From: a virus
Direction: 5' to 3' (one strand)
IMG/VR virus record: IMGVR_UViG_3300043773_001481
Span: 1 to 32,384 of that record
DNA: 32,384 nt
Shown here: in pieces, positions 1 to 32,384 of the stretch
Numbering within the stretch: position 1 is the stretch's first letter
How the letters are laid out: every line of letters begins with the position of its first letter
Notes under the pieces: generated by a model
Databases searched by the model: none
Told to the model about the DNA's origin: nothing
What the model saw: the letters and a program-made list of their open reading frames with translations, nothing else
Translations under genes and position numbers: made by a program

Positions 1-124
1 GAAATCAGAGAGCGTCGTCCATCCCGCCCCGCCACCGATTCTCACGATGCCAACTGTCCGACAGGGGCCGGGGCCTCGTTTCCGCCGTGAAAAGCGGGGT
101 TTCCCAAAAATCTTTTAGCCGGGG

Positions 125-152
125 TTGCCTTCCGTCCGACATTAGGTATACT
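125..152 (+). promoter_or_regulatory. sigma70-like promoter
   Basis: A -35-like TTGCCT (125-130) and a near-consensus -10 TATACT (147-152) are separated by 16 nt, in a stretch that is less G+C rich than its surroundings. Transcription would begin near 158-160, which coincides with an in-frame ATG at 159. This is the best match to a housekeeping promoter in the first kilobase and would drive the small genes before the terminase. Confidence 0.6.
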
Positions 153-194
153 TAGGGCATGACGCGGAACGACAACAACACGAAAGGGAACGAA

Positions 195-407
195 ATGCTC
201 GCCAAGCTCCAAGCCTTCGCCAACACGCTGGACATCAACGAAGCCACGGTTGAGATCGGCAAGCACGACCACGACCGTGGAGTTGTGTGGCTCAAGTACC
301 GCCGGATCGGCTGCGACCGGATCAACAGCATGGCCTGCGGTCTGGTTGAGCACGGCATCCGCTACATCAAGCGGCAGATGAAGGAGTTTGAGGCGTCGCT
401 CGCATGA
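195..407 (+). CDS. small hypothetical protein
   Basis: A 70-residue protein of unknown function, with mixed charge and no membrane segment. The reading frame also has an ATG at 159, but that codon sits at the predicted transcription start of the promoter at 125-152, so it would be leaderless; the ATG at 195 has an AGGGA stretch upstream and is preferred. The product has a VEIGKHDHDRGVVWLKYRRIG core that could form a beta sheet, followed by a C-terminal helix. Its stop overlaps the start of the next gene by 4 nt (ATGA), so the two are probably translationally coupled. Confidence 0.55.
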   Translation: MLAKLQAFANTLDINEATVEIGKHDHDRGVVWLKYRRIGCDRINSMACGLVEHGIRYIKRQMKEFEASLA

Positions 408-625
408 ACGACCGCATCACCTTCCGCCTCGGCCCGCTCGCGGGGCCGATGGCGGCATACTGCGAGAAGCACGGCACCACGCCGAGCGAGGCGATCCGGC
501 TGGCGTTGTCGCGGCTCCTGCGGGTGGAGGCACCGGAAATGCCACCGGGAAACCCGGCAATCGGTGAGCAGGCCGAGGCCGGTGCGGCGGCAAGATGGAA
601 GCCGAAGAGGAAACGCCGCAAGTAG
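404..625 (+). CDS. small basic protein, possible ribbon-helix-helix
   Basis: A 73-residue protein. Residues 1-45 read as a beta strand (ITFRLGP) followed by two helices with TTPSEAIRLALSRLL, which resembles the ribbon-helix-helix fold of CopG/Arc-type DNA-binding proteins, although the usual spacing is not perfect. The last ten residues are almost all Lys and Arg, suited to nucleic-acid contact. It is coupled to the gene before it by an ATGA overlap. A role as a small phage regulator is an inference from fold-like sequence only. Confidence 0.5.
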   Translation: MNDRITFRLGPLAGPMAAYCEKHGTTPSEAIRLALSRLLRVEAPEMPPGNPAIGEQAEAGAAARWKPKRKRRK

Positions 626-703
626 GCGGCGAGTGCGCTACTGAGCGAAAGTGCGGCTATACCCAAACGGGAATGACGCTACAGCGGCGAGGTAAGGAAG
701 CCC

Positions 704-997
704 ATGCCTGAACGCGTCGAACGCTGGCGGCCGCATCGTGTGAAGCACACCCACACGAAGGAGCGAGCCCACTACCTCACGCCAGACTGGCGAGCCAAGC
801 GGGAACGGATCCTCGTCCGCGACGCGTTCACCTGTGCCGACTGCGGCCGCGTCACGTCGGGCCAGGCGGCGCACGTGGACCACATCATCCCGCTCGAGGA
901 CGGCGGCACGGACGCCGACGCGAACCTCGCCGTCCGGTGCAGCTCGTGCCACGGGCGGAAGACACGCCGCGAGCAGCGGCAGCGAGGGCTCGGCTGA
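704..997 (+). CDS. HNH endonuclease
   Basis: A 97-residue HNH nuclease. Cys44 and Cys47 with Cys79 and Cys82 form the structural zinc site; the HVDHI segment (His57, His60) supplies the first His of the HNH motif, Asn74 the N and His83 the last H. HNH proteins of this size next to terminase genes are common in HK97-like phages, where some cooperate with the terminase large subunit in genome cutting. The location, directly upstream of the terminase genes, supports such a packaging role. The ATG at 704 is preceded by a GGTAAGGA stretch that can serve as a ribosome binding site. Confidence 0.85.
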   Translation: MPERVERWRPHRVKHTHTKERAHYLTPDWRAKRERILVRDAFTCADCGRVTSGQAAHVDHIIPLEDGGTDADANLAVRCSSCHGRKTRREQRQRGLG

Positions 998-1000
998 CGC

Positions 1001-1028
1001 TTGATTCAGGCCGAAACTCTGCTACGAT
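1001..1028 (+). promoter_or_regulatory. candidate promoter before terminase genes
   Basis: TTGATT (1001-1006) and TACGAT (1023-1028) are 16 nt apart, starting just after the HNH stop codon. The 143-nt gap to the terminase is the longest gap in this part of the window and contains a run of G residues and a repeated CCCATGGGCC. The segment GATTCAGG followed by CTAC resembles the intergenic segment at 28048-28070 before the resolvase gene. The call rests on sequence likeness only. Confidence 0.4.
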
Positions 1029-1151
1029 GGCAGACGCCCAACCCGACCCGCCGGGGGGGGTGGGGTCCGCCGGACGCCTGAAAACGGGTCGAAAGCCCCA
1101 TGGGCCCTCGGCGCGAATTTCTGACCGGCTTTTGAGAAAATGGAGGAGCCC

Positions 1152-1655
1152 ATGGGCCGACGCGGCAGGCATCCCGACCCCAACTCGAAGCGATCCCAGG
1201 CCGCCCTGGCCCGGGCCAAACAGATCGGAGCCGCGGCCGCGAAACCCGCGGCGAAAACGGAGTCGACTCAACTCGACCCGCCGCCGTCCGTGGCGAAGGT
1301 GCCGGCCGCTCTCGGCTTCTGGGAACGCAACGCCCCGACGCTGATCGCCGACGGCCGGCTGACGAGCGACCGGATCGACGCGTTCGCGATCTGCTGCCGC
1401 CTCCATGCCGACATCGAGCAGCTCGCCGACCAGGTCTACACCGAGGGCTGGATCACCGCGACCGACAAGGGCCAGGCGGCCAGCCCCGTGGCGAAGCTGC
1501 TCCGCGACGCCCGCCGCGACTTCGTCGCCCTGGCCCGCGACTTCGGGCTGACGGCGGCCGCCGCCGCCCGCCTCCCCCAGGAGCCGATCCATGCCGGCGA
1601 GAAAGAAGCCGACGAAGAAGACCAGGTCCTCGCGAAGCTCTCGATCCGCGGCTGA
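1152..1655 (+). CDS. terS: terminase small subunit (P27-like)
   Basis: A 167-residue protein that recognises phage DNA and recruits the large subunit for packaging. It begins with GRRGRHPDPNSKRSQ, the usual basic N-terminus of P27-family small terminases, followed by a helical segment (LGFWERNAPTLIADGRLTSDRIDAFAICC) that fits the family's central oligomerisation region. An earlier in-frame ATG at 1140 exists, but the GGAGGAG at 1142-1148 is a Shine-Dalgarno sequence for the ATG at 1152. It overlaps the large-subunit gene by 65 nt, the usual order for these packaging genes. Confidence 0.85.
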   Translation: MGRRGRHPDPNSKRSQAALARAKQIGAAAAKPAAKTESTQLDPPPSVAKVPAALGFWERNAPTLIADGRLTSDRIDAFAICCRLHADIEQLADQVYTEGWITATDKGQAASPVAKLLRDARRDFVALARDFGLTAAAAARLPQEPIHAGEKEADEEDQVLAKLSIRG

Positions 1656-3231
1656 CCCCAAGAAGCGGCCGGAGTACGTGCCGGGGTATCAGTGGGACGA
1701 GGCCGCCGCGAACGCGCCGGTCGAGTTCATCGAGACGCTCTGCCGCCATCCCGACGAGCGCGGCGGCGAGCCGCAGCGGATCAAGCTGATCGAGTGGCAG
1801 AAGGACCAGGTCCTGCGGCCGCTGTTCGGGTGGCGGCGGCCGGACGGCCGGCTTCGATACAAGCGCTGCGGAATCTTCGTCCCAAAGAAGAACCGCAAAA
1901 GCTCGCTCATGTCGCAGCTCTCGCAGTACATGCTCACCTGTCACGCCCCGGCCCAGGACGTGTTCCTCGCGGCGAACGACCGCCTCCAGGCTCGCACCAT
2001 GTACCGCATGGTTCGGCAGAGCGTGGAGGCCAGCCCCAAGCTCTCGCAGCTCCTCGAGGTCGTCGACTCGCGGAGCATCATCCGCAACCGCGAGACCGGG
2101 AAGGAAATCCGCTGTCTTTCCTCCGACTCGTGGCGCAACGAAGGCCTCAACGGCTCGGTGATCCTGGACGAGATCCATAGCTTCCGCACGCCCGACCTCG
2201 TCGACGCGTTGATCTACGCCACGCGCGGCACGGCCAACGGCCTCGTGATCTCGATCTCGACGGCCGGCTCCGACAGGAACGGCATCGGCTGGCGCTGGTG
2301 GCAGGACTGCGAGTTGGTGATCAAAGACCCGAAGACGAACCCGACGTTCTACGGACTGATCTACGCGGCCGCGGAGGACGACGACTTCTCCGACCCGAAG
2401 GTCTGGCGGAAGGCGAATCCGTCGATGGGCGTCGCGTTCCCCGAGGACGAGTTCGCGGCCGACTTTCAGGACGCGACGACCGACCCGCGGAAGATGTCGA
2501 AGTTCCTCCGCTACTCGCTCAACGTCTGGCAGGCCGGCGACTCGCGCTGGTTCGTCGGCAACATCGACTGGCCCGCGTGCAGCTCCGGCCCGCTCGCCCC
2601 GACCGCCGGCCGGCCGTGCTGGGTGGGCGTCGACCTGGCGAGCAATCTCGACATGACGGCGGCGGCCTTCGTGTTCAAGGAATCGGACGGCAGCTACTCG
2701 GTCGAGTGGAAATACTGGGTGCCGCGCGAGACCGTGGCCGACCGCGTCCGCGAAGGCATCCCCTACGACGCCTGGATCCGCGACGGCTGGGTGACGGTCA
2801 CGGACGGCTACCGGCTCGATCACGAGGCCGTGGCCCGCGACATTCTGGCCTACGGCGAGCGGTGCCCGATCCGGGCCGTTGGCGTCGACCCGTGGCAGGC
2901 CGGAGCCCTGGAGACGCTGCTCCAGAAGGAAGGCGTCACAGTCCGCGACATTCCGCAGCGGACCGGCTACCTCAACGCGCCCTGCAAGCTGCTCGAGGCC
3001 CTGGTCGTCGAGAAGCGGCTCCGCACGGGAGCGAATCCCGTGGCGCAGTGGAACGCCAATAATGTTTGCGTCTACCAGGACGCCACAGGGATGATCAAAC
3101 CGGACAAGGCCAAGAGCACGGAGAAGATCGACGGCATCGCAGCCCTGGTGAACGCCCTGGCCCTGGCGAGCACGGACGACGAGGACGGCGGGCCGGCGAG
3201 CCTGGACGACTACAAGATCCGCGTGATCTGA
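1591..3231 (+). CDS. terL: terminase large subunit
   Basis: A 546-residue ATP-driven packaging motor and nuclease of the HK97 (Terminase_1) type. The ATPase half has a Walker A-like PKKNRKSS at residues 98-105 and Walker B VILDEIH with Asp193-Glu194. The C-terminal nuclease has the expected acidic residues: Asp348 in GVDLASN, Asp433 in VGVDPWQ and Asp514 in KIDGIAA. Length and motif order are those of a complete enzyme. The start follows AGGAG with 7-nt spacing and lies inside the terS frame. Confidence 0.95.
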   Translation: MPARKKPTKKTRSSRSSRSAADPKKRPEYVPGYQWDEAAANAPVEFIETLCRHPDERGGEPQRIKLIEWQKDQVLRPLFGWRRPDGRLRYKRCGIFVPKKNRKSSLMSQLSQYMLTCHAPAQDVFLAANDRLQARTMYRMVRQSVEASPKLSQLLEVVDSRSIIRNRETGKEIRCLSSDSWRNEGLNGSVILDEIHSFRTPDLVDALIYATRGTANGLVISISTAGSDRNGIGWRWWQDCELVIKDPKTNPTFYGLIYAAAEDDDFSDPKVWRKANPSMGVAFPEDEFAADFQDATTDPRKMSKFLRYSLNVWQAGDSRWFVGNIDWPACSSGPLAPTAGRPCWVGVDLASNLDMTAAAFVFKESDGSYSVEWKYWVPRETVADRVREGIPYDAWIRDGWVTVTDGYRLDHEAVARDILAYGERCPIRAVGVDPWQAGALETLLQKEGVTVRDIPQRTGYLNAPCKLLEALVVEKRLRTGANPVAQWNANNVCVYQDATGMIKPDKAKSTEKIDGIAALVNALALASTDDEDGGPASLDDYKIRVI

Positions 3232-3244
3232 CGCCCGCGGCCGG

Positions 3245-3273
3245 TTCAAGCCTTCGGCCTGCGGCCGGACACT
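3245..3273 (+). promoter_or_regulatory. TTCAAG-N17-GACACT element before portal gene
   Basis: TTCAAG (3245-3250) and GACACT (3268-3273) are exactly 17 nt apart in the 82-nt gap between terminase and portal genes. The same pair of hexamers with the same spacing occurs at 28834-28862. This is the spacing of a bacterial promoter, so a promoter recognised by a host or phage factor is plausible. It is flanked by two direct copies of GCGGCCGG. Confidence 0.4.
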
Positions 3274-3313
3274 GGTACGCGTCCGGGCGGCCGCCTGGAC
3301 CCAGGCGACCAGC

Positions 3314-4873
3314 ATGCCACGAGCCAAGGCCGCGAAGCCCAGACGAACGTCCACCCGCCGCACGCCTGCTAGGCGGGCCGTGCCGGTCTCGCATGTGATC
3401 TCACTCCGCGGGAGCCTCTCCGATCCCGGGGCGTGGGGCTCGTCGTGGTCCGCCACGATCGGCCCCGAGACCGCGATCCGCGTTACCTCGATCCTGGGCG
3501 TCGTCCGCTGGATCGCCCAGGCCGTGGCCGTGATGCCGGTCCACACGATGCGGTCCCTGTCCACGGGCCGCCGCGAGGCGACCACGCTCCCCTGCTCCTA
3601 CACGATGCGGAAGCGGCCCAACGCGTGGCAATCTGCCTATGACTTCTATCAGCTCATCGCCTACTGGACCGCCCTCCACGGGAACGCGTTCGCCCGCATC
3701 CTGCCCGGCGATCGCGGCTGGTGCTCCGAGCTGCGGCCGATGCACCCGACGCGGGTCAAGATCCACCGGAATACCGACTACACGGTCAGCTACGAGTTCC
3801 TCGACGAGAACCATCGCTGGGTACCGCTGCGGCAGCAGGAAGTCCTCCACTGGCGCTGGCTCTCCGACAACGGCCTCGTGGGTATGGCCCCGCCGGAGCT
3901 GTGCTCGACCTCGATCGCCCTCGCCCGCAAGCTCGACGCCGCGGCCACGTCCTTCTGGGACAACTCGGCCCGGCCCGACATGGTCCTCGAGACGGACGAG
4001 AAGATCCCCGACGAGGCGGTCGACGCCCTGCGGTCTGCTCTCCGCGAGGTCTACGGCGGCGCGGCCAACCGCGGGAAGACCGCGGTCCTGCCGAAGAAGA
4101 CGCGGCTCAAGCCCATCGAATCAAACTCGATGGAGGCCAACCAGTTCCAGGAATTGAGAGACGCCATTCTCCCCGACGTGTGCCGCTGCTGGGGCGTGCC
4201 CTCGACGCTTCTCGGCGACGCCCGCATGGCCCGGTGGTCGAACGTCGAACAGGAACACCTGTCGGCCCAGGTGTGGTGTTTGCTTCCGTGGATGCGACGC
4301 ATGGAGGGGCCGCTCGACATGGCCCTCCAGCCGGTCTACGGCGACGACGTGTACGTGAAGTTCGACAACCGCGGGCTCCTCCGCGGCGACACCGCCAGCC
4401 GCGTCCAGCTCTACCAGTCGATGTTCAACATGGGGGCGCTGGCCCCCAACGAGCTGCGAGACCTCGAGGACTTCGATCTGCTGCCCGATCCGGCGGCGGA
4501 CGAGACCTACATGCAGCTCGGTTTCTCGACGCTCGCCAACGCCGCCCAGGCAGCTCCGGCCGATCCGGCCGAAGACACGGATCAAGCGGAGGACCAGCCG
4601 GCAGACGACGCGACCGAGATCGACTCGACCGTCGACCCGTTGGCTGCGGCCGCGTCCGGTGCGGACCTGGCGGCCACGGCGCTCAACGGTGCCCTGGTGA
4701 CATCGCTCCTCGAGGTGCTGGCCCAGGTCGCGGCCGGCACGATCGACAAGGATGCGGCGGTCGCTTTGATCACGGCCGCCTTCCCGACGATCACAGAGGC
4801 GCTCGCGTCCCAGATGGTCGACGGCACGAACATCACGCCACCGCAGGCAGGAGGCCCCGACAATGCAACTTGA
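3314..4873 (+). CDS. HK97-type portal protein
   Basis: A 519-residue portal protein that would form the dodecameric ring at the capsid vertex through which DNA enters. Recognisable parts are VVRWIAQAVAVMPVHT (about residues 63-78), the AYDFYQLIAYWTALHGNAF helix region, the QEVLHWRW segment and NSMEANQFQELRDAILPDVCRCWGVPSTLLGD, all typical of the family. The last 100 or so residues are Ala- and Asp-rich, a low-complexity tail longer than in most relatives. The N-terminus is very basic. It sits between terminase and protease, the canonical place. Confidence 0.92.
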   Translation: MPRAKAAKPRRTSTRRTPARRAVPVSHVISLRGSLSDPGAWGSSWSATIGPETAIRVTSILGVVRWIAQAVAVMPVHTMRSLSTGRREATTLPCSYTMRKRPNAWQSAYDFYQLIAYWTALHGNAFARILPGDRGWCSELRPMHPTRVKIHRNTDYTVSYEFLDENHRWVPLRQQEVLHWRWLSDNGLVGMAPPELCSTSIALARKLDAAATSFWDNSARPDMVLETDEKIPDEAVDALRSALREVYGGAANRGKTAVLPKKTRLKPIESNSMEANQFQELRDAILPDVCRCWGVPSTLLGDARMARWSNVEQEHLSAQVWCLLPWMRRMEGPLDMALQPVYGDDVYVKFDNRGLLRGDTASRVQLYQSMFNMGALAPNELRDLEDFDLLPDPAADETYMQLGFSTLANAAQAAPADPAEDTDQAEDQPADDATEIDSTVDPLAAAASGADLAATALNGALVTSLLEVLAQVAAGTIDKDAAVALITAAFPTITEALASQMVDGTNITPPQAGGPDNAT

Positions 4874-5819
4874 ACGCCGCTACCTTCCGCTGGCCGAAGG
4901 CTGCGATCTGACCGTCGAGGAGCGTGATGGCGAGGCTCCGAAGATTCGCGGCATCGCTCCGCCGTGGGATTCGCTCTCCGTGGATCTCGGAGGCTTCCGC
5001 GAGAAATTCAGCTCGACGGCCTTCGACAAGGTACTCGCGAAGAAACGGATCGACGTTCCTCTCCTGTTCAACCACGACGACTCGCGCATCATCGCCAGGA
5101 CGACAAACGGAACGCTCCGAATCGAGAAGACCGACAAGGGTCTCGCCTACGAGGCCGACCCTGTCGCGACGCCGACGGCGGCGGAGGTGCTGACGCTCAT
5201 CCGCTCAAAAACGATCTTCGGGTCGTCCTTCGCCTTCACGGTCAATCCGAGCAAGGGGGAGACCTGGGAAGAAGACGAGCGAGGGAACGTCGTGCGGACC
5301 GTCACCGAGGCGTCCGGCCTTTACGATTTGTCGCCAGTGACGCGAGCCGCCTACCCATCGTCGGCGCTCTCGTCGCGATCCCTGGACGCCTGGCGGGCCG
5401 CCCGCGGAATGGTCCAGCACGGCCAGGCCGAGCGGTCGCTCACGATCTCGCTCGACTTCGACCAGACGTTCACCGCCGCCCCCGGGCTCTGGCGGTCGTT
5501 CGTGGCCGACGCCACCGGCCGCGGCTCGCGCGTCTATTGCATCACGCGACGCGAGGACACCGAGGCGAATCGCCACGAGCTGCGTCTGGCGTTCGGCGAC
5601 CTGTATGCCGAGCTGGCCGGCGTCCTGCTGTGCGGGCCGGACAAGCAAAAGCGGTCGGCCGCCCAGGACGCCGGCATCTCGGTCGACGTGTGGATCGACG
5701 ACTCGCCGGAGAAGATCCCGGCCTCCGAGGTCGCCCCGGCCGTGAAGACCTCGTCGCTCGCCGGTGCCCGGGCCGCTGCGGCGGCGGCAGTCGCGAGGAT
5801 GCGAGCCCATGCCGGCTAG
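4863..5819 (+). CDS. prohead protease fused to HAD-like domain
   Basis: A 318-residue two-domain protein. Residues 1-175 are an HK97-family prohead protease (peptidase U35): IRGIAPPWDS, candidate catalytic His71 in LLFNHD, Ser121/Ser122 in GSSFAF, and the closing SPVTRAAYP motif. Such proteases trim scaffold from capsid subunits. Residues 193-300 form a HAD-like hydrolase domain: DFDQT (Asp198, Asp200, Thr202), Thr228 in CITRR, a Lys near 261-263, and WIDD with Asp279-Asp280. The same HAD family is, to my knowledge, usually a free-standing phage protein of the DFDGT...WIDD type. The fusion is continuous without an internal stop. Confidence 0.88.
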   Translation: MQLERRYLPLAEGCDLTVEERDGEAPKIRGIAPPWDSLSVDLGGFREKFSSTAFDKVLAKKRIDVPLLFNHDDSRIIARTTNGTLRIEKTDKGLAYEADPVATPTAAEVLTLIRSKTIFGSSFAFTVNPSKGETWEEDERGNVVRTVTEASGLYDLSPVTRAAYPSSALSSRSLDAWRAARGMVQHGQAERSLTISLDFDQTFTAAPGLWRSFVADATGRGSRVYCITRREDTEANRHELRLAFGDLYAELAGVLLCGPDKQKRSAAQDAGISVDVWIDDSPEKIPASEVAPAVKTSSLAGARAAAAAAVARMRAHAG

Positions 5820-5964
5820 TTGCCCGAAGTGCGGGGGCCGCCTCCGCGTCGAGTCGAGCAAGCGGGCCGGCGACCGCCAGGTCCGCTACGTGGAGTGCCA
5901 ACAGTGCCGCGAGCGCCGCCGCCAGGTGGTGCCGGCCGATTCAGTCTGGAGACGAACCCGATGA
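5809..5964 (+). CDS. small zinc-ribbon protein
   Basis: A 51-residue protein with CPKCGGRLRVESSK and later CQQCRERRR, two CxxC pairs about 25 residues apart that make a zinc ribbon. The frame is open further upstream to 5764, but the ATG at 5809 begins directly before the Cys motif. It overlaps the end of the protease gene by 11 nt and the start of the next gene by an ATGA. The function is unknown; similar tiny zinc ribbons occur in many phage head modules. Confidence 0.65.
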   Translation: MPASCPKCGGRLRVESSKRAGDRQVRYVECQQCRERRRQVVPADSVWRRTR

Positions 5965-6332
5965 TCGCCGCCGCCCCGGTCGCTGCCGCCACCAATCTGG
6001 AGGACGGCCTGCTCGCGAAGATCGCCGCGTTCATCGACACCTCGAGGTCCGCCGCCGCCGACGGCATCACCTGGGCGGAGTTCGGCGAGCTGATGCTCGC
6101 CCTGCTGCGGCTCGTCGTGACCGCCCTCGACACGGTCTCGACGATGACCGGCCCAGAGAAGAAGGCCCTCGCGCTGTCGGCCGTGGCGAGCCTGTTCGAC
6201 GCGGTCGCCGACCAGGCCGTCCCGCTCGCCGTCTACCCGCTCTGGATTCTCGTCCGCTCGCCGGTGCGGTCGCTCGTGATCGCGATCGCCGCCGGTGCCA
6301 TAGAGCAGTTGCTGCCACTCGTGAGGGTCTGA
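5961..6332 (+). CDS. small protein with hydrophobic C-terminus
   Basis: A 123-residue hydrophobic protein of unknown function. Residues about 35-60 (ELMLALLRLVVTALDTVSTM) are amphipathic, and residues about 85-118 (AVPLAVYPLWILVRSPVRSLVIAIAAGAIEQLL) could be one or two membrane segments. The frame is open to 5820, but the ATG at 5961 makes a coupled ATGA overlap with the zinc-ribbon gene. It is the first of several membrane or Cys-containing products between the protease and capsid genes; a holin-like role is possible but unproven. Confidence 0.6.
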   Translation: MIAAAPVAAATNLEDGLLAKIAAFIDTSRSAAADGITWAEFGELMLALLRLVVTALDTVSTMTGPEKKALALSAVASLFDAVADQAVPLAVYPLWILVRSPVRSLVIAIAAGAIEQLLPLVRV

Positions 6333-6335
6333 CGC

Positions 6336-6902
6336 ATGGATACGCTCCTCCTGGTTGCTCTGGCCGCCGGGGCGGCCTACGCGTTCCTGGGCCGCGACCG
6401 CCTCGAGCAGCTCGTGACCGTGGCCCACGCGAAGCTGCCGGCCGTCGAGCTGCGGCACGTGGTCGGGGCCGGGCTGCTCGCCGGCCTGGCTCTCGTCTGG
6501 TCGGGCCGCAATCGCACGGAGCCGACGCCGGCCCCGCCGGCCCCGGACGCCCCGCTCGTCCTGCGTGGCCTGTTCAACGCCCACCCCGAGGCCTCGGCTG
6601 ACGCGGCGAAGCTGGCGGCGCTGTTCGGCGAGCTGGCCGGCGAGGTCGAGTGGGACTCCATGCAGGGCTCGCCGATCATCACGACCGGCGTGGCGTTCGA
6701 CGACTTGCGGGTCCGGGCCTTCGACCTCCGGCTCCGTGGCGATTCGATCGGCGACCGTCACCCGCGGGTCCGGGCTGCGGTGAAGGACTACCTCGACCGC
6801 GTGGCCGGCACGAGCGGGAAGCCGCTGACGCCGGAGCAGCGGGCCACGTGGATCGCGGCCTATCGTGAGGTCGCCGCCGCTGCGGAGGCCGCCGCGAAAT
6901 GA
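6336..6902 (+). CDS. membrane-anchored hypothetical protein
   Basis: A 188-residue protein with two short hydrophobic segments in the first 55 residues (LLLVALAAGAAYAFLG and HVVGAGLLAGLALVW), then a Pro-rich linker (TEPTPAPPAPDAP) and a soluble domain. The soluble domain contains LRGLFNAHPEASADAAKLAALFGELAGEVEWD and ends with an Ala/Glu-rich helix. The layout of membrane hairpin, proline linker and globular domain would place the domain on one face of the inner membrane. It lies 3 nt after the previous gene and overlaps the peptidase gene by ATGA, which suggests joint expression. Confidence 0.65.
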   Translation: MDTLLLVALAAGAAYAFLGRDRLEQLVTVAHAKLPAVELRHVVGAGLLAGLALVWSGRNRTEPTPAPPAPDAPLVLRGLFNAHPEASADAAKLAALFGELAGEVEWDSMQGSPIITTGVAFDDLRVRAFDLRLRGDSIGDRHPRVRAAVKDYLDRVAGTSGKPLTPEQRATWIAAYREVAAAAEAAAK

Positions 6903-8008
6903 GCCGCCGCAACACCTACCGCTGGCTGGCCCTGGCCGGCTTCCTCGGGATCGCGTTCGCCGTGATCGTCGGCGAGTTCGTGGCCGGCCCCCGGCCCGTG
7001 GGCTGGATCGGGGACTGGCAGGACAACTACGGCTACACGCCAAACCCGGAAGGCGTCCGGAAGTTTCTGGCAGAACTGCCGCAGCCGCTGTTCAGACAGG
7101 CCGGTGCCGAGTGCATGGAGAAGGCGAAGGGGACCGACACGCTTCTCTATCGGGCCATGTTCAAGGCTCACCGCGCGAGGTACGGGGCGGACTTCGTGGT
7201 CGGCCGGCAGATGAATGGGAGCTGCGTCGCCTGGGGGGCCATGCACGCGGTGTATTGTGCCGAGGCAGTGTCGTGGGAGATCGGCGAGTTGGCCGAGCCT
7301 CCGCTGATGCCGGCGACCGAGCCACTGTACGGAGGGTCCAGGGTCGAAGCGCGTCGCAGCAACCCCGAAGGATATGACGGGTCGCAGCCTGTCGGCGGGT
7401 GGTCGGATGGCTCGTTTGGCGCAGCCGCGGCGCGCTGGCTCCGCGACTGGGGCGTCGTCTACCGAAAGCCATACCCTGGCGTGTTCGACTACACGACCTA
7501 CAACGCCACCCGCGAGAAGCACGAAGGAGCGTATGGGGCCGGAGGCCAGGGCGACGACTACAAGCTCGACCGCCTGGCGAAGAAACACCCATGCCGGCAC
7601 GTCGTCAAAGTCGAGACATGGGGCGAGCTGGCCGCGGCCCTGGAGTCAGGCTATCCATGCACGGTCGCAAGCTCCCAAGGCTTTTCGTCGGTCGCGAATC
7701 GCGGCATCGCGGAAGCCAGCGGGACGTGGCACCACCAGATGATGATTTGCGGGATTCTGCACAAGAAGAACGGAGCGCCGGACGATCTGGCGGTCGTGCT
7801 GAATAGCTGGGGGCCGCGATGGCTGCGTTACGAGGGCGGCAAGTTCCCGGACGACCTCCCGGACGGCGCGTTCCTGGCACGCCGCAGCGTCGTCGAGCGA
7901 ATGATCCGCGAGGACACGTGGGCCATCGGCGGCGTTTCCGGGTTCGGCTGGCGTGATCTCGACAACGGCGCGTTTCTGACGCCGGCTCCGACTGAGGTGA
8001 TTCGATGA
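6899..8008 (+). CDS. membrane-anchored papain-like cysteine peptidase
   Basis: A 369-residue protein with an N-terminal membrane or signal segment (residues 10-29) followed by a papain-fold (C1-like) peptidase. The papain signature is visible in order: Gln104 as oxyanion residue, the nucleophile Cys109 in NGSCVAWG, His279 in TWHHQMM, and Asn302 in VVLNSWGPRW, which matches the NSWG motif of papains closely. The family cleaves peptide bonds. In this position, between prohead protease and capsid and surrounded by small membrane proteins, it may act at the host envelope during lysis or entry, or in head assembly; the membrane anchor favours the envelope. Confidence 0.82.
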   Translation: MSRRNTYRWLALAGFLGIAFAVIVGEFVAGPRPVGWIGDWQDNYGYTPNPEGVRKFLAELPQPLFRQAGAECMEKAKGTDTLLYRAMFKAHRARYGADFVVGRQMNGSCVAWGAMHAVYCAEAVSWEIGELAEPPLMPATEPLYGGSRVEARRSNPEGYDGSQPVGGWSDGSFGAAAARWLRDWGVVYRKPYPGVFDYTTYNATREKHEGAYGAGGQGDDYKLDRLAKKHPCRHVVKVETWGELAAALESGYPCTVASSQGFSSVANRGIAEASGTWHHQMMICGILHKKNGAPDDLAVVLNSWGPRWLRYEGGKFPDDLPDGAFLARRSVVERMIREDTWAIGGVSGFGWRDLDNGAFLTPAPTEVIR

Positions 8009-8268
8009 AGCTCGACAGGAACACGATCCTCGTCCTCGTCGCCGCGGCGGCCTTCGGCTACTGGCTCGCCGGCGACCGCTCGCCCCGCCCCGGCCCGCCC
8101 GATCGGCCGGTCCTGACCTGGCTCGCCAGGGCCGCGAAGAACCTCCTCTGGATCGCCGCGTTCGCCGACCCGCCGCCGCCGGCGGCCCGCCAGGACGCCC
8201 GGCTCGTCCAGGCCCCCACGATCGGCGACGACGGGTATCCGGTGATCGACCACGCTCGGGGGCTGTGA
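8005..8268 (+). CDS. small single-pass membrane protein
   Basis: An 87-residue protein with an N-terminal hydrophobic segment (ILVLVAAAAFGYWLAG, residues 8-23), a second moderately hydrophobic stretch (VLTWLARAAKNLLWIAAFA) and a Pro/Ala-rich tail. It overlaps the peptidase gene by ATGA, so its synthesis is probably coupled to it. Size and topology resemble a phage holin or spanin-type subunit, but nothing in the sequence identifies a family. Confidence 0.6.
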   Translation: MKLDRNTILVLVAAAAFGYWLAGDRSPRPGPPDRPVLTWLARAAKNLLWIAAFADPPPPAARQDARLVQAPTIGDDGYPVIDHARGL

Positions 8269-8270
8269 CC

Positions 8271-8585
8271 ATGACGCTCTGGCAGTGGATCGTGTCGTTC
8301 CTCGTCTGGCTCTCGGCCGACCCGGCCGCGATCGACCTCGAGCAGCCGCGGGCCTTCGCCGCCGTGGCGGCCGCGCGGGCGTCGATGCTCCCCGAGGCCC
8401 CGGCCCCCGGCCCCGGCCCGGCCCCGGTGGCATGCGACTGCGGGCAGACATGCGTCCGTGGCGTCTGGAAGCCAGACGGCCGCGTCTCTCAGACGTGCCG
8501 CTGCCAGTGCAAGCGGTGCCAGGCCGAGCGCGCGAAGGCCGCCCAGCCCTGCCCTGACGGCAAGTGTCAGAGCGTCCTACGCTAG
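8271..8585 (+). CDS. small Cys-rich protein with N-terminal membrane segment
   Basis: A 104-residue protein: a hydrophobic start (LWQWIVSFLVWLS), a Pro/Gly linker (APAPGPGPAPV) and a Cys-rich C-terminus with about nine Cys (CDCGQTC, CRCQCKRC, C...C). The Cys-rich end could bind zinc or be disulfide-bonded if exported. A GTG at 8265 is in frame; the ATG at 8271 is preferred. It is the last member of the insert between protease and capsid. No family is recognised. Confidence 0.6.
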   Translation: MTLWQWIVSFLVWLSADPAAIDLEQPRAFAAVAAARASMLPEAPAPGPGPAPVACDCGQTCVRGVWKPDGRVSQTCRCQCKRCQAERAKAAQPCPDGKCQSVLR

Positions 8586-8595
8586 GACGAAACGA

Positions 8596-8624
8596 TTCAA
8601 GCGCTGGCGGCCGCGTCCTACGGT
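8596..8624 (+). promoter_or_regulatory. candidate promoter before capsid gene
   Basis: TTCAAG (8596-8601) and TACGGT (8619-8624), 17 nt apart, lie in the 80-nt gap before the major capsid gene and begin about 40 nt upstream of its start codon after the last hexamer. The first 18 nt, from ATTCAAGCG to GGCGGCC, nearly match the segment at 28049-28066 before the resolvase gene. A strong capsid promoter here would make sense, as the capsid is needed in large amounts. Confidence 0.45.
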
Positions 8625-8665
8625 GTTGGCAGTTTCGACCCCGCACACACGCAAGGATGCGAACC

Positions 8666-9868
8666 ATGCCCAGCGCCAAGCTCGCCAAGCTCCAGGACGA
8701 GTCCGTCACCGTCGAGAACGAGATCATCGCCCTCCGTGCCATCGAGCCGAAGGACGATGCCGAGAAGGCGCAGGTCGAGGAGCGGCTCGCCGAGCGGTCC
8801 GCTCGGGCCGTCGAGGTGGCGAAGCTCGCCGCGGCCGAGCATGATCTCGACGCGAAGCTCGCCGGCCTCCGCAGCGTGCGGACGAGCGACTCGGACGCGA
8901 TCGGTGCGGTCGAGGCCCGCAAGGCCCCGGCCGTCCACGTGATGCCGGGCCGGGCCGACAAGCGGAACGCCGACATGGAGGTGGCTGGCCGTGCCCTGCG
9001 GGCTCTCGCCCGGAAGGACGTGCGGGAGCTGCGGGCCATGTCGGGCAGCTCGGACGGCACCGGCGGCGAGCTGGTGATCCCGGAGCTGTTCAATGGCTTC
9101 ATCGACGTTCTCGGCTACAGCTCGGTGGGCGTGCAGCTCGCCAGCCTCTATCCGACCTCGTCGAACAGCATCACCGTCCCGAAGATCGGCGAGGTGACGG
9201 CTGACTTCTTCGGCGAGAACGAGGCGATCACGGCGGCCGACGCCGCGACCGATGACGTGGAGATCGCTCTCCACAAGCTCGGCCGCCTCATCAAGGTGTC
9301 GAACGAGCTGGTCGAGGACGCCGCCGCCGGCGTGGCCCTCGCCCAGACGGTCGCCAACCGGCTTGCCATGGCGATCGGTAAGAAGATCGACGAGATCTGG
9401 CTCCAGGGCAGCGAGGCCAAGAGCATCGCCGGCCTGGTCGACGAGGTTGCCGAAGGCAACACGCTCGAAGCCGGTGCTGATAACGACGGCGTGGACCTCG
9501 CGGAGCTGGTCGGCAAGATCGACAGCCGCGCGATGAACACCGCCTGGGTCGTCAGCTCGGCCGGCTGGGCGCACATCATGAAGGCCTCGGTGGTCACGCA
9601 GTCGACGACGATCGGCGACCGCGTCCTCCCGGTCGTGATGGGTGCGCCGGTCTTCCGCTGCCTCGGCCTGCCCTCCGGGACGCTCGCCCTCTATGGCGAC
9701 TTCTCTATGGCGACCGCGGTGGCCTACAAGGCCAACGGCCTCCAGATCGCGGCGTCGACCGACGCGGGCTTCGCGAACGACCAGGTGGTCTACCGCGGCA
9801 CGCAGCGGGTCGGCATCGCGAACCACGACGCCAGCTTCGTCGCGAAGCTCGTCGAGGCCGCCGGCTGA
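8666..9868 (+). CDS. HK97-fold major capsid protein
   Basis: A 400-residue major capsid protein. Residues 1-110 form a charged, coiled-coil-like scaffold (delta) domain, from AKLAKLQDESVTVENEIIALR onward, probably removed by the prohead protease. The mature domain begins near GSSDGTGGELVIPELFNGFIDVL and continues with VPKIGEVTADFFGENEAITAADA, typical of the Phage_capsid family, ending FVAKLVEAAG. The open frame reaches 8564, but ATG 8666 has AAGG at suitable distance and gives the normal N-terminus. Confidence 0.93.
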   Translation: MPSAKLAKLQDESVTVENEIIALRAIEPKDDAEKAQVEERLAERSARAVEVAKLAAAEHDLDAKLAGLRSVRTSDSDAIGAVEARKAPAVHVMPGRADKRNADMEVAGRALRALARKDVRELRAMSGSSDGTGGELVIPELFNGFIDVLGYSSVGVQLASLYPTSSNSITVPKIGEVTADFFGENEAITAADAATDDVEIALHKLGRLIKVSNELVEDAAAGVALAQTVANRLAMAIGKKIDEIWLQGSEAKSIAGLVDEVAEGNTLEAGADNDGVDLAELVGKIDSRAMNTAWVVSSAGWAHIMKASVVTQSTTIGDRVLPVVMGAPVFRCLGLPSGTLALYGDFSMATAVAYKANGLQIAASTDAGFANDQVVYRGTQRVGIANHDASFVAKLVEAAG

Positions 9869-9893
9869 CGCTGACTGATCACGCTGACGTTGA

Positions 9894-9927
9894 GGCCGGG
9901 GGGCCGCAAGGATGCAGCCCCCCGGCC
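9894..9927 (+). terminator. GC-rich hairpin after capsid gene
   Basis: GGCCGGGGGGC (9894-9904) pairs perfectly with GCCCCCCGGCC (9917-9927), 11 bp, and the 12-nt loop can add three more pairs (GCA with TGC). It begins 25 nt after the capsid stop. There is no U run after it, so it may be a weak or factor-assisted terminator, or an mRNA-stabilising structure that raises capsid levels over downstream genes. Confidence 0.55.
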
Positions 9928-9953
9928 GCCCCATATCTGGACTGAGGCGGCCC

Positions 9954-10163
9954 ATGCTCATCGGCTCCACGCCCGGCCACAAGATCCTTCGGCTCGTGCG
10001 GTCCTACCGTGGCCGCCCTGCGGGCTCGGTGATCGCGGCGACTCAGGGGCTGGCCGACCACCTGGTCGAGGCCGGATGGGCCGTGTGGGCCACGCCCACG
10101 GACGCCGATCGGTCGAGCCGCCTGGAACGAGCAGTAGCCCCCGCCGCCGCAGAAACGAGGTAG
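9954..10163 (+). CDS. small head-region hypothetical protein
   Basis: A 69-residue protein with a basic core (ILRLVRSYRGRPAGSVI) and the phrase ATQGLADHLVEAGWAVWA, which is like the short proteins found between capsid and connector genes in many siphoviruses, where they may decorate or complete the head. The frame is open from 9912, but that start would lie inside the hairpin; the ATG at 9954 is preferred. The function is not known. Confidence 0.6.
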   Translation: MLIGSTPGHKILRLVRSYRGRPAGSVIAATQGLADHLVEAGWAVWATPTDADRSSRLERAVAPAAAETR

Positions 10164-10166
10164 ACC

Positions 10167-10712
10167 ATGAAGCCCGACACCTGCGTCGTGACGGAGGAGC
10201 CGGAGGTCGAGCCGGTTTCGCTCTCGGAGGCGAAGCAGCAGCTCGGCATCATGGACGACTTCGAGGAGTGGGACTCGTTCCTGCTCGACAAGATCTCCGT
10301 CGGCCGCGAGCTGGTCGAGTCCCGACTTGGCCGGTCGGTGGCCGTGAAGAAGTTCCGGGCCAAGTGGAAGACGCCAGGCCGCACGCTGACGCTCCCGAAC
10401 CCGCCGCTCGTGCTGGACGAGGAGCATCCGCTCACCGTGACCGCTGACGGCGACGCGGTCGCGTCCAGCCAGTACGAGGTCGAGGCCGACGCCCGTCCGG
10501 CCTACCTCGAGTTCGATGTCGCCCCGGCGGCCCCGGCCGTCGTCGAGTGGTACGCCGGCGGCAGCGTGTCGAAGCGGATCAAGGCGGCCATCCTGCTCTA
10601 CGTGGTTCACCTTTTCGAGAACCGCGGCGTCCTGGCCGCGAACAGCTCGGTCGAGCTGCCGCAGGCCTTCGAGACGCTGCTCGCCAGCGAATCGCACAAC
10701 GGGGGCTGGTGA
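10167..10712 (+). CDS. head-tail connector protein (gp6-like)
   Basis: A 181-residue head-tail adaptor of the HK97 gp6 / SPP1 gp15 type. Diagnostic features are VSLSEAKQQLGIMDDFEEWDSFLLDKISVGRELVESRLGRS at residues 17-57, where the early helices bind the portal, and RIKAAILLYVVHLFENRG near the C-terminus. The family forms a 12- or 13-membered ring under the portal. It overlaps the next gene by 1 nt (TGATG). Confidence 0.85.
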   Translation: MKPDTCVVTEEPEVEPVSLSEAKQQLGIMDDFEEWDSFLLDKISVGRELVESRLGRSVAVKKFRAKWKTPGRTLTLPNPPLVLDEEHPLTVTADGDAVASSQYEVEADARPAYLEFDVAPAAPAVVEWYAGGSVSKRIKAAILLYVVHLFENRGVLAANSSVELPQAFETLLASESHNGGW

Positions 10713-11050
10713 TGATCCCGGCCGCCCTGCTCACCGAGAAGTTCGTCGCGGAGGCCCGCCCGACGGCCACGCGTGACGATCACGGCGGCCTGTCGGCCGG
10801 CCAGGAGTGGGACACGGTCCGCTCCTTCTACGGCTCCTACGAGGCCCAGGCCTACGTGGAGACCGAGACCCGAGCGAAGGTCGGCGGCACGGTCCAGGCC
10901 CTCGTCCGCTGCCGCTACTTCCCCGACCTCGTCGGCGGCATGCGGCTGCGGTGGGTTTCGCGTGGGGATCGCCTGCTCTACGTGTCGAGCGTGGTCGAGC
11001 GGGCGAACCGCACGGAATTGGAGATCACCGTGGAGGAACAGGTCGCATGA
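10712..11050 (+). CDS. head-tail adaptor (head closure) protein
   Basis: A 112-residue protein with the pattern of phage head-closure adaptors (SPP1 gp16 type): SFYGSYEAQAYVETETRAKVGGTVQALVRCRYFPDLVGGMRLRW, then GDRLLYVSSVVERANRTELEITVEE. These proteins are beta barrels that close the connector channel after packaging. The frame opens at 10547, but the ATG at 10712 fits the overlap with the gp6-like gene and the family's usual length. Confidence 0.8.
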   Translation: MIPAALLTEKFVAEARPTATRDDHGGLSAGQEWDTVRSFYGSYEAQAYVETETRAKVGGTVQALVRCRYFPDLVGGMRLRWVSRGDRLLYVSSVVERANRTELEITVEEQVA

Positions 11051-11532
11051 TCTCGGTCGAGCTGGACAAGTCGATGAACGATGAGATCGGCCAGTTCGTC
11101 CAGGCCTTCAACGGTCTTCAGAAGAACATCCGAAACAAGTACCTGAAGTCGGCCCTGAATAAGACGCTCCGCCCAGGCCGTGCCGTGCTGAAGCGTTACA
11201 CGCCGCCAGAGGGCGTGAAGCGTGGCCGCCGAAAGAAGGGCGAGGCCTCAAAGTCCACCGGCGCTCTCAAGGCCGCTGTCGCCGTCCGCACGAAGGCCAC
11301 GAAGGACGCCGTGTTCGGCGTCCTCGGCTACAAGGCCGGAGCCCAGAGTCGTAAAGCGATCTGGCTGGAGTTCGGAACGAACAAAGGAATCGATCCGCGC
11401 CGCATGGTCGAGCGGGCGATGCAGGAGTTCGGACCGCAGGCGGCATCGACGCTGGCTCAGAACATGGCGATCGCCTTCGAGAACGCACTGAAAGACCGCA
11501 TACCCGCCGGGAAAGGAAAGTTCAGAGGCTGA
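11047..11532 (+). CDS. HK97 gp10-like head-tail joining protein
   Basis: A 161-residue basic protein of the HK97 gp10 family. The pattern LKSALNKTLRPGRAVLKRYTPP, then KSTGALKAAVAVRTKATKDAVFGVLGYKAG and WLEFGTNKGIDPRRMVERAMQE is the family's core; the FGT...PRRM segment is the most conserved part. These proteins help join the tail to the head. It overlaps the adaptor gene by ATGA at 11047. Confidence 0.85.
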   Translation: MISVELDKSMNDEIGQFVQAFNGLQKNIRNKYLKSALNKTLRPGRAVLKRYTPPEGVKRGRRKKGEASKSTGALKAAVAVRTKATKDAVFGVLGYKAGAQSRKAIWLEFGTNKGIDPRRMVERAMQEFGPQAASTLAQNMAIAFENALKDRIPAGKGKFRG

Positions 11533-11535
11533 CCA

Positions 11536-11952
11536 ATGCCCATCCCAGAGAAGTGGATCAAAGGCGCGATCGAGGACGCCGTCGAGAACTGCCTCGCCTG
11601 GCCGGTCGCCATGACTGGCACCGGCGAGCCGCCCTACGTCGTCTACTTCCGCGAGGGCACGACCCGCGAGCTGGTCCTGGCCGACACGCTCGACTCCACG
11701 CCCGAGGCGAACCAGCTCCCGCCGGTATCGACGTTCCGGCTCGACATCTACGCCGACTCCCACGTCCAGGCCTGGGAGATCGCGGAGGCGATCGGGCAGG
11801 CGCTGAACCGGTTCAAGGGCACGGTCGACGGCCTGACAATCGACCACTGTCTTCTGGCCGACGAGCGGGACGGCGACGCGGTCCGCCTCGAGGGCCGGGA
11901 GGATCCGACTTACATCGTCGAGCAGACCTACACGATCTCCTGGCAGGAGTGA
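11536..11952 (+). CDS. tail terminator/completion protein
   Basis: A 138-residue protein in the place of the tail terminator. The arrangement YVVYFREGTTRELVLADTLDSTPEANQLPPVSTFRLDIYADSHVQAWEIAEAIGQALNRFKG, followed by ending strands YIVEQTYTISWQE, matches the alpha-beta layout of DUF3168-like and related tail-completion proteins that cap the tail and meet the connector. The assignment rests on position plus this pattern. Confidence 0.65.
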   Translation: MPIPEKWIKGAIEDAVENCLAWPVAMTGTGEPPYVVYFREGTTRELVLADTLDSTPEANQLPPVSTFRLDIYADSHVQAWEIAEAIGQALNRFKGTVDGLTIDHCLLADERDGDAVRLEGREDPTYIVEQTYTISWQE

Positions 11953-11955
11953 CCC

Positions 11956-12306
11956 ATGCCACTCTCCGGACTCCCGACCAGCGGCCCCACGATCCCGGCC
12001 GGGGCCACTCGCGTCTCGATCAAAGAGATCGACACGGCGGCATCCGAGGCCAACTACGAGGACGTGACCGATCTCGCCAGCACGGAGCGAGAGTACGCCG
12101 ACCCGCCGCTCGTCGAGCCGGCCGAGGGTGGCAACGCGACCGCGACCTGTTCGGCGAGCGGTCTCCTCAAGGGTTCGGCCCCGCAGCCGACGGCGATCGG
12201 AACGACAACCGGATGGGTCTGCGAGGACACCGAGATCGTCTACGAGGCCGGCAAATATGCGGCCTGGTCTGCGAATTGGTCTTACTACCCGCCACTGACG
12301 CCGTAG
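11956..12306 (+). CDS. tail tube-like protein 1
   Basis: A 116-residue virion protein. The segment GATRVSIKEIDTAASEANYEDVTDLASTEREYADPPL resembles the second gene in this cluster (GATKVTIKK..., ERVYEDGLVD), so the two are probably paralogues. The region ends WSANWSYYPPL. Beta-rich sequence, size and position fit a small tail-tube fold. Whether it builds the tube or decorates it cannot be told from sequence. Confidence 0.55.
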   Translation: MPLSGLPTSGPTIPAGATRVSIKEIDTAASEANYEDVTDLASTEREYADPPLVEPAEGGNATATCSASGLLKGSAPQPTAIGTTTGWVCEDTEIVYEAGKYAAWSANWSYYPPLTP

Positions 12307-12319
12307 CCAGGAGCCTCGC

Positions 12320-12682
12320 ATGCCTCTTACCAGCTCGCAGGGAAACGCCTACGGGATCGCCGGCGCGACGAAGGTCACGATCAAGAAGGCCCGCGCCAGC
12401 AACCCGAGCGACAACAAGCTCGACGCCTCGACGCTTTCGATCGCTCACGGCGGCGAGCGTGTCTACGAGGACGGCCTTGTCGACAACGGTCCGCAGGGTT
12501 CCACGAACGGCGGAATCGTGACCACAGTCACGGTCGAATTCATGGACGAGCCGACCATGTCGGCGGGCGACACCGCGACTTTTGACGGCGTGACGTGCAA
12601 GTGTGTCGACGTTGAGACCACGAACGAGGCCGGCGCTCTGGTCAAGGGCGTGGCGAACTACACGAGCGACTTCCTGGCCTAA
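12320..12682 (+). CDS. tail tube-like protein 2
   Basis: A 120-residue protein, beta-rich. It starts PLTSSQGNAYGIAGATKVTIKK and shares that framework with the previous gene, and the middle (VTVEFMDEPTMSAGDTATFDGVTCKCVDVETT) looks like a tube-subunit sheet. It probably arose by duplication of its neighbour. The gap before it is 13 nt, and the start is preceded by AGGAG. Confidence 0.55.
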   Translation: MPLTSSQGNAYGIAGATKVTIKKARASNPSDNKLDASTLSIAHGGERVYEDGLVDNGPQGSTNGGIVTTVTVEFMDEPTMSAGDTATFDGVTCKCVDVETTNEAGALVKGVANYTSDFLA

Positions 12683-12700
12683 GAATAATCGAAGGCCGGC

Positions 12701-13093
12701 ATGCCAACCCCAAGTTCACAAGGCGCGACCGTGTCGTTTGACGGCTCGCCGATCGGTCACCTGACCAGCTTCCGAGTCTCGCCTGGGACCGCCCAGTTTG
12801 AGGACGTGACCAACGTCGGGAGCGACGTGATCGGCAGCGGCTGGGACGCCAGGGTCCTTCGCGAACTCGCCTGTACCGGCATTGAACCAGGCGGGCTGGA
12901 CATCAACCTATTCGGGTGTCCGCCGTTCCTGAACACCGACATCGGACTCCAGGCCGCAGTGGCCGTGACGTTCGACGGAGGCGGCTTCGAGTTCGTCGGC
13001 CATCTGGAGACGTTTGAGGTCACCGGCAACGTCGGGCAGTTCCTGACCGGCACGGCCCGTTTCAGGATCGCCGGCCAGGTCGACAACGACTGA
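12701..13093 (+). CDS. tail tube-like protein 3
   Basis: A 130-residue protein with the phrase TPSSQGATVSFDGSPIGHLTSFRVSPGTAQFEDVTNVG, which is typical of small tail-tube proteins, and a second half LQAAVAVTFDGGGFEFVGHLETFEVTGNVGQFLTGTARFRI. It is the best candidate for the major tail tube subunit, being the closest to the usual tube pattern and directly before the assembly chaperones. Confidence 0.65.
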   Translation: MPTPSSQGATVSFDGSPIGHLTSFRVSPGTAQFEDVTNVGSDVIGSGWDARVLRELACTGIEPGGLDINLFGCPPFLNTDIGLQAAVAVTFDGGGFEFVGHLETFEVTGNVGQFLTGTARFRIAGQVDND

Positions 13094-13100
13094 GGAACCA

Positions 13101-13466
13101 ATGAGCATCGCATCGGAAGTATTCGGTGAGTGGAAACCAGAGCTGGTCGAGGTCACGCCGCCTGGCTGCGACAAGCCAGTGAAGCTCCGCTACCCGACCT
13201 ATGGCGAGTGGCACAAGCTCGCCGTGGCCCACCAGCAGCTCGCAGGCAAGGCCCCCGACGCCACGCTGATAATCGACACGATCGCGGCATGTATCGCCGA
13301 CGACGCAGGGAAACGGAAGCTCTCGTCTGACAAGGCACGCGGCCTGCTCGACGCGAGCCCTCGGGCGGTCATGTGGCTCTACAAGCAGTGTTGGGAGACC
13401 GTACTGAAAAGCGACGACGAGACCGTGGCGGAGTTGGAAAAAAACTCCGCAGCCGGGCAGGAATGA
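13101..13466 (+). CDS. tail assembly chaperone (G-like)
   Basis: A 121-residue acidic helical protein placed, like lambda G, between tail tube and tape measure. The start MSIASEVFGEWKPELVEVTPPG is followed by helices (EWHKLAVAHQQLA, TLIIDTIAACIADDAGKRKL) and an acidic end. Such proteins hold the tape measure during assembly. The final codons cross an A AAA AAC slippery site at 13439-13445, which would shift a fraction of ribosomes into the next frame. Confidence 0.75.
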   Translation: MSIASEVFGEWKPELVEVTPPGCDKPVKLRYPTYGEWHKLAVAHQQLAGKAPDATLIIDTIAACIADDAGKRKLSSDKARGLLDASPRAVMWLYKQCWETVLKSDDETVAELEKNSAAGQE

Positions 13467-13489
13467 TCGAACGGTTCCTGTACCGGCTG
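13439..13489 (+). promoter_or_regulatory. programmed -1 ribosomal frameshift signal
   Basis: The heptamer A AAA AAC (13439-13445) is read in frame as AAA AAC. It is followed after about 4-5 nt by a two-part stem-loop: AGCCGG (13451-13456) with CCGGCT (13483-13488) and CAGGAA (13458-13463) with TTCCTG (13475-13480), with a one-by-two internal loop and an 11-nt apical loop; C13450-G13489 may extend it. A -1 slip would continue into the frame of the next gene without a stop, giving about 222 residues. This is the same logic as lambda G/GT. Confidence 0.75.
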
Positions 13490-13768
13490 GCAGCGCATCA
13501 CCGAATTTGGAACGTCGAGGAATGGAAGTACGAGATCAGCCTCCGGCAGCTTCTCCGATGGATCGCGGCCTACAAGGTCGAGCCATTCGGCGAGGACTGG
13601 CTCCGGACCGCACGGTCGACCGTGACGATCCTCCGGGGGCTGGGCTGCAAGGTGGACGAAGACTTCGAGAAAAAGTTCCTGCCGGGCTATGACCCGAACC
13701 GCGAGATGACGCCGGACGAGATCGAGGCCGAGCTGCAAAAGCTGAGCATGTTCACGAGGCGAAAGTAA
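13463..13768 (+). CDS. tail assembly chaperone, T-like part of frameshift product
   Basis: A 101-residue region with IERFLYRLAAHHRIWNVEEWKYEISLRQLLRWIAAYKVEPFG and a C-terminal EMTPDEIEAELQKLSMFTRRK. The frame is open upstream to 13373, which allows fusion to the preceding gene through the slippery site. The only good internal start, ATG 13463, is buried in the 3' part of the lower helix of the stem-loop, so independent translation is less likely. It ends 1 nt into the tape measure start. Confidence 0.75.
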   Translation: MIERFLYRLAAHHRIWNVEEWKYEISLRQLLRWIAAYKVEPFGEDWLRTARSTVTILRGLGCKVDEDFEKKFLPGYDPNREMTPDEIEAELQKLSMFTRRK

Positions 13769-15291
13769 TGGCCGCCATCGGCAAAGTATCGGCTGTCTTC
13801 ACGGCCTCCACGAGCGGGCTCACGACCGGCGTCAATCGGGCGGCGTCGTCGTTTAAGCAGCTCGAGGCGTCGACAAAGTCGCTCCAGTCCGGTATGCGGG
13901 CGCTGGTGGCGATCAACGCCACCCAATTCTTTGCCGGCATCGCGAGCACGGCGGCCGGCTACGTGTCGAGCCTGGTCAGAATGGGCCAGGCCCAGGCGGA
14001 GGTCGTCGACTCCACGAGCAAGCTCGCCGCCCGGCTCGGGATGACCTACGCCGAAATGGCCGGACTGTCGCTGGCCGGCAACCTGGCGGGCGTGTCGCTC
14101 GAGCAGATCGGGGCCGCCGCCACGAAGGCGGACGTGGCCTTCGTGCGGGCCGGCCAAGGATCGAAGAAGGCGATCGAGGCCTTCGCCGGCCTGGGCCTGA
14201 CGGTGGAGCAGCTCAACGGCCTCAGTGCCGCGGACCGGTTCGACGCGATCGCCTCCGCCATCGCGGCCCTGCCGACCGAGGCGGAGCGGGCCGCCGCGGC
14301 CGTCCAAATCTTCGGTCGTGCCGGGGCCGAGCTGATGCCGCTGTTCAACGGTGGAGCCGGAGCGATCGCCGCGGCCCGCGAGGAGGCGGAGCGGTTCGGG
14401 CTGGCCCTGACGAACGCCCAGGGCCAGGATATCGAGGCCATGAACGACGCGTTCACGCGGGCACAGCAGGCCGTGGCGGGCGTCGTCCAGCAGGTCGTGG
14501 CCTACTTGGCTCCGGCCGTCGAGGCGGTCGCCACGGCCTTCTCCGATCTGATTGGCTCAATCGGCGGGGCGAACATCGGCCAGGCGATCGGCGACGGCAT
14601 TCTCCAGGGAGCGCGGTTCCTGGCCGGCGTCGGCGACTTCGTGATCCAGAATTTTGGCAGCACGTTCGCCTACCTATCGCAGGTCGGCCAGCAGTGGGGG
14701 GCCGTGGTCGACTTCTTCAGCCGGACGGCCCTGTTCCTCTCCGGCATCGCCGACGGCCTCCAGGCCGCCTTCGGCATCATCATTCAGGGAATCTCCGGCC
14801 CTGTGCAGTCGCTCATGGAAGCGGCCCAGTACATCGGCCAGGCCCTCGGGTTCGACACGTCGAGCCTCGACGCGGCGGTCGCCGGCATGCAGGCTTTTAA
14901 CTCAGAGATCTCGAACGGCATCACCGAGAACCTCAACTCAGCCTCTGCCAACTTCAGCGCCGCCTTTGCGGCCGACGCCCCGCAGGTCGGCCAGGCCCTG
15001 ACGGGGCCGCTCACGACCGCCCTCGACTCCGCGATCGCCCAGGCGGAGGCCTCGGCCGCCCAGATCGACGAGGCCGCCACGACGCCCGTCGAAGTGAAGC
15101 AGACGGTCGAGATCGCGTCGATCAACCAGGCGCTCAAGGGCATCGACTCCCGCTCGACCGAGGGCGTGGCCGAGATGTTCCGCCTGATGCGTGGATCGAG
15201 TGGAGACGTTCAGCAGCAGCAGCTCAACGTCCTCGAGCAGATCGCGGAGAACACGGCCGCCGGCGAGGAAGTCCTCGTCGCTGACTTCTAG
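13768..15291 (+). CDS. tape measure protein
   Basis: A 507-residue tape measure protein. It begins with a coiled-coil region (SSFKQLEASTKSLQSGMRALVAINATQFFAG), has Ala/Gln-rich helical repeats, and central hydrophobic segments near residues 270-370 (IGQAIGDGILQGARFLAGVGDFVIQ, LFLSGIADGLQAAFGIIIQGISG) that may pass through the host membrane during DNA entry. The C-terminus is helical (VQQQQLNVLEQIAENTAAGEEV). Tape length sets tail length; 507 residues is short for a siphovirus, so the tail is probably short, roughly 75 nm by the usual 0.15 nm per residue. Confidence 0.85.
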   Translation: MAAIGKVSAVFTASTSGLTTGVNRAASSFKQLEASTKSLQSGMRALVAINATQFFAGIASTAAGYVSSLVRMGQAQAEVVDSTSKLAARLGMTYAEMAGLSLAGNLAGVSLEQIGAAATKADVAFVRAGQGSKKAIEAFAGLGLTVEQLNGLSAADRFDAIASAIAALPTEAERAAAAVQIFGRAGAELMPLFNGGAGAIAAAREEAERFGLALTNAQGQDIEAMNDAFTRAQQAVAGVVQQVVAYLAPAVEAVATAFSDLIGSIGGANIGQAIGDGILQGARFLAGVGDFVIQNFGSTFAYLSQVGQQWGAVVDFFSRTALFLSGIADGLQAAFGIIIQGISGPVQSLMEAAQYIGQALGFDTSSLDAAVAGMQAFNSEISNGITENLNSASANFSAAFAADAPQVGQALTGPLTTALDSAIAQAEASAAQIDEAATTPVEVKQTVEIASINQALKGIDSRSTEGVAEMFRLMRGSSGDVQQQQLNVLEQIAENTAAGEEVLVADF

Positions 15292-15300
15292 GAGGCACCG

Positions 15301-16242
15301 ATGGCGATCCTCGGCTGGCGACGCGTCGTGGAAGGGACCGGCTTTTCTGGCAAGGTCGGCGAAGCGCTGCGCTACGACGAGGCCTGGCTGATCCGATGCT
15401 CGTCGCCGCTCGACTCGAAGCAAGCGATCACGCGGGCAGTCCCGGTCGGCTGGTATGCCGCCCACTGGGAGAACCCGGCCTGCAAGGCCATGGAGTTCAA
15501 GCTCTCGCCGAAGAACCAGGACGGCCTCCTATGGCGGCTCGACGTGGCGTTCTACCCGCCGCCGCCGAATCGGAAGATCGACGAGTCGACCGGCGTCCCC
15601 GAGGACTTCTGGGAGCGATCCGGCGGCACGTCAACCGTGCCGGTCTTCGAGGACTACTACGGCGCGATGATCGTCAACGCCGCAGGCGACCCGATCGAAG
15701 GCCTCCAGAAGGAGCGAGAGGAGAAGGGCTGGACGCTGACGAAGTACTACACCGACGACTCGTGGAAGGACGACGCGGAGCTTTATGCCGGCAGCACGAA
15801 CAGCGACTCGTGGGGCGGCGGCGGCCCCGATACGTGGAAGTGTGCGCTACGGTCGGCAAAGCGGCGAGAGATTCAGAATGTCGCCAGAGGCAGAACTGCC
15901 AGCGATGCTGCCGAAAGCGACGAGGAGACTACGGGCGGCGACGAGGACAACCTGGTCGTGGTCGAGACCGTCTGGGAGTTCCGCTACGAGCCTGGTACGT
16001 GGAAGTGCATGCCGTGGGACGTGGGCTTCCACGAGCTGGTGGACGGCGAGCGTAAGGCGATCGTGGGTGCCGACGGGAAGGCCGTGAAGCAGCCGGTGGC
16101 ACTGAACCCAAACGGCACGAAAAAGAACGACGGAGAGGCTCCGTCAGTGATCAACGACGGCGACGGCGTCGACCTGTACGACAAGACGACGTTCGCCGTC
16201 AAGTTCGGCGAGCCGTTCATCATTCCGGATCCCGAGGCCTGA
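15301..16242 (+). CDS. tail-tip or adsorption-related virion protein
   Basis: A 313-residue protein following the tape measure, where distal tail and tail-associated proteins lie. I do not recognise a family. It has an N-terminal beta-rich part (AILGWRRVVEGTGFSGKVGEALRYDEAWLI), a Pro-rich YPPPPNRK, an acidic linker (SDEETTGGDEDN) near residue 205 and a second beta-rich part. Only position argues for a tail-tip role. Confidence 0.55.
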   Translation: MAILGWRRVVEGTGFSGKVGEALRYDEAWLIRCSSPLDSKQAITRAVPVGWYAAHWENPACKAMEFKLSPKNQDGLLWRLDVAFYPPPPNRKIDESTGVPEDFWERSGGTSTVPVFEDYYGAMIVNAAGDPIEGLQKEREEKGWTLTKYYTDDSWKDDAELYAGSTNSDSWGGGGPDTWKCALRSAKRREIQNVARGRTASDAAESDEETTGGDEDNLVVVETVWEFRYEPGTWKCMPWDVGFHELVDGERKAIVGADGKAVKQPVALNPNGTKKNDGEAPSVINDGDGVDLYDKTTFAVKFGEPFIIPDPEA

Positions 16243-16245
16243 CGC

Positions 16246-16743
16246 ATGGCAGGCGAGCGGAAAGTCGCGTTCACCGAGGACGCCGCTCGCCGGGTGGCGG
16301 CTGCGACGGTGGCCTACGAGCGCGGCAACCGCGACATGCCGCCGATCAAGTTCCGCCAGGCCAGCGGCGACGACGGCGACCCGATCCGGCTTTGCAGGAC
16401 ATCTGCGGTCTGGGCCAAGGGCACGTCGGTCACGCTGAACGTGTGGGAGGAAGGCACACCGCCTGGCGAGACGCAGTCGACGGGCCAGACAGTCGAGGCC
16501 GTCAACAAGATTGGCGACGTTGCCGACGGCGCGTTCGTCCATGTGGCCCTGGCCCAGAATGGCATCTGGTATCTGATCGAGGCGGAGGACCAGGTCACGG
16601 AGGGGTGCCACGCTCCGTCGATCGGAGGCCGCGACCTGACGCAGATCCCGGACTACGACGCCGCCAAAACCCAGGCGCTGATCCACGAGGCCGGATGCCT
16701 GAAGTGGCTCGACATCGAGGACTGCCCGACGGGGGGGAGTTGA
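16246..16743 (+). CDS. hypothetical virion protein
   Basis: A 165-residue protein of unknown function in the tail-tip cluster, 3 nt after its neighbour. Its N-terminal FTEDAARRVAAATVAYERGNRD is helical; the middle (TSVTLNVWEEGTPPGETQSTGQTVEAVNKIGDVADGAFVHVALAQNGIWYLIEAE) is a likely beta domain, and the C-terminus has several Cys (GCHAP, GCLKWLDIEDCP). A structural role in the tail tip is suggested by place alone. Confidence 0.5.
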   Translation: MAGERKVAFTEDAARRVAAATVAYERGNRDMPPIKFRQASGDDGDPIRLCRTSAVWAKGTSVTLNVWEEGTPPGETQSTGQTVEAVNKIGDVADGAFVHVALAQNGIWYLIEAEDQVTEGCHAPSIGGRDLTQIPDYDAAKTQALIHEAGCLKWLDIEDCPTGGS

Positions 16744-17661
16744 ATGGCGATCGTCAGGAGTGACGGAAAGCTGATCCTGCGCAGCGGCAAGCTCGGCAGC
16801 GGCCAGTCGTGCTGCTGCGGTGGTGAACAGTGCGACCCGTGCAGCCAATACACCTCGTTCCCGGTGATCCCGTTCCCATATGCTCGCATGGTCGGAACGT
16901 GGAATACCGGTGGCGGCCCGGTTGAGTTCGACTGGCTGGCACCTGCTGGGCAGATATACACCGGCTACCTAAACAGGAACTGGGAAAACATCTCACGCCC
17001 CGGTCTGGCTTATCTCGCCCCGGATGTCCACGTCAACGCTACGCTGTGGCGGTGGGACGGCACGACAGAAACGTGCAACACCTACGTTGAAAATGAAGTC
17101 GAGGAGGGGGAGGTTCCGGCGTTGCGGACATGCGGCGGTGCCGCCTGTGCGGCGTGGTTTTACCAAGACGGCGTGAACGCTGTGATGAGTGTGCGAGAGT
17201 ACCAGACGCTGATCGACAACCCGCCGCCGAGTGATAACCAGTGGTACATATTCCTGTGGATTGAGGCCGCAATCGACGACACGCTTGCGTGGTACTGGGC
17301 GTGGATGCCGTTCTGCACGCAAACCTGCGGCAATGTGTCGCTGTCGTCCGGTGGAGCGATTCAGGTATTCAACATCGACACGTTCACACTAACGTGCGAA
17401 CTGGGCCAGCCGTGCTGCACAGGTGACGCCGAGTATCCGGTATTTGAACTGCGGTCGCTGTGCGGCGGTCACGACAGCGTGGACTACCAGGCCCAACAAT
17501 CCGCGACTGACTTCCCGCCCTGTCTCGGTGCGTGCTGCTACAACAACGGCGAGGTCGATGTGTGCGGTGACATGATGAGTCTCGCCCAGTGCAACGCGCT
17601 AGGCGGCACATGGCACAGCGGACAGTCCTGCGCCGATGACCCGTGCAATCTGTTCCCATGA
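16744..17661 (+). CDS. Cys-rich tail-region protein, planctomycete-type C-terminal motif
   Basis: A 305-residue protein with about twenty Cys. It begins with a basic strand segment and CCCGGEQCDPC, then a soluble beta-rich region with many aromatic residues. The end, GACCYNNGEVDVCGDMMSLAQCNALGG followed by TWHSGQSCADDPC, is a Cys-rich module with GACC...C...C...GG.W...C...C spacing that is frequent in extracellular planctomycete proteins. Its base composition is visibly less G+C rich than the flanking genes, which fits separate acquisition. It starts 1 nt after the previous gene's stop and overlaps the next by ATGA. Possible role: receptor contact. Confidence 0.65.
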   Translation: MAIVRSDGKLILRSGKLGSGQSCCCGGEQCDPCSQYTSFPVIPFPYARMVGTWNTGGGPVEFDWLAPAGQIYTGYLNRNWENISRPGLAYLAPDVHVNATLWRWDGTTETCNTYVENEVEEGEVPALRTCGGAACAAWFYQDGVNAVMSVREYQTLIDNPPPSDNQWYIFLWIEAAIDDTLAWYWAWMPFCTQTCGNVSLSSGGAIQVFNIDTFTLTCELGQPCCTGDAEYPVFELRSLCGGHDSVDYQAQQSATDFPPCLGACCYNNGEVDVCGDMMSLAQCNALGGTWHSGQSCADDPCNLFP

Positions 17662-18050
17662 TTACCGGCTTGCGATCACAGTTTGAGGCTCGCTGCCTCC
17701 AGCGTGGCACCACGCTCGACGCGGTGCGGGCGTGCATCGTCGCGGAGGACGGCGACACGATCACGGTGGACGAGACGCATCCCGCGTATCCTCGCCCCAC
17801 GCTGGCGCAGAAGGCCGCGAACTTCGCCGCCTCGGCTGCGGCGCACGTCGCGGCAGGGATGCCGCAGGCCAGCGAGTCCGAGCGAGAGCGTCGTTTCGCG
17901 ATCTGCCAGGGCTGCGAGCATTACGACGGGCGGGCCTGCACGCAGTGCGGATGCCCAATCGTCAGGGAGCAGCGTTGGGTCTCGAAACTGGCGTGGGCAG
18001 GCGAATCCTGCCCGGTGGGCAAGTGGGGGGCGGAGGCGGCGGCTGATTGA
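17658..18050 (+). CDS. small zinc-binding protein
   Basis: A 130-residue protein whose C-terminal half has a likely zinc site: CQGCEHYDGRACTQCGCP followed later by ESCPVGKW. The N-terminal part contains LDAVRACIVAEDGDTITVDETHPAYPRPTLAQKAANF. Related small phage proteins with this Cys pattern are common beside tail genes; their function is not known to me. It is coupled to the Cys-rich gene by ATGA. Confidence 0.65.
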   Translation: MITGLRSQFEARCLQRGTTLDAVRACIVAEDGDTITVDETHPAYPRPTLAQKAANFAASAAAHVAAGMPQASESERERRFAICQGCEHYDGRACTQCGCPIVREQRWVSKLAWAGESCPVGKWGAEAAAD

Positions 18051-18102
18051 CTCAGGCCAGCCGCCGCCCACACTGGCCCGGAACACCACCCAGGAGGCAC
18101 GG

Positions 18103-19104
18103 ATGCCAACCGGAGGAGATCCCCTCACCGCCGCCGCCCGGCGGATCGTCCGCGAGAACCCGGACCACCCGGCCCGCGGCCTCGCCAGGATGCTGGCGAA
18201 CGAGTCCCGCGGTGCCCTGACGATCGAGCAGGCACGCAAACGGATCATGCGGCAGCTTGGGACCAACGGCAAGCAGTCCCGCCGCGACATGAAGCACATC
18301 AACCGGCCGCCTCGCATGGCCGGCGTCGATTACCGGCTCGTGCCAACGTCCGCGGAACCGTGGACGCCGCACATCCTCGAGGTGACCGGCCGCGTCGGCA
18401 TCCTCTCCGACGTTCACGTCCCATACCACGACGAGGTGGCCGTCCTCGCGGCCGTCCGGCACCTGGCCGAGCTGGGCCTCGACGCCCTGCTCCTGAACGG
18501 CGACATCGGTGACTTCTATGCGCTCTCGCGTTGGATCAAGGATCCGCGACAGAGAGACTTCTCAGGCGAGCTGGAGGCCCAGCGGCAGTTCGTCGGCTGG
18601 ATTCGCGAGACGTTCCCAGACATTCCGATCGTGTACAAGGCGGGCAACCACGAGGAACGCTGGCAGCACTACATCTGGCAGCACGCCCCCGAGCTGTCGA
18701 AGGACAAGCTGAGCAGCCTCCAGGCCTGGCTGTATCTGGACAAACACGACATCACGCTCGTCGAGGACGGCCGGCCGGTGATGCTGGGCCAGCTCCCGGT
18801 CCTGCACGGGCACGAGCTGCAGCGTGGCGTTGCGGCCCCGGTCAACCCGGCCCGCGGGGCCTTCATGCGAACACACCACACCACGCTCGTCGGCCACTCG
18901 CACCGCTCCAGCACGCATGCCGAAAGCGACATGTGGCACGCCGAGACCACGACCTGGTCGACCGGCTGCCTGTGCGACCTGACGCCGGCATACGCCAGGA
19001 TCAACTCGTGGAACCACGGGTTCGCGGTCGTGACCGTCCACGAGGGCGGCGAGTTCGACGTTCAGAACTTCCGGATCGCGAACGGCAAGGTGAGGGCGTC
19101 GTGA
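18103..19104 (+). CDS. metallophosphoesterase
   Basis: A 333-residue calcineurin-like phosphoesterase. Residues 1-70 are a basic N-terminal helix-rich domain with an ARRIVRENPDHPARGLARMLANE segment that could bind DNA. The catalytic domain has all expected motifs: SDVH (Asp103, His105), NGD (Asp134), GNHE (residues 181-184), HGHE (residues 235-238) and GHSH (residues 264-267), which hold two metal ions. The substrate is unknown: nucleotides or nucleic acid ends are likely. The start has a strong AGGAGG (18091-18097 region). Confidence 0.9.
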   Translation: MPTGGDPLTAAARRIVRENPDHPARGLARMLANESRGALTIEQARKRIMRQLGTNGKQSRRDMKHINRPPRMAGVDYRLVPTSAEPWTPHILEVTGRVGILSDVHVPYHDEVAVLAAVRHLAELGLDALLLNGDIGDFYALSRWIKDPRQRDFSGELEAQRQFVGWIRETFPDIPIVYKAGNHEERWQHYIWQHAPELSKDKLSSLQAWLYLDKHDITLVEDGRPVMLGQLPVLHGHELQRGVAAPVNPARGAFMRTHHTTLVGHSHRSSTHAESDMWHAETTTWSTGCLCDLTPAYARINSWNHGFAVVTVHEGGEFDVQNFRIANGKVRAS

Positions 19105-19610
19105 TGCACTGGCTCACCGAGGACGAGCTGCGGGAGGCAGAGCAGCGGGCGCGCCAGTTCTCCGGCGCGTATACGGGCACGAGTGGCACGCTCGCCGGGC
19201 TTCTGATCCACACCATAAACATGATTCGCCACTACCAGGAGGCAGACGAAGTGAAGGCGCAGGAAGGGTCGAGCGTGCGATTCGCCACTGGGGCCGTGAG
19301 GTCGAGCGATGCGGAGGCGACCAGGTACGACCTGATCTCACCGATCGGCCTCGAGGCGGTCGCCCGCACGTGTGCGGAGGGGGCGGCGAAATACTCGGAC
19401 TTCAACTGGGAGCGTGGGATGCCGGTCCACGATCTGCTGAACCACGCCCTCCGCCACGTCTACAAGTACCTGGCCGGAGACCGCTCCGAGGACCATCTGC
19501 CGCATGCGGCCTGGGGGCTGCTGGCCGCGATCCACTCCGAGGCCCTGTGGCCGGAGCTGAACGACGGGACGCTCCGCGGTCCGGGCTGCCGGGCTCCGGA
19601 CGCCCAATGA
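19104..19610 (+). CDS. dATP/dGTP diphosphohydrolase-like protein
   Basis: A 168-residue protein. Its second half matches the phage MazZ/DUF5664 family (dATP/dGTP diphosphohydrolase N-terminal domain): YDLISPIGLEAVARTCAEGAAKYSDFNWERGMPVHDLLNHALRHVYKYLAG and DHLPHAAWGLLAAIHSE, with metal-binding acidic and His residues typical of all-alpha pyrophosphohydrolases. In phage S-2L the relative serves 2-aminoadenine DNA synthesis; no PurZ is visible here, so a role in nucleotide pool control is more likely. It overlaps the phosphoesterase gene by 1 nt. Confidence 0.75.
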   Translation: MHWLTEDELREAEQRARQFSGAYTGTSGTLAGLLIHTINMIRHYQEADEVKAQEGSSVRFATGAVRSSDAEATRYDLISPIGLEAVARTCAEGAAKYSDFNWERGMPVHDLLNHALRHVYKYLAGDRSEDHLPHAAWGLLAAIHSEALWPELNDGTLRGPGCRAPDAQ

Positions 19611-19616
19611 CATACT

Positions 19617-20489
19617 TCAAGCAGGCGGCCGCAGCTCACGTGGGGCCGGGATGCCGGTCCCGGTGAGCGTCTGGTCTTCGTAGCTGGCCCGAAAGACGGC
19701 TGGCGTGTTCCCCAGGTGCCGGTGGCCGAGGCCGCGGGCCTGTAGTTCGACATCGGTGCCGCTGCCCCTGCGGATCCATTTCCAGGTGCCGGGCCTGACC
19801 CCGGCCTTCGCCACGAGCCGCGTCACTTGGTCCCTGAAGGTCTCCGGGCTTGTGGGCCACGGACATACCAGCCTTCGCGGACAGGCCTCCAGGGAGGCCC
19901 GCAGGGCCTCCAGCGTTGACGGAGACAGGCGGAAGGCAGACACCTTGGCGGTCTTACTCTGCGACAGCGTGCAAGCCCCGTCGGGTCCGATCTGGTCTAT
20001 CCGCAGCGTGACAAGATCGCCCCAGCGGATTCCGGAATCCCACGCCACTCGGATCGCGAGATCCCACCAGACCGCCCGCCGCAGCCCGCAGCGATGCCAG
20101 CGAGGTAGTTTGGCCGCCGCCGCCATGAGCCTCTCGACCTCCTCCTTCGTCCAGGCCACGACCACCAGCTCCGGCAGTCGGACACGTCGGACGCGGCGGG
20201 AGCGTGGCTCATCGCACAGGCCTTCATCGGAGGCCGCCCTCCAGAGTGCCAGGATTGCCTGTTTCTTGGCCCGCACGGTGTGGGGGGCCACGGTGGCCGA
20301 GTAGGCCTGTAGCCATTCCGATGCCAGCCGCTCGTCAAGTTCGTCGAGACGAACGGGCTTTCCTGCCCAGCGGTCAATGAGGTTGACGGCAATTTGGTAC
20401 TGCCGTACCGTCCCGCCCCGAATGTCTCGCTGGAGCTGGTATTCCTCGAGGTATTCGCGCAGGGTTTCGGGTCGTGCTCGTCGAATCAT
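19617..20489 (-). CDS. int: tyrosine recombinase (integrase)
   Basis: A 290-residue tyrosine recombinase, the only minus-strand gene. The N-terminal SAM-like core-binding domain (residues about 10-90, ending TVRAKKQAILALWRAASDEGL) precedes the catalytic domain with Arg155 in GIRWGDLVTL, a Lys near 179-182, Arg240, His258 in LGHRHLGN and the nucleophile Tyr270 in RASYED. The usual His of HxxR is replaced by Lys237 in KWIR. It integrates or excises the phage with the attachment core at 20611-20660. The next gene in the other direction is the excisionase-like protein at 20756. Confidence 0.85.
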   Translation of the reverse strand: MIRRARPETLREYLEEYQLQRDIRGGTVRQYQIAVNLIDRWAGKPVRLDELDERLASEWLQAYSATVAPHTVRAKKQAILALWRAASDEGLCDEPRSRRVRRVRLPELVVVAWTKEEVERLMAAAAKLPRWHRCGLRRAVWWDLAIRVAWDSGIRWGDLVTLRIDQIGPDGACTLSQSKTAKVSAFRLSPSTLEALRASLEACPRRLVCPWPTSPETFRDQVTRLVAKAGVRPGTWKWIRRGSGTDVELQARGLGHRHLGNTPAVFRASYEDQTLTGTGIPAPRELRPPA

Positions 20490-20610
20490 GGTAGCGCTCC
20501 AACGTAGGGCGCTCCGTGCCCGCGAGCGTGCCGACTCCCGGCACGGTTGGTGGTCTCAATCAAAAATCTTTCCGCACCACCATTACAGGCGGCTTAACCC
20601 CTCACGTAAG

Positions 20611-20660
20611 GCATCGGTCTACGGAACCGAAGGTTGCTGGTTCGAGCCCAGCGGGGTGTA
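20611..20660 (+). other. attachment core (attP): 3' part of tRNA-Arg(ACG)
   Basis: This segment has the 3' portion of a tRNA: anticodon stem TCGGT (20614-20618) with ACCGA (20626-20630), loop CTACGGA with anticodon ACG (20621-20623), T arm GCTGG (20636-20640) with CCAGC (20648-20652) and loop TTCGAGC, then GGGGTGT of the acceptor and an A. No D arm or 5' acceptor strand is present. Phages that enter tRNA genes carry exactly such a 3' copy. It lies about 120 nt from the integrase start. Confidence 0.75.
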
Positions 20661-20755
20661 TTCGGCCCTGGTCAACGCTACGCGTGGGCCGGGGGCGAAG
20701 GCAAATACGGGCGGCCTGTTGATTCGGGCCGCCCGCAAAATACGCTCCGGAGGCT

Positions 20756-21001
20756 ATGGACATGGTGATCGAGCCGAAGACGGGCCGGAAACTGGTGACT
20801 CCTCGCGAGGCCGCCAAGGTGTTCGGCTGCGACGACAGCTACTTCCGGAAGCTGGCGCTGTCGGGCGAGCTGAATCGAAAAGTGGAATCCCCTAGGCGGG
20901 TGTTCTACTATCTGGACGAGGTGGAGCGCCTGAGCAAGGAAAAGGCCAGGGCCAGAACGAAGCGCGGCGGGCGGCCCCGGAAGGGAGTCTCGGCAGCCTG
21001 A
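20756..21001 (+). CDS. excisionase-like HTH protein
   Basis: An 81-residue protein, basic, with an MerR/excisionase-type winged helix: TPREAAKVFGCDDSYFRKLALSGELNRKVESPRRVFYYLDEVERL (about residues 14-59), followed by a Lys/Arg-rich tail RTKRGGRPRKG. It is divergent from the integrase and starts after GGAGG at about 6-nt spacing. This is the usual place for a recombination directionality factor, though an early transcription regulator is equally possible. Confidence 0.65.
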   Translation: MDMVIEPKTGRKLVTPREAAKVFGCDDSYFRKLALSGELNRKVESPRRVFYYLDEVERLSKEKARARTKRGGRPRKGVSAA

Positions 21002-21023
21002 CCAGAACAGTCTGGAGGTTGTC

Positions 21024-21335
21024 ATGCTCGAGCTGCTGATCGAAGGGGGCCGCTACGCCGTCCGTGCCGGCGGCCTGGTTCTCGTCGCCGGCGTGTCCGT
21101 GTTCCTCCTGTTCGCCAGCCTGTTCGGCCAGAAGCCGAGCGGGCTCGTCGCGGCCTCGTCCGTGCTGGCGATCGCAGCCGCCGCGTTGTCCTGGCCGCGG
21201 CTGCCGAAGGCCTGGCGAGCCGATCCGCCGACCGACCGCCAGCTCGCCTACGCTGAGCAGCTCGGCCTCGTTGTGCCGGAGGGCGTCACGAAGGGCCAGC
21301 TCTCCGACATGATCTCCCAGGCAACCGGACGCTAG
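21024..21335 (+). CDS. small membrane protein with SAP-like end
   Basis: A 103-residue protein with two membrane segments (LVLVAGVSVFLLFASLFG and AASSVLAIAAAALSW) and a C-terminal soluble part PTDRQLAYAEQLGLVVPEGVTKGQLSDMISQAT. The soluble part resembles the short helix-turn modules of the RQLAYAExLGI type seen in some host and phage proteins. A role in superinfection exclusion or membrane signalling is guesswork. Confidence 0.6.
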   Translation: MLELLIEGGRYAVRAGGLVLVAGVSVFLLFASLFGQKPSGLVAASSVLAIAAAALSWPRLPKAWRADPPTDRQLAYAEQLGLVVPEGVTKGQLSDMISQATGR

Positions 21336-21383
21336 CACCGCCGGCGGCCGCAGATCCCCCGCATTTCTCGCGGGAAACGACCC

Positions 21384-21402
21384 CTCCAAAAAAATGTTGG
21401 AG
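21384..21402 (+). promoter_or_regulatory. short hairpin in intergenic region
   Basis: CTCCAA (21384-21389) pairs with TTGGAG (21397-21402) around a 7-nt loop of mostly A. Just before it, CCCGC and GCGGG can pair around a 7-nt loop near 21359-21374. The 21336-21496 stretch contains no convincing gene, so these small hairpins may limit transcription out of the preceding gene. Confidence 0.3.
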
Positions 21403-21496
21403 CTGGGCTTGTGCAATTCACGATCAGTTGACTACCTTCCGCGTCACGTCATGGATGACTTCGACGCTCGAAGTGATTCAGTGCATGGAGGCACAA

Positions 21497-21568
21497 ATGA
21501 ACGTCACGGTCTGGATCGAATTGGCCCTTGTCCTTCTGCGTGTTCTCTCCGCCGGCCTCGCCGGCTGA
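21497..21568 (+). CDS. very small membrane peptide
   Basis: A 23-residue reading frame, NVTVWIELALVLLRVLSAGLAG after the Met, which is one hydrophobic helix. GGAGG at 21487-21491 lies 5 nt upstream, a proper ribosome binding site. Codons end shortly after with TGA. Tiny membrane peptides of this kind occur in phage early regions. Without conservation data the call is tentative. Confidence 0.35.
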   Translation: MNVTVWIELALVLLRVLSAGLAG

Positions 21569-21604
21569 TTTCACGCTCCACTATTCACGATCAGGAGACT
21601 TGGC

Positions 21605-21850
21605 ATGGATGCCAGCAATCGGATGCCTGGTGACGCGGAGGCCGCCGCGGCCGCCGCCGGGATGCAAGAGACCTACGGGCGGCGCGGCCTGCTGCCCAGC
21701 GTCGGCGACTCGGTCTGGTTCCAGCACGTGGTCGGGGCGTTTCCCCGCCCCGGCCGGATTCAGCAGTTCACCGACTTCGGGTCGCTCGTCGTCCGTGACG
21801 ACAGCGGCGTGAGCTACACGATCGAGGCCTCGCAGCTCGCGGAGTTTTGA
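21605..21850 (+). CDS. small hypothetical protein
   Basis: An 81-residue protein with an Ala-rich helical start (DAEAAAAAAGMQETYGRRG) and a beta-rich end (LLPSVGDSVWFQHVVGAFPRPGRIQQFTDFGSLVVRDDSGVSYTIEASQLAEF) resembling a small SH3-like or TUDOR-like barrel. AGGAG lies upstream. Its role is unknown; it sits in a series of small early genes with minimal spacing. Confidence 0.55.
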   Translation: MDASNRMPGDAEAAAAAAGMQETYGRRGLLPSVGDSVWFQHVVGAFPRPGRIQQFTDFGSLVVRDDSGVSYTIEASQLAEF

Positions 21851-21853
21851 TCC

Positions 21854-22102
21854 ATGGCGAAGCCACGGTCCGCACATCACCGCGAGAAGGAGAAGGACGC
21901 ATGGGTCCGCCGGCGGGCGGATGCCCTGCGGCGACTGTCCGGCCCCGGCCGCGTGCTGGAGCGGCTAATCGCCGACATGACGCCGATCGGGATCAACACG
22001 TTCCACATTCGCGCCGGGGCCATCCTGGTCCTGCGGGCGAAGACAGCCCTCGACGAGTGGAGACCACTGGCCGAGGACGAAACGGGGGAGGCGTGGAGAT
22101 GA
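21854..22102 (+). CDS. small basic hypothetical protein
   Basis: An 82-residue protein, basic at the N-terminus (AKPRSAHHREKEKDAWVRRRADALRRL), then GPGRVLERLIADMTPIGINTFHIRAGAILVLRAKTALDEWRPL. No family is recognised. It starts 3 nt after the previous stop, and its own stop overlaps the next gene's ATGA, so it belongs to the same operon. Early regulatory function is possible but not shown. Confidence 0.55.
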   Translation: MAKPRSAHHREKEKDAWVRRRADALRRLSGPGRVLERLIADMTPIGINTFHIRAGAILVLRAKTALDEWRPLAEDETGEAWR

Positions 22103-22329
22103 GCATGGGAGTCGTAGATGGGTTGATCCTGGCCCTGCTGTCCGCCGCCGTGACGCTGTTCGTCGTCGCTGTCGCGGCCGTCGGCCTCGTCGCCATGAAG
22201 ATTCACGAGGAGCGGCGGGGCACGGATTGCCACGCCGCAGGATGCCGCCGGAGGCGGCCTGGGAAGGGATGCACGATCGAGCTGCGGGGGGCGGAGACCG
22301 CCCGCGGCGACACTCACTGGAGGGAATGA
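22099..22329 (+). CDS. small single-pass membrane protein
   Basis: A 76-residue protein with one clear membrane helix (LILALLSAAVTLFVVAVAAVGLVAM, residues about 9-33), then a basic, Cys-containing cytoplasmic end (HEERRGTDCHAAGCRRRRPGKGCTIE). It is linked to the gene before it by ATGA. It may be an early membrane-associated phage protein such as an exclusion factor; no family is recognised. Confidence 0.55.
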   Translation: MSMGVVDGLILALLSAAVTLFVVAVAAVGLVAMKIHEERRGTDCHAAGCRRRRPGKGCTIELRGAETARGDTHWRE

Positions 22330-22331
22330 CG

Positions 22332-23285
22332 ATGGCTCTGAAAATCACACGCGGCCGTCAGTGGTCGCCTGTTCGGTTCACGGTCTACGGCACCGAGGGG
22401 ATCGGGAAGTCCACGCTCGCGGCTCGGTTCCCGAACCCGCTGATCCTCGACACTGAGGACGGCACGCGGCATCTCGACGTGGCCCGCGTCCAGTGCCAGG
22501 ACTGGGCCACGCTCGAGGGCGCGATGCACGACCTGGCCCGCGACGCCCAGGGCTTCGAGACGGTCGTGATCGACTCGGCCGACTGGGCCGAGCGGCTGAT
22601 GATCGACCAGATCCTTCGCTCGACTGGCAAGAAGTCGATCGAGGACTTCGGCTTCGGCAAGGGCTACACGCTCGTGATGGAGCGAATGGCGAAGTTTCTG
22701 GCGCTGGCCGATTCGCTCGTCGCCCGCGGCCTGCATGTCGGCCTCGTGGCCCACGCAAAGGTCCAGCGGACGAGCCCGCCCGACATGCAGGACGGGTTTG
22801 ACCGCTACGAGCTGAAGCTCACCAAGCAAACAGCCCCGATTGTGAAGGAGTGGAGCGACCTCCTCCTGTTCTGCACCTACCGGACGAACATCGTCGAGGG
22901 GGCGGACGGCCGTAAGAAGGCCAGCGGCGGCAAGGAGCGGATCATGTACGCGGAGCGGTCCGCGGCCTGGGACGCGAAGAACCGATTCGGACTGCCGGCG
23001 TCGATGCCGATGTCAATCGACGCCCTGGCCCCGATCTTCGGCGAGTCGGCCAAGCCGGCCGCAACCAAGGCAGCGAAGCGGGCCGGGGCGGAGCTGGTCC
23101 AGTACGTCCGTCCGCTGATCGCGGAGGCACTGACCGTCAAGGATCTCGGCAAGCTCGTCGACGGCATCGAAGCCGCGCTCTACGAGGGCCGGCTGACTGA
23201 CGACGAGTGGAGCGACCTAACCGACGCCGCCAACGCCCGGCACGACGAGATCGAGCCGAGGGAGGCCGCAGATGCCGTGGCATGA
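22332..23285 (+). CDS. RecA-like ATPase (Sak4-type recombinase)
   Basis: A 317-residue P-loop protein. Walker A is GTEGIGKST at residues 20-28, Walker B is VVIDSAD with Asp81, and a histidine-containing HVGLVAHAKV follows near residue 135. The core matches phage Sak4-type single-strand annealing ATPases (AAA_24). The C-terminal 80 residues are helical. The ATG at 22332 has GGAGGG 7 nt upstream and is preferred over ATG 22326. In the family, action depends on a partner SSB, found here in the same operon at 23513. Confidence 0.85.
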   Translation: MALKITRGRQWSPVRFTVYGTEGIGKSTLAARFPNPLILDTEDGTRHLDVARVQCQDWATLEGAMHDLARDAQGFETVVIDSADWAERLMIDQILRSTGKKSIEDFGFGKGYTLVMERMAKFLALADSLVARGLHVGLVAHAKVQRTSPPDMQDGFDRYELKLTKQTAPIVKEWSDLLLFCTYRTNIVEGADGRKKASGGKERIMYAERSAAWDAKNRFGLPASMPMSIDALAPIFGESAKPAATKAAKRAGAELVQYVRPLIAEALTVKDLGKLVDGIEAALYEGRLTDDEWSDLTDAANARHDEIEPREAADAVA

Positions 23286-23511
23286 GGGCTGGCGGTCGAT
23301 TGGTGGCCGCACGAAGGAGGCTGGCTGGACGTGGGCCGAGTTCTCGGCCCGATGCCGTGGTGCCGGCGTTCGGATGGCAGCCGGCACCATGCGGAAGGTC
23401 CTCGATGAGGCAGGGCTGCGGGTGGCCGGCACGGCCAACGTCTACACGGAGAAGCACATTGAGGCGGTCGCGGCGTTCGCGGCTGCGAGGACGAAGGCGA
23501 AGGAGAGCTGA
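23272..23511 (+). CDS. small DNA-binding-like hypothetical protein
   Basis: A 79-residue protein, helical and basic, with GRTKEAGWTWAEFSARCRGAGVRMAAGTMRKVLDEAGL reading as helix-turn-helix-like. It overlaps the recombinase gene by 14 nt, with GGAGG in suitable position. No family is recognised; DNA binding is suggested by sequence pattern and place between recombinase and SSB-like genes. Confidence 0.55.
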   Translation: MPWHEGWRSIGGRTKEAGWTWAEFSARCRGAGVRMAAGTMRKVLDEAGLRVAGTANVYTEKHIEAVAAFAAARTKAKES

Positions 23512-23512
23512 C

Positions 23513-23992
23513 ATGGACGACTGGGGTTTCGAGGATTTTGACCAGGTGGCGGCCACGCCCGAGCCGCAGGCTGCCGGCGGTCGCGAGCTGGTCCCGGAGG
23601 GCCGTCATGGCTTCCGGGTCGAGCGGGCCGGCGAGGATGACACGAGCCTGAAGGTCACGCTAGCCCACCCAGACAAGCGTATGGGCTGGGTGTGGGACAC
23701 CATGCCGAAGGGCAATGGGATCGCGAAGGCCCGCCTGGCGTCGCTGCTGCGTGCCCTGGGCGTGCAGCTCGATGACTGGCGGCGGATGGATCCAGGCGAC
23801 CTGATCGGCCGCCACGTCGAGGCGGAGATCTACCACAAGGTCGGCAGCAAGGGCGGCACGTTCGTCAACGTGCGGAAGTACTACGAGGCTGAGCCGGCCC
23901 CCGCGGCGGCAAAGCCTGCAGCGGCACGGTCCCAAGCGGCGAAGGCCCACAAGGCCACCACGGAGGGCAACGCCGATGCAATCCCCTTCTAG
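23513..23992 (+). CDS. SSB-like protein with acidic-aromatic C-terminal tip
   Basis: A 159-residue protein of the DUF669/phage-SSB-like type, beginning DDWGFEDFDQVAATPEPQAAGGRELVPEGRHGFRVERAGEDDTSLKVTL and continuing as an OB-like beta domain (MGWVWDTMPKGNGIAKARLASLLRALG, IGRHVEAEIYHKVGSKGGTFVNVRKYYEAE). A flexible Ala/Lys-rich linker leads to the tip NADAIPF, which copies the DDIPF-like tip by which bacterial SSB recruits partners. It follows the Sak4-type recombinase and would coat single-stranded DNA for it. Confidence 0.75.
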   Translation: MDDWGFEDFDQVAATPEPQAAGGRELVPEGRHGFRVERAGEDDTSLKVTLAHPDKRMGWVWDTMPKGNGIAKARLASLLRALGVQLDDWRRMDPGDLIGRHVEAEIYHKVGSKGGTFVNVRKYYEAEPAPAAAKPAAARSQAAKAHKATTEGNADAIPF

Positions 23993-24329
23993 CCTGCTCG
24001 ACATCCAATCGCTGCTGACGGTCGCCCGCATGGCTCTCGCACAGGACGAGACCACGCCGGAGCCTGAGCGGCTGTCGGTGGACGCACTGCTCCGAATGGC
24101 GGTGCCGCTCCTGGAGACGGCCATCGGCTGGGCTCCGACGCCAGTGGCCGTCGCTGCCATCGAGCAGTCACAGGTACGCGAGCGTGCGGCCGAGGTTCGC
24201 AATCGAATCTGCGGCGAGGTGCACGCCGGTCACCGTCCGGTCGAGGACCAGGCGGCGGTATGTGACGCCGTGATGTGCCGGTTCGGACCTGCGGCAATCG
24301 GACACACGCCAGTATCAGGAAGGGACTGA
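23976..24329 (+). CDS. hypothetical early protein
   Basis: A 117-residue helical protein of unknown function that overlaps the SSB-like gene by 17 nt, with GGAGGG before the start. Regions such as LSVDALLRMAVPLLETAIGWAPTPVAVAAIEQSQVRERAAEVRNRI are regular helices. The middle (CGEVHAGHRPVEDQAAVCDAVMCRFGPAAIG) has Cys and His but no recognisable metal motif. Confidence 0.5.
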   Translation: MQSPSSLLDIQSLLTVARMALAQDETTPEPERLSVDALLRMAVPLLETAIGWAPTPVAVAAIEQSQVRERAAEVRNRICGEVHAGHRPVEDQAAVCDAVMCRFGPAAIGHTPVSGRD

Positions 24330-24331
24330 CT

Positions 24332-24357
24332 CTGCGGTCGGCCCGCGGTGGCCGCAG
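24332..24357 (+). promoter_or_regulatory. hairpin in 170-nt intergenic region
   Basis: CTGCGG (24332-24337) pairs with CCGCAG (24352-24357) just after the stop codon of the preceding gene, with possible further pairs inside. The 24330-24499 stretch contains no gene I can support. No T run follows, so this would be a factor-aided terminator or an mRNA-end structure. Confidence 0.35.
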
Positions 24358-24499
24358 CGGCTTTCCTCCCAGCCGCATCCGCCGGCGATGCCACTGTGCC
24401 GGCTAACAGGGCGAGCGTGGGCCGTTGACCTTTCCAGCGGTGACCACGCCGGCCGCCCCACGTCACGGGGCCAATACACGGACGACTGAGGGCTCAGGG

Positions 24500-24817
24500 A
24501 TGGGCACATACATCGAAGCTGACGCGGACCTTCCGCTGGTGGCGCTCTGCCGCCGCACGGATCCACCGACCTCGAGGTCGGCCGCGGCCAACGCGCCGAC
24601 GTTCGCCGGCAGCCACGAGGGGCGGATTCTCGCCGCCCTGGCGGCCGGCCCCGGCACGAAGGACGAGCTGGCCGGCCGGTGCGGGCTGACGGAGCAACAG
24701 GTCGCCCGCCGCATGCACGAGCTGCGGCGTCGCGGCCTGGTCGTGGAGATCGGCGAGGCGGTCTCGCCGACTGGGAATCGGGAGATGAGGTATCGGATCA
24801 CGGCGGCGTCGCGTTGA
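24500..24817 (+). CDS. winged-helix phage protein
   Basis: A 105-residue protein with RTDPPTSRSAAANAPTFAGSHEGRILAALAAGPGTKDELAGRCGLTEQQVARRMHELRRRGLVVEIG, a winged helix-turn-helix from about residue 40 to 90, and a final strand NREMRYRITA. This TDPxTS...ILxxLAxGPxTxxELA pattern is common among small phage wHTH regulators. The frame is open from 24425, but ATG 24500 after AGGG is preferred. It may regulate early genes. Confidence 0.7.
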   Translation: MGTYIEADADLPLVALCRRTDPPTSRSAAANAPTFAGSHEGRILAALAAGPGTKDELAGRCGLTEQQVARRMHELRRRGLVVEIGEAVSPTGNREMRYRITAASR

Positions 24818-24862
24818 CGTGCGGCCGGAGTTTTGGGTTGTTTCTGACACAGGGAGATAAAG

Positions 24863-25528
24863 ATGGCTACGAAGGACGTTCGGAGGGCTCGTTTTACCCT
24901 GAAGGGGATCACGCCCCTTTTGATGCACGCGGACGATGTAGAGGCTGCGTCGACGCTTGACGAGTGGAGGAAGGCACCAGGGAACAAGAACGTCAGCGTC
25001 CCGGGCGACGATCGCTCCCCGGCGTGGACATGGCAGACGTACCTCTACCGCGATGCGGATGGAATGATTGCCATGCCGGCGGACAACGTGATGGTCGCCC
25101 TGCGGCAGGCAGGCGCAAAGATGACGCTAAAGCGCCAGACGACGTTCAAGGCGATCACGCAAAGCGGGCTGCTGCTGACGGACGAGACGCTCGAGTTCAC
25201 CAACGGTGGCAAGCAGATCTCGGCGACTGACTTCGTCGCGGCTCGCGACGACAAGTTCACGGACCAGAAGAAGGCCGTCGAGAAGGCCGGATTCGAGTTG
25301 TCGGTCAAGCGGGCGAAAGTCGGCACGAGCAAGCACGTTCGCGTCCGGCCGATGTTTCGCTCGTGGAGCGTGTCCGGGGTGATTCAGATCATGGCCCCCG
25401 AGATCACGTTCGAGAGCTTGCAGACGCTGTTCGAGCTGGCAGGCGATGTCGGCCTGTGCGACTGGCGTCCTGGGTGCAGGACTCCAGGGAGGTTCGGCAT
25501 GTTTGAGGCGACTGTCTCAAAGGCATGA
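24863..25528 (+). CDS. conserved phage protein, RAMP-like appearance
   Basis: A 221-residue protein of a conserved phage family I know only by its pattern: it starts ARFTLKGITPLLMHADD, has MPADNVMVALRQAGAKM in the middle and ends WRPGCRTPGRFGMFEATV. The G-P-L-M start, PADN...ALR middle and Gly-rich end somewhat resemble Cas7-like RAMP domains, but key features of those proteins are not evident, so RNA binding is only a guess. It lies among recombination and replication genes, with AGGGAGA upstream. Confidence 0.5.
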   Translation: MATKDVRRARFTLKGITPLLMHADDVEAASTLDEWRKAPGNKNVSVPGDDRSPAWTWQTYLYRDADGMIAMPADNVMVALRQAGAKMTLKRQTTFKAITQSGLLLTDETLEFTNGGKQISATDFVAARDDKFTDQKKAVEKAGFELSVKRAKVGTSKHVRVRPMFRSWSVSGVIQIMAPEITFESLQTLFELAGDVGLCDWRPGCRTPGRFGMFEATVSKA

Positions 25529-25532
25529 TTCA

Positions 25533-25808
25533 GGCGTGGCCTGTCAAGGCCTGGCCGGGCCGGGCTGGGCCCGGCATGGCGAGGCCGGGCTAGGCCGGGC
25601 CCGGCTGGGCTTGGCGAGGCAAGGGAGCCAATGGCTCAACAGACAGGCCAAGCAAGGCTCGGCAAGGCAAGGCAGGGCTCGGCAGGGCGTGGCGAGGCTA
25701 GGGAGCCTATGGCTCACCAGACAATCCAAGCGTGGCGCGGCGGGGCACGGCAAGGCAGGGCTCGGCAGGGCGTGGCATGGCTCGGCGAGGCAAGGTGCCC
25801 AATGGGCA
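25533..25808 (+). repeat. GGCNN pentamer array 1 (three cassettes)
   Basis: Three tracts of period-5 GGCNN, with 15, 9 and 12 uninterrupted units, each closed by a hairpin at 25625-25637, 25703-25715 and 25796-25808. The first two hairpins are GAGCC with GGCTC around AAT or TAT; the third is TGCCC with GGGCA, a compensatory change. Between hairpin and next tract runs a linker like ACAGACAATCCAA. The NN positions vary freely while GGC is kept. The array fills the 302-nt gap between two genes and ends 11 nt before a Shine-Dalgarno sequence. Confidence 0.9.
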
Positions 25809-25830
25809 GTTTCACAACAGGAGAAAAGAG

Positions 25831-26292
25831 ATGATCGACAAGAAGTACGACGCCGAAATCGACGCGGTTCTGGATGCTGTGGCGGTGTTTCCGAAGGGAA
25901 CGACCGTTCCGTGGGCGGTGATTGAATCCGCGATGGGGCGGCACCGTGATGAGACTGGAGGCTGGACGATCATCCGTCGTGCTCGCCGCAGGCTTCTGCG
26001 GGACCGCCAGGTGGCCTGCCTTCCTGACCCGACCGTCGGGCTTCGGCTGCTTTCAGACATGGAGGCCGCCACGGAGATTCCGGAACTGCGGCAGAAGAAG
26101 GCCAAGAGGCAGATCGCGCGAGGGCTTCGCGAGACGGACGCGATCGACACGTCGCAACTCACCAAGCACGCCAGCGTTGCGCTTGCGATGTCGAGGAAGC
26201 ACATGAAGGCGGAGCGGCTCGCGTTGTCTCGCGCGAGGCGAGAGGTACAGTCGCTCACAAAGCCGACTCGGTCGGCGATGTCGGCGCAATGA
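25831..26292 (+). CDS. hypothetical protein between pentamer arrays
   Basis: A 153-residue protein flanked on both sides by GGCNN arrays. The N-terminal 80 residues may form a winged-helix-like fold (AVLDAVAVFPKGTTVPWAVIESAMGRHRDETGGWTIIRRARRRLLRDR); the C-terminal half is basic and helical (LRQKKAKRQIARGLRE, KHMKAERLALSRARREVQSL), suited to nucleic acid binding. Start ATG 25831 is preceded by AGGAG 8 nt away. Whether it interacts with the arrays that border it is unknown but worth testing. Confidence 0.65.
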   Translation: MIDKKYDAEIDAVLDAVAVFPKGTTVPWAVIESAMGRHRDETGGWTIIRRARRRLLRDRQVACLPDPTVGLRLLSDMEAATEIPELRQKKAKRQIARGLRETDAIDTSQLTKHASVALAMSRKHMKAERLALSRARREVQSLTKPTRSAMSAQ

Positions 26293-26308
26293 TCTGAAGC
26301 CTATTAGT

Positions 26309-26486
26309 GGCGAGGCTCGGCGGGGCTCGGCATGGCCAGGCACGGCCGGGCGGGGCCCGGCGAGGCAAGGGAGCCAATGGCTCGACAGACAATCCAATCG
26401 CGGCGAGGCATGGCTGGGCATGGCTGGGCAGGGCCAGGCGCGGCAGGGCTCGGCGCGGCTGGGCAAGGCAAGGGAGCCAATGGCTC
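26309..26486 (+). repeat. GGCNN pentamer array 2 (two cassettes)
   Basis: Tracts of 12 and 14 uninterrupted GGCNN units end in hairpins GAGCC-AAT-GGCTC at 26371-26383 and 26474-26486. The linker after the first hairpin is ACAGACAATCCAA, as in array 1. Hairpin-to-hairpin distances here and in array 1 (78, 93 and 103 nt) differ by multiples of five, the sign of whole-pentamer gain or loss. The array lies between the preceding small gene and an HNH gene, whose AAGGAG follows 20 nt later. Confidence 0.9.
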
Positions 26487-26517
26487 ACTTAAACGGGTAG
26501 ACCCTAAGGAGCAATTT

Positions 26518-26976
26518 ATGGTTGATGGCGACTGGAAGGCGATCGAAGACGACCGCGAGAAGTACGCGGCCTATCTGTGCAGTCGAGAGTGGTCCGTCCT
26601 AAAGAAGGAGGTCCACGAGCGAGCTGGCGGCGTGTGTGAGCGGTGCCGGCTCAACGGAATCGACTCCGTGCATCACCTGACCTACGCCAGGAAGTACCGC
26701 GAGCGGATCGACGACCTCCTGGCCCTGTGCAACGGGTGCCACGCGTACATACACGCGAAGACCGACACGGATCCGGCGAAGAACGTCGTCCTGTCCTGCT
26801 ACACGCAGGCCGGCGATCTGGTGATGCCGACAAGCCAAGGCCTGGTCGACCTCACCAGCTCGATCGGGATCTCCGTCTGGAAGGGCCTGGTTGATGTCGA
26901 CGAGCTGCGTCGGAACATCGAGCTGGCGATCGAGTCTGGCCTGACACTCCGCAGGAAGGACGAAGATGTCCAGTAG
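26518..26976 (+). CDS. HNH endonuclease 2
   Basis: A 152-residue HNH protein. Cys40 and Cys43 with Cys71 and Cys74 are zinc ligands; His52-His53 in VHHLTY and His75 in CNGCHAYIH complete the HNH core. Residues before the HNH region are charged helix. AAGGAG at 26506-26511 precedes ATG 26518. HNH proteins in early regions are often homing endonucleases; placement next to array 2 could mean it targets or moves with the array, but this is speculation. Confidence 0.8.
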   Translation: MVDGDWKAIEDDREKYAAYLCSREWSVLKKEVHERAGGVCERCRLNGIDSVHHLTYARKYRERIDDLLALCNGCHAYIHAKTDTDPAKNVVLSCYTQAGDLVMPTSQGLVDLTSSIGISVWKGLVDVDELRRNIELAIESGLTLRRKDEDVQ

Positions 26977-27745
26977 CTGGTTCCCCTTCTTCGGTCGCGA
27001 CTTCGTCGCCGCCACGCTCGGCTGGACGGCCGAGGAGCGAGGCCACTACGTGGCCCTCCTCATCGCCCAGTGGGAGCAGGGCGGCATCCCGGACGACGTG
27101 AAGCGCCTCGAGCTGATCTCCCCAGGGATCGCCAAGGCCTGGAAAACCATCTCCCCCAAGTTCCCTAAATCGACAGGGGGACTTAGGAAGAACACCCGCC
27201 TGGAGCATGAGCGGCACCTGGCCCACGAACGGAGCGAGCGGGCTCGTCAGTCCGCCTCCGCGAGGTGGGCGAAGGAGGCCGCCGCCCAAACTCCGGAACC
27301 GGGTTTCGCGGCCGAATCGGACGATTCGGCATGCGATGGCATATGCGATCGCATATGCGACGGCATATGCCCGGGCGATGCTTCCATGTCCATGTCTTAT
27401 TCACCACCACCACCTCCCCCGCCGCCGGAGGCTTTTGGGGACGGCTGGACACGGCTCGTCACCGCTTGGAACGCCGCCTGGGGGGAGAAGCGGCAGTGGA
27501 GGTCCTCCGAGCCCCCCCAGGAGGCCCTCGACCGGCTGCGGGAGCCTGGCTGGCTCGAGGAGGCGATCGCGGCGATCCCGGAGATCAAGCGCGGGCTATG
27601 CGACGGGTTCGACACGCCGCCCACGCTTCGGCAGTACTGCCAGCGGACCGAAAAGGGGACGTTCGTCGCTCGCATGCTGGGAGGCGAGTTCGTCGACAAG
27701 TCGGTGAGGGGCGCGAAGCGGAGCCTCCAGGAGGCCGCCACGTGA
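26966..27745 (+). CDS. DUF1376 (YdaU-like) replication protein
   Basis: A 259-residue protein. The N-terminal 100 residues match DUF1376 (YdaU-like): SSSWFPFFGRDFVAATLGWTAEERGHYVALLIAQWEQGGIPDD. The middle is low complexity: DGICDRICDGIC and a SYSPPPPPPPP run. The C-terminal 110 residues form a separate helical domain. DUF1376 proteins sit in the replication module of many lambdoid phages and may be helicase loaders or initiators. The gene overlaps the HNH gene end by 11 nt. Confidence 0.75.
   Translation: MSSSWFPFFGRDFVAATLGWTAEERGHYVALLIAQWEQGGIPDDVKRLELISPGIAKAWKTISPKFPKSTGGLRKNTRLEHERHLAHERSERARQSASARWAKEAAAQTPEPGFAAESDDSACDGICDRICDGICPGDASMSMSYSPPPPPPPPEAFGDGWTRLVTAWNAAWGEKRQWRSSEPPQEALDRLREPGWLEEAIAAIPEIKRGLCDGFDTPPTLRQYCQRTEKGTFVARMLGGEFVDKSVRGAKRSLQEAAT
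27327..27370 (+). repeat. 12-nt repeats with perfect palindrome inside replication gene
   Basis: GCATATGC occurs three times at 27339, 27351 and 27363, exactly 12 nt apart, and a shortened copy (GCATGC) comes before at 27329. Positions 27339-27358 form a perfect 20-nt palindrome. Phages such as lambda carry replication-origin iterons in the middle of an initiator gene, so a role as an origin is possible here. Confidence 0.55.
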
Positions 27746-28041
27746 TCCTCGACGTGACGACCGAGCAGATCGCGTCGGCGGTCCGCACGGTCTACGAGCC
27801 GAGCGGGTGGCAGCACGCCCCGGCCCAGGTGCTGATGGACCACTTCGCAGGCGACACCACGTTCCTCCGCGTGTCGTTCCGCGACCCATTCACCCACGCC
27901 GCTGCGGCAAAGCTCGACCGGCTACGGTCGACGCTCAAATCGCTCTACGGCAACAAGGCGAACGTGGTGTTCGTGGTCTACCGGCAGCGGATGGACCCCG
28001 ACGACATGGCCGCCCACGCGGCCGAGATCGCACGGCGGTAG
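27742..28041 (+). CDS. small early protein, GTG start
   Basis: A 99-residue protein beginning with GTG at 27742 in a GTGA overlap with the replication gene, the usual sign of coupling. ILDVTTEQIASAVRTVYEPSGWQHAPAQVLMDHFAGDTTFLRVSFRDPF is followed by a helical end with basic residues. No family is recognised. Its place between replication and resolvase genes suggests DNA metabolism. Confidence 0.55.
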   Translation: MILDVTTEQIASAVRTVYEPSGWQHAPAQVLMDHFAGDTTFLRVSFRDPFTHAAAAKLDRLRSTLKSLYGNKANVVFVVYRQRMDPDDMAAHAAEIARR

Positions 28042-28049
28042 ACCCTAGA

Positions 28050-28073
28050 TTCAAGCGGTGGCCGCCCTACCTT
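28050..28073 (+). promoter_or_regulatory. candidate promoter before rusA
   Basis: TTCAAG (28050-28055) and TACCTT (28068-28073) lie in the 42-nt gap before rusA, 12 nt apart; alternatively TAGATT (28046-28051) is 16 nt from TACCTT. TACCTT ends only 10 nt before the ATG. The stretch ATTCAAGCG to GGCCGCC copies the capsid-gene leader at 8595-8612. Confidence 0.4.
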
Positions 28074-28083
28074 CGACGGTCGC

Positions 28084-28545
28084 ATGGATGCGACCACGAT
28101 CACCTTCGAGGTGCTGGGGCCACCGGTGCCGCAGCCGCGGGCCAGGTGGGCCAACGGGCGGACCTACACGCCCACGAAGAACGGGATCAACGTCCTGAAG
28201 GCCGCCGTGGCCCTCCAGGCGGCCGCCGTGGCCCGTCGGGCCGGCTGGCAGGCCGGAGACGGGCCGCACGCGATCGACATCGAGTGCGTCTTCGAGCGGC
28301 CTCCCTCGCACGTCACGCGATCCGGCGAGCTGCGTGCCGGCTCGCCGTCGTTCCCCGGCATGCGGGCCGGCGACTGGGACAACCTGGCGAAAGGCGTCCA
28401 GGACGCGATCACGACCTCGAGGGCGGTCTGGCACGACGACACCCAGGTCGTCGACGGTCACTGCCGCAAGCGTTACGCGTCCCGCGGCGAGCTGGCCCGC
28501 ACCGTGGTCACGATCGCGAGGCTCTCCGATGCCGCGCCGTCGTGA
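28084..28545 (+). CDS. rusA: RusA-like Holliday junction resolvase
   Basis: A 153-residue RusA-family endonuclease that cuts Holliday junctions. The family signs are present: VLGPPVPQPRARWANGRTYTP at the N-terminus, DWDNLAKGVQDAI with catalytic Asp97 and Asp99 (and Asp107), and WHDDTQVV with Asp118-Asp119. The length is near that of other phage RusA proteins. It would resolve replication and recombination intermediates before packaging. Confidence 0.93.
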   Translation: MDATTITFEVLGPPVPQPRARWANGRTYTPTKNGINVLKAAVALQAAAVARRAGWQAGDGPHAIDIECVFERPPSHVTRSGELRAGSPSFPGMRAGDWDNLAKGVQDAITTSRAVWHDDTQVVDGHCRKRYASRGELARTVVTIARLSDAAPS

Positions 28546-28864
28546 CGGGCCTCCGGCCCCGGCGAAGAAGCTGCTCACACGAGCCCAGGAGCGGCACGTC
28601 CGCCGGCTCTGGAAGGCGGGCGGATGCCAGCAAGAGATCGCCAGGGCCGTCGGCGTGACGGTCGACACGCTGCGGGCCAGGCTGCGGGACCAGCTCGCCG
28701 ACCTCCCCAAGCGTGGCCGCGGTGGTGGATGGCGGCCGCCGGCCCCGGACCCGACGCCCGACGAGCTGCGGGCGCGGGTGCTCGAGGTCCAGGCCCGATG
28801 GACCGACGAGGTCCGCGACCAGCGGTGGGTCGGTTCAAGCGATCGGGCCATGCCGCGACACTGA
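28529..28864 (+). CDS. helix-turn-helix protein
   Basis: A 111-residue basic protein. TRAQERHVRRLWKAGGCQQEIARAVGVTVDTLRARLRDQLADLPKR is a sigma-region-4-like helix-turn-helix; the rest is Pro- and Arg-rich. It overlaps rusA by 17 nt. In many phages a protein of this type at the end of the early operon controls late genes; the candidate promoter inside its last codons at 28834-28862 would serve the following late genes. Confidence 0.7.
   Translation: MPRRRDGPPAPAKKLLTRAQERHVRRLWKAGGCQQEIARAVGVTVDTLRARLRDQLADLPKRGRGGGWRPPAPDPTPDELRARVLEVQARWTDEVRDQRWVGSSDRAMPRH
28834..28862 (+). promoter_or_regulatory. TTCAAG-N17-GACACT element before fibre operon
   Basis: TTCAAG (28834-28839) and GACACT (28857-28862), separated by 17 nt, copy the element at 3245-3273. 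This copy lies in the last codons of the HTH gene and ends 9 nt before the ATG of the next gene. It would start the fibre operon, with a very short leader. Confidence 0.4.
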
Positions 28865-28871
28865 CACGACC

Positions 28872-29024
28872 ATGGCGATCGTCTACCGGCCGCGAAACCT
28901 CCGGATTCTGAGCCTGCTCCGCCGCAAGCTGCGGCGGCGACCAGCCACGCCCAACACCATCCTGACCGAGGCCGGCGATCAGCTCCGGACCGAGGCAGGG
29001 GCTTACCTCCGCACGGAGCAGTAA
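28872..29024 (+). CDS. tiny virion-associated protein
   Basis: A 50-residue protein with IVYRPRNLRILSLLRRKLRRRP, then NTILTEAGDQLRTEAGAYLRTEQ, where the TEAG/TE repeat is typical of short proteins next to phage tail fibre genes. The function is unknown. It starts 7 nt after the HTH gene's stop and ends 3 nt before the fibre gene. Confidence 0.55.
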   Translation: MAIVYRPRNLRILSLLRRKLRRRPATPNTILTEAGDQLRTEAGAYLRTEQ

Positions 29025-29027
29025 CCG

Positions 29028-29849
29028 ATGCCCGACGTGAAGATCTCGCAGCTCCCGGCCGGCACGGCCAACGCGAACGCCGTGGTGCCCGCCACGAACG
29101 CCGCCGGCACGACGACCCAGAAGGTGACGCTCGGCTCGATCCGCGATCTGCCGCACACCCACGCGGTCGCCGACGTGACCGGCCTCCAGACGGCCCTCGA
29201 CGGCAAGCAGGCCAGCGGCAGCTACGCCGCGGCGAGCCACGGACACGCGATCTCCGATGTGACCGGTCTCCAGACCGCCCTTGACGGCAAGCAAGCTTCC
29301 GGGAGCTACCTCACGGCCGTCCCGGACGGAAGCGTCACGGACGCGAAGATCGCGACCGCCGGGCTGTCGGCCTCGAGCATTAACTGGGTGGCCGTCACGG
29401 CCTGGGCACCAAACACCGCCTACGCCAAGGGGGCATTGGTTCACTATCTGGGCATCACCTACCGGCGAAGCGTGGCCGGCACGACCGGCGCGACGTTCAA
29501 TGCCGCCAACTGGCAGCAGATGACCGCCCCCGTGAACGTGACGACGACGCCGGCCCAGATCACGAGCAACAGGAACGACTACGCGCTCGAGATCGCCACG
29601 AACGACATTTTCCGGATCTCGTCGAGTGCCGCCGTGAACATCACCGGCATTACCGCCGGCCTGTTCGACGGCCACGCGATCCTGCTCCGGAACGTCGGCT
29701 CGTTCGCGATCACGCTCCGCCACCAGGACGCCGCGAGCGCCGCCGCGAACCGGCTCATCTCGCCGTGGGCGGGCGACGTGGTGGTGTCGGCCAATAGCTC
29801 CATGCTGCTCATGTATGACTCGACGCTCTCGCGTTGGGTCGTCACCTGA
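29028..29849 (+). CDS. tail fibre protein
   Basis: A 273-residue tail fibre. The N-terminal part (residues 1-40) is the attachment region; residues 43-98 hold two 28-residue repeats of HxHxxxDVTGLQTALDGKQASGSY, typical of fibre shaft repeats. A short SCHITIN/carbohydrate-type module (WAPNTAYAKGALVHYLGITYRRSVAGTTGATFNAANWQQM, residues about 125-165) and a C-terminal beta-rich part (FRISSSAAVNITGI to SRWVVT) follow. The module and the C-terminus likely bind the host cell surface. Confidence 0.85.
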   Translation: MPDVKISQLPAGTANANAVVPATNAAGTTTQKVTLGSIRDLPHTHAVADVTGLQTALDGKQASGSYAAASHGHAISDVTGLQTALDGKQASGSYLTAVPDGSVTDAKIATAGLSASSINWVAVTAWAPNTAYAKGALVHYLGITYRRSVAGTTGATFNAANWQQMTAPVNVTTTPAQITSNRNDYALEIATNDIFRISSSAAVNITGITAGLFDGHAILLRNVGSFAITLRHQDAASAAANRLISPWAGDVVVSANSSMLLMYDSTLSRWVVT

Positions 29850-29885
29850 ACGGCGTCACATCCCTAACTCTAGAGCCGCGCCACC

Positions 29886-30692
29886 ATGCCAATGTCACCT
29901 AGGTTGCTTCGCCCAAGGGCTTCCGGCTTGGTGCTGCCGACCGACGCCGCCGCGCGGGCCTACGTCCTGGCGGTCAACGCCGCAGACGGCCAGCCGCTAG
30001 AGGCTCCGGTAGTGCAGGCCATCGACGCCTTCATCACCGGCTGCAAGAGCGACGGCATCTGGTCGGCCATCAAGGCTAGCTGCATCCTCATGGGCGCTCG
30101 CACGCTCTCCGGTGCGTTGACGCCGCTGGCTGGCTCGGCCCCGACGAATAACAACTTCGTCAGCGGGGACTACAACCGGAAGACGGGGCTTGTCGGTGAC
30201 GGGTCAACGAAGTACCTGTCTTCCGGCAGGGCGAACAACGCTGACCCGCAGAACAGTAAACATTTGTCGGTTTATGTCACTGCCGCCTCAACCGCCAGCG
30301 CAACCGGACGAACTTACATTGGCGCTCCAGTCGCTGATGGTTCTAGTTGGTTGCATGGGGCAGCAACGTCTAATCTCCTGAGCGTGCGGGCAAACACCGC
30401 AACCAGTGTGTTCAATCTCGCCAACAGCGAGGCGGTTACTGGCTTCGTCGGTGTGGCACGGAATTCAGACGCCAACAACACAGGCTATCGCTATTCGGGC
30501 GCAACAAGCTCTGCTGCTGCTGCTTCTGTCGCTCCAACTAACGCAACCATTGAGGTGTATCGCGGCACAAGCACAACCTCTCACTCCAACGCCAGAATGG
30601 CGTGGTACAGCATTGGCGAGCAGGTCAACCTGGCCTTACTGGACTCCCGCATCTCCACGCTTTACAACGCCATCGGAGCCGCCATCCCATGA
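29886..30692 (+). CDS. receptor-binding-like tail protein
   Basis: A 268-residue protein with a fibre-like region: NNFVSGDYNRKTGLVGDGSTKYLSSGRANNADPQNSKHLSVYVTAAS, a pattern I know from short phage fibre proteins with laminin-like beta sandwich domains. Many Ser, Thr, Asn and Ala residues, lower G+C content and codon use unlike the head genes suggest horizontal exchange. It probably acts in host recognition. Its stop overlaps the next gene by ATGA. Confidence 0.7.
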   Translation: MPMSPRLLRPRASGLVLPTDAAARAYVLAVNAADGQPLEAPVVQAIDAFITGCKSDGIWSAIKASCILMGARTLSGALTPLAGSAPTNNNFVSGDYNRKTGLVGDGSTKYLSSGRANNADPQNSKHLSVYVTAASTASATGRTYIGAPVADGSSWLHGAATSNLLSVRANTATSVFNLANSEAVTGFVGVARNSDANNTGYRYSGATSSAAAASVAPTNATIEVYRGTSTTSHSNARMAWYSIGEQVNLALLDSRISTLYNAIGAAIP

Positions 30693-31009
30693 CGCTAGGT
30701 GATCTTACGCTGCCGATCAGCTACGAAGAGGCCAGGGGCTACGCCTTGGTGTTCACTCCCACGCTCGCGGGCAGGCTCGCTGAGTTACACGCACAATACG
30801 GCAGTACCAAGTGCCGCCCTGTGCCTCGCGTGATGACCGATGGGCGGCTGATGCTGTCGGCTGATGTTCTGACAGAGGTGGAACCCGGCGGGCTGCTCGC
30901 GGATATGTGGGCGGCTGCCGATAAGGCGGTGCTGAACGCCGCCGTCGAAGTGCTGCCTTGGGCCGACGCTATCGCCTTGCTGCCGCCCGATCCGCCGATG
31001 CCGGTCTGA
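30689..31009 (+). CDS. small fibre-associated hypothetical protein
   Basis: A 106-residue protein that overlaps the putative receptor-binding gene by ATGA. It begins TLGDLTLPISYEEARGYALVFTPTLAGRLAELHAQYGS and ends DAIALLPPDPPMPV. Proteins with this place after a fibre gene are often fibre-assembly chaperones. No family sign is clear here. Confidence 0.5.
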   Translation: MTLGDLTLPISYEEARGYALVFTPTLAGRLAELHAQYGSTKCRPVPRVMTDGRLMLSADVLTEVEPGGLLADMWAAADKAVLNAAVEVLPWADAIALLPPDPPMPV

Positions 31010-31079
31010 CCCTAGACCAGAAATGTGGGGACGCGCGTCTCTACACCCACAGTGTTCCGTAGTTTGATGTAGTGCCGCG

Positions 31080-31113
31080 CGAGCGTTGCGCTCGTTTGCC
31101 AATCGGGTAGAAT
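31080..31113 (+). promoter_or_regulatory. hairpin and overlapping promoter
   Basis: CGAGCG (31080-31085) pairs with CGCTCG (31089-31094) around a TTG loop, followed by TTT, like a weak intrinsic terminator. It overlaps a promoter: TTGCGC (31086-31091) and TAGAAT (31108-31113), 16 nt apart. The gene at 31138 begins about 25 nt after the -10 hexamer, with AAGGAAGG before it. Such an overlap suits independent control of the following accessory gene. Confidence 0.5.
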
Positions 31114-31137
31114 GACCGCCCGAAAGGAAGGTGACGC

Positions 31138-31398
31138 ATGGCAATCGCAACTACCGGCAGCAACCACATCGCCCGAATCCTTGACGCTCTCGGGCTGAAG
31201 CACGTTCGGTCGATGCACATCAGCGCGGAACTCAACAGCGCCGTCGCAATCGTCACCGAGCAGTACGTCACCGAAAGCCAGTTGGACAGGCTCGCTGGTG
31301 AGTTGGAAACGAAGGAGTGGGTGCTGGTGCCGAAGGCCGAGTGGATTGACGCCCAGTTGTCGATCAGCCGCGCTAGCGACTCTACATCGACTAGGTAA
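31138..31398 (+). CDS. small hypothetical protein
   Basis: An 86-residue protein of unknown function with ARILDALGLKHVRSMHISAELNSAVAIVTEQYVTESQLDRLAGELETKEWVLVPKAEW. Its own promoter (31086-31113) and ribosome binding site (AAGGAAGG) lie before it, so it is a separately expressed accessory gene rather than part of the fibre operon. A moron-type gene is possible. Confidence 0.6.
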   Translation: MAIATTGSNHIARILDALGLKHVRSMHISAELNSAVAIVTEQYVTESQLDRLAGELETKEWVLVPKAEWIDAQLSISRASDSTSTR

Positions 31399-31401
31399 GG
31401 C

Positions 31402-31450
31402 TTTCGCGTTTCGCGAAACCCGAAACGTACCGAAAAAGATACGGTTTTCG
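31402..31450 (+). promoter_or_regulatory. operator-like inverted repeats
   Basis: Nested repeats fill the gap before the next gene: TTTCGCG twice (31402-31408 and 31409-31415), a perfect 12-nt palindrome GTTTCGCGAAAC (31408-31419), CGTTTCG with CGAAACG (31407-31413 with 31421-31427), and CGAAAA with TTTTCG (31431-31436 with 31445-31450). The stretch 31399-31506 is A+T rich for this genome and looks like a repressor binding region. Confidence 0.5.
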
Positions 31451-31506
31451 TCGCCTTTCGCATACGATTTGGATAGAAGAAATAGCCAGCTTTTCTGTCA
31501 CAAAAC

Positions 31507-31758
31507 ATGACGCTTCCCAACGAACGAACGGTCGCCGTCTGCCGCACTCGGGACTTCCTGCACCGCCTCGCCTCGCCCTACGCTGGCGGCATCAAGGGCA
31601 TCCCGAAGGCCGTCCGCGAGGAGGCCCGCAGGCTGGCACGGCATTACCCGCACTGGTTCGACCTGGGCGCGGCCGACGCATTCGACGCCGACGCGGCCAT
31701 GCGGTGCGGCGAGCAGGAGGGCGACGGCGCATGGTTGCGGGAAACTGGCGGAAAGTGA
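31507..31758 (+). CDS. BPSL0761-like small protein
   Basis: An 83-residue protein with NERTVAVCRTRDFLHRLASPYAGGIKGIPKAVREEARRLARHYPHWFDL, the framework of BPSL0761-type small proteins known in many proteobacteria and phages; their role is unknown to me. It follows an operator-like region and no good Shine-Dalgarno sequence is visible, which leaves the exact start open. Confidence 0.65.
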   Translation: MTLPNERTVAVCRTRDFLHRLASPYAGGIKGIPKAVREEARRLARHYPHWFDLGAADAFDADAAMRCGEQEGDGAWLRETGGK

Positions 31759-31786
31759 CAGTGCGCTACAGCGAAAAAGTAGGGAC

Positions 31787-31811
31787 GGCACTACACATTG
31801 AGTGTGGTGCC
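31787..31811 (+). promoter_or_regulatory. 10-bp hairpin upstream of virion-like gene
   Basis: GGCACTACAC (31787-31796) pairs with GTGTGGTGCC (31802-31811) in 10 pairs, one of them G-U in RNA, around the loop ATTGA. It lies between a gene stop at 31758 and the next start at 31865, so it can act as a terminator or an mRNA structure. A CCCCTGC...repeats pyrimidine-rich stretch follows. Confidence 0.45.
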
Positions 31812-31864
31812 CCTGCAAGGGTTCGCCCCTGCCAGCCTAGCCTGTAAGGCACAGGAGACCCCAC

Positions 31865-32221
31865 ATGGCCGACGCCGCAATCGTCCGCAAGTACCGAGAC
31901 ACCGACATCGTCCTGGCCACGGCCACTGCTGTTGCCACTACCCTCGACATGCGGGACGTGGCTGGTGCCGTGCTGTCCCTCGGCACGATCTCCACGAACG
32001 CCTCAACCCTGCAGATGTTCGTATCGCACAGGCGTGACGGCACGTTCACCAGGCTGTACAAGGTGGACGGGTCTATTGCCACGCTGACCCTGGCCCCTTC
32101 GAGCACCGAAGGCCGGTCCTATAGCCTGCCCGACGAGGTGTTCGGCACCGAGTTCCTGAAGATCGTCTCGGGCACCACGAACTCGACGGGCACCACCGGC
32201 GTGGTGATGTTCAAGAGCTAA
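31865..32221 (+). CDS. small virion-like hypothetical protein
   Basis: A 118-residue protein, beta-rich and Thr/Ser-rich (ADAAIVRKYRDTDIVLATATAVATTLDMRDVAGAVLSLGTISTNASTLQMFVS), ending KIVSGTTNSTGTTGVVMFKS. The composition is like decoration or tail-tip proteins of phages. Position before the terminase in a circular map would also fit a head decoration role. No family is recognised. AGGAG lies upstream. Confidence 0.6.
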   Translation: MADAAIVRKYRDTDIVLATATAVATTLDMRDVAGAVLSLGTISTNASTLQMFVSHRRDGTFTRLYKVDGSIATLTLAPSSTEGRSYSLPDEVFGTEFLKIVSGTTNSTGTTGVVMFKS

Positions 32222-32226
32222 GGGCC

Positions 32227-32384
32227 ATGCCCACACGAATCCCAACGCACCGACCGCTGAGAGTGCGGACGGCTGGGCCAAAGCGGGATGACTCGACCAG
32301 GCCCAACGCTGCGGCCCGTGGCTACTGCGACAAGGCACACCGTGCGTGGCGTCAGGCTGTTCTGACCAAATGCAACTGGCAATG
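32227..32384 (+). CDS. HNH endonuclease 3, N-terminal part (cut by window end)
   Basis: The first 52 residues of a gene that runs past the window end: PTRIPTHRPLRVRTAGP, then RPNAAARGYCDKAHRAWRQAVLTKCNWQ. This is the typical start of phage HNH endonucleases, where ARGYDxxHRAWR precedes the first zinc-binding CxxC. The HNH core is not in the window. It is 5 nt after the previous gene. Confidence 0.65.
   Translation, partial: MPTRIPTHRPLRVRTAGPKRDDSTRPNAAARGYCDKAHRAWRQAVLTKCNWQ

Follow-up and report, generated by a model that had tools for sequence, protein, structure and literature searches.

The window analysed here, which is the whole 32,384-nucleotide stretch of IMG/VR virus record IMGVR_UViG_3300043773_001481, carries two small open reading frames (ORFs) immediately upstream of a tape measure gene, and the question raised by their overlap is whether the second is a gene with a start of its own or is entered by ribosomes slipping back one nucleotide near the end of the first. 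Judged from its sequence and from that of diverged relatives, the locus is very probably that of an uncultured, lambda/HK97-like siphophage whose tail-assembly chaperone gene contains a programmed -1 ribosomal frameshift. The features on which this reading draws are the following:

13101-13466, + strand: G-like tail assembly chaperone, zero-frame product of 121 aa (phrog_344 and HK97 2OB9 matches)
13439-13445, + strand: slippery heptamer A_AAA_AAC (from the sequence; X_XXY_YYZ pattern in 43 of 44 distinct sequences including the window)
13446-13449, + strand: spacer of exactly 4 nt (from the heptamer sequence and the hairpin prediction)
13450-13489, + strand: bulged hairpin, presumed frameshift stimulator (predicted fold, -25.1 kcal/mol)
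13463-13465, + strand: nominal ATG of the second ORF, overlapping the TGA of ORF 1 (13464-13466) as ATGA
13445-13768, + strand: T-like domain of 107 aa beyond the heptamer, read in the -1 frame (open frame; PF06223 and phrog_337 matches)
13768-15291, + strand: tape measure protein, 507 aa (phrog_9483, E 6.7e-33), directly downstream of the T frame

Reading frames and proteins at the junction

Across the heptamer, ORF 1 (13101-13466) is read as GAA (13437-13439), AAA (13440-13442), and AAC (13443-13445), the phase that a tandem -1 slip requires. No stop interrupts the -1 frame from a point upstream of the heptamer until the one at 13766-13768, and translation across the slip gives a predicted fusion product of 222 aa. 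An in-frame A AAA AAC, a -1 frame open into the next gene, and a fusion of about 222 residues had been proposed by a sequence-only reading of this DNA, and all three were borne out, the last as a predicted length. The spacer, previously given as 4-5 nt, was found to be exactly 4 nt by prediction; this lies at the short edge of the 5-8 nt usual at frameshift sites (PMC4066793) and was counted against the frameshift reading. The TGA of ORF 1 (13464-13466) is located 18 nt downstream of the heptamer, and the heptamer itself is part of an A7 run (13438-13444). In the main genes of the window, which has a G+C content of 67%, any in-frame X_XXY_YYZ occurred in 11 of 5,865 codon pairs, and A6N was found in two places only in the whole window with both strands counted. 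An in-frame GGGAAAC in the upstream ORF 12320-12682 was set aside, as it is near the start of that gene. A GGAG (13430-13433) about 5 nt from the heptamer, in place of which many relatives have GGAGG or GAGGT, was not claimed as a Shine-Dalgarno-like stimulator, as it could just encode acidic residues.

The protein families agree with the earlier assignment of these ORFs as tail chaperone genes. ORF 1 matched the tail assembly chaperone family phrog_344 (E 1.2e-4 for the window; 24 of 24 relatives, best E 2.1e-20), and the profile of its family retrieved the HK97 tail assembly chaperone 2OB9 as the best PDB sequence match (E 2.8e-4), while a search of ORF 1 against NCBIfam yielded no match. 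The predicted model of ORF 1 (pLDDT 83.5) likewise had 2OB9 as its top Foldseek match (probability 1.00, E 0.016, TM about 0.5). ORF 2 of the window reached PF06223 (Phage_tail_T, Minor tail protein T) with an E-value of 0.0019 and a score of 19.0, which is below the cut-off of 25.9; the same family, that of lambda T, was matched by 25 of 27 ORF 2 relatives (best E 1.2e-10), and the tail protein family phrog_337 by 22 of 27. The model predicted for ORF 2 had low confidence (pTM 0.48) and was left aside. The chaperone cassette is placed between the tape measure gene and upstream genes presumed to encode the tail tube, the latter being assigned by position. In this tail-tube place, three small ORFs (116, 120, and 130 aa) stand in a row before the chaperone (11956-13093); no family match was obtained for them, and the first resembles the second weakly (27%, E 0.001), with hardly any resemblance between the second and third.

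Conservation of the slip site and the hairpin among relatives

With ORF 1 as query, only 7 near-identical contigs were matched, and there was no match among cultured phages or among genome contigs; a search for portal-gene relatives in genome contigs returned one short contig that does not contain the chaperone region. Relatives were gathered via the capsid and tape measure proteins instead, yielding about 75 loci, and the chaperone region was readable in 44 distinct sequences, i.e., 43 uncultured-virus relatives plus the window. At all 44 distinct junctions, the downstream ORF was offset by a -1 frame from the one before it. An in-frame X_XXY_YYZ was present at 43 of them (32 AAAAAAC, 5 AAAAAAA, 3 GGGAAAC, 2 GGGAAAA, and 1 AAAAAAT); thus, the heptamer letters vary among relatives and the tandem-slip pattern does not. 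These sequences are related to each other, and neither the conservation counts nor the folding counts given below are independent.

Two stop-position regimes were observed. In one, seen in about half of the distinct sequences, ORF 1 ends directly at the heptamer or no more than 3 nt beyond it (this stop-abutting subgroup includes L016, L019, L025, and others); in the other, ORF 1 runs on into the hairpin, and its stop comes 18-21 nt after the heptamer. The single exception to the heptamer pattern, L076, keeps the T ORF in the -1 frame and reads GCG GAA AAA TCC at the junction; over GCGGAAAAATCC, within L076:4600-4780, the heptamer is reduced to GGAAAAAT. L076 may truly have lost the signal, may rely on a weaker slip of one tRNA on A_AAA, or may reflect an error in sequencing. 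That the slip site shifts between the two stop-position regimes within one lineage, with the T product of L076 made via A_AAA or another route, is rather unlikely; if true, the family would illustrate how a frameshift cassette can be altered or dropped without loss of the GT product.

In the window, positions 13450-13464 are predicted to pair with 13474-13489 around a 9-nt loop. The stem-loop is two-part as previously described, with 7 outer pairs, a 1-nt bulge at 13482, and 8 inner pairs; the 12 bp given for it did not hold, as the prediction comprises 13 Watson-Crick and 2 G-U pairs. The z-score of this hairpin was -2.1 against dinucleotide shuffles and -2.76 (p 0.016) against controls in which the T-frame protein was fixed and synonymous codons were randomised. 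When these codon-randomised controls were applied to 32 distinct sequences, the natural sequence folded better in 29 (p <=0.05), with a mean z of -2.9; L027 and L032 did so weakly, and L063 folded no better than its controls. No single consensus structure over all 32 sequences was obtained because the subgroups pair in different registers, and two subgroups were analysed apart. In the window subgroup (19 sequences), 96% of cells were paired, and sliding the partners by 1-3 columns lowered this to 24-47%. The basal stem pair of this subgroup varies between C-G, G-C, A-U, and U-G; the stop-adjacent subgroup has a hairpin of its own, in which C-G/G-C and G-C/A-U exchanges occur (G-C to C-G and to A-U). 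Covariation is modest because both arms are also protein-coding. Synonymous variation was reduced in the last four ORF 1 codons before the shift (0.008 vs 0.284 elsewhere) and in the T-frame codons of the stem (0.144 vs 0.306 elsewhere). On these sequence comparisons, the hairpin is under selection. Taken with the G- and T-type families, the conservation of heptamer, frame relation, and hairpin across diverged relatives upholds the lambda G/GT-like -1 frameshift signal that had been proposed.

Start of the second frame and competing explanations

The sequence-only reading had placed the ATG of the second gene inside the stem, and its position is right (13463-13465), with A and U in the stem and G opening the loop. 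The overlap of this ATG with the TGA is just the kind seen in coupled genes, and upstream the T frame of the window stays open as far as a GTG (13373). On these grounds, ORF 2 could be a gene in its own right, entered by termination-reinitiation at the ATGA (13463-13466) or from the GTG, with heptamer and hairpin being incidental. Such an arrangement is highly improbable given the relatives. The window-type ATG was found in only 7 of 43 sequences, namely the close kin of the window plus two others, and is absent from the other 36, yet frame and heptamer are kept where it is missing. Where ORF 1 already ends at the heptamer or up to 3 nt past it, as in about half of the distinct sequences, its stop lies upstream of the would-be ATG, so that nothing is left for reinitiation at that position. 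At least five relatives (L016, L022, L044, L071, and L072) have no T-frame ATG, GTG, or TTG between the last in-frame stop and the FLYRLA-type motif of the T core, a count that covers these three codons, beside which CTG or other rare starts may be used; in L044, the first such codon is codon 65. The T product of these relatives would accordingly have to come from the shift. Moreover, the T-frame residues from the heptamer to the FLYRLA-type motif ('LRS...') are conserved, also across the stop-position divide. The second ORF is thus probably not an independently started gene as far as these alignments indicate: of the proposed 'second gene' in the -1 frame, the frame stands and the independent start probably does not, and annotation would do better to list this gene as a frameshift extension. 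In the window itself, reinitiation could still yield a minor product alongside that of the frameshift.

Slippage of RNA polymerase on the A7 run (13438-13444), in place of ribosome slippage, would be another source of a second product, since A-runs can cause transcriptional slippage and a hairpin can likewise promote it (PMC5009743). With A7 in the window and A8 in the L063/L070/L071 group, the window alone does not decide between the two. The family does speak to it: four relatives with GGGAAAC or GGGAAAA (L027, L032, L072, and L073) have the same arrangement and no long homopolymer, which makes polymerase slippage unlikely for the family, and both the conserved in-frame tandem-codon phase and a hairpin at the distance of a frameshift stimulator count against it as well. 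We consider this explanation highly improbable as well.

Proposed mechanism and known systems

Under the preferred reading of a programmed -1 ribosomal frameshift, most ribosomes would translate 13101-13466 and yield the G-like chaperone of 121 aa. The hairpin (13450-13489) would pause a minority of ribosomes, in which the two tRNAs would re-pair on A_AAA_AAC from AAA-AAC to AAA-AAA, and the slipped ribosomes would read the -1 frame to 13768, giving the 222-residue GT-like fusion as a minority product. By analogy with lambda, we infer that the role of the G part would be to cover the tape measure protein, and that of the T part to recruit the tail-tube subunit.

In lambda, G and GT are produced by a -1 frameshift at G_GGA_AAG. 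The lambda G:GT ratio is about 30:1, with G binding the tape measure protein and T binding the tube subunit, and the G/GT arrangement is reported to be kept widely among phages with long tails (PMC5009743, a review that cites Xu, Hendrix and Duda 2004 for conserved equivalents in dsDNA phages). The window resembles lambda in that the tape measure gene is directly preceded by two small ORFs, the first of which carries the -1 shift site close to its end, and in combining a G-type chaperone with a T-type extension (PF06223). It differs in its heptamer (A_AAA_AAC), in its clear downstream hairpin, and in a protein that is only remotely similar to known chaperones: 2OB9 of HK97 is both the best profile and the top fold match of the G-like part, yet the identity is 16% and the TM about 0.5. 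In E. coli, A_AAA_AAC induces far less shifting than A_AAA_AAG (PMC5009743), a weakness that was counted against the frameshift reading and that would fit a low-ratio product; in the phage's own host, with its own tRNAs, the efficiency may differ.

Two of the heptamers of this family have counterparts in the same gene position in the Caulobacter phages phiCbK (AAAAAAC) and Colossus (GGGAAAC), whose sites were identified from sequence (PMC3556154) and which are compared with the window family here by heptamer and position. In gp12/gp13 of Acinetobacter phage Loki, AAAAAAC abuts the stop codon (PMC5313236). Loki thus has the heptamer of the window family and the layout of the second, stop-abutting subgroup, and differs from the window, where the stop is not abutting. 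With the tape measure protein, the phage collection gave two matches and no others, the cultured phages P12026 of Marinomonas (L085) and PB15 of Alteromonas (L084), and both are matched through this protein alone. Their ORF preceding the tape measure gene carries, close to its end, an in-frame AAAAAAG in P12026 and an in-frame CCCAAAG in PB15, and the junction ORFs of both are annotated as separate hypothetical proteins; from their sequence, both are likely unannotated G/GT frameshifts.

The signal is a well-supported case of a long-known phage decoding trick and ordinary in kind, and no principle is changed by it. At the level of the signal, the lambda G/GT trick is confirmed in an uncultured G+C-rich lineage whose tail proteins are almost unmatched among cultured phages, and within the family, heptamer, stop position, and stem vary naturally in dozens of forms, from which annotation tools and a comparative reporter study could profit.

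Elsewhere in the window, a tyrosine integrase (PF00589) is encoded mid-record on the minus strand (19617-20489), and the phage is therefore probably temperate. At 25548-26469, G+C-rich imperfect tandem repeats with GGCAAGGCNAGGC-like units flank a small ORF on both sides, and long spurious-looking ORFs run across these repeats.

What the first reader, a model, noticed from the sequence alone, without database searches (positions are those of the whole stretch)
25533..26486. Two intergenic arrays of GGC-NN pentamers split by hairpins
Sequence: five tracts of 9 to 15 uninterrupted GGCNN units (62 in all), each ending in a hairpin. GGC is fixed, NN varies. Simple slippage would copy NN too, so GGC seems to be kept by selection. 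A 5-nt period cannot be coding. Known analogy: TRAP binds about 11 (G/U)AG triplets separated by two variable nucleotides, one per ring subunit. Inference: these transcripts could be wrapped by a ring-shaped RNA-binding protein. Other options are a recombination linker, a replication element, or two-tetrad G-quadruplexes (GG spaced by 3 nt).
Basis: partly seen in the sequence, partly recalled or inferred. Interest (0 to 1): 0.9.

Follow-up and report, generated by a model that had tools for sequence, protein, structure and literature searches.

The report
Type II VIPR guide-RNA locus in phage
The strange GGC-NN arrays are five guide RNAs of a recently reported phage-encoded, CRISPR-like system called VIPR: a Cas7-like protein encoded next door is expected to bind the fixed GGC letters, while the variable NN letters spell out which DNA, probably of rival phages, is to be silenced.

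Summary
In detail: five uninterrupted GGCNN tracts (15, 9, 12, 12 and 14 units; 62 in all), on the coding strand, each followed by a 5-bp hairpin. The gene directly upstream (24863-25528, phrog_4652, unannotated) is a homologue of Vipr, a RAMP/Cas7-fold protein whose SUSP1 member is in the PDB (36pp). The gene between the arrays (25831-26292) is a homologue of SUSP1 vap1. This matches a 2026 preprint (PMC13142463) that defines VIPR: a Vipr protein plus vrRNAs of alternating GGY/NN repeats whose NN dinucleotides read target DNA with a one-base skip. Protein and arrays are linked in both directions: of 106 viral loci fetched only for a high-entropy GGC-NN tract, 81 encode Vipr; of 80 loci fetched only for Vipr, 46 carry such tracts on the vipr strand, 1 on the other strand, none for scrambled cores. 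The hairpin covaries with a 69%-identical relative, and the NN have turned over completely. No target of four decoded guides was found above chance, so what this locus silences is unknown. It is a new type II member of a known kind, probably in a temperate phage of Planctomycetota, and not a TRAP-like ring site.

The parts
24863..25528 (+). vipr gene (221 aa, phrog_4652): RAMP/Cas7-fold protein expected to bind the vrRNAs
   Evidence: Family profile hits PDB 36pp 'SUSP1 Vipr protein' E=1.6e-45, single sequence E=9e-8; AF2 model pLDDT 93.5, pTM 0.89; best folds type VII Cas7 and Csm3, Z up to 11.8
25548..25622 (+). vrRNA 1, repeat tract of 15 GGCNN (in-phase imperfect units from 25533)
   Evidence: decoded NN: CT.CG.CG.TG.CC.AT.GA.CG.TA.CG.CC.TG.TT.GA.AA
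25625..25637 (+). vrRNA 1 tail hairpin GAGCC-AAT-GGCTC
   Evidence: sequence; covariation
25656..25700 (+). vrRNA 2, repeat tract of 9 GGCNN
   Evidence: NN: TC.AA.AA.AG.TC.AG.GT.GA.TA
25703..25715 (+). vrRNA 2 tail hairpin GAGCC-TAT-GGCTC
   Evidence: covariation
25734..25793 (+). vrRNA 3, repeat tract of 12 GGCNN; shares five units (AA.AG.TC.AG.GT) with vrRNA 2
25796..25808 (+). vrRNA 3 tail hairpin TGCCC-AAT-GGGCA (three of five pairs swapped relative to the other tails)
   Evidence: covariation
25831..26292 (+). vap1 homologue (153 aa), the VIPR accessory protein of type II
   Evidence: profile grown from SUSP1 vap1 (NC_028808 AVU07_agp038) hits it at E=9e-24, and the reverse search hits SUSP1 vap1 at E=7.5e-22
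26309..26368 (+). vrRNA 4, repeat tract of 12 GGCNN
   Evidence: NN: GA.TC.GG.TC.AT.CA.AC.CG.GG.CC.GA.AA
26371..26383 (+). vrRNA 4 tail hairpin GAGCC-AAT-GGCTC
   Evidence: covariation
26402..26471 (+). vrRNA 5, repeat tract of 14 GGCNN
   Evidence: NN: GA.AT.TG.AT.TG.AG.CA.GC.AG.TC.GC.TG.AA.AA
26474..26486 (+). vrRNA 5 tail hairpin GAGCC-AAT-GGCTC
   Evidence: covariation
24793..26529 (+). the whole VIPR cassette, replaced by an unrelated stretch of about 600 bp in the close relative L139
   Evidence: blastn: 92.6% identity up to 24792, 91.3% from 26530 on, nothing between

Best explanation
The locus is a type II VIPR system (Viral Interference Programmable Repeat) carried by a temperate phage. 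Five vrRNAs are transcribed from the spaces around vap1. Vipr subunits, Cas7-like, are expected to bind one GGC-NN repeat each and form a filament on the RNA, capped by the small 3' hairpin. The fixed GGC anchors each subunit; the NN bases are read against DNA with one target base skipped per repeat (NNx NNx ...). The bound complex, helped by Vap1, would repress the matching genes of a competing phage, prophage or satellite in the same host. Shown here: the anatomy, the homology and fold of Vipr, the vap1 homologue, strand-specific genetic linkage of arrays and vipr, covariation of the hairpin, turnover of NN, and presence/absence of the cassette between relatives. Shown by the preprint for the SUSP1 and P. 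fulva systems: RNA binding, the one-base skip and repression. Inferred for this locus: transcription, RNP formation, filament, targets.
For: vipr homology and fold; vap1 homology in both directions; published definition of VIPR with GGY/NN vrRNAs of 9-16 repeats and a 3' tail (PMC13142463); 81 of 106 viral loci picked only for a GGCNN tract and of high NN entropy encode Vipr, 2 more in the full records; in bacterial genome loci 4 of 7 high-entropy against 1 of 113 low-entropy loci, Fisher P=2e-5; reciprocal: 46 of 80 loci picked only by Vipr have a tract on the vipr strand, 1 on the other, 0 for YGG, GYG, GGA and GGG cores; NN near-uniform in mid-tract (3.93 of 4 bits over 2708 units), biased only in the last two or three units; relative L131 (69% identical Vipr) keeps vipr, vap1, the arrays and hairpins, but no guide is shared, best 4 of 12 units; hairpin 100% paired in 11 tails, 3 of 5 pairs with compensatory change; mycobacteriophage LittleE, Gordonia phage Trine, P. 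aeruginosa phage LESphi2 and SUSP1 itself show the same vipr + GGYNN layout.
Against: No target of the decoded guides was found above chance: exact 9-unit cores of guides 1 and 3 in IMG/VR match a few contigs but barely extend, guide 5 has none, and guides 1, 3, 4, 5 in 382 Planctomycetota genomes give at best 2-3-mismatch hits, at about the rate of the reversed control. My own attempt to see the one-base skip in about 4 Mb of fetched loci (both strands) showed no difference between skips 0-3. Expression of the vrRNAs is not shown here. The tail is a plain 13-nt hairpin, not the pseudoknot described for SUSP1.
Confidence: 0.95

Rival explanations
1. TRAP-like ring site: an oligomeric ring protein wraps the leader RNA and regulates the downstream gene, with NN as neutral spacers.
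For: Strict 5-nt period with a fixed triplet, location just upstream of ribosome-binding sites.
Against: Tract length varies freely, 8 to over 20 units, not a fixed ring number; the co-inherited neighbour has a Cas7 fold; NN are near-uniform and turn over completely between relatives while GGC stays.
Confidence: 0.02
2. Autoregulation or decoy only: Vipr binds GGCNN leaders to control its own operon or to titrate a factor, without reading NN against DNA.
For: Tracts lie within the operon, in front of vap1 and the next gene; no target was found here for four guides.
Against: Reprogrammable NN-directed repression was shown for the SUSP1 system (PMC13142463); several different guides per locus and their full turnover fit target reading better.
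Confidence: 0.05
3. DNA-level element: recombination linker, replication element or two-tetrad G-quadruplex.
For: G-rich strand, phage early region, cassette ends near the arrays.
Against: C at position 3 (or T in relatives) is as fixed as GG, which a quadruplex does not need; motif is locked to the vipr strand (46 to 1) and to the presence of vipr; hairpin stems covary.
Confidence: 0.01
4. Microsatellite (slippage) array without function.
For: Most GGCNN runs of 10 or more in bacterial genomes are of this kind.
Against: Here NN entropy is 3.76 bits with no excess of adjacent identical units; viral tracts are high-entropy, chromosomal ones mostly low.
Confidence: 0.005

Closest known systems
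VIPR type II, Escherichia phage SUSP1 (PMC13142463; PDB 36pp; NC_028808)
   Same: vipr of the same family (E=1.6e-45), vap1 homologue, several vrRNAs of GGY/NN repeats with a structured 3' tail on the vipr strand
   Different: Window vrRNAs are GGC throughout (SUSP1 mostly GGT); tail is a 5-bp, 3-nt-loop hairpin and not a described pseudoknot; order is vipr - 3 vrRNAs - vap1 - 2 vrRNAs, whereas SUSP1 has one upstream and three downstream of vipr-vap1; probable temperate phage of Planctomycetota
Class 1 CRISPR effectors (Cas7 of type VII, Csm3 of type III-A)
   Same: RAMP/RRM fold with conserved glycine-rich C-terminal segment; expected filament on a guide RNA
   Different: About 10-15% identity, one small protein, no CRISPR repeats, no adaptation genes, guide letters interrupted every 5 nt
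TRAP and its (G/U)AG-NN leader sites (from general knowledge)
   Same: Triplet plus two free bases, period 5, RNA
   Different: Ring of fixed size and unrelated protein; free bases carry no information there
Start-associated sequences of cluster K mycobacteriophages (PMC3203893)
   Same: Repeated elements in front of phage genes
   Different: Fixed conserved sequence, not a programmable repeat; only the paper's listing was seen, no sequence comparison made

Membership tests
VIPR system | Vipr protein (RAMP homologue of the Vipr clade) | tested here: met
   Profile and single-sequence matches to PDB 36pp SUSP1 Vipr; Cas7/Csm3 fold
VIPR system | vrRNAs of alternating GGY/NN, about 9-16 repeats, NN hypervariable | tested here: met
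   9-15 uninterrupted units per tract; 16 of 16 NN types; no guide shared with L131
VIPR system | Invariable structured 3' tail after the repeats | tested here: met
   Five hairpins, covarying with L131; no structure beyond the hairpin was tested
VIPR system | Mostly phage- or provirus-encoded, minimal locus of vipr + vap with long intergenic regions | tested here: met
   IMG/VR record with terminase, major head protein, tRNA att site; cassette 24793-26529
VIPR system | vrRNA transcription and copurification with Vipr | not testable with these tools
   Needs small-RNA sequencing and pull-down
VIPR system | NN dinucleotides match targets with a one-base skip, in competing mobile elements | tested here: inconclusive
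   No target above chance for guides 1, 3, 4, 5; guide 2 not searched on its own
VIPR type II | vap1 accessory gene (predicted DNA-binding) | tested here: met
   25831-26292 in the vap1 family by reciprocal profile searches. The assignment to type II rests on vap1 alone; the preprint's type phylogeny could not be used
CRISPR-Cas | CRISPR repeat-spacer array with identical repeats and cas1/cas2 | tested here: not met
   Tandem-repeat search shows no such array; repeats are 5 nt with 2 nt variable. The ten proteins scanned around the arrays match no cas family; not every window ORF was scanned
TRAP leader | TRAP (TrpBP) protein in a ring of fixed size | not tested
   No search with the TRAP family itself was run; the linked protein has a Cas7 fold and tract length is variable

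The most novel reading that the evidence does not exclude
Within VIPR, this branch of planctomycete-phage systems uses a minimal guide: a plain 13-nt, 3-nt-loop hairpin as the whole 3' handle, with the last one or two repeats (GA.AA / AA.AA) belonging to the handle and not to the guide; and vrRNAs 2 and 3, which share five units, aim at homologous sites of related rivals.
Probability: 0.4. Interest if true: 0.45.

Novelty: new member of a known kind. Interest (0 to 1): 0.42.

Why it matters
A reader with no tools spotted, from raw sequence, the signature of an RNA-guided system that was first described only in 2026. The link is now supported by a route independent of the preprint's: pattern first, protein second, then the reverse, with strand and motif controls. 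It adds a probable phage of Planctomycetota with five decodable guides and a well-defined, swappable cassette. It also gives an annotation for phrog_4652, 'unknown function' in PHROGs, and a simple sequence test (high-entropy GGYNN runs next to phrog_4652) to find such loci in viral metagenomes and to tell them from ordinary GGCNN microsatellites.

Tried and rejected
Coding origin: tracts stay open in several frames only because GGCNN yields a stop only for NN=TA, which occurs; rejected. Known RNA families: no Rfam match at the arrays. tRNA-like elements beside arrays in LittleE and L027 looked like T-arms, but ARAGORN found no tRNA there; not pursued. The plasmid hit (Salmonella pSA20021456.1) is a pure GGCAA microsatellite. 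Orientation of arrays relative to crude ORF calls was noisy and was replaced by the vipr-strand test. Skip-rule test in fetched loci: no signal, database too small. Target searches in IMG/VR and in 382 Planctomycetota genomes: nothing above chance. HNH gene 26518-26976 as part of the system: rejected, since it is kept at 96% in L139, which lacks the cassette. PADLOC has no model for vipr or vap1.

Full report
Observation. The window holds five uninterrupted GGCNN tracts of 15, 9, 12, 12 and 14 units (25548-25622, 25656-25700, 25734-25793, 26309-26368, 26402-26471), all on the + strand, and no other run of four or more on either strand. The reversed pattern gives no match where the forward one gives 32. 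NN takes all 16 values, 3.76 of 4 bits, and adjacent identical units are not in excess (3 against 3.8). Each tract is followed by GG and a 5-bp hairpin with a 3-nt loop.

How common it is. In those viral contigs NN is mostly of high entropy; in a similar scan of bacterial genomes most runs are low-entropy microsatellites. So two different things share the motif, and the window belongs to the viral, high-entropy one.

The protein partner. Loci fetched for the array alone turned out to share one protein family. Starting from the gene directly upstream of the window's arrays (24863-25528), iterated profile searches found relatives in 85 of the 120 viral loci, among them 81 of the 106 loci with high-entropy tracts, and in 2 more of the full viral records. 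In bacterial genome loci it occurs in 4 of 7 high-entropy and 1 of 113 low-entropy loci (Fisher P=2e-5). The reverse test used loci fetched only by the protein: 46 of 80 carry a GGY-NN tract of seven or more units on the strand of the gene, 1 on the opposite strand, and none for the cores YGG, GYG, GGA and GGG. All 77 aligned members belong to phrog_4652, which has no function assigned.

What the protein is. The family profile matches a solved structure, PDB 36pp, 'SUSP1 Vipr protein', at E=1.6e-45, and the window sequence alone at 9e-8. The AlphaFold2 model (pLDDT 93.5, pTM 0.89) is closest to Cas7 of type VII and Csm3 of type III-A CRISPR complexes (Z up to 11.8 over 163 residues). The preprint behind the name (PMC13142463, first posted April 2026, version 2 June 2026) describes VIPR: a phage-encoded RAMP protein, vrRNAs of 9-16 alternating GGY/NN repeats with a 3' tail, reading double-stranded DNA through the NN with one base skipped per repeat, and silencing rival phages and satellites; an accessory gene (vap) is typical and seven types are named.

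Membership. The window meets the features that could be tested decisively: Vipr homologue and fold; tracts of the right kind and length; a structured 3' tail; phage genome; and a vap. The gene between the arrays, 25831-26292, is a vap1 homologue: a profile grown from SUSP1 vap1 finds it at E=9e-24 and the reverse search finds SUSP1 vap1 at 7.5e-22, which places the locus in type II. Not testable here: transcription and RNP formation. Inconclusive: targets.

Evolution. The relative L131 (69% identical Vipr) keeps the order vipr, arrays, vap1, arrays and the tail hairpins, but shares no guide (best 4 of 12 units). Over 11 tails the hairpin is 100% paired; three of its five pairs show changes on both sides, and the covariation score (0.58) is reached by none of 500 shuffles. 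The close relative L139 (96% in the next gene) lacks the cassette: homology stops at 24792 and resumes at 26530, with an unrelated stretch of about 600 bp in place. I conclude that VIPR is a swappable module here, that the hairpin is kept by structure, and that guides turn over quickly.

Handle. Over 424 distinct tracts, NN is near-uniform in mid-tract (3.93 bits) and drops to 3.6 and 3.2 bits in the last two units (AA, AG, AT, GA). In the window, four of five tracts end in GA.AA or AA.AA. I infer that the last one or two repeats belong to the fixed 3' handle.

Targets. Read as NNx, the guides give patterns such as CTNCGNCGNTGNCCNATNGANCGNTANCGNCCNTGNTTNGA for vrRNA 1. Exact nine-unit cores of guides 1 and 3 in IMG/VR gave 3 and 5 stretches; none extends beyond the core except one by a single unit (10 of 12); guide 5 gave none. 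In 382 genomes of Planctomycetota, with up to 3 mismatches, guide 1 gave 0 genomes, guide 5 gave 2, guide 4 gave 6 (best 2 mismatches) and guide 3 gave 4, against 0, 0, 2 and 4 for the reversed control. I therefore claim no target. Guide 2 (9 units) was not searched alone.

Host. The ORF at 19617-20489 (minus strand) reads by eye as a tyrosine integrase and lies beside a tRNA-like site at 20597-20660. Forty-five bases of that site match without mismatch a tRNA-Arg(ACG) gene in the genome behind L254, a Planctomycetaceae MAG. The phage is thus probably a temperate phage of Planctomycetota; this is inference from one att match.

Verdict. The finding is real and very probably functional, but its kind was described shortly before; it is a new member of a known kind.

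Noticed in passing
window 20597-20660: tRNA-like sequence (27.8 bits, just under Rfam's cut-off) next to an integrase-like ORF; 45 nt identical to tRNA-Arg(ACG) of a Planctomycetaceae MAG: a probable attP.
   Followed up: partly
window 25656-25700 and 25734-25793: vrRNAs 2 and 3 share five consecutive NN units (AA.AG.TC.AG.GT), either by duplication or because they aim at homologous targets.
   Followed up: no
L260 (Mycobacterium phage LittleE) 2996-4790; L027 6900-7200; L265, L278: In actinobacterial phages the tails beside GGYNN tracts contain GGTTCGANTCC, a tRNA T-arm-like hairpin: apparently a different, tRNA-like handle type.
   Followed up: partly
L030, L033, L039, L068, L072, L078: Consecutive tracts joined by a frame step (such as GGCAGGC), i.e. 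long linked arrays, perhaps the preprint's 'staggered' arrays.
   Followed up: no
records of L009, L013, L017, L111 and others: About 23 viral records with high-entropy GGYNN tracts have no detectable Vipr: fragments, a diverged Vipr, or vrRNA-only elements such as satellites.
   Followed up: partly
L139 about 5397-6012: In the relative lacking VIPR, the same slot holds an unrelated stretch with its own apparent gene: a cassette-exchange site.
   Followed up: no
window 28955-29018 and 29160-29317: Short tandem repeat (period 24) and an internal duplication of about 74 bp within the ORF 29028-29849.
   Followed up: no
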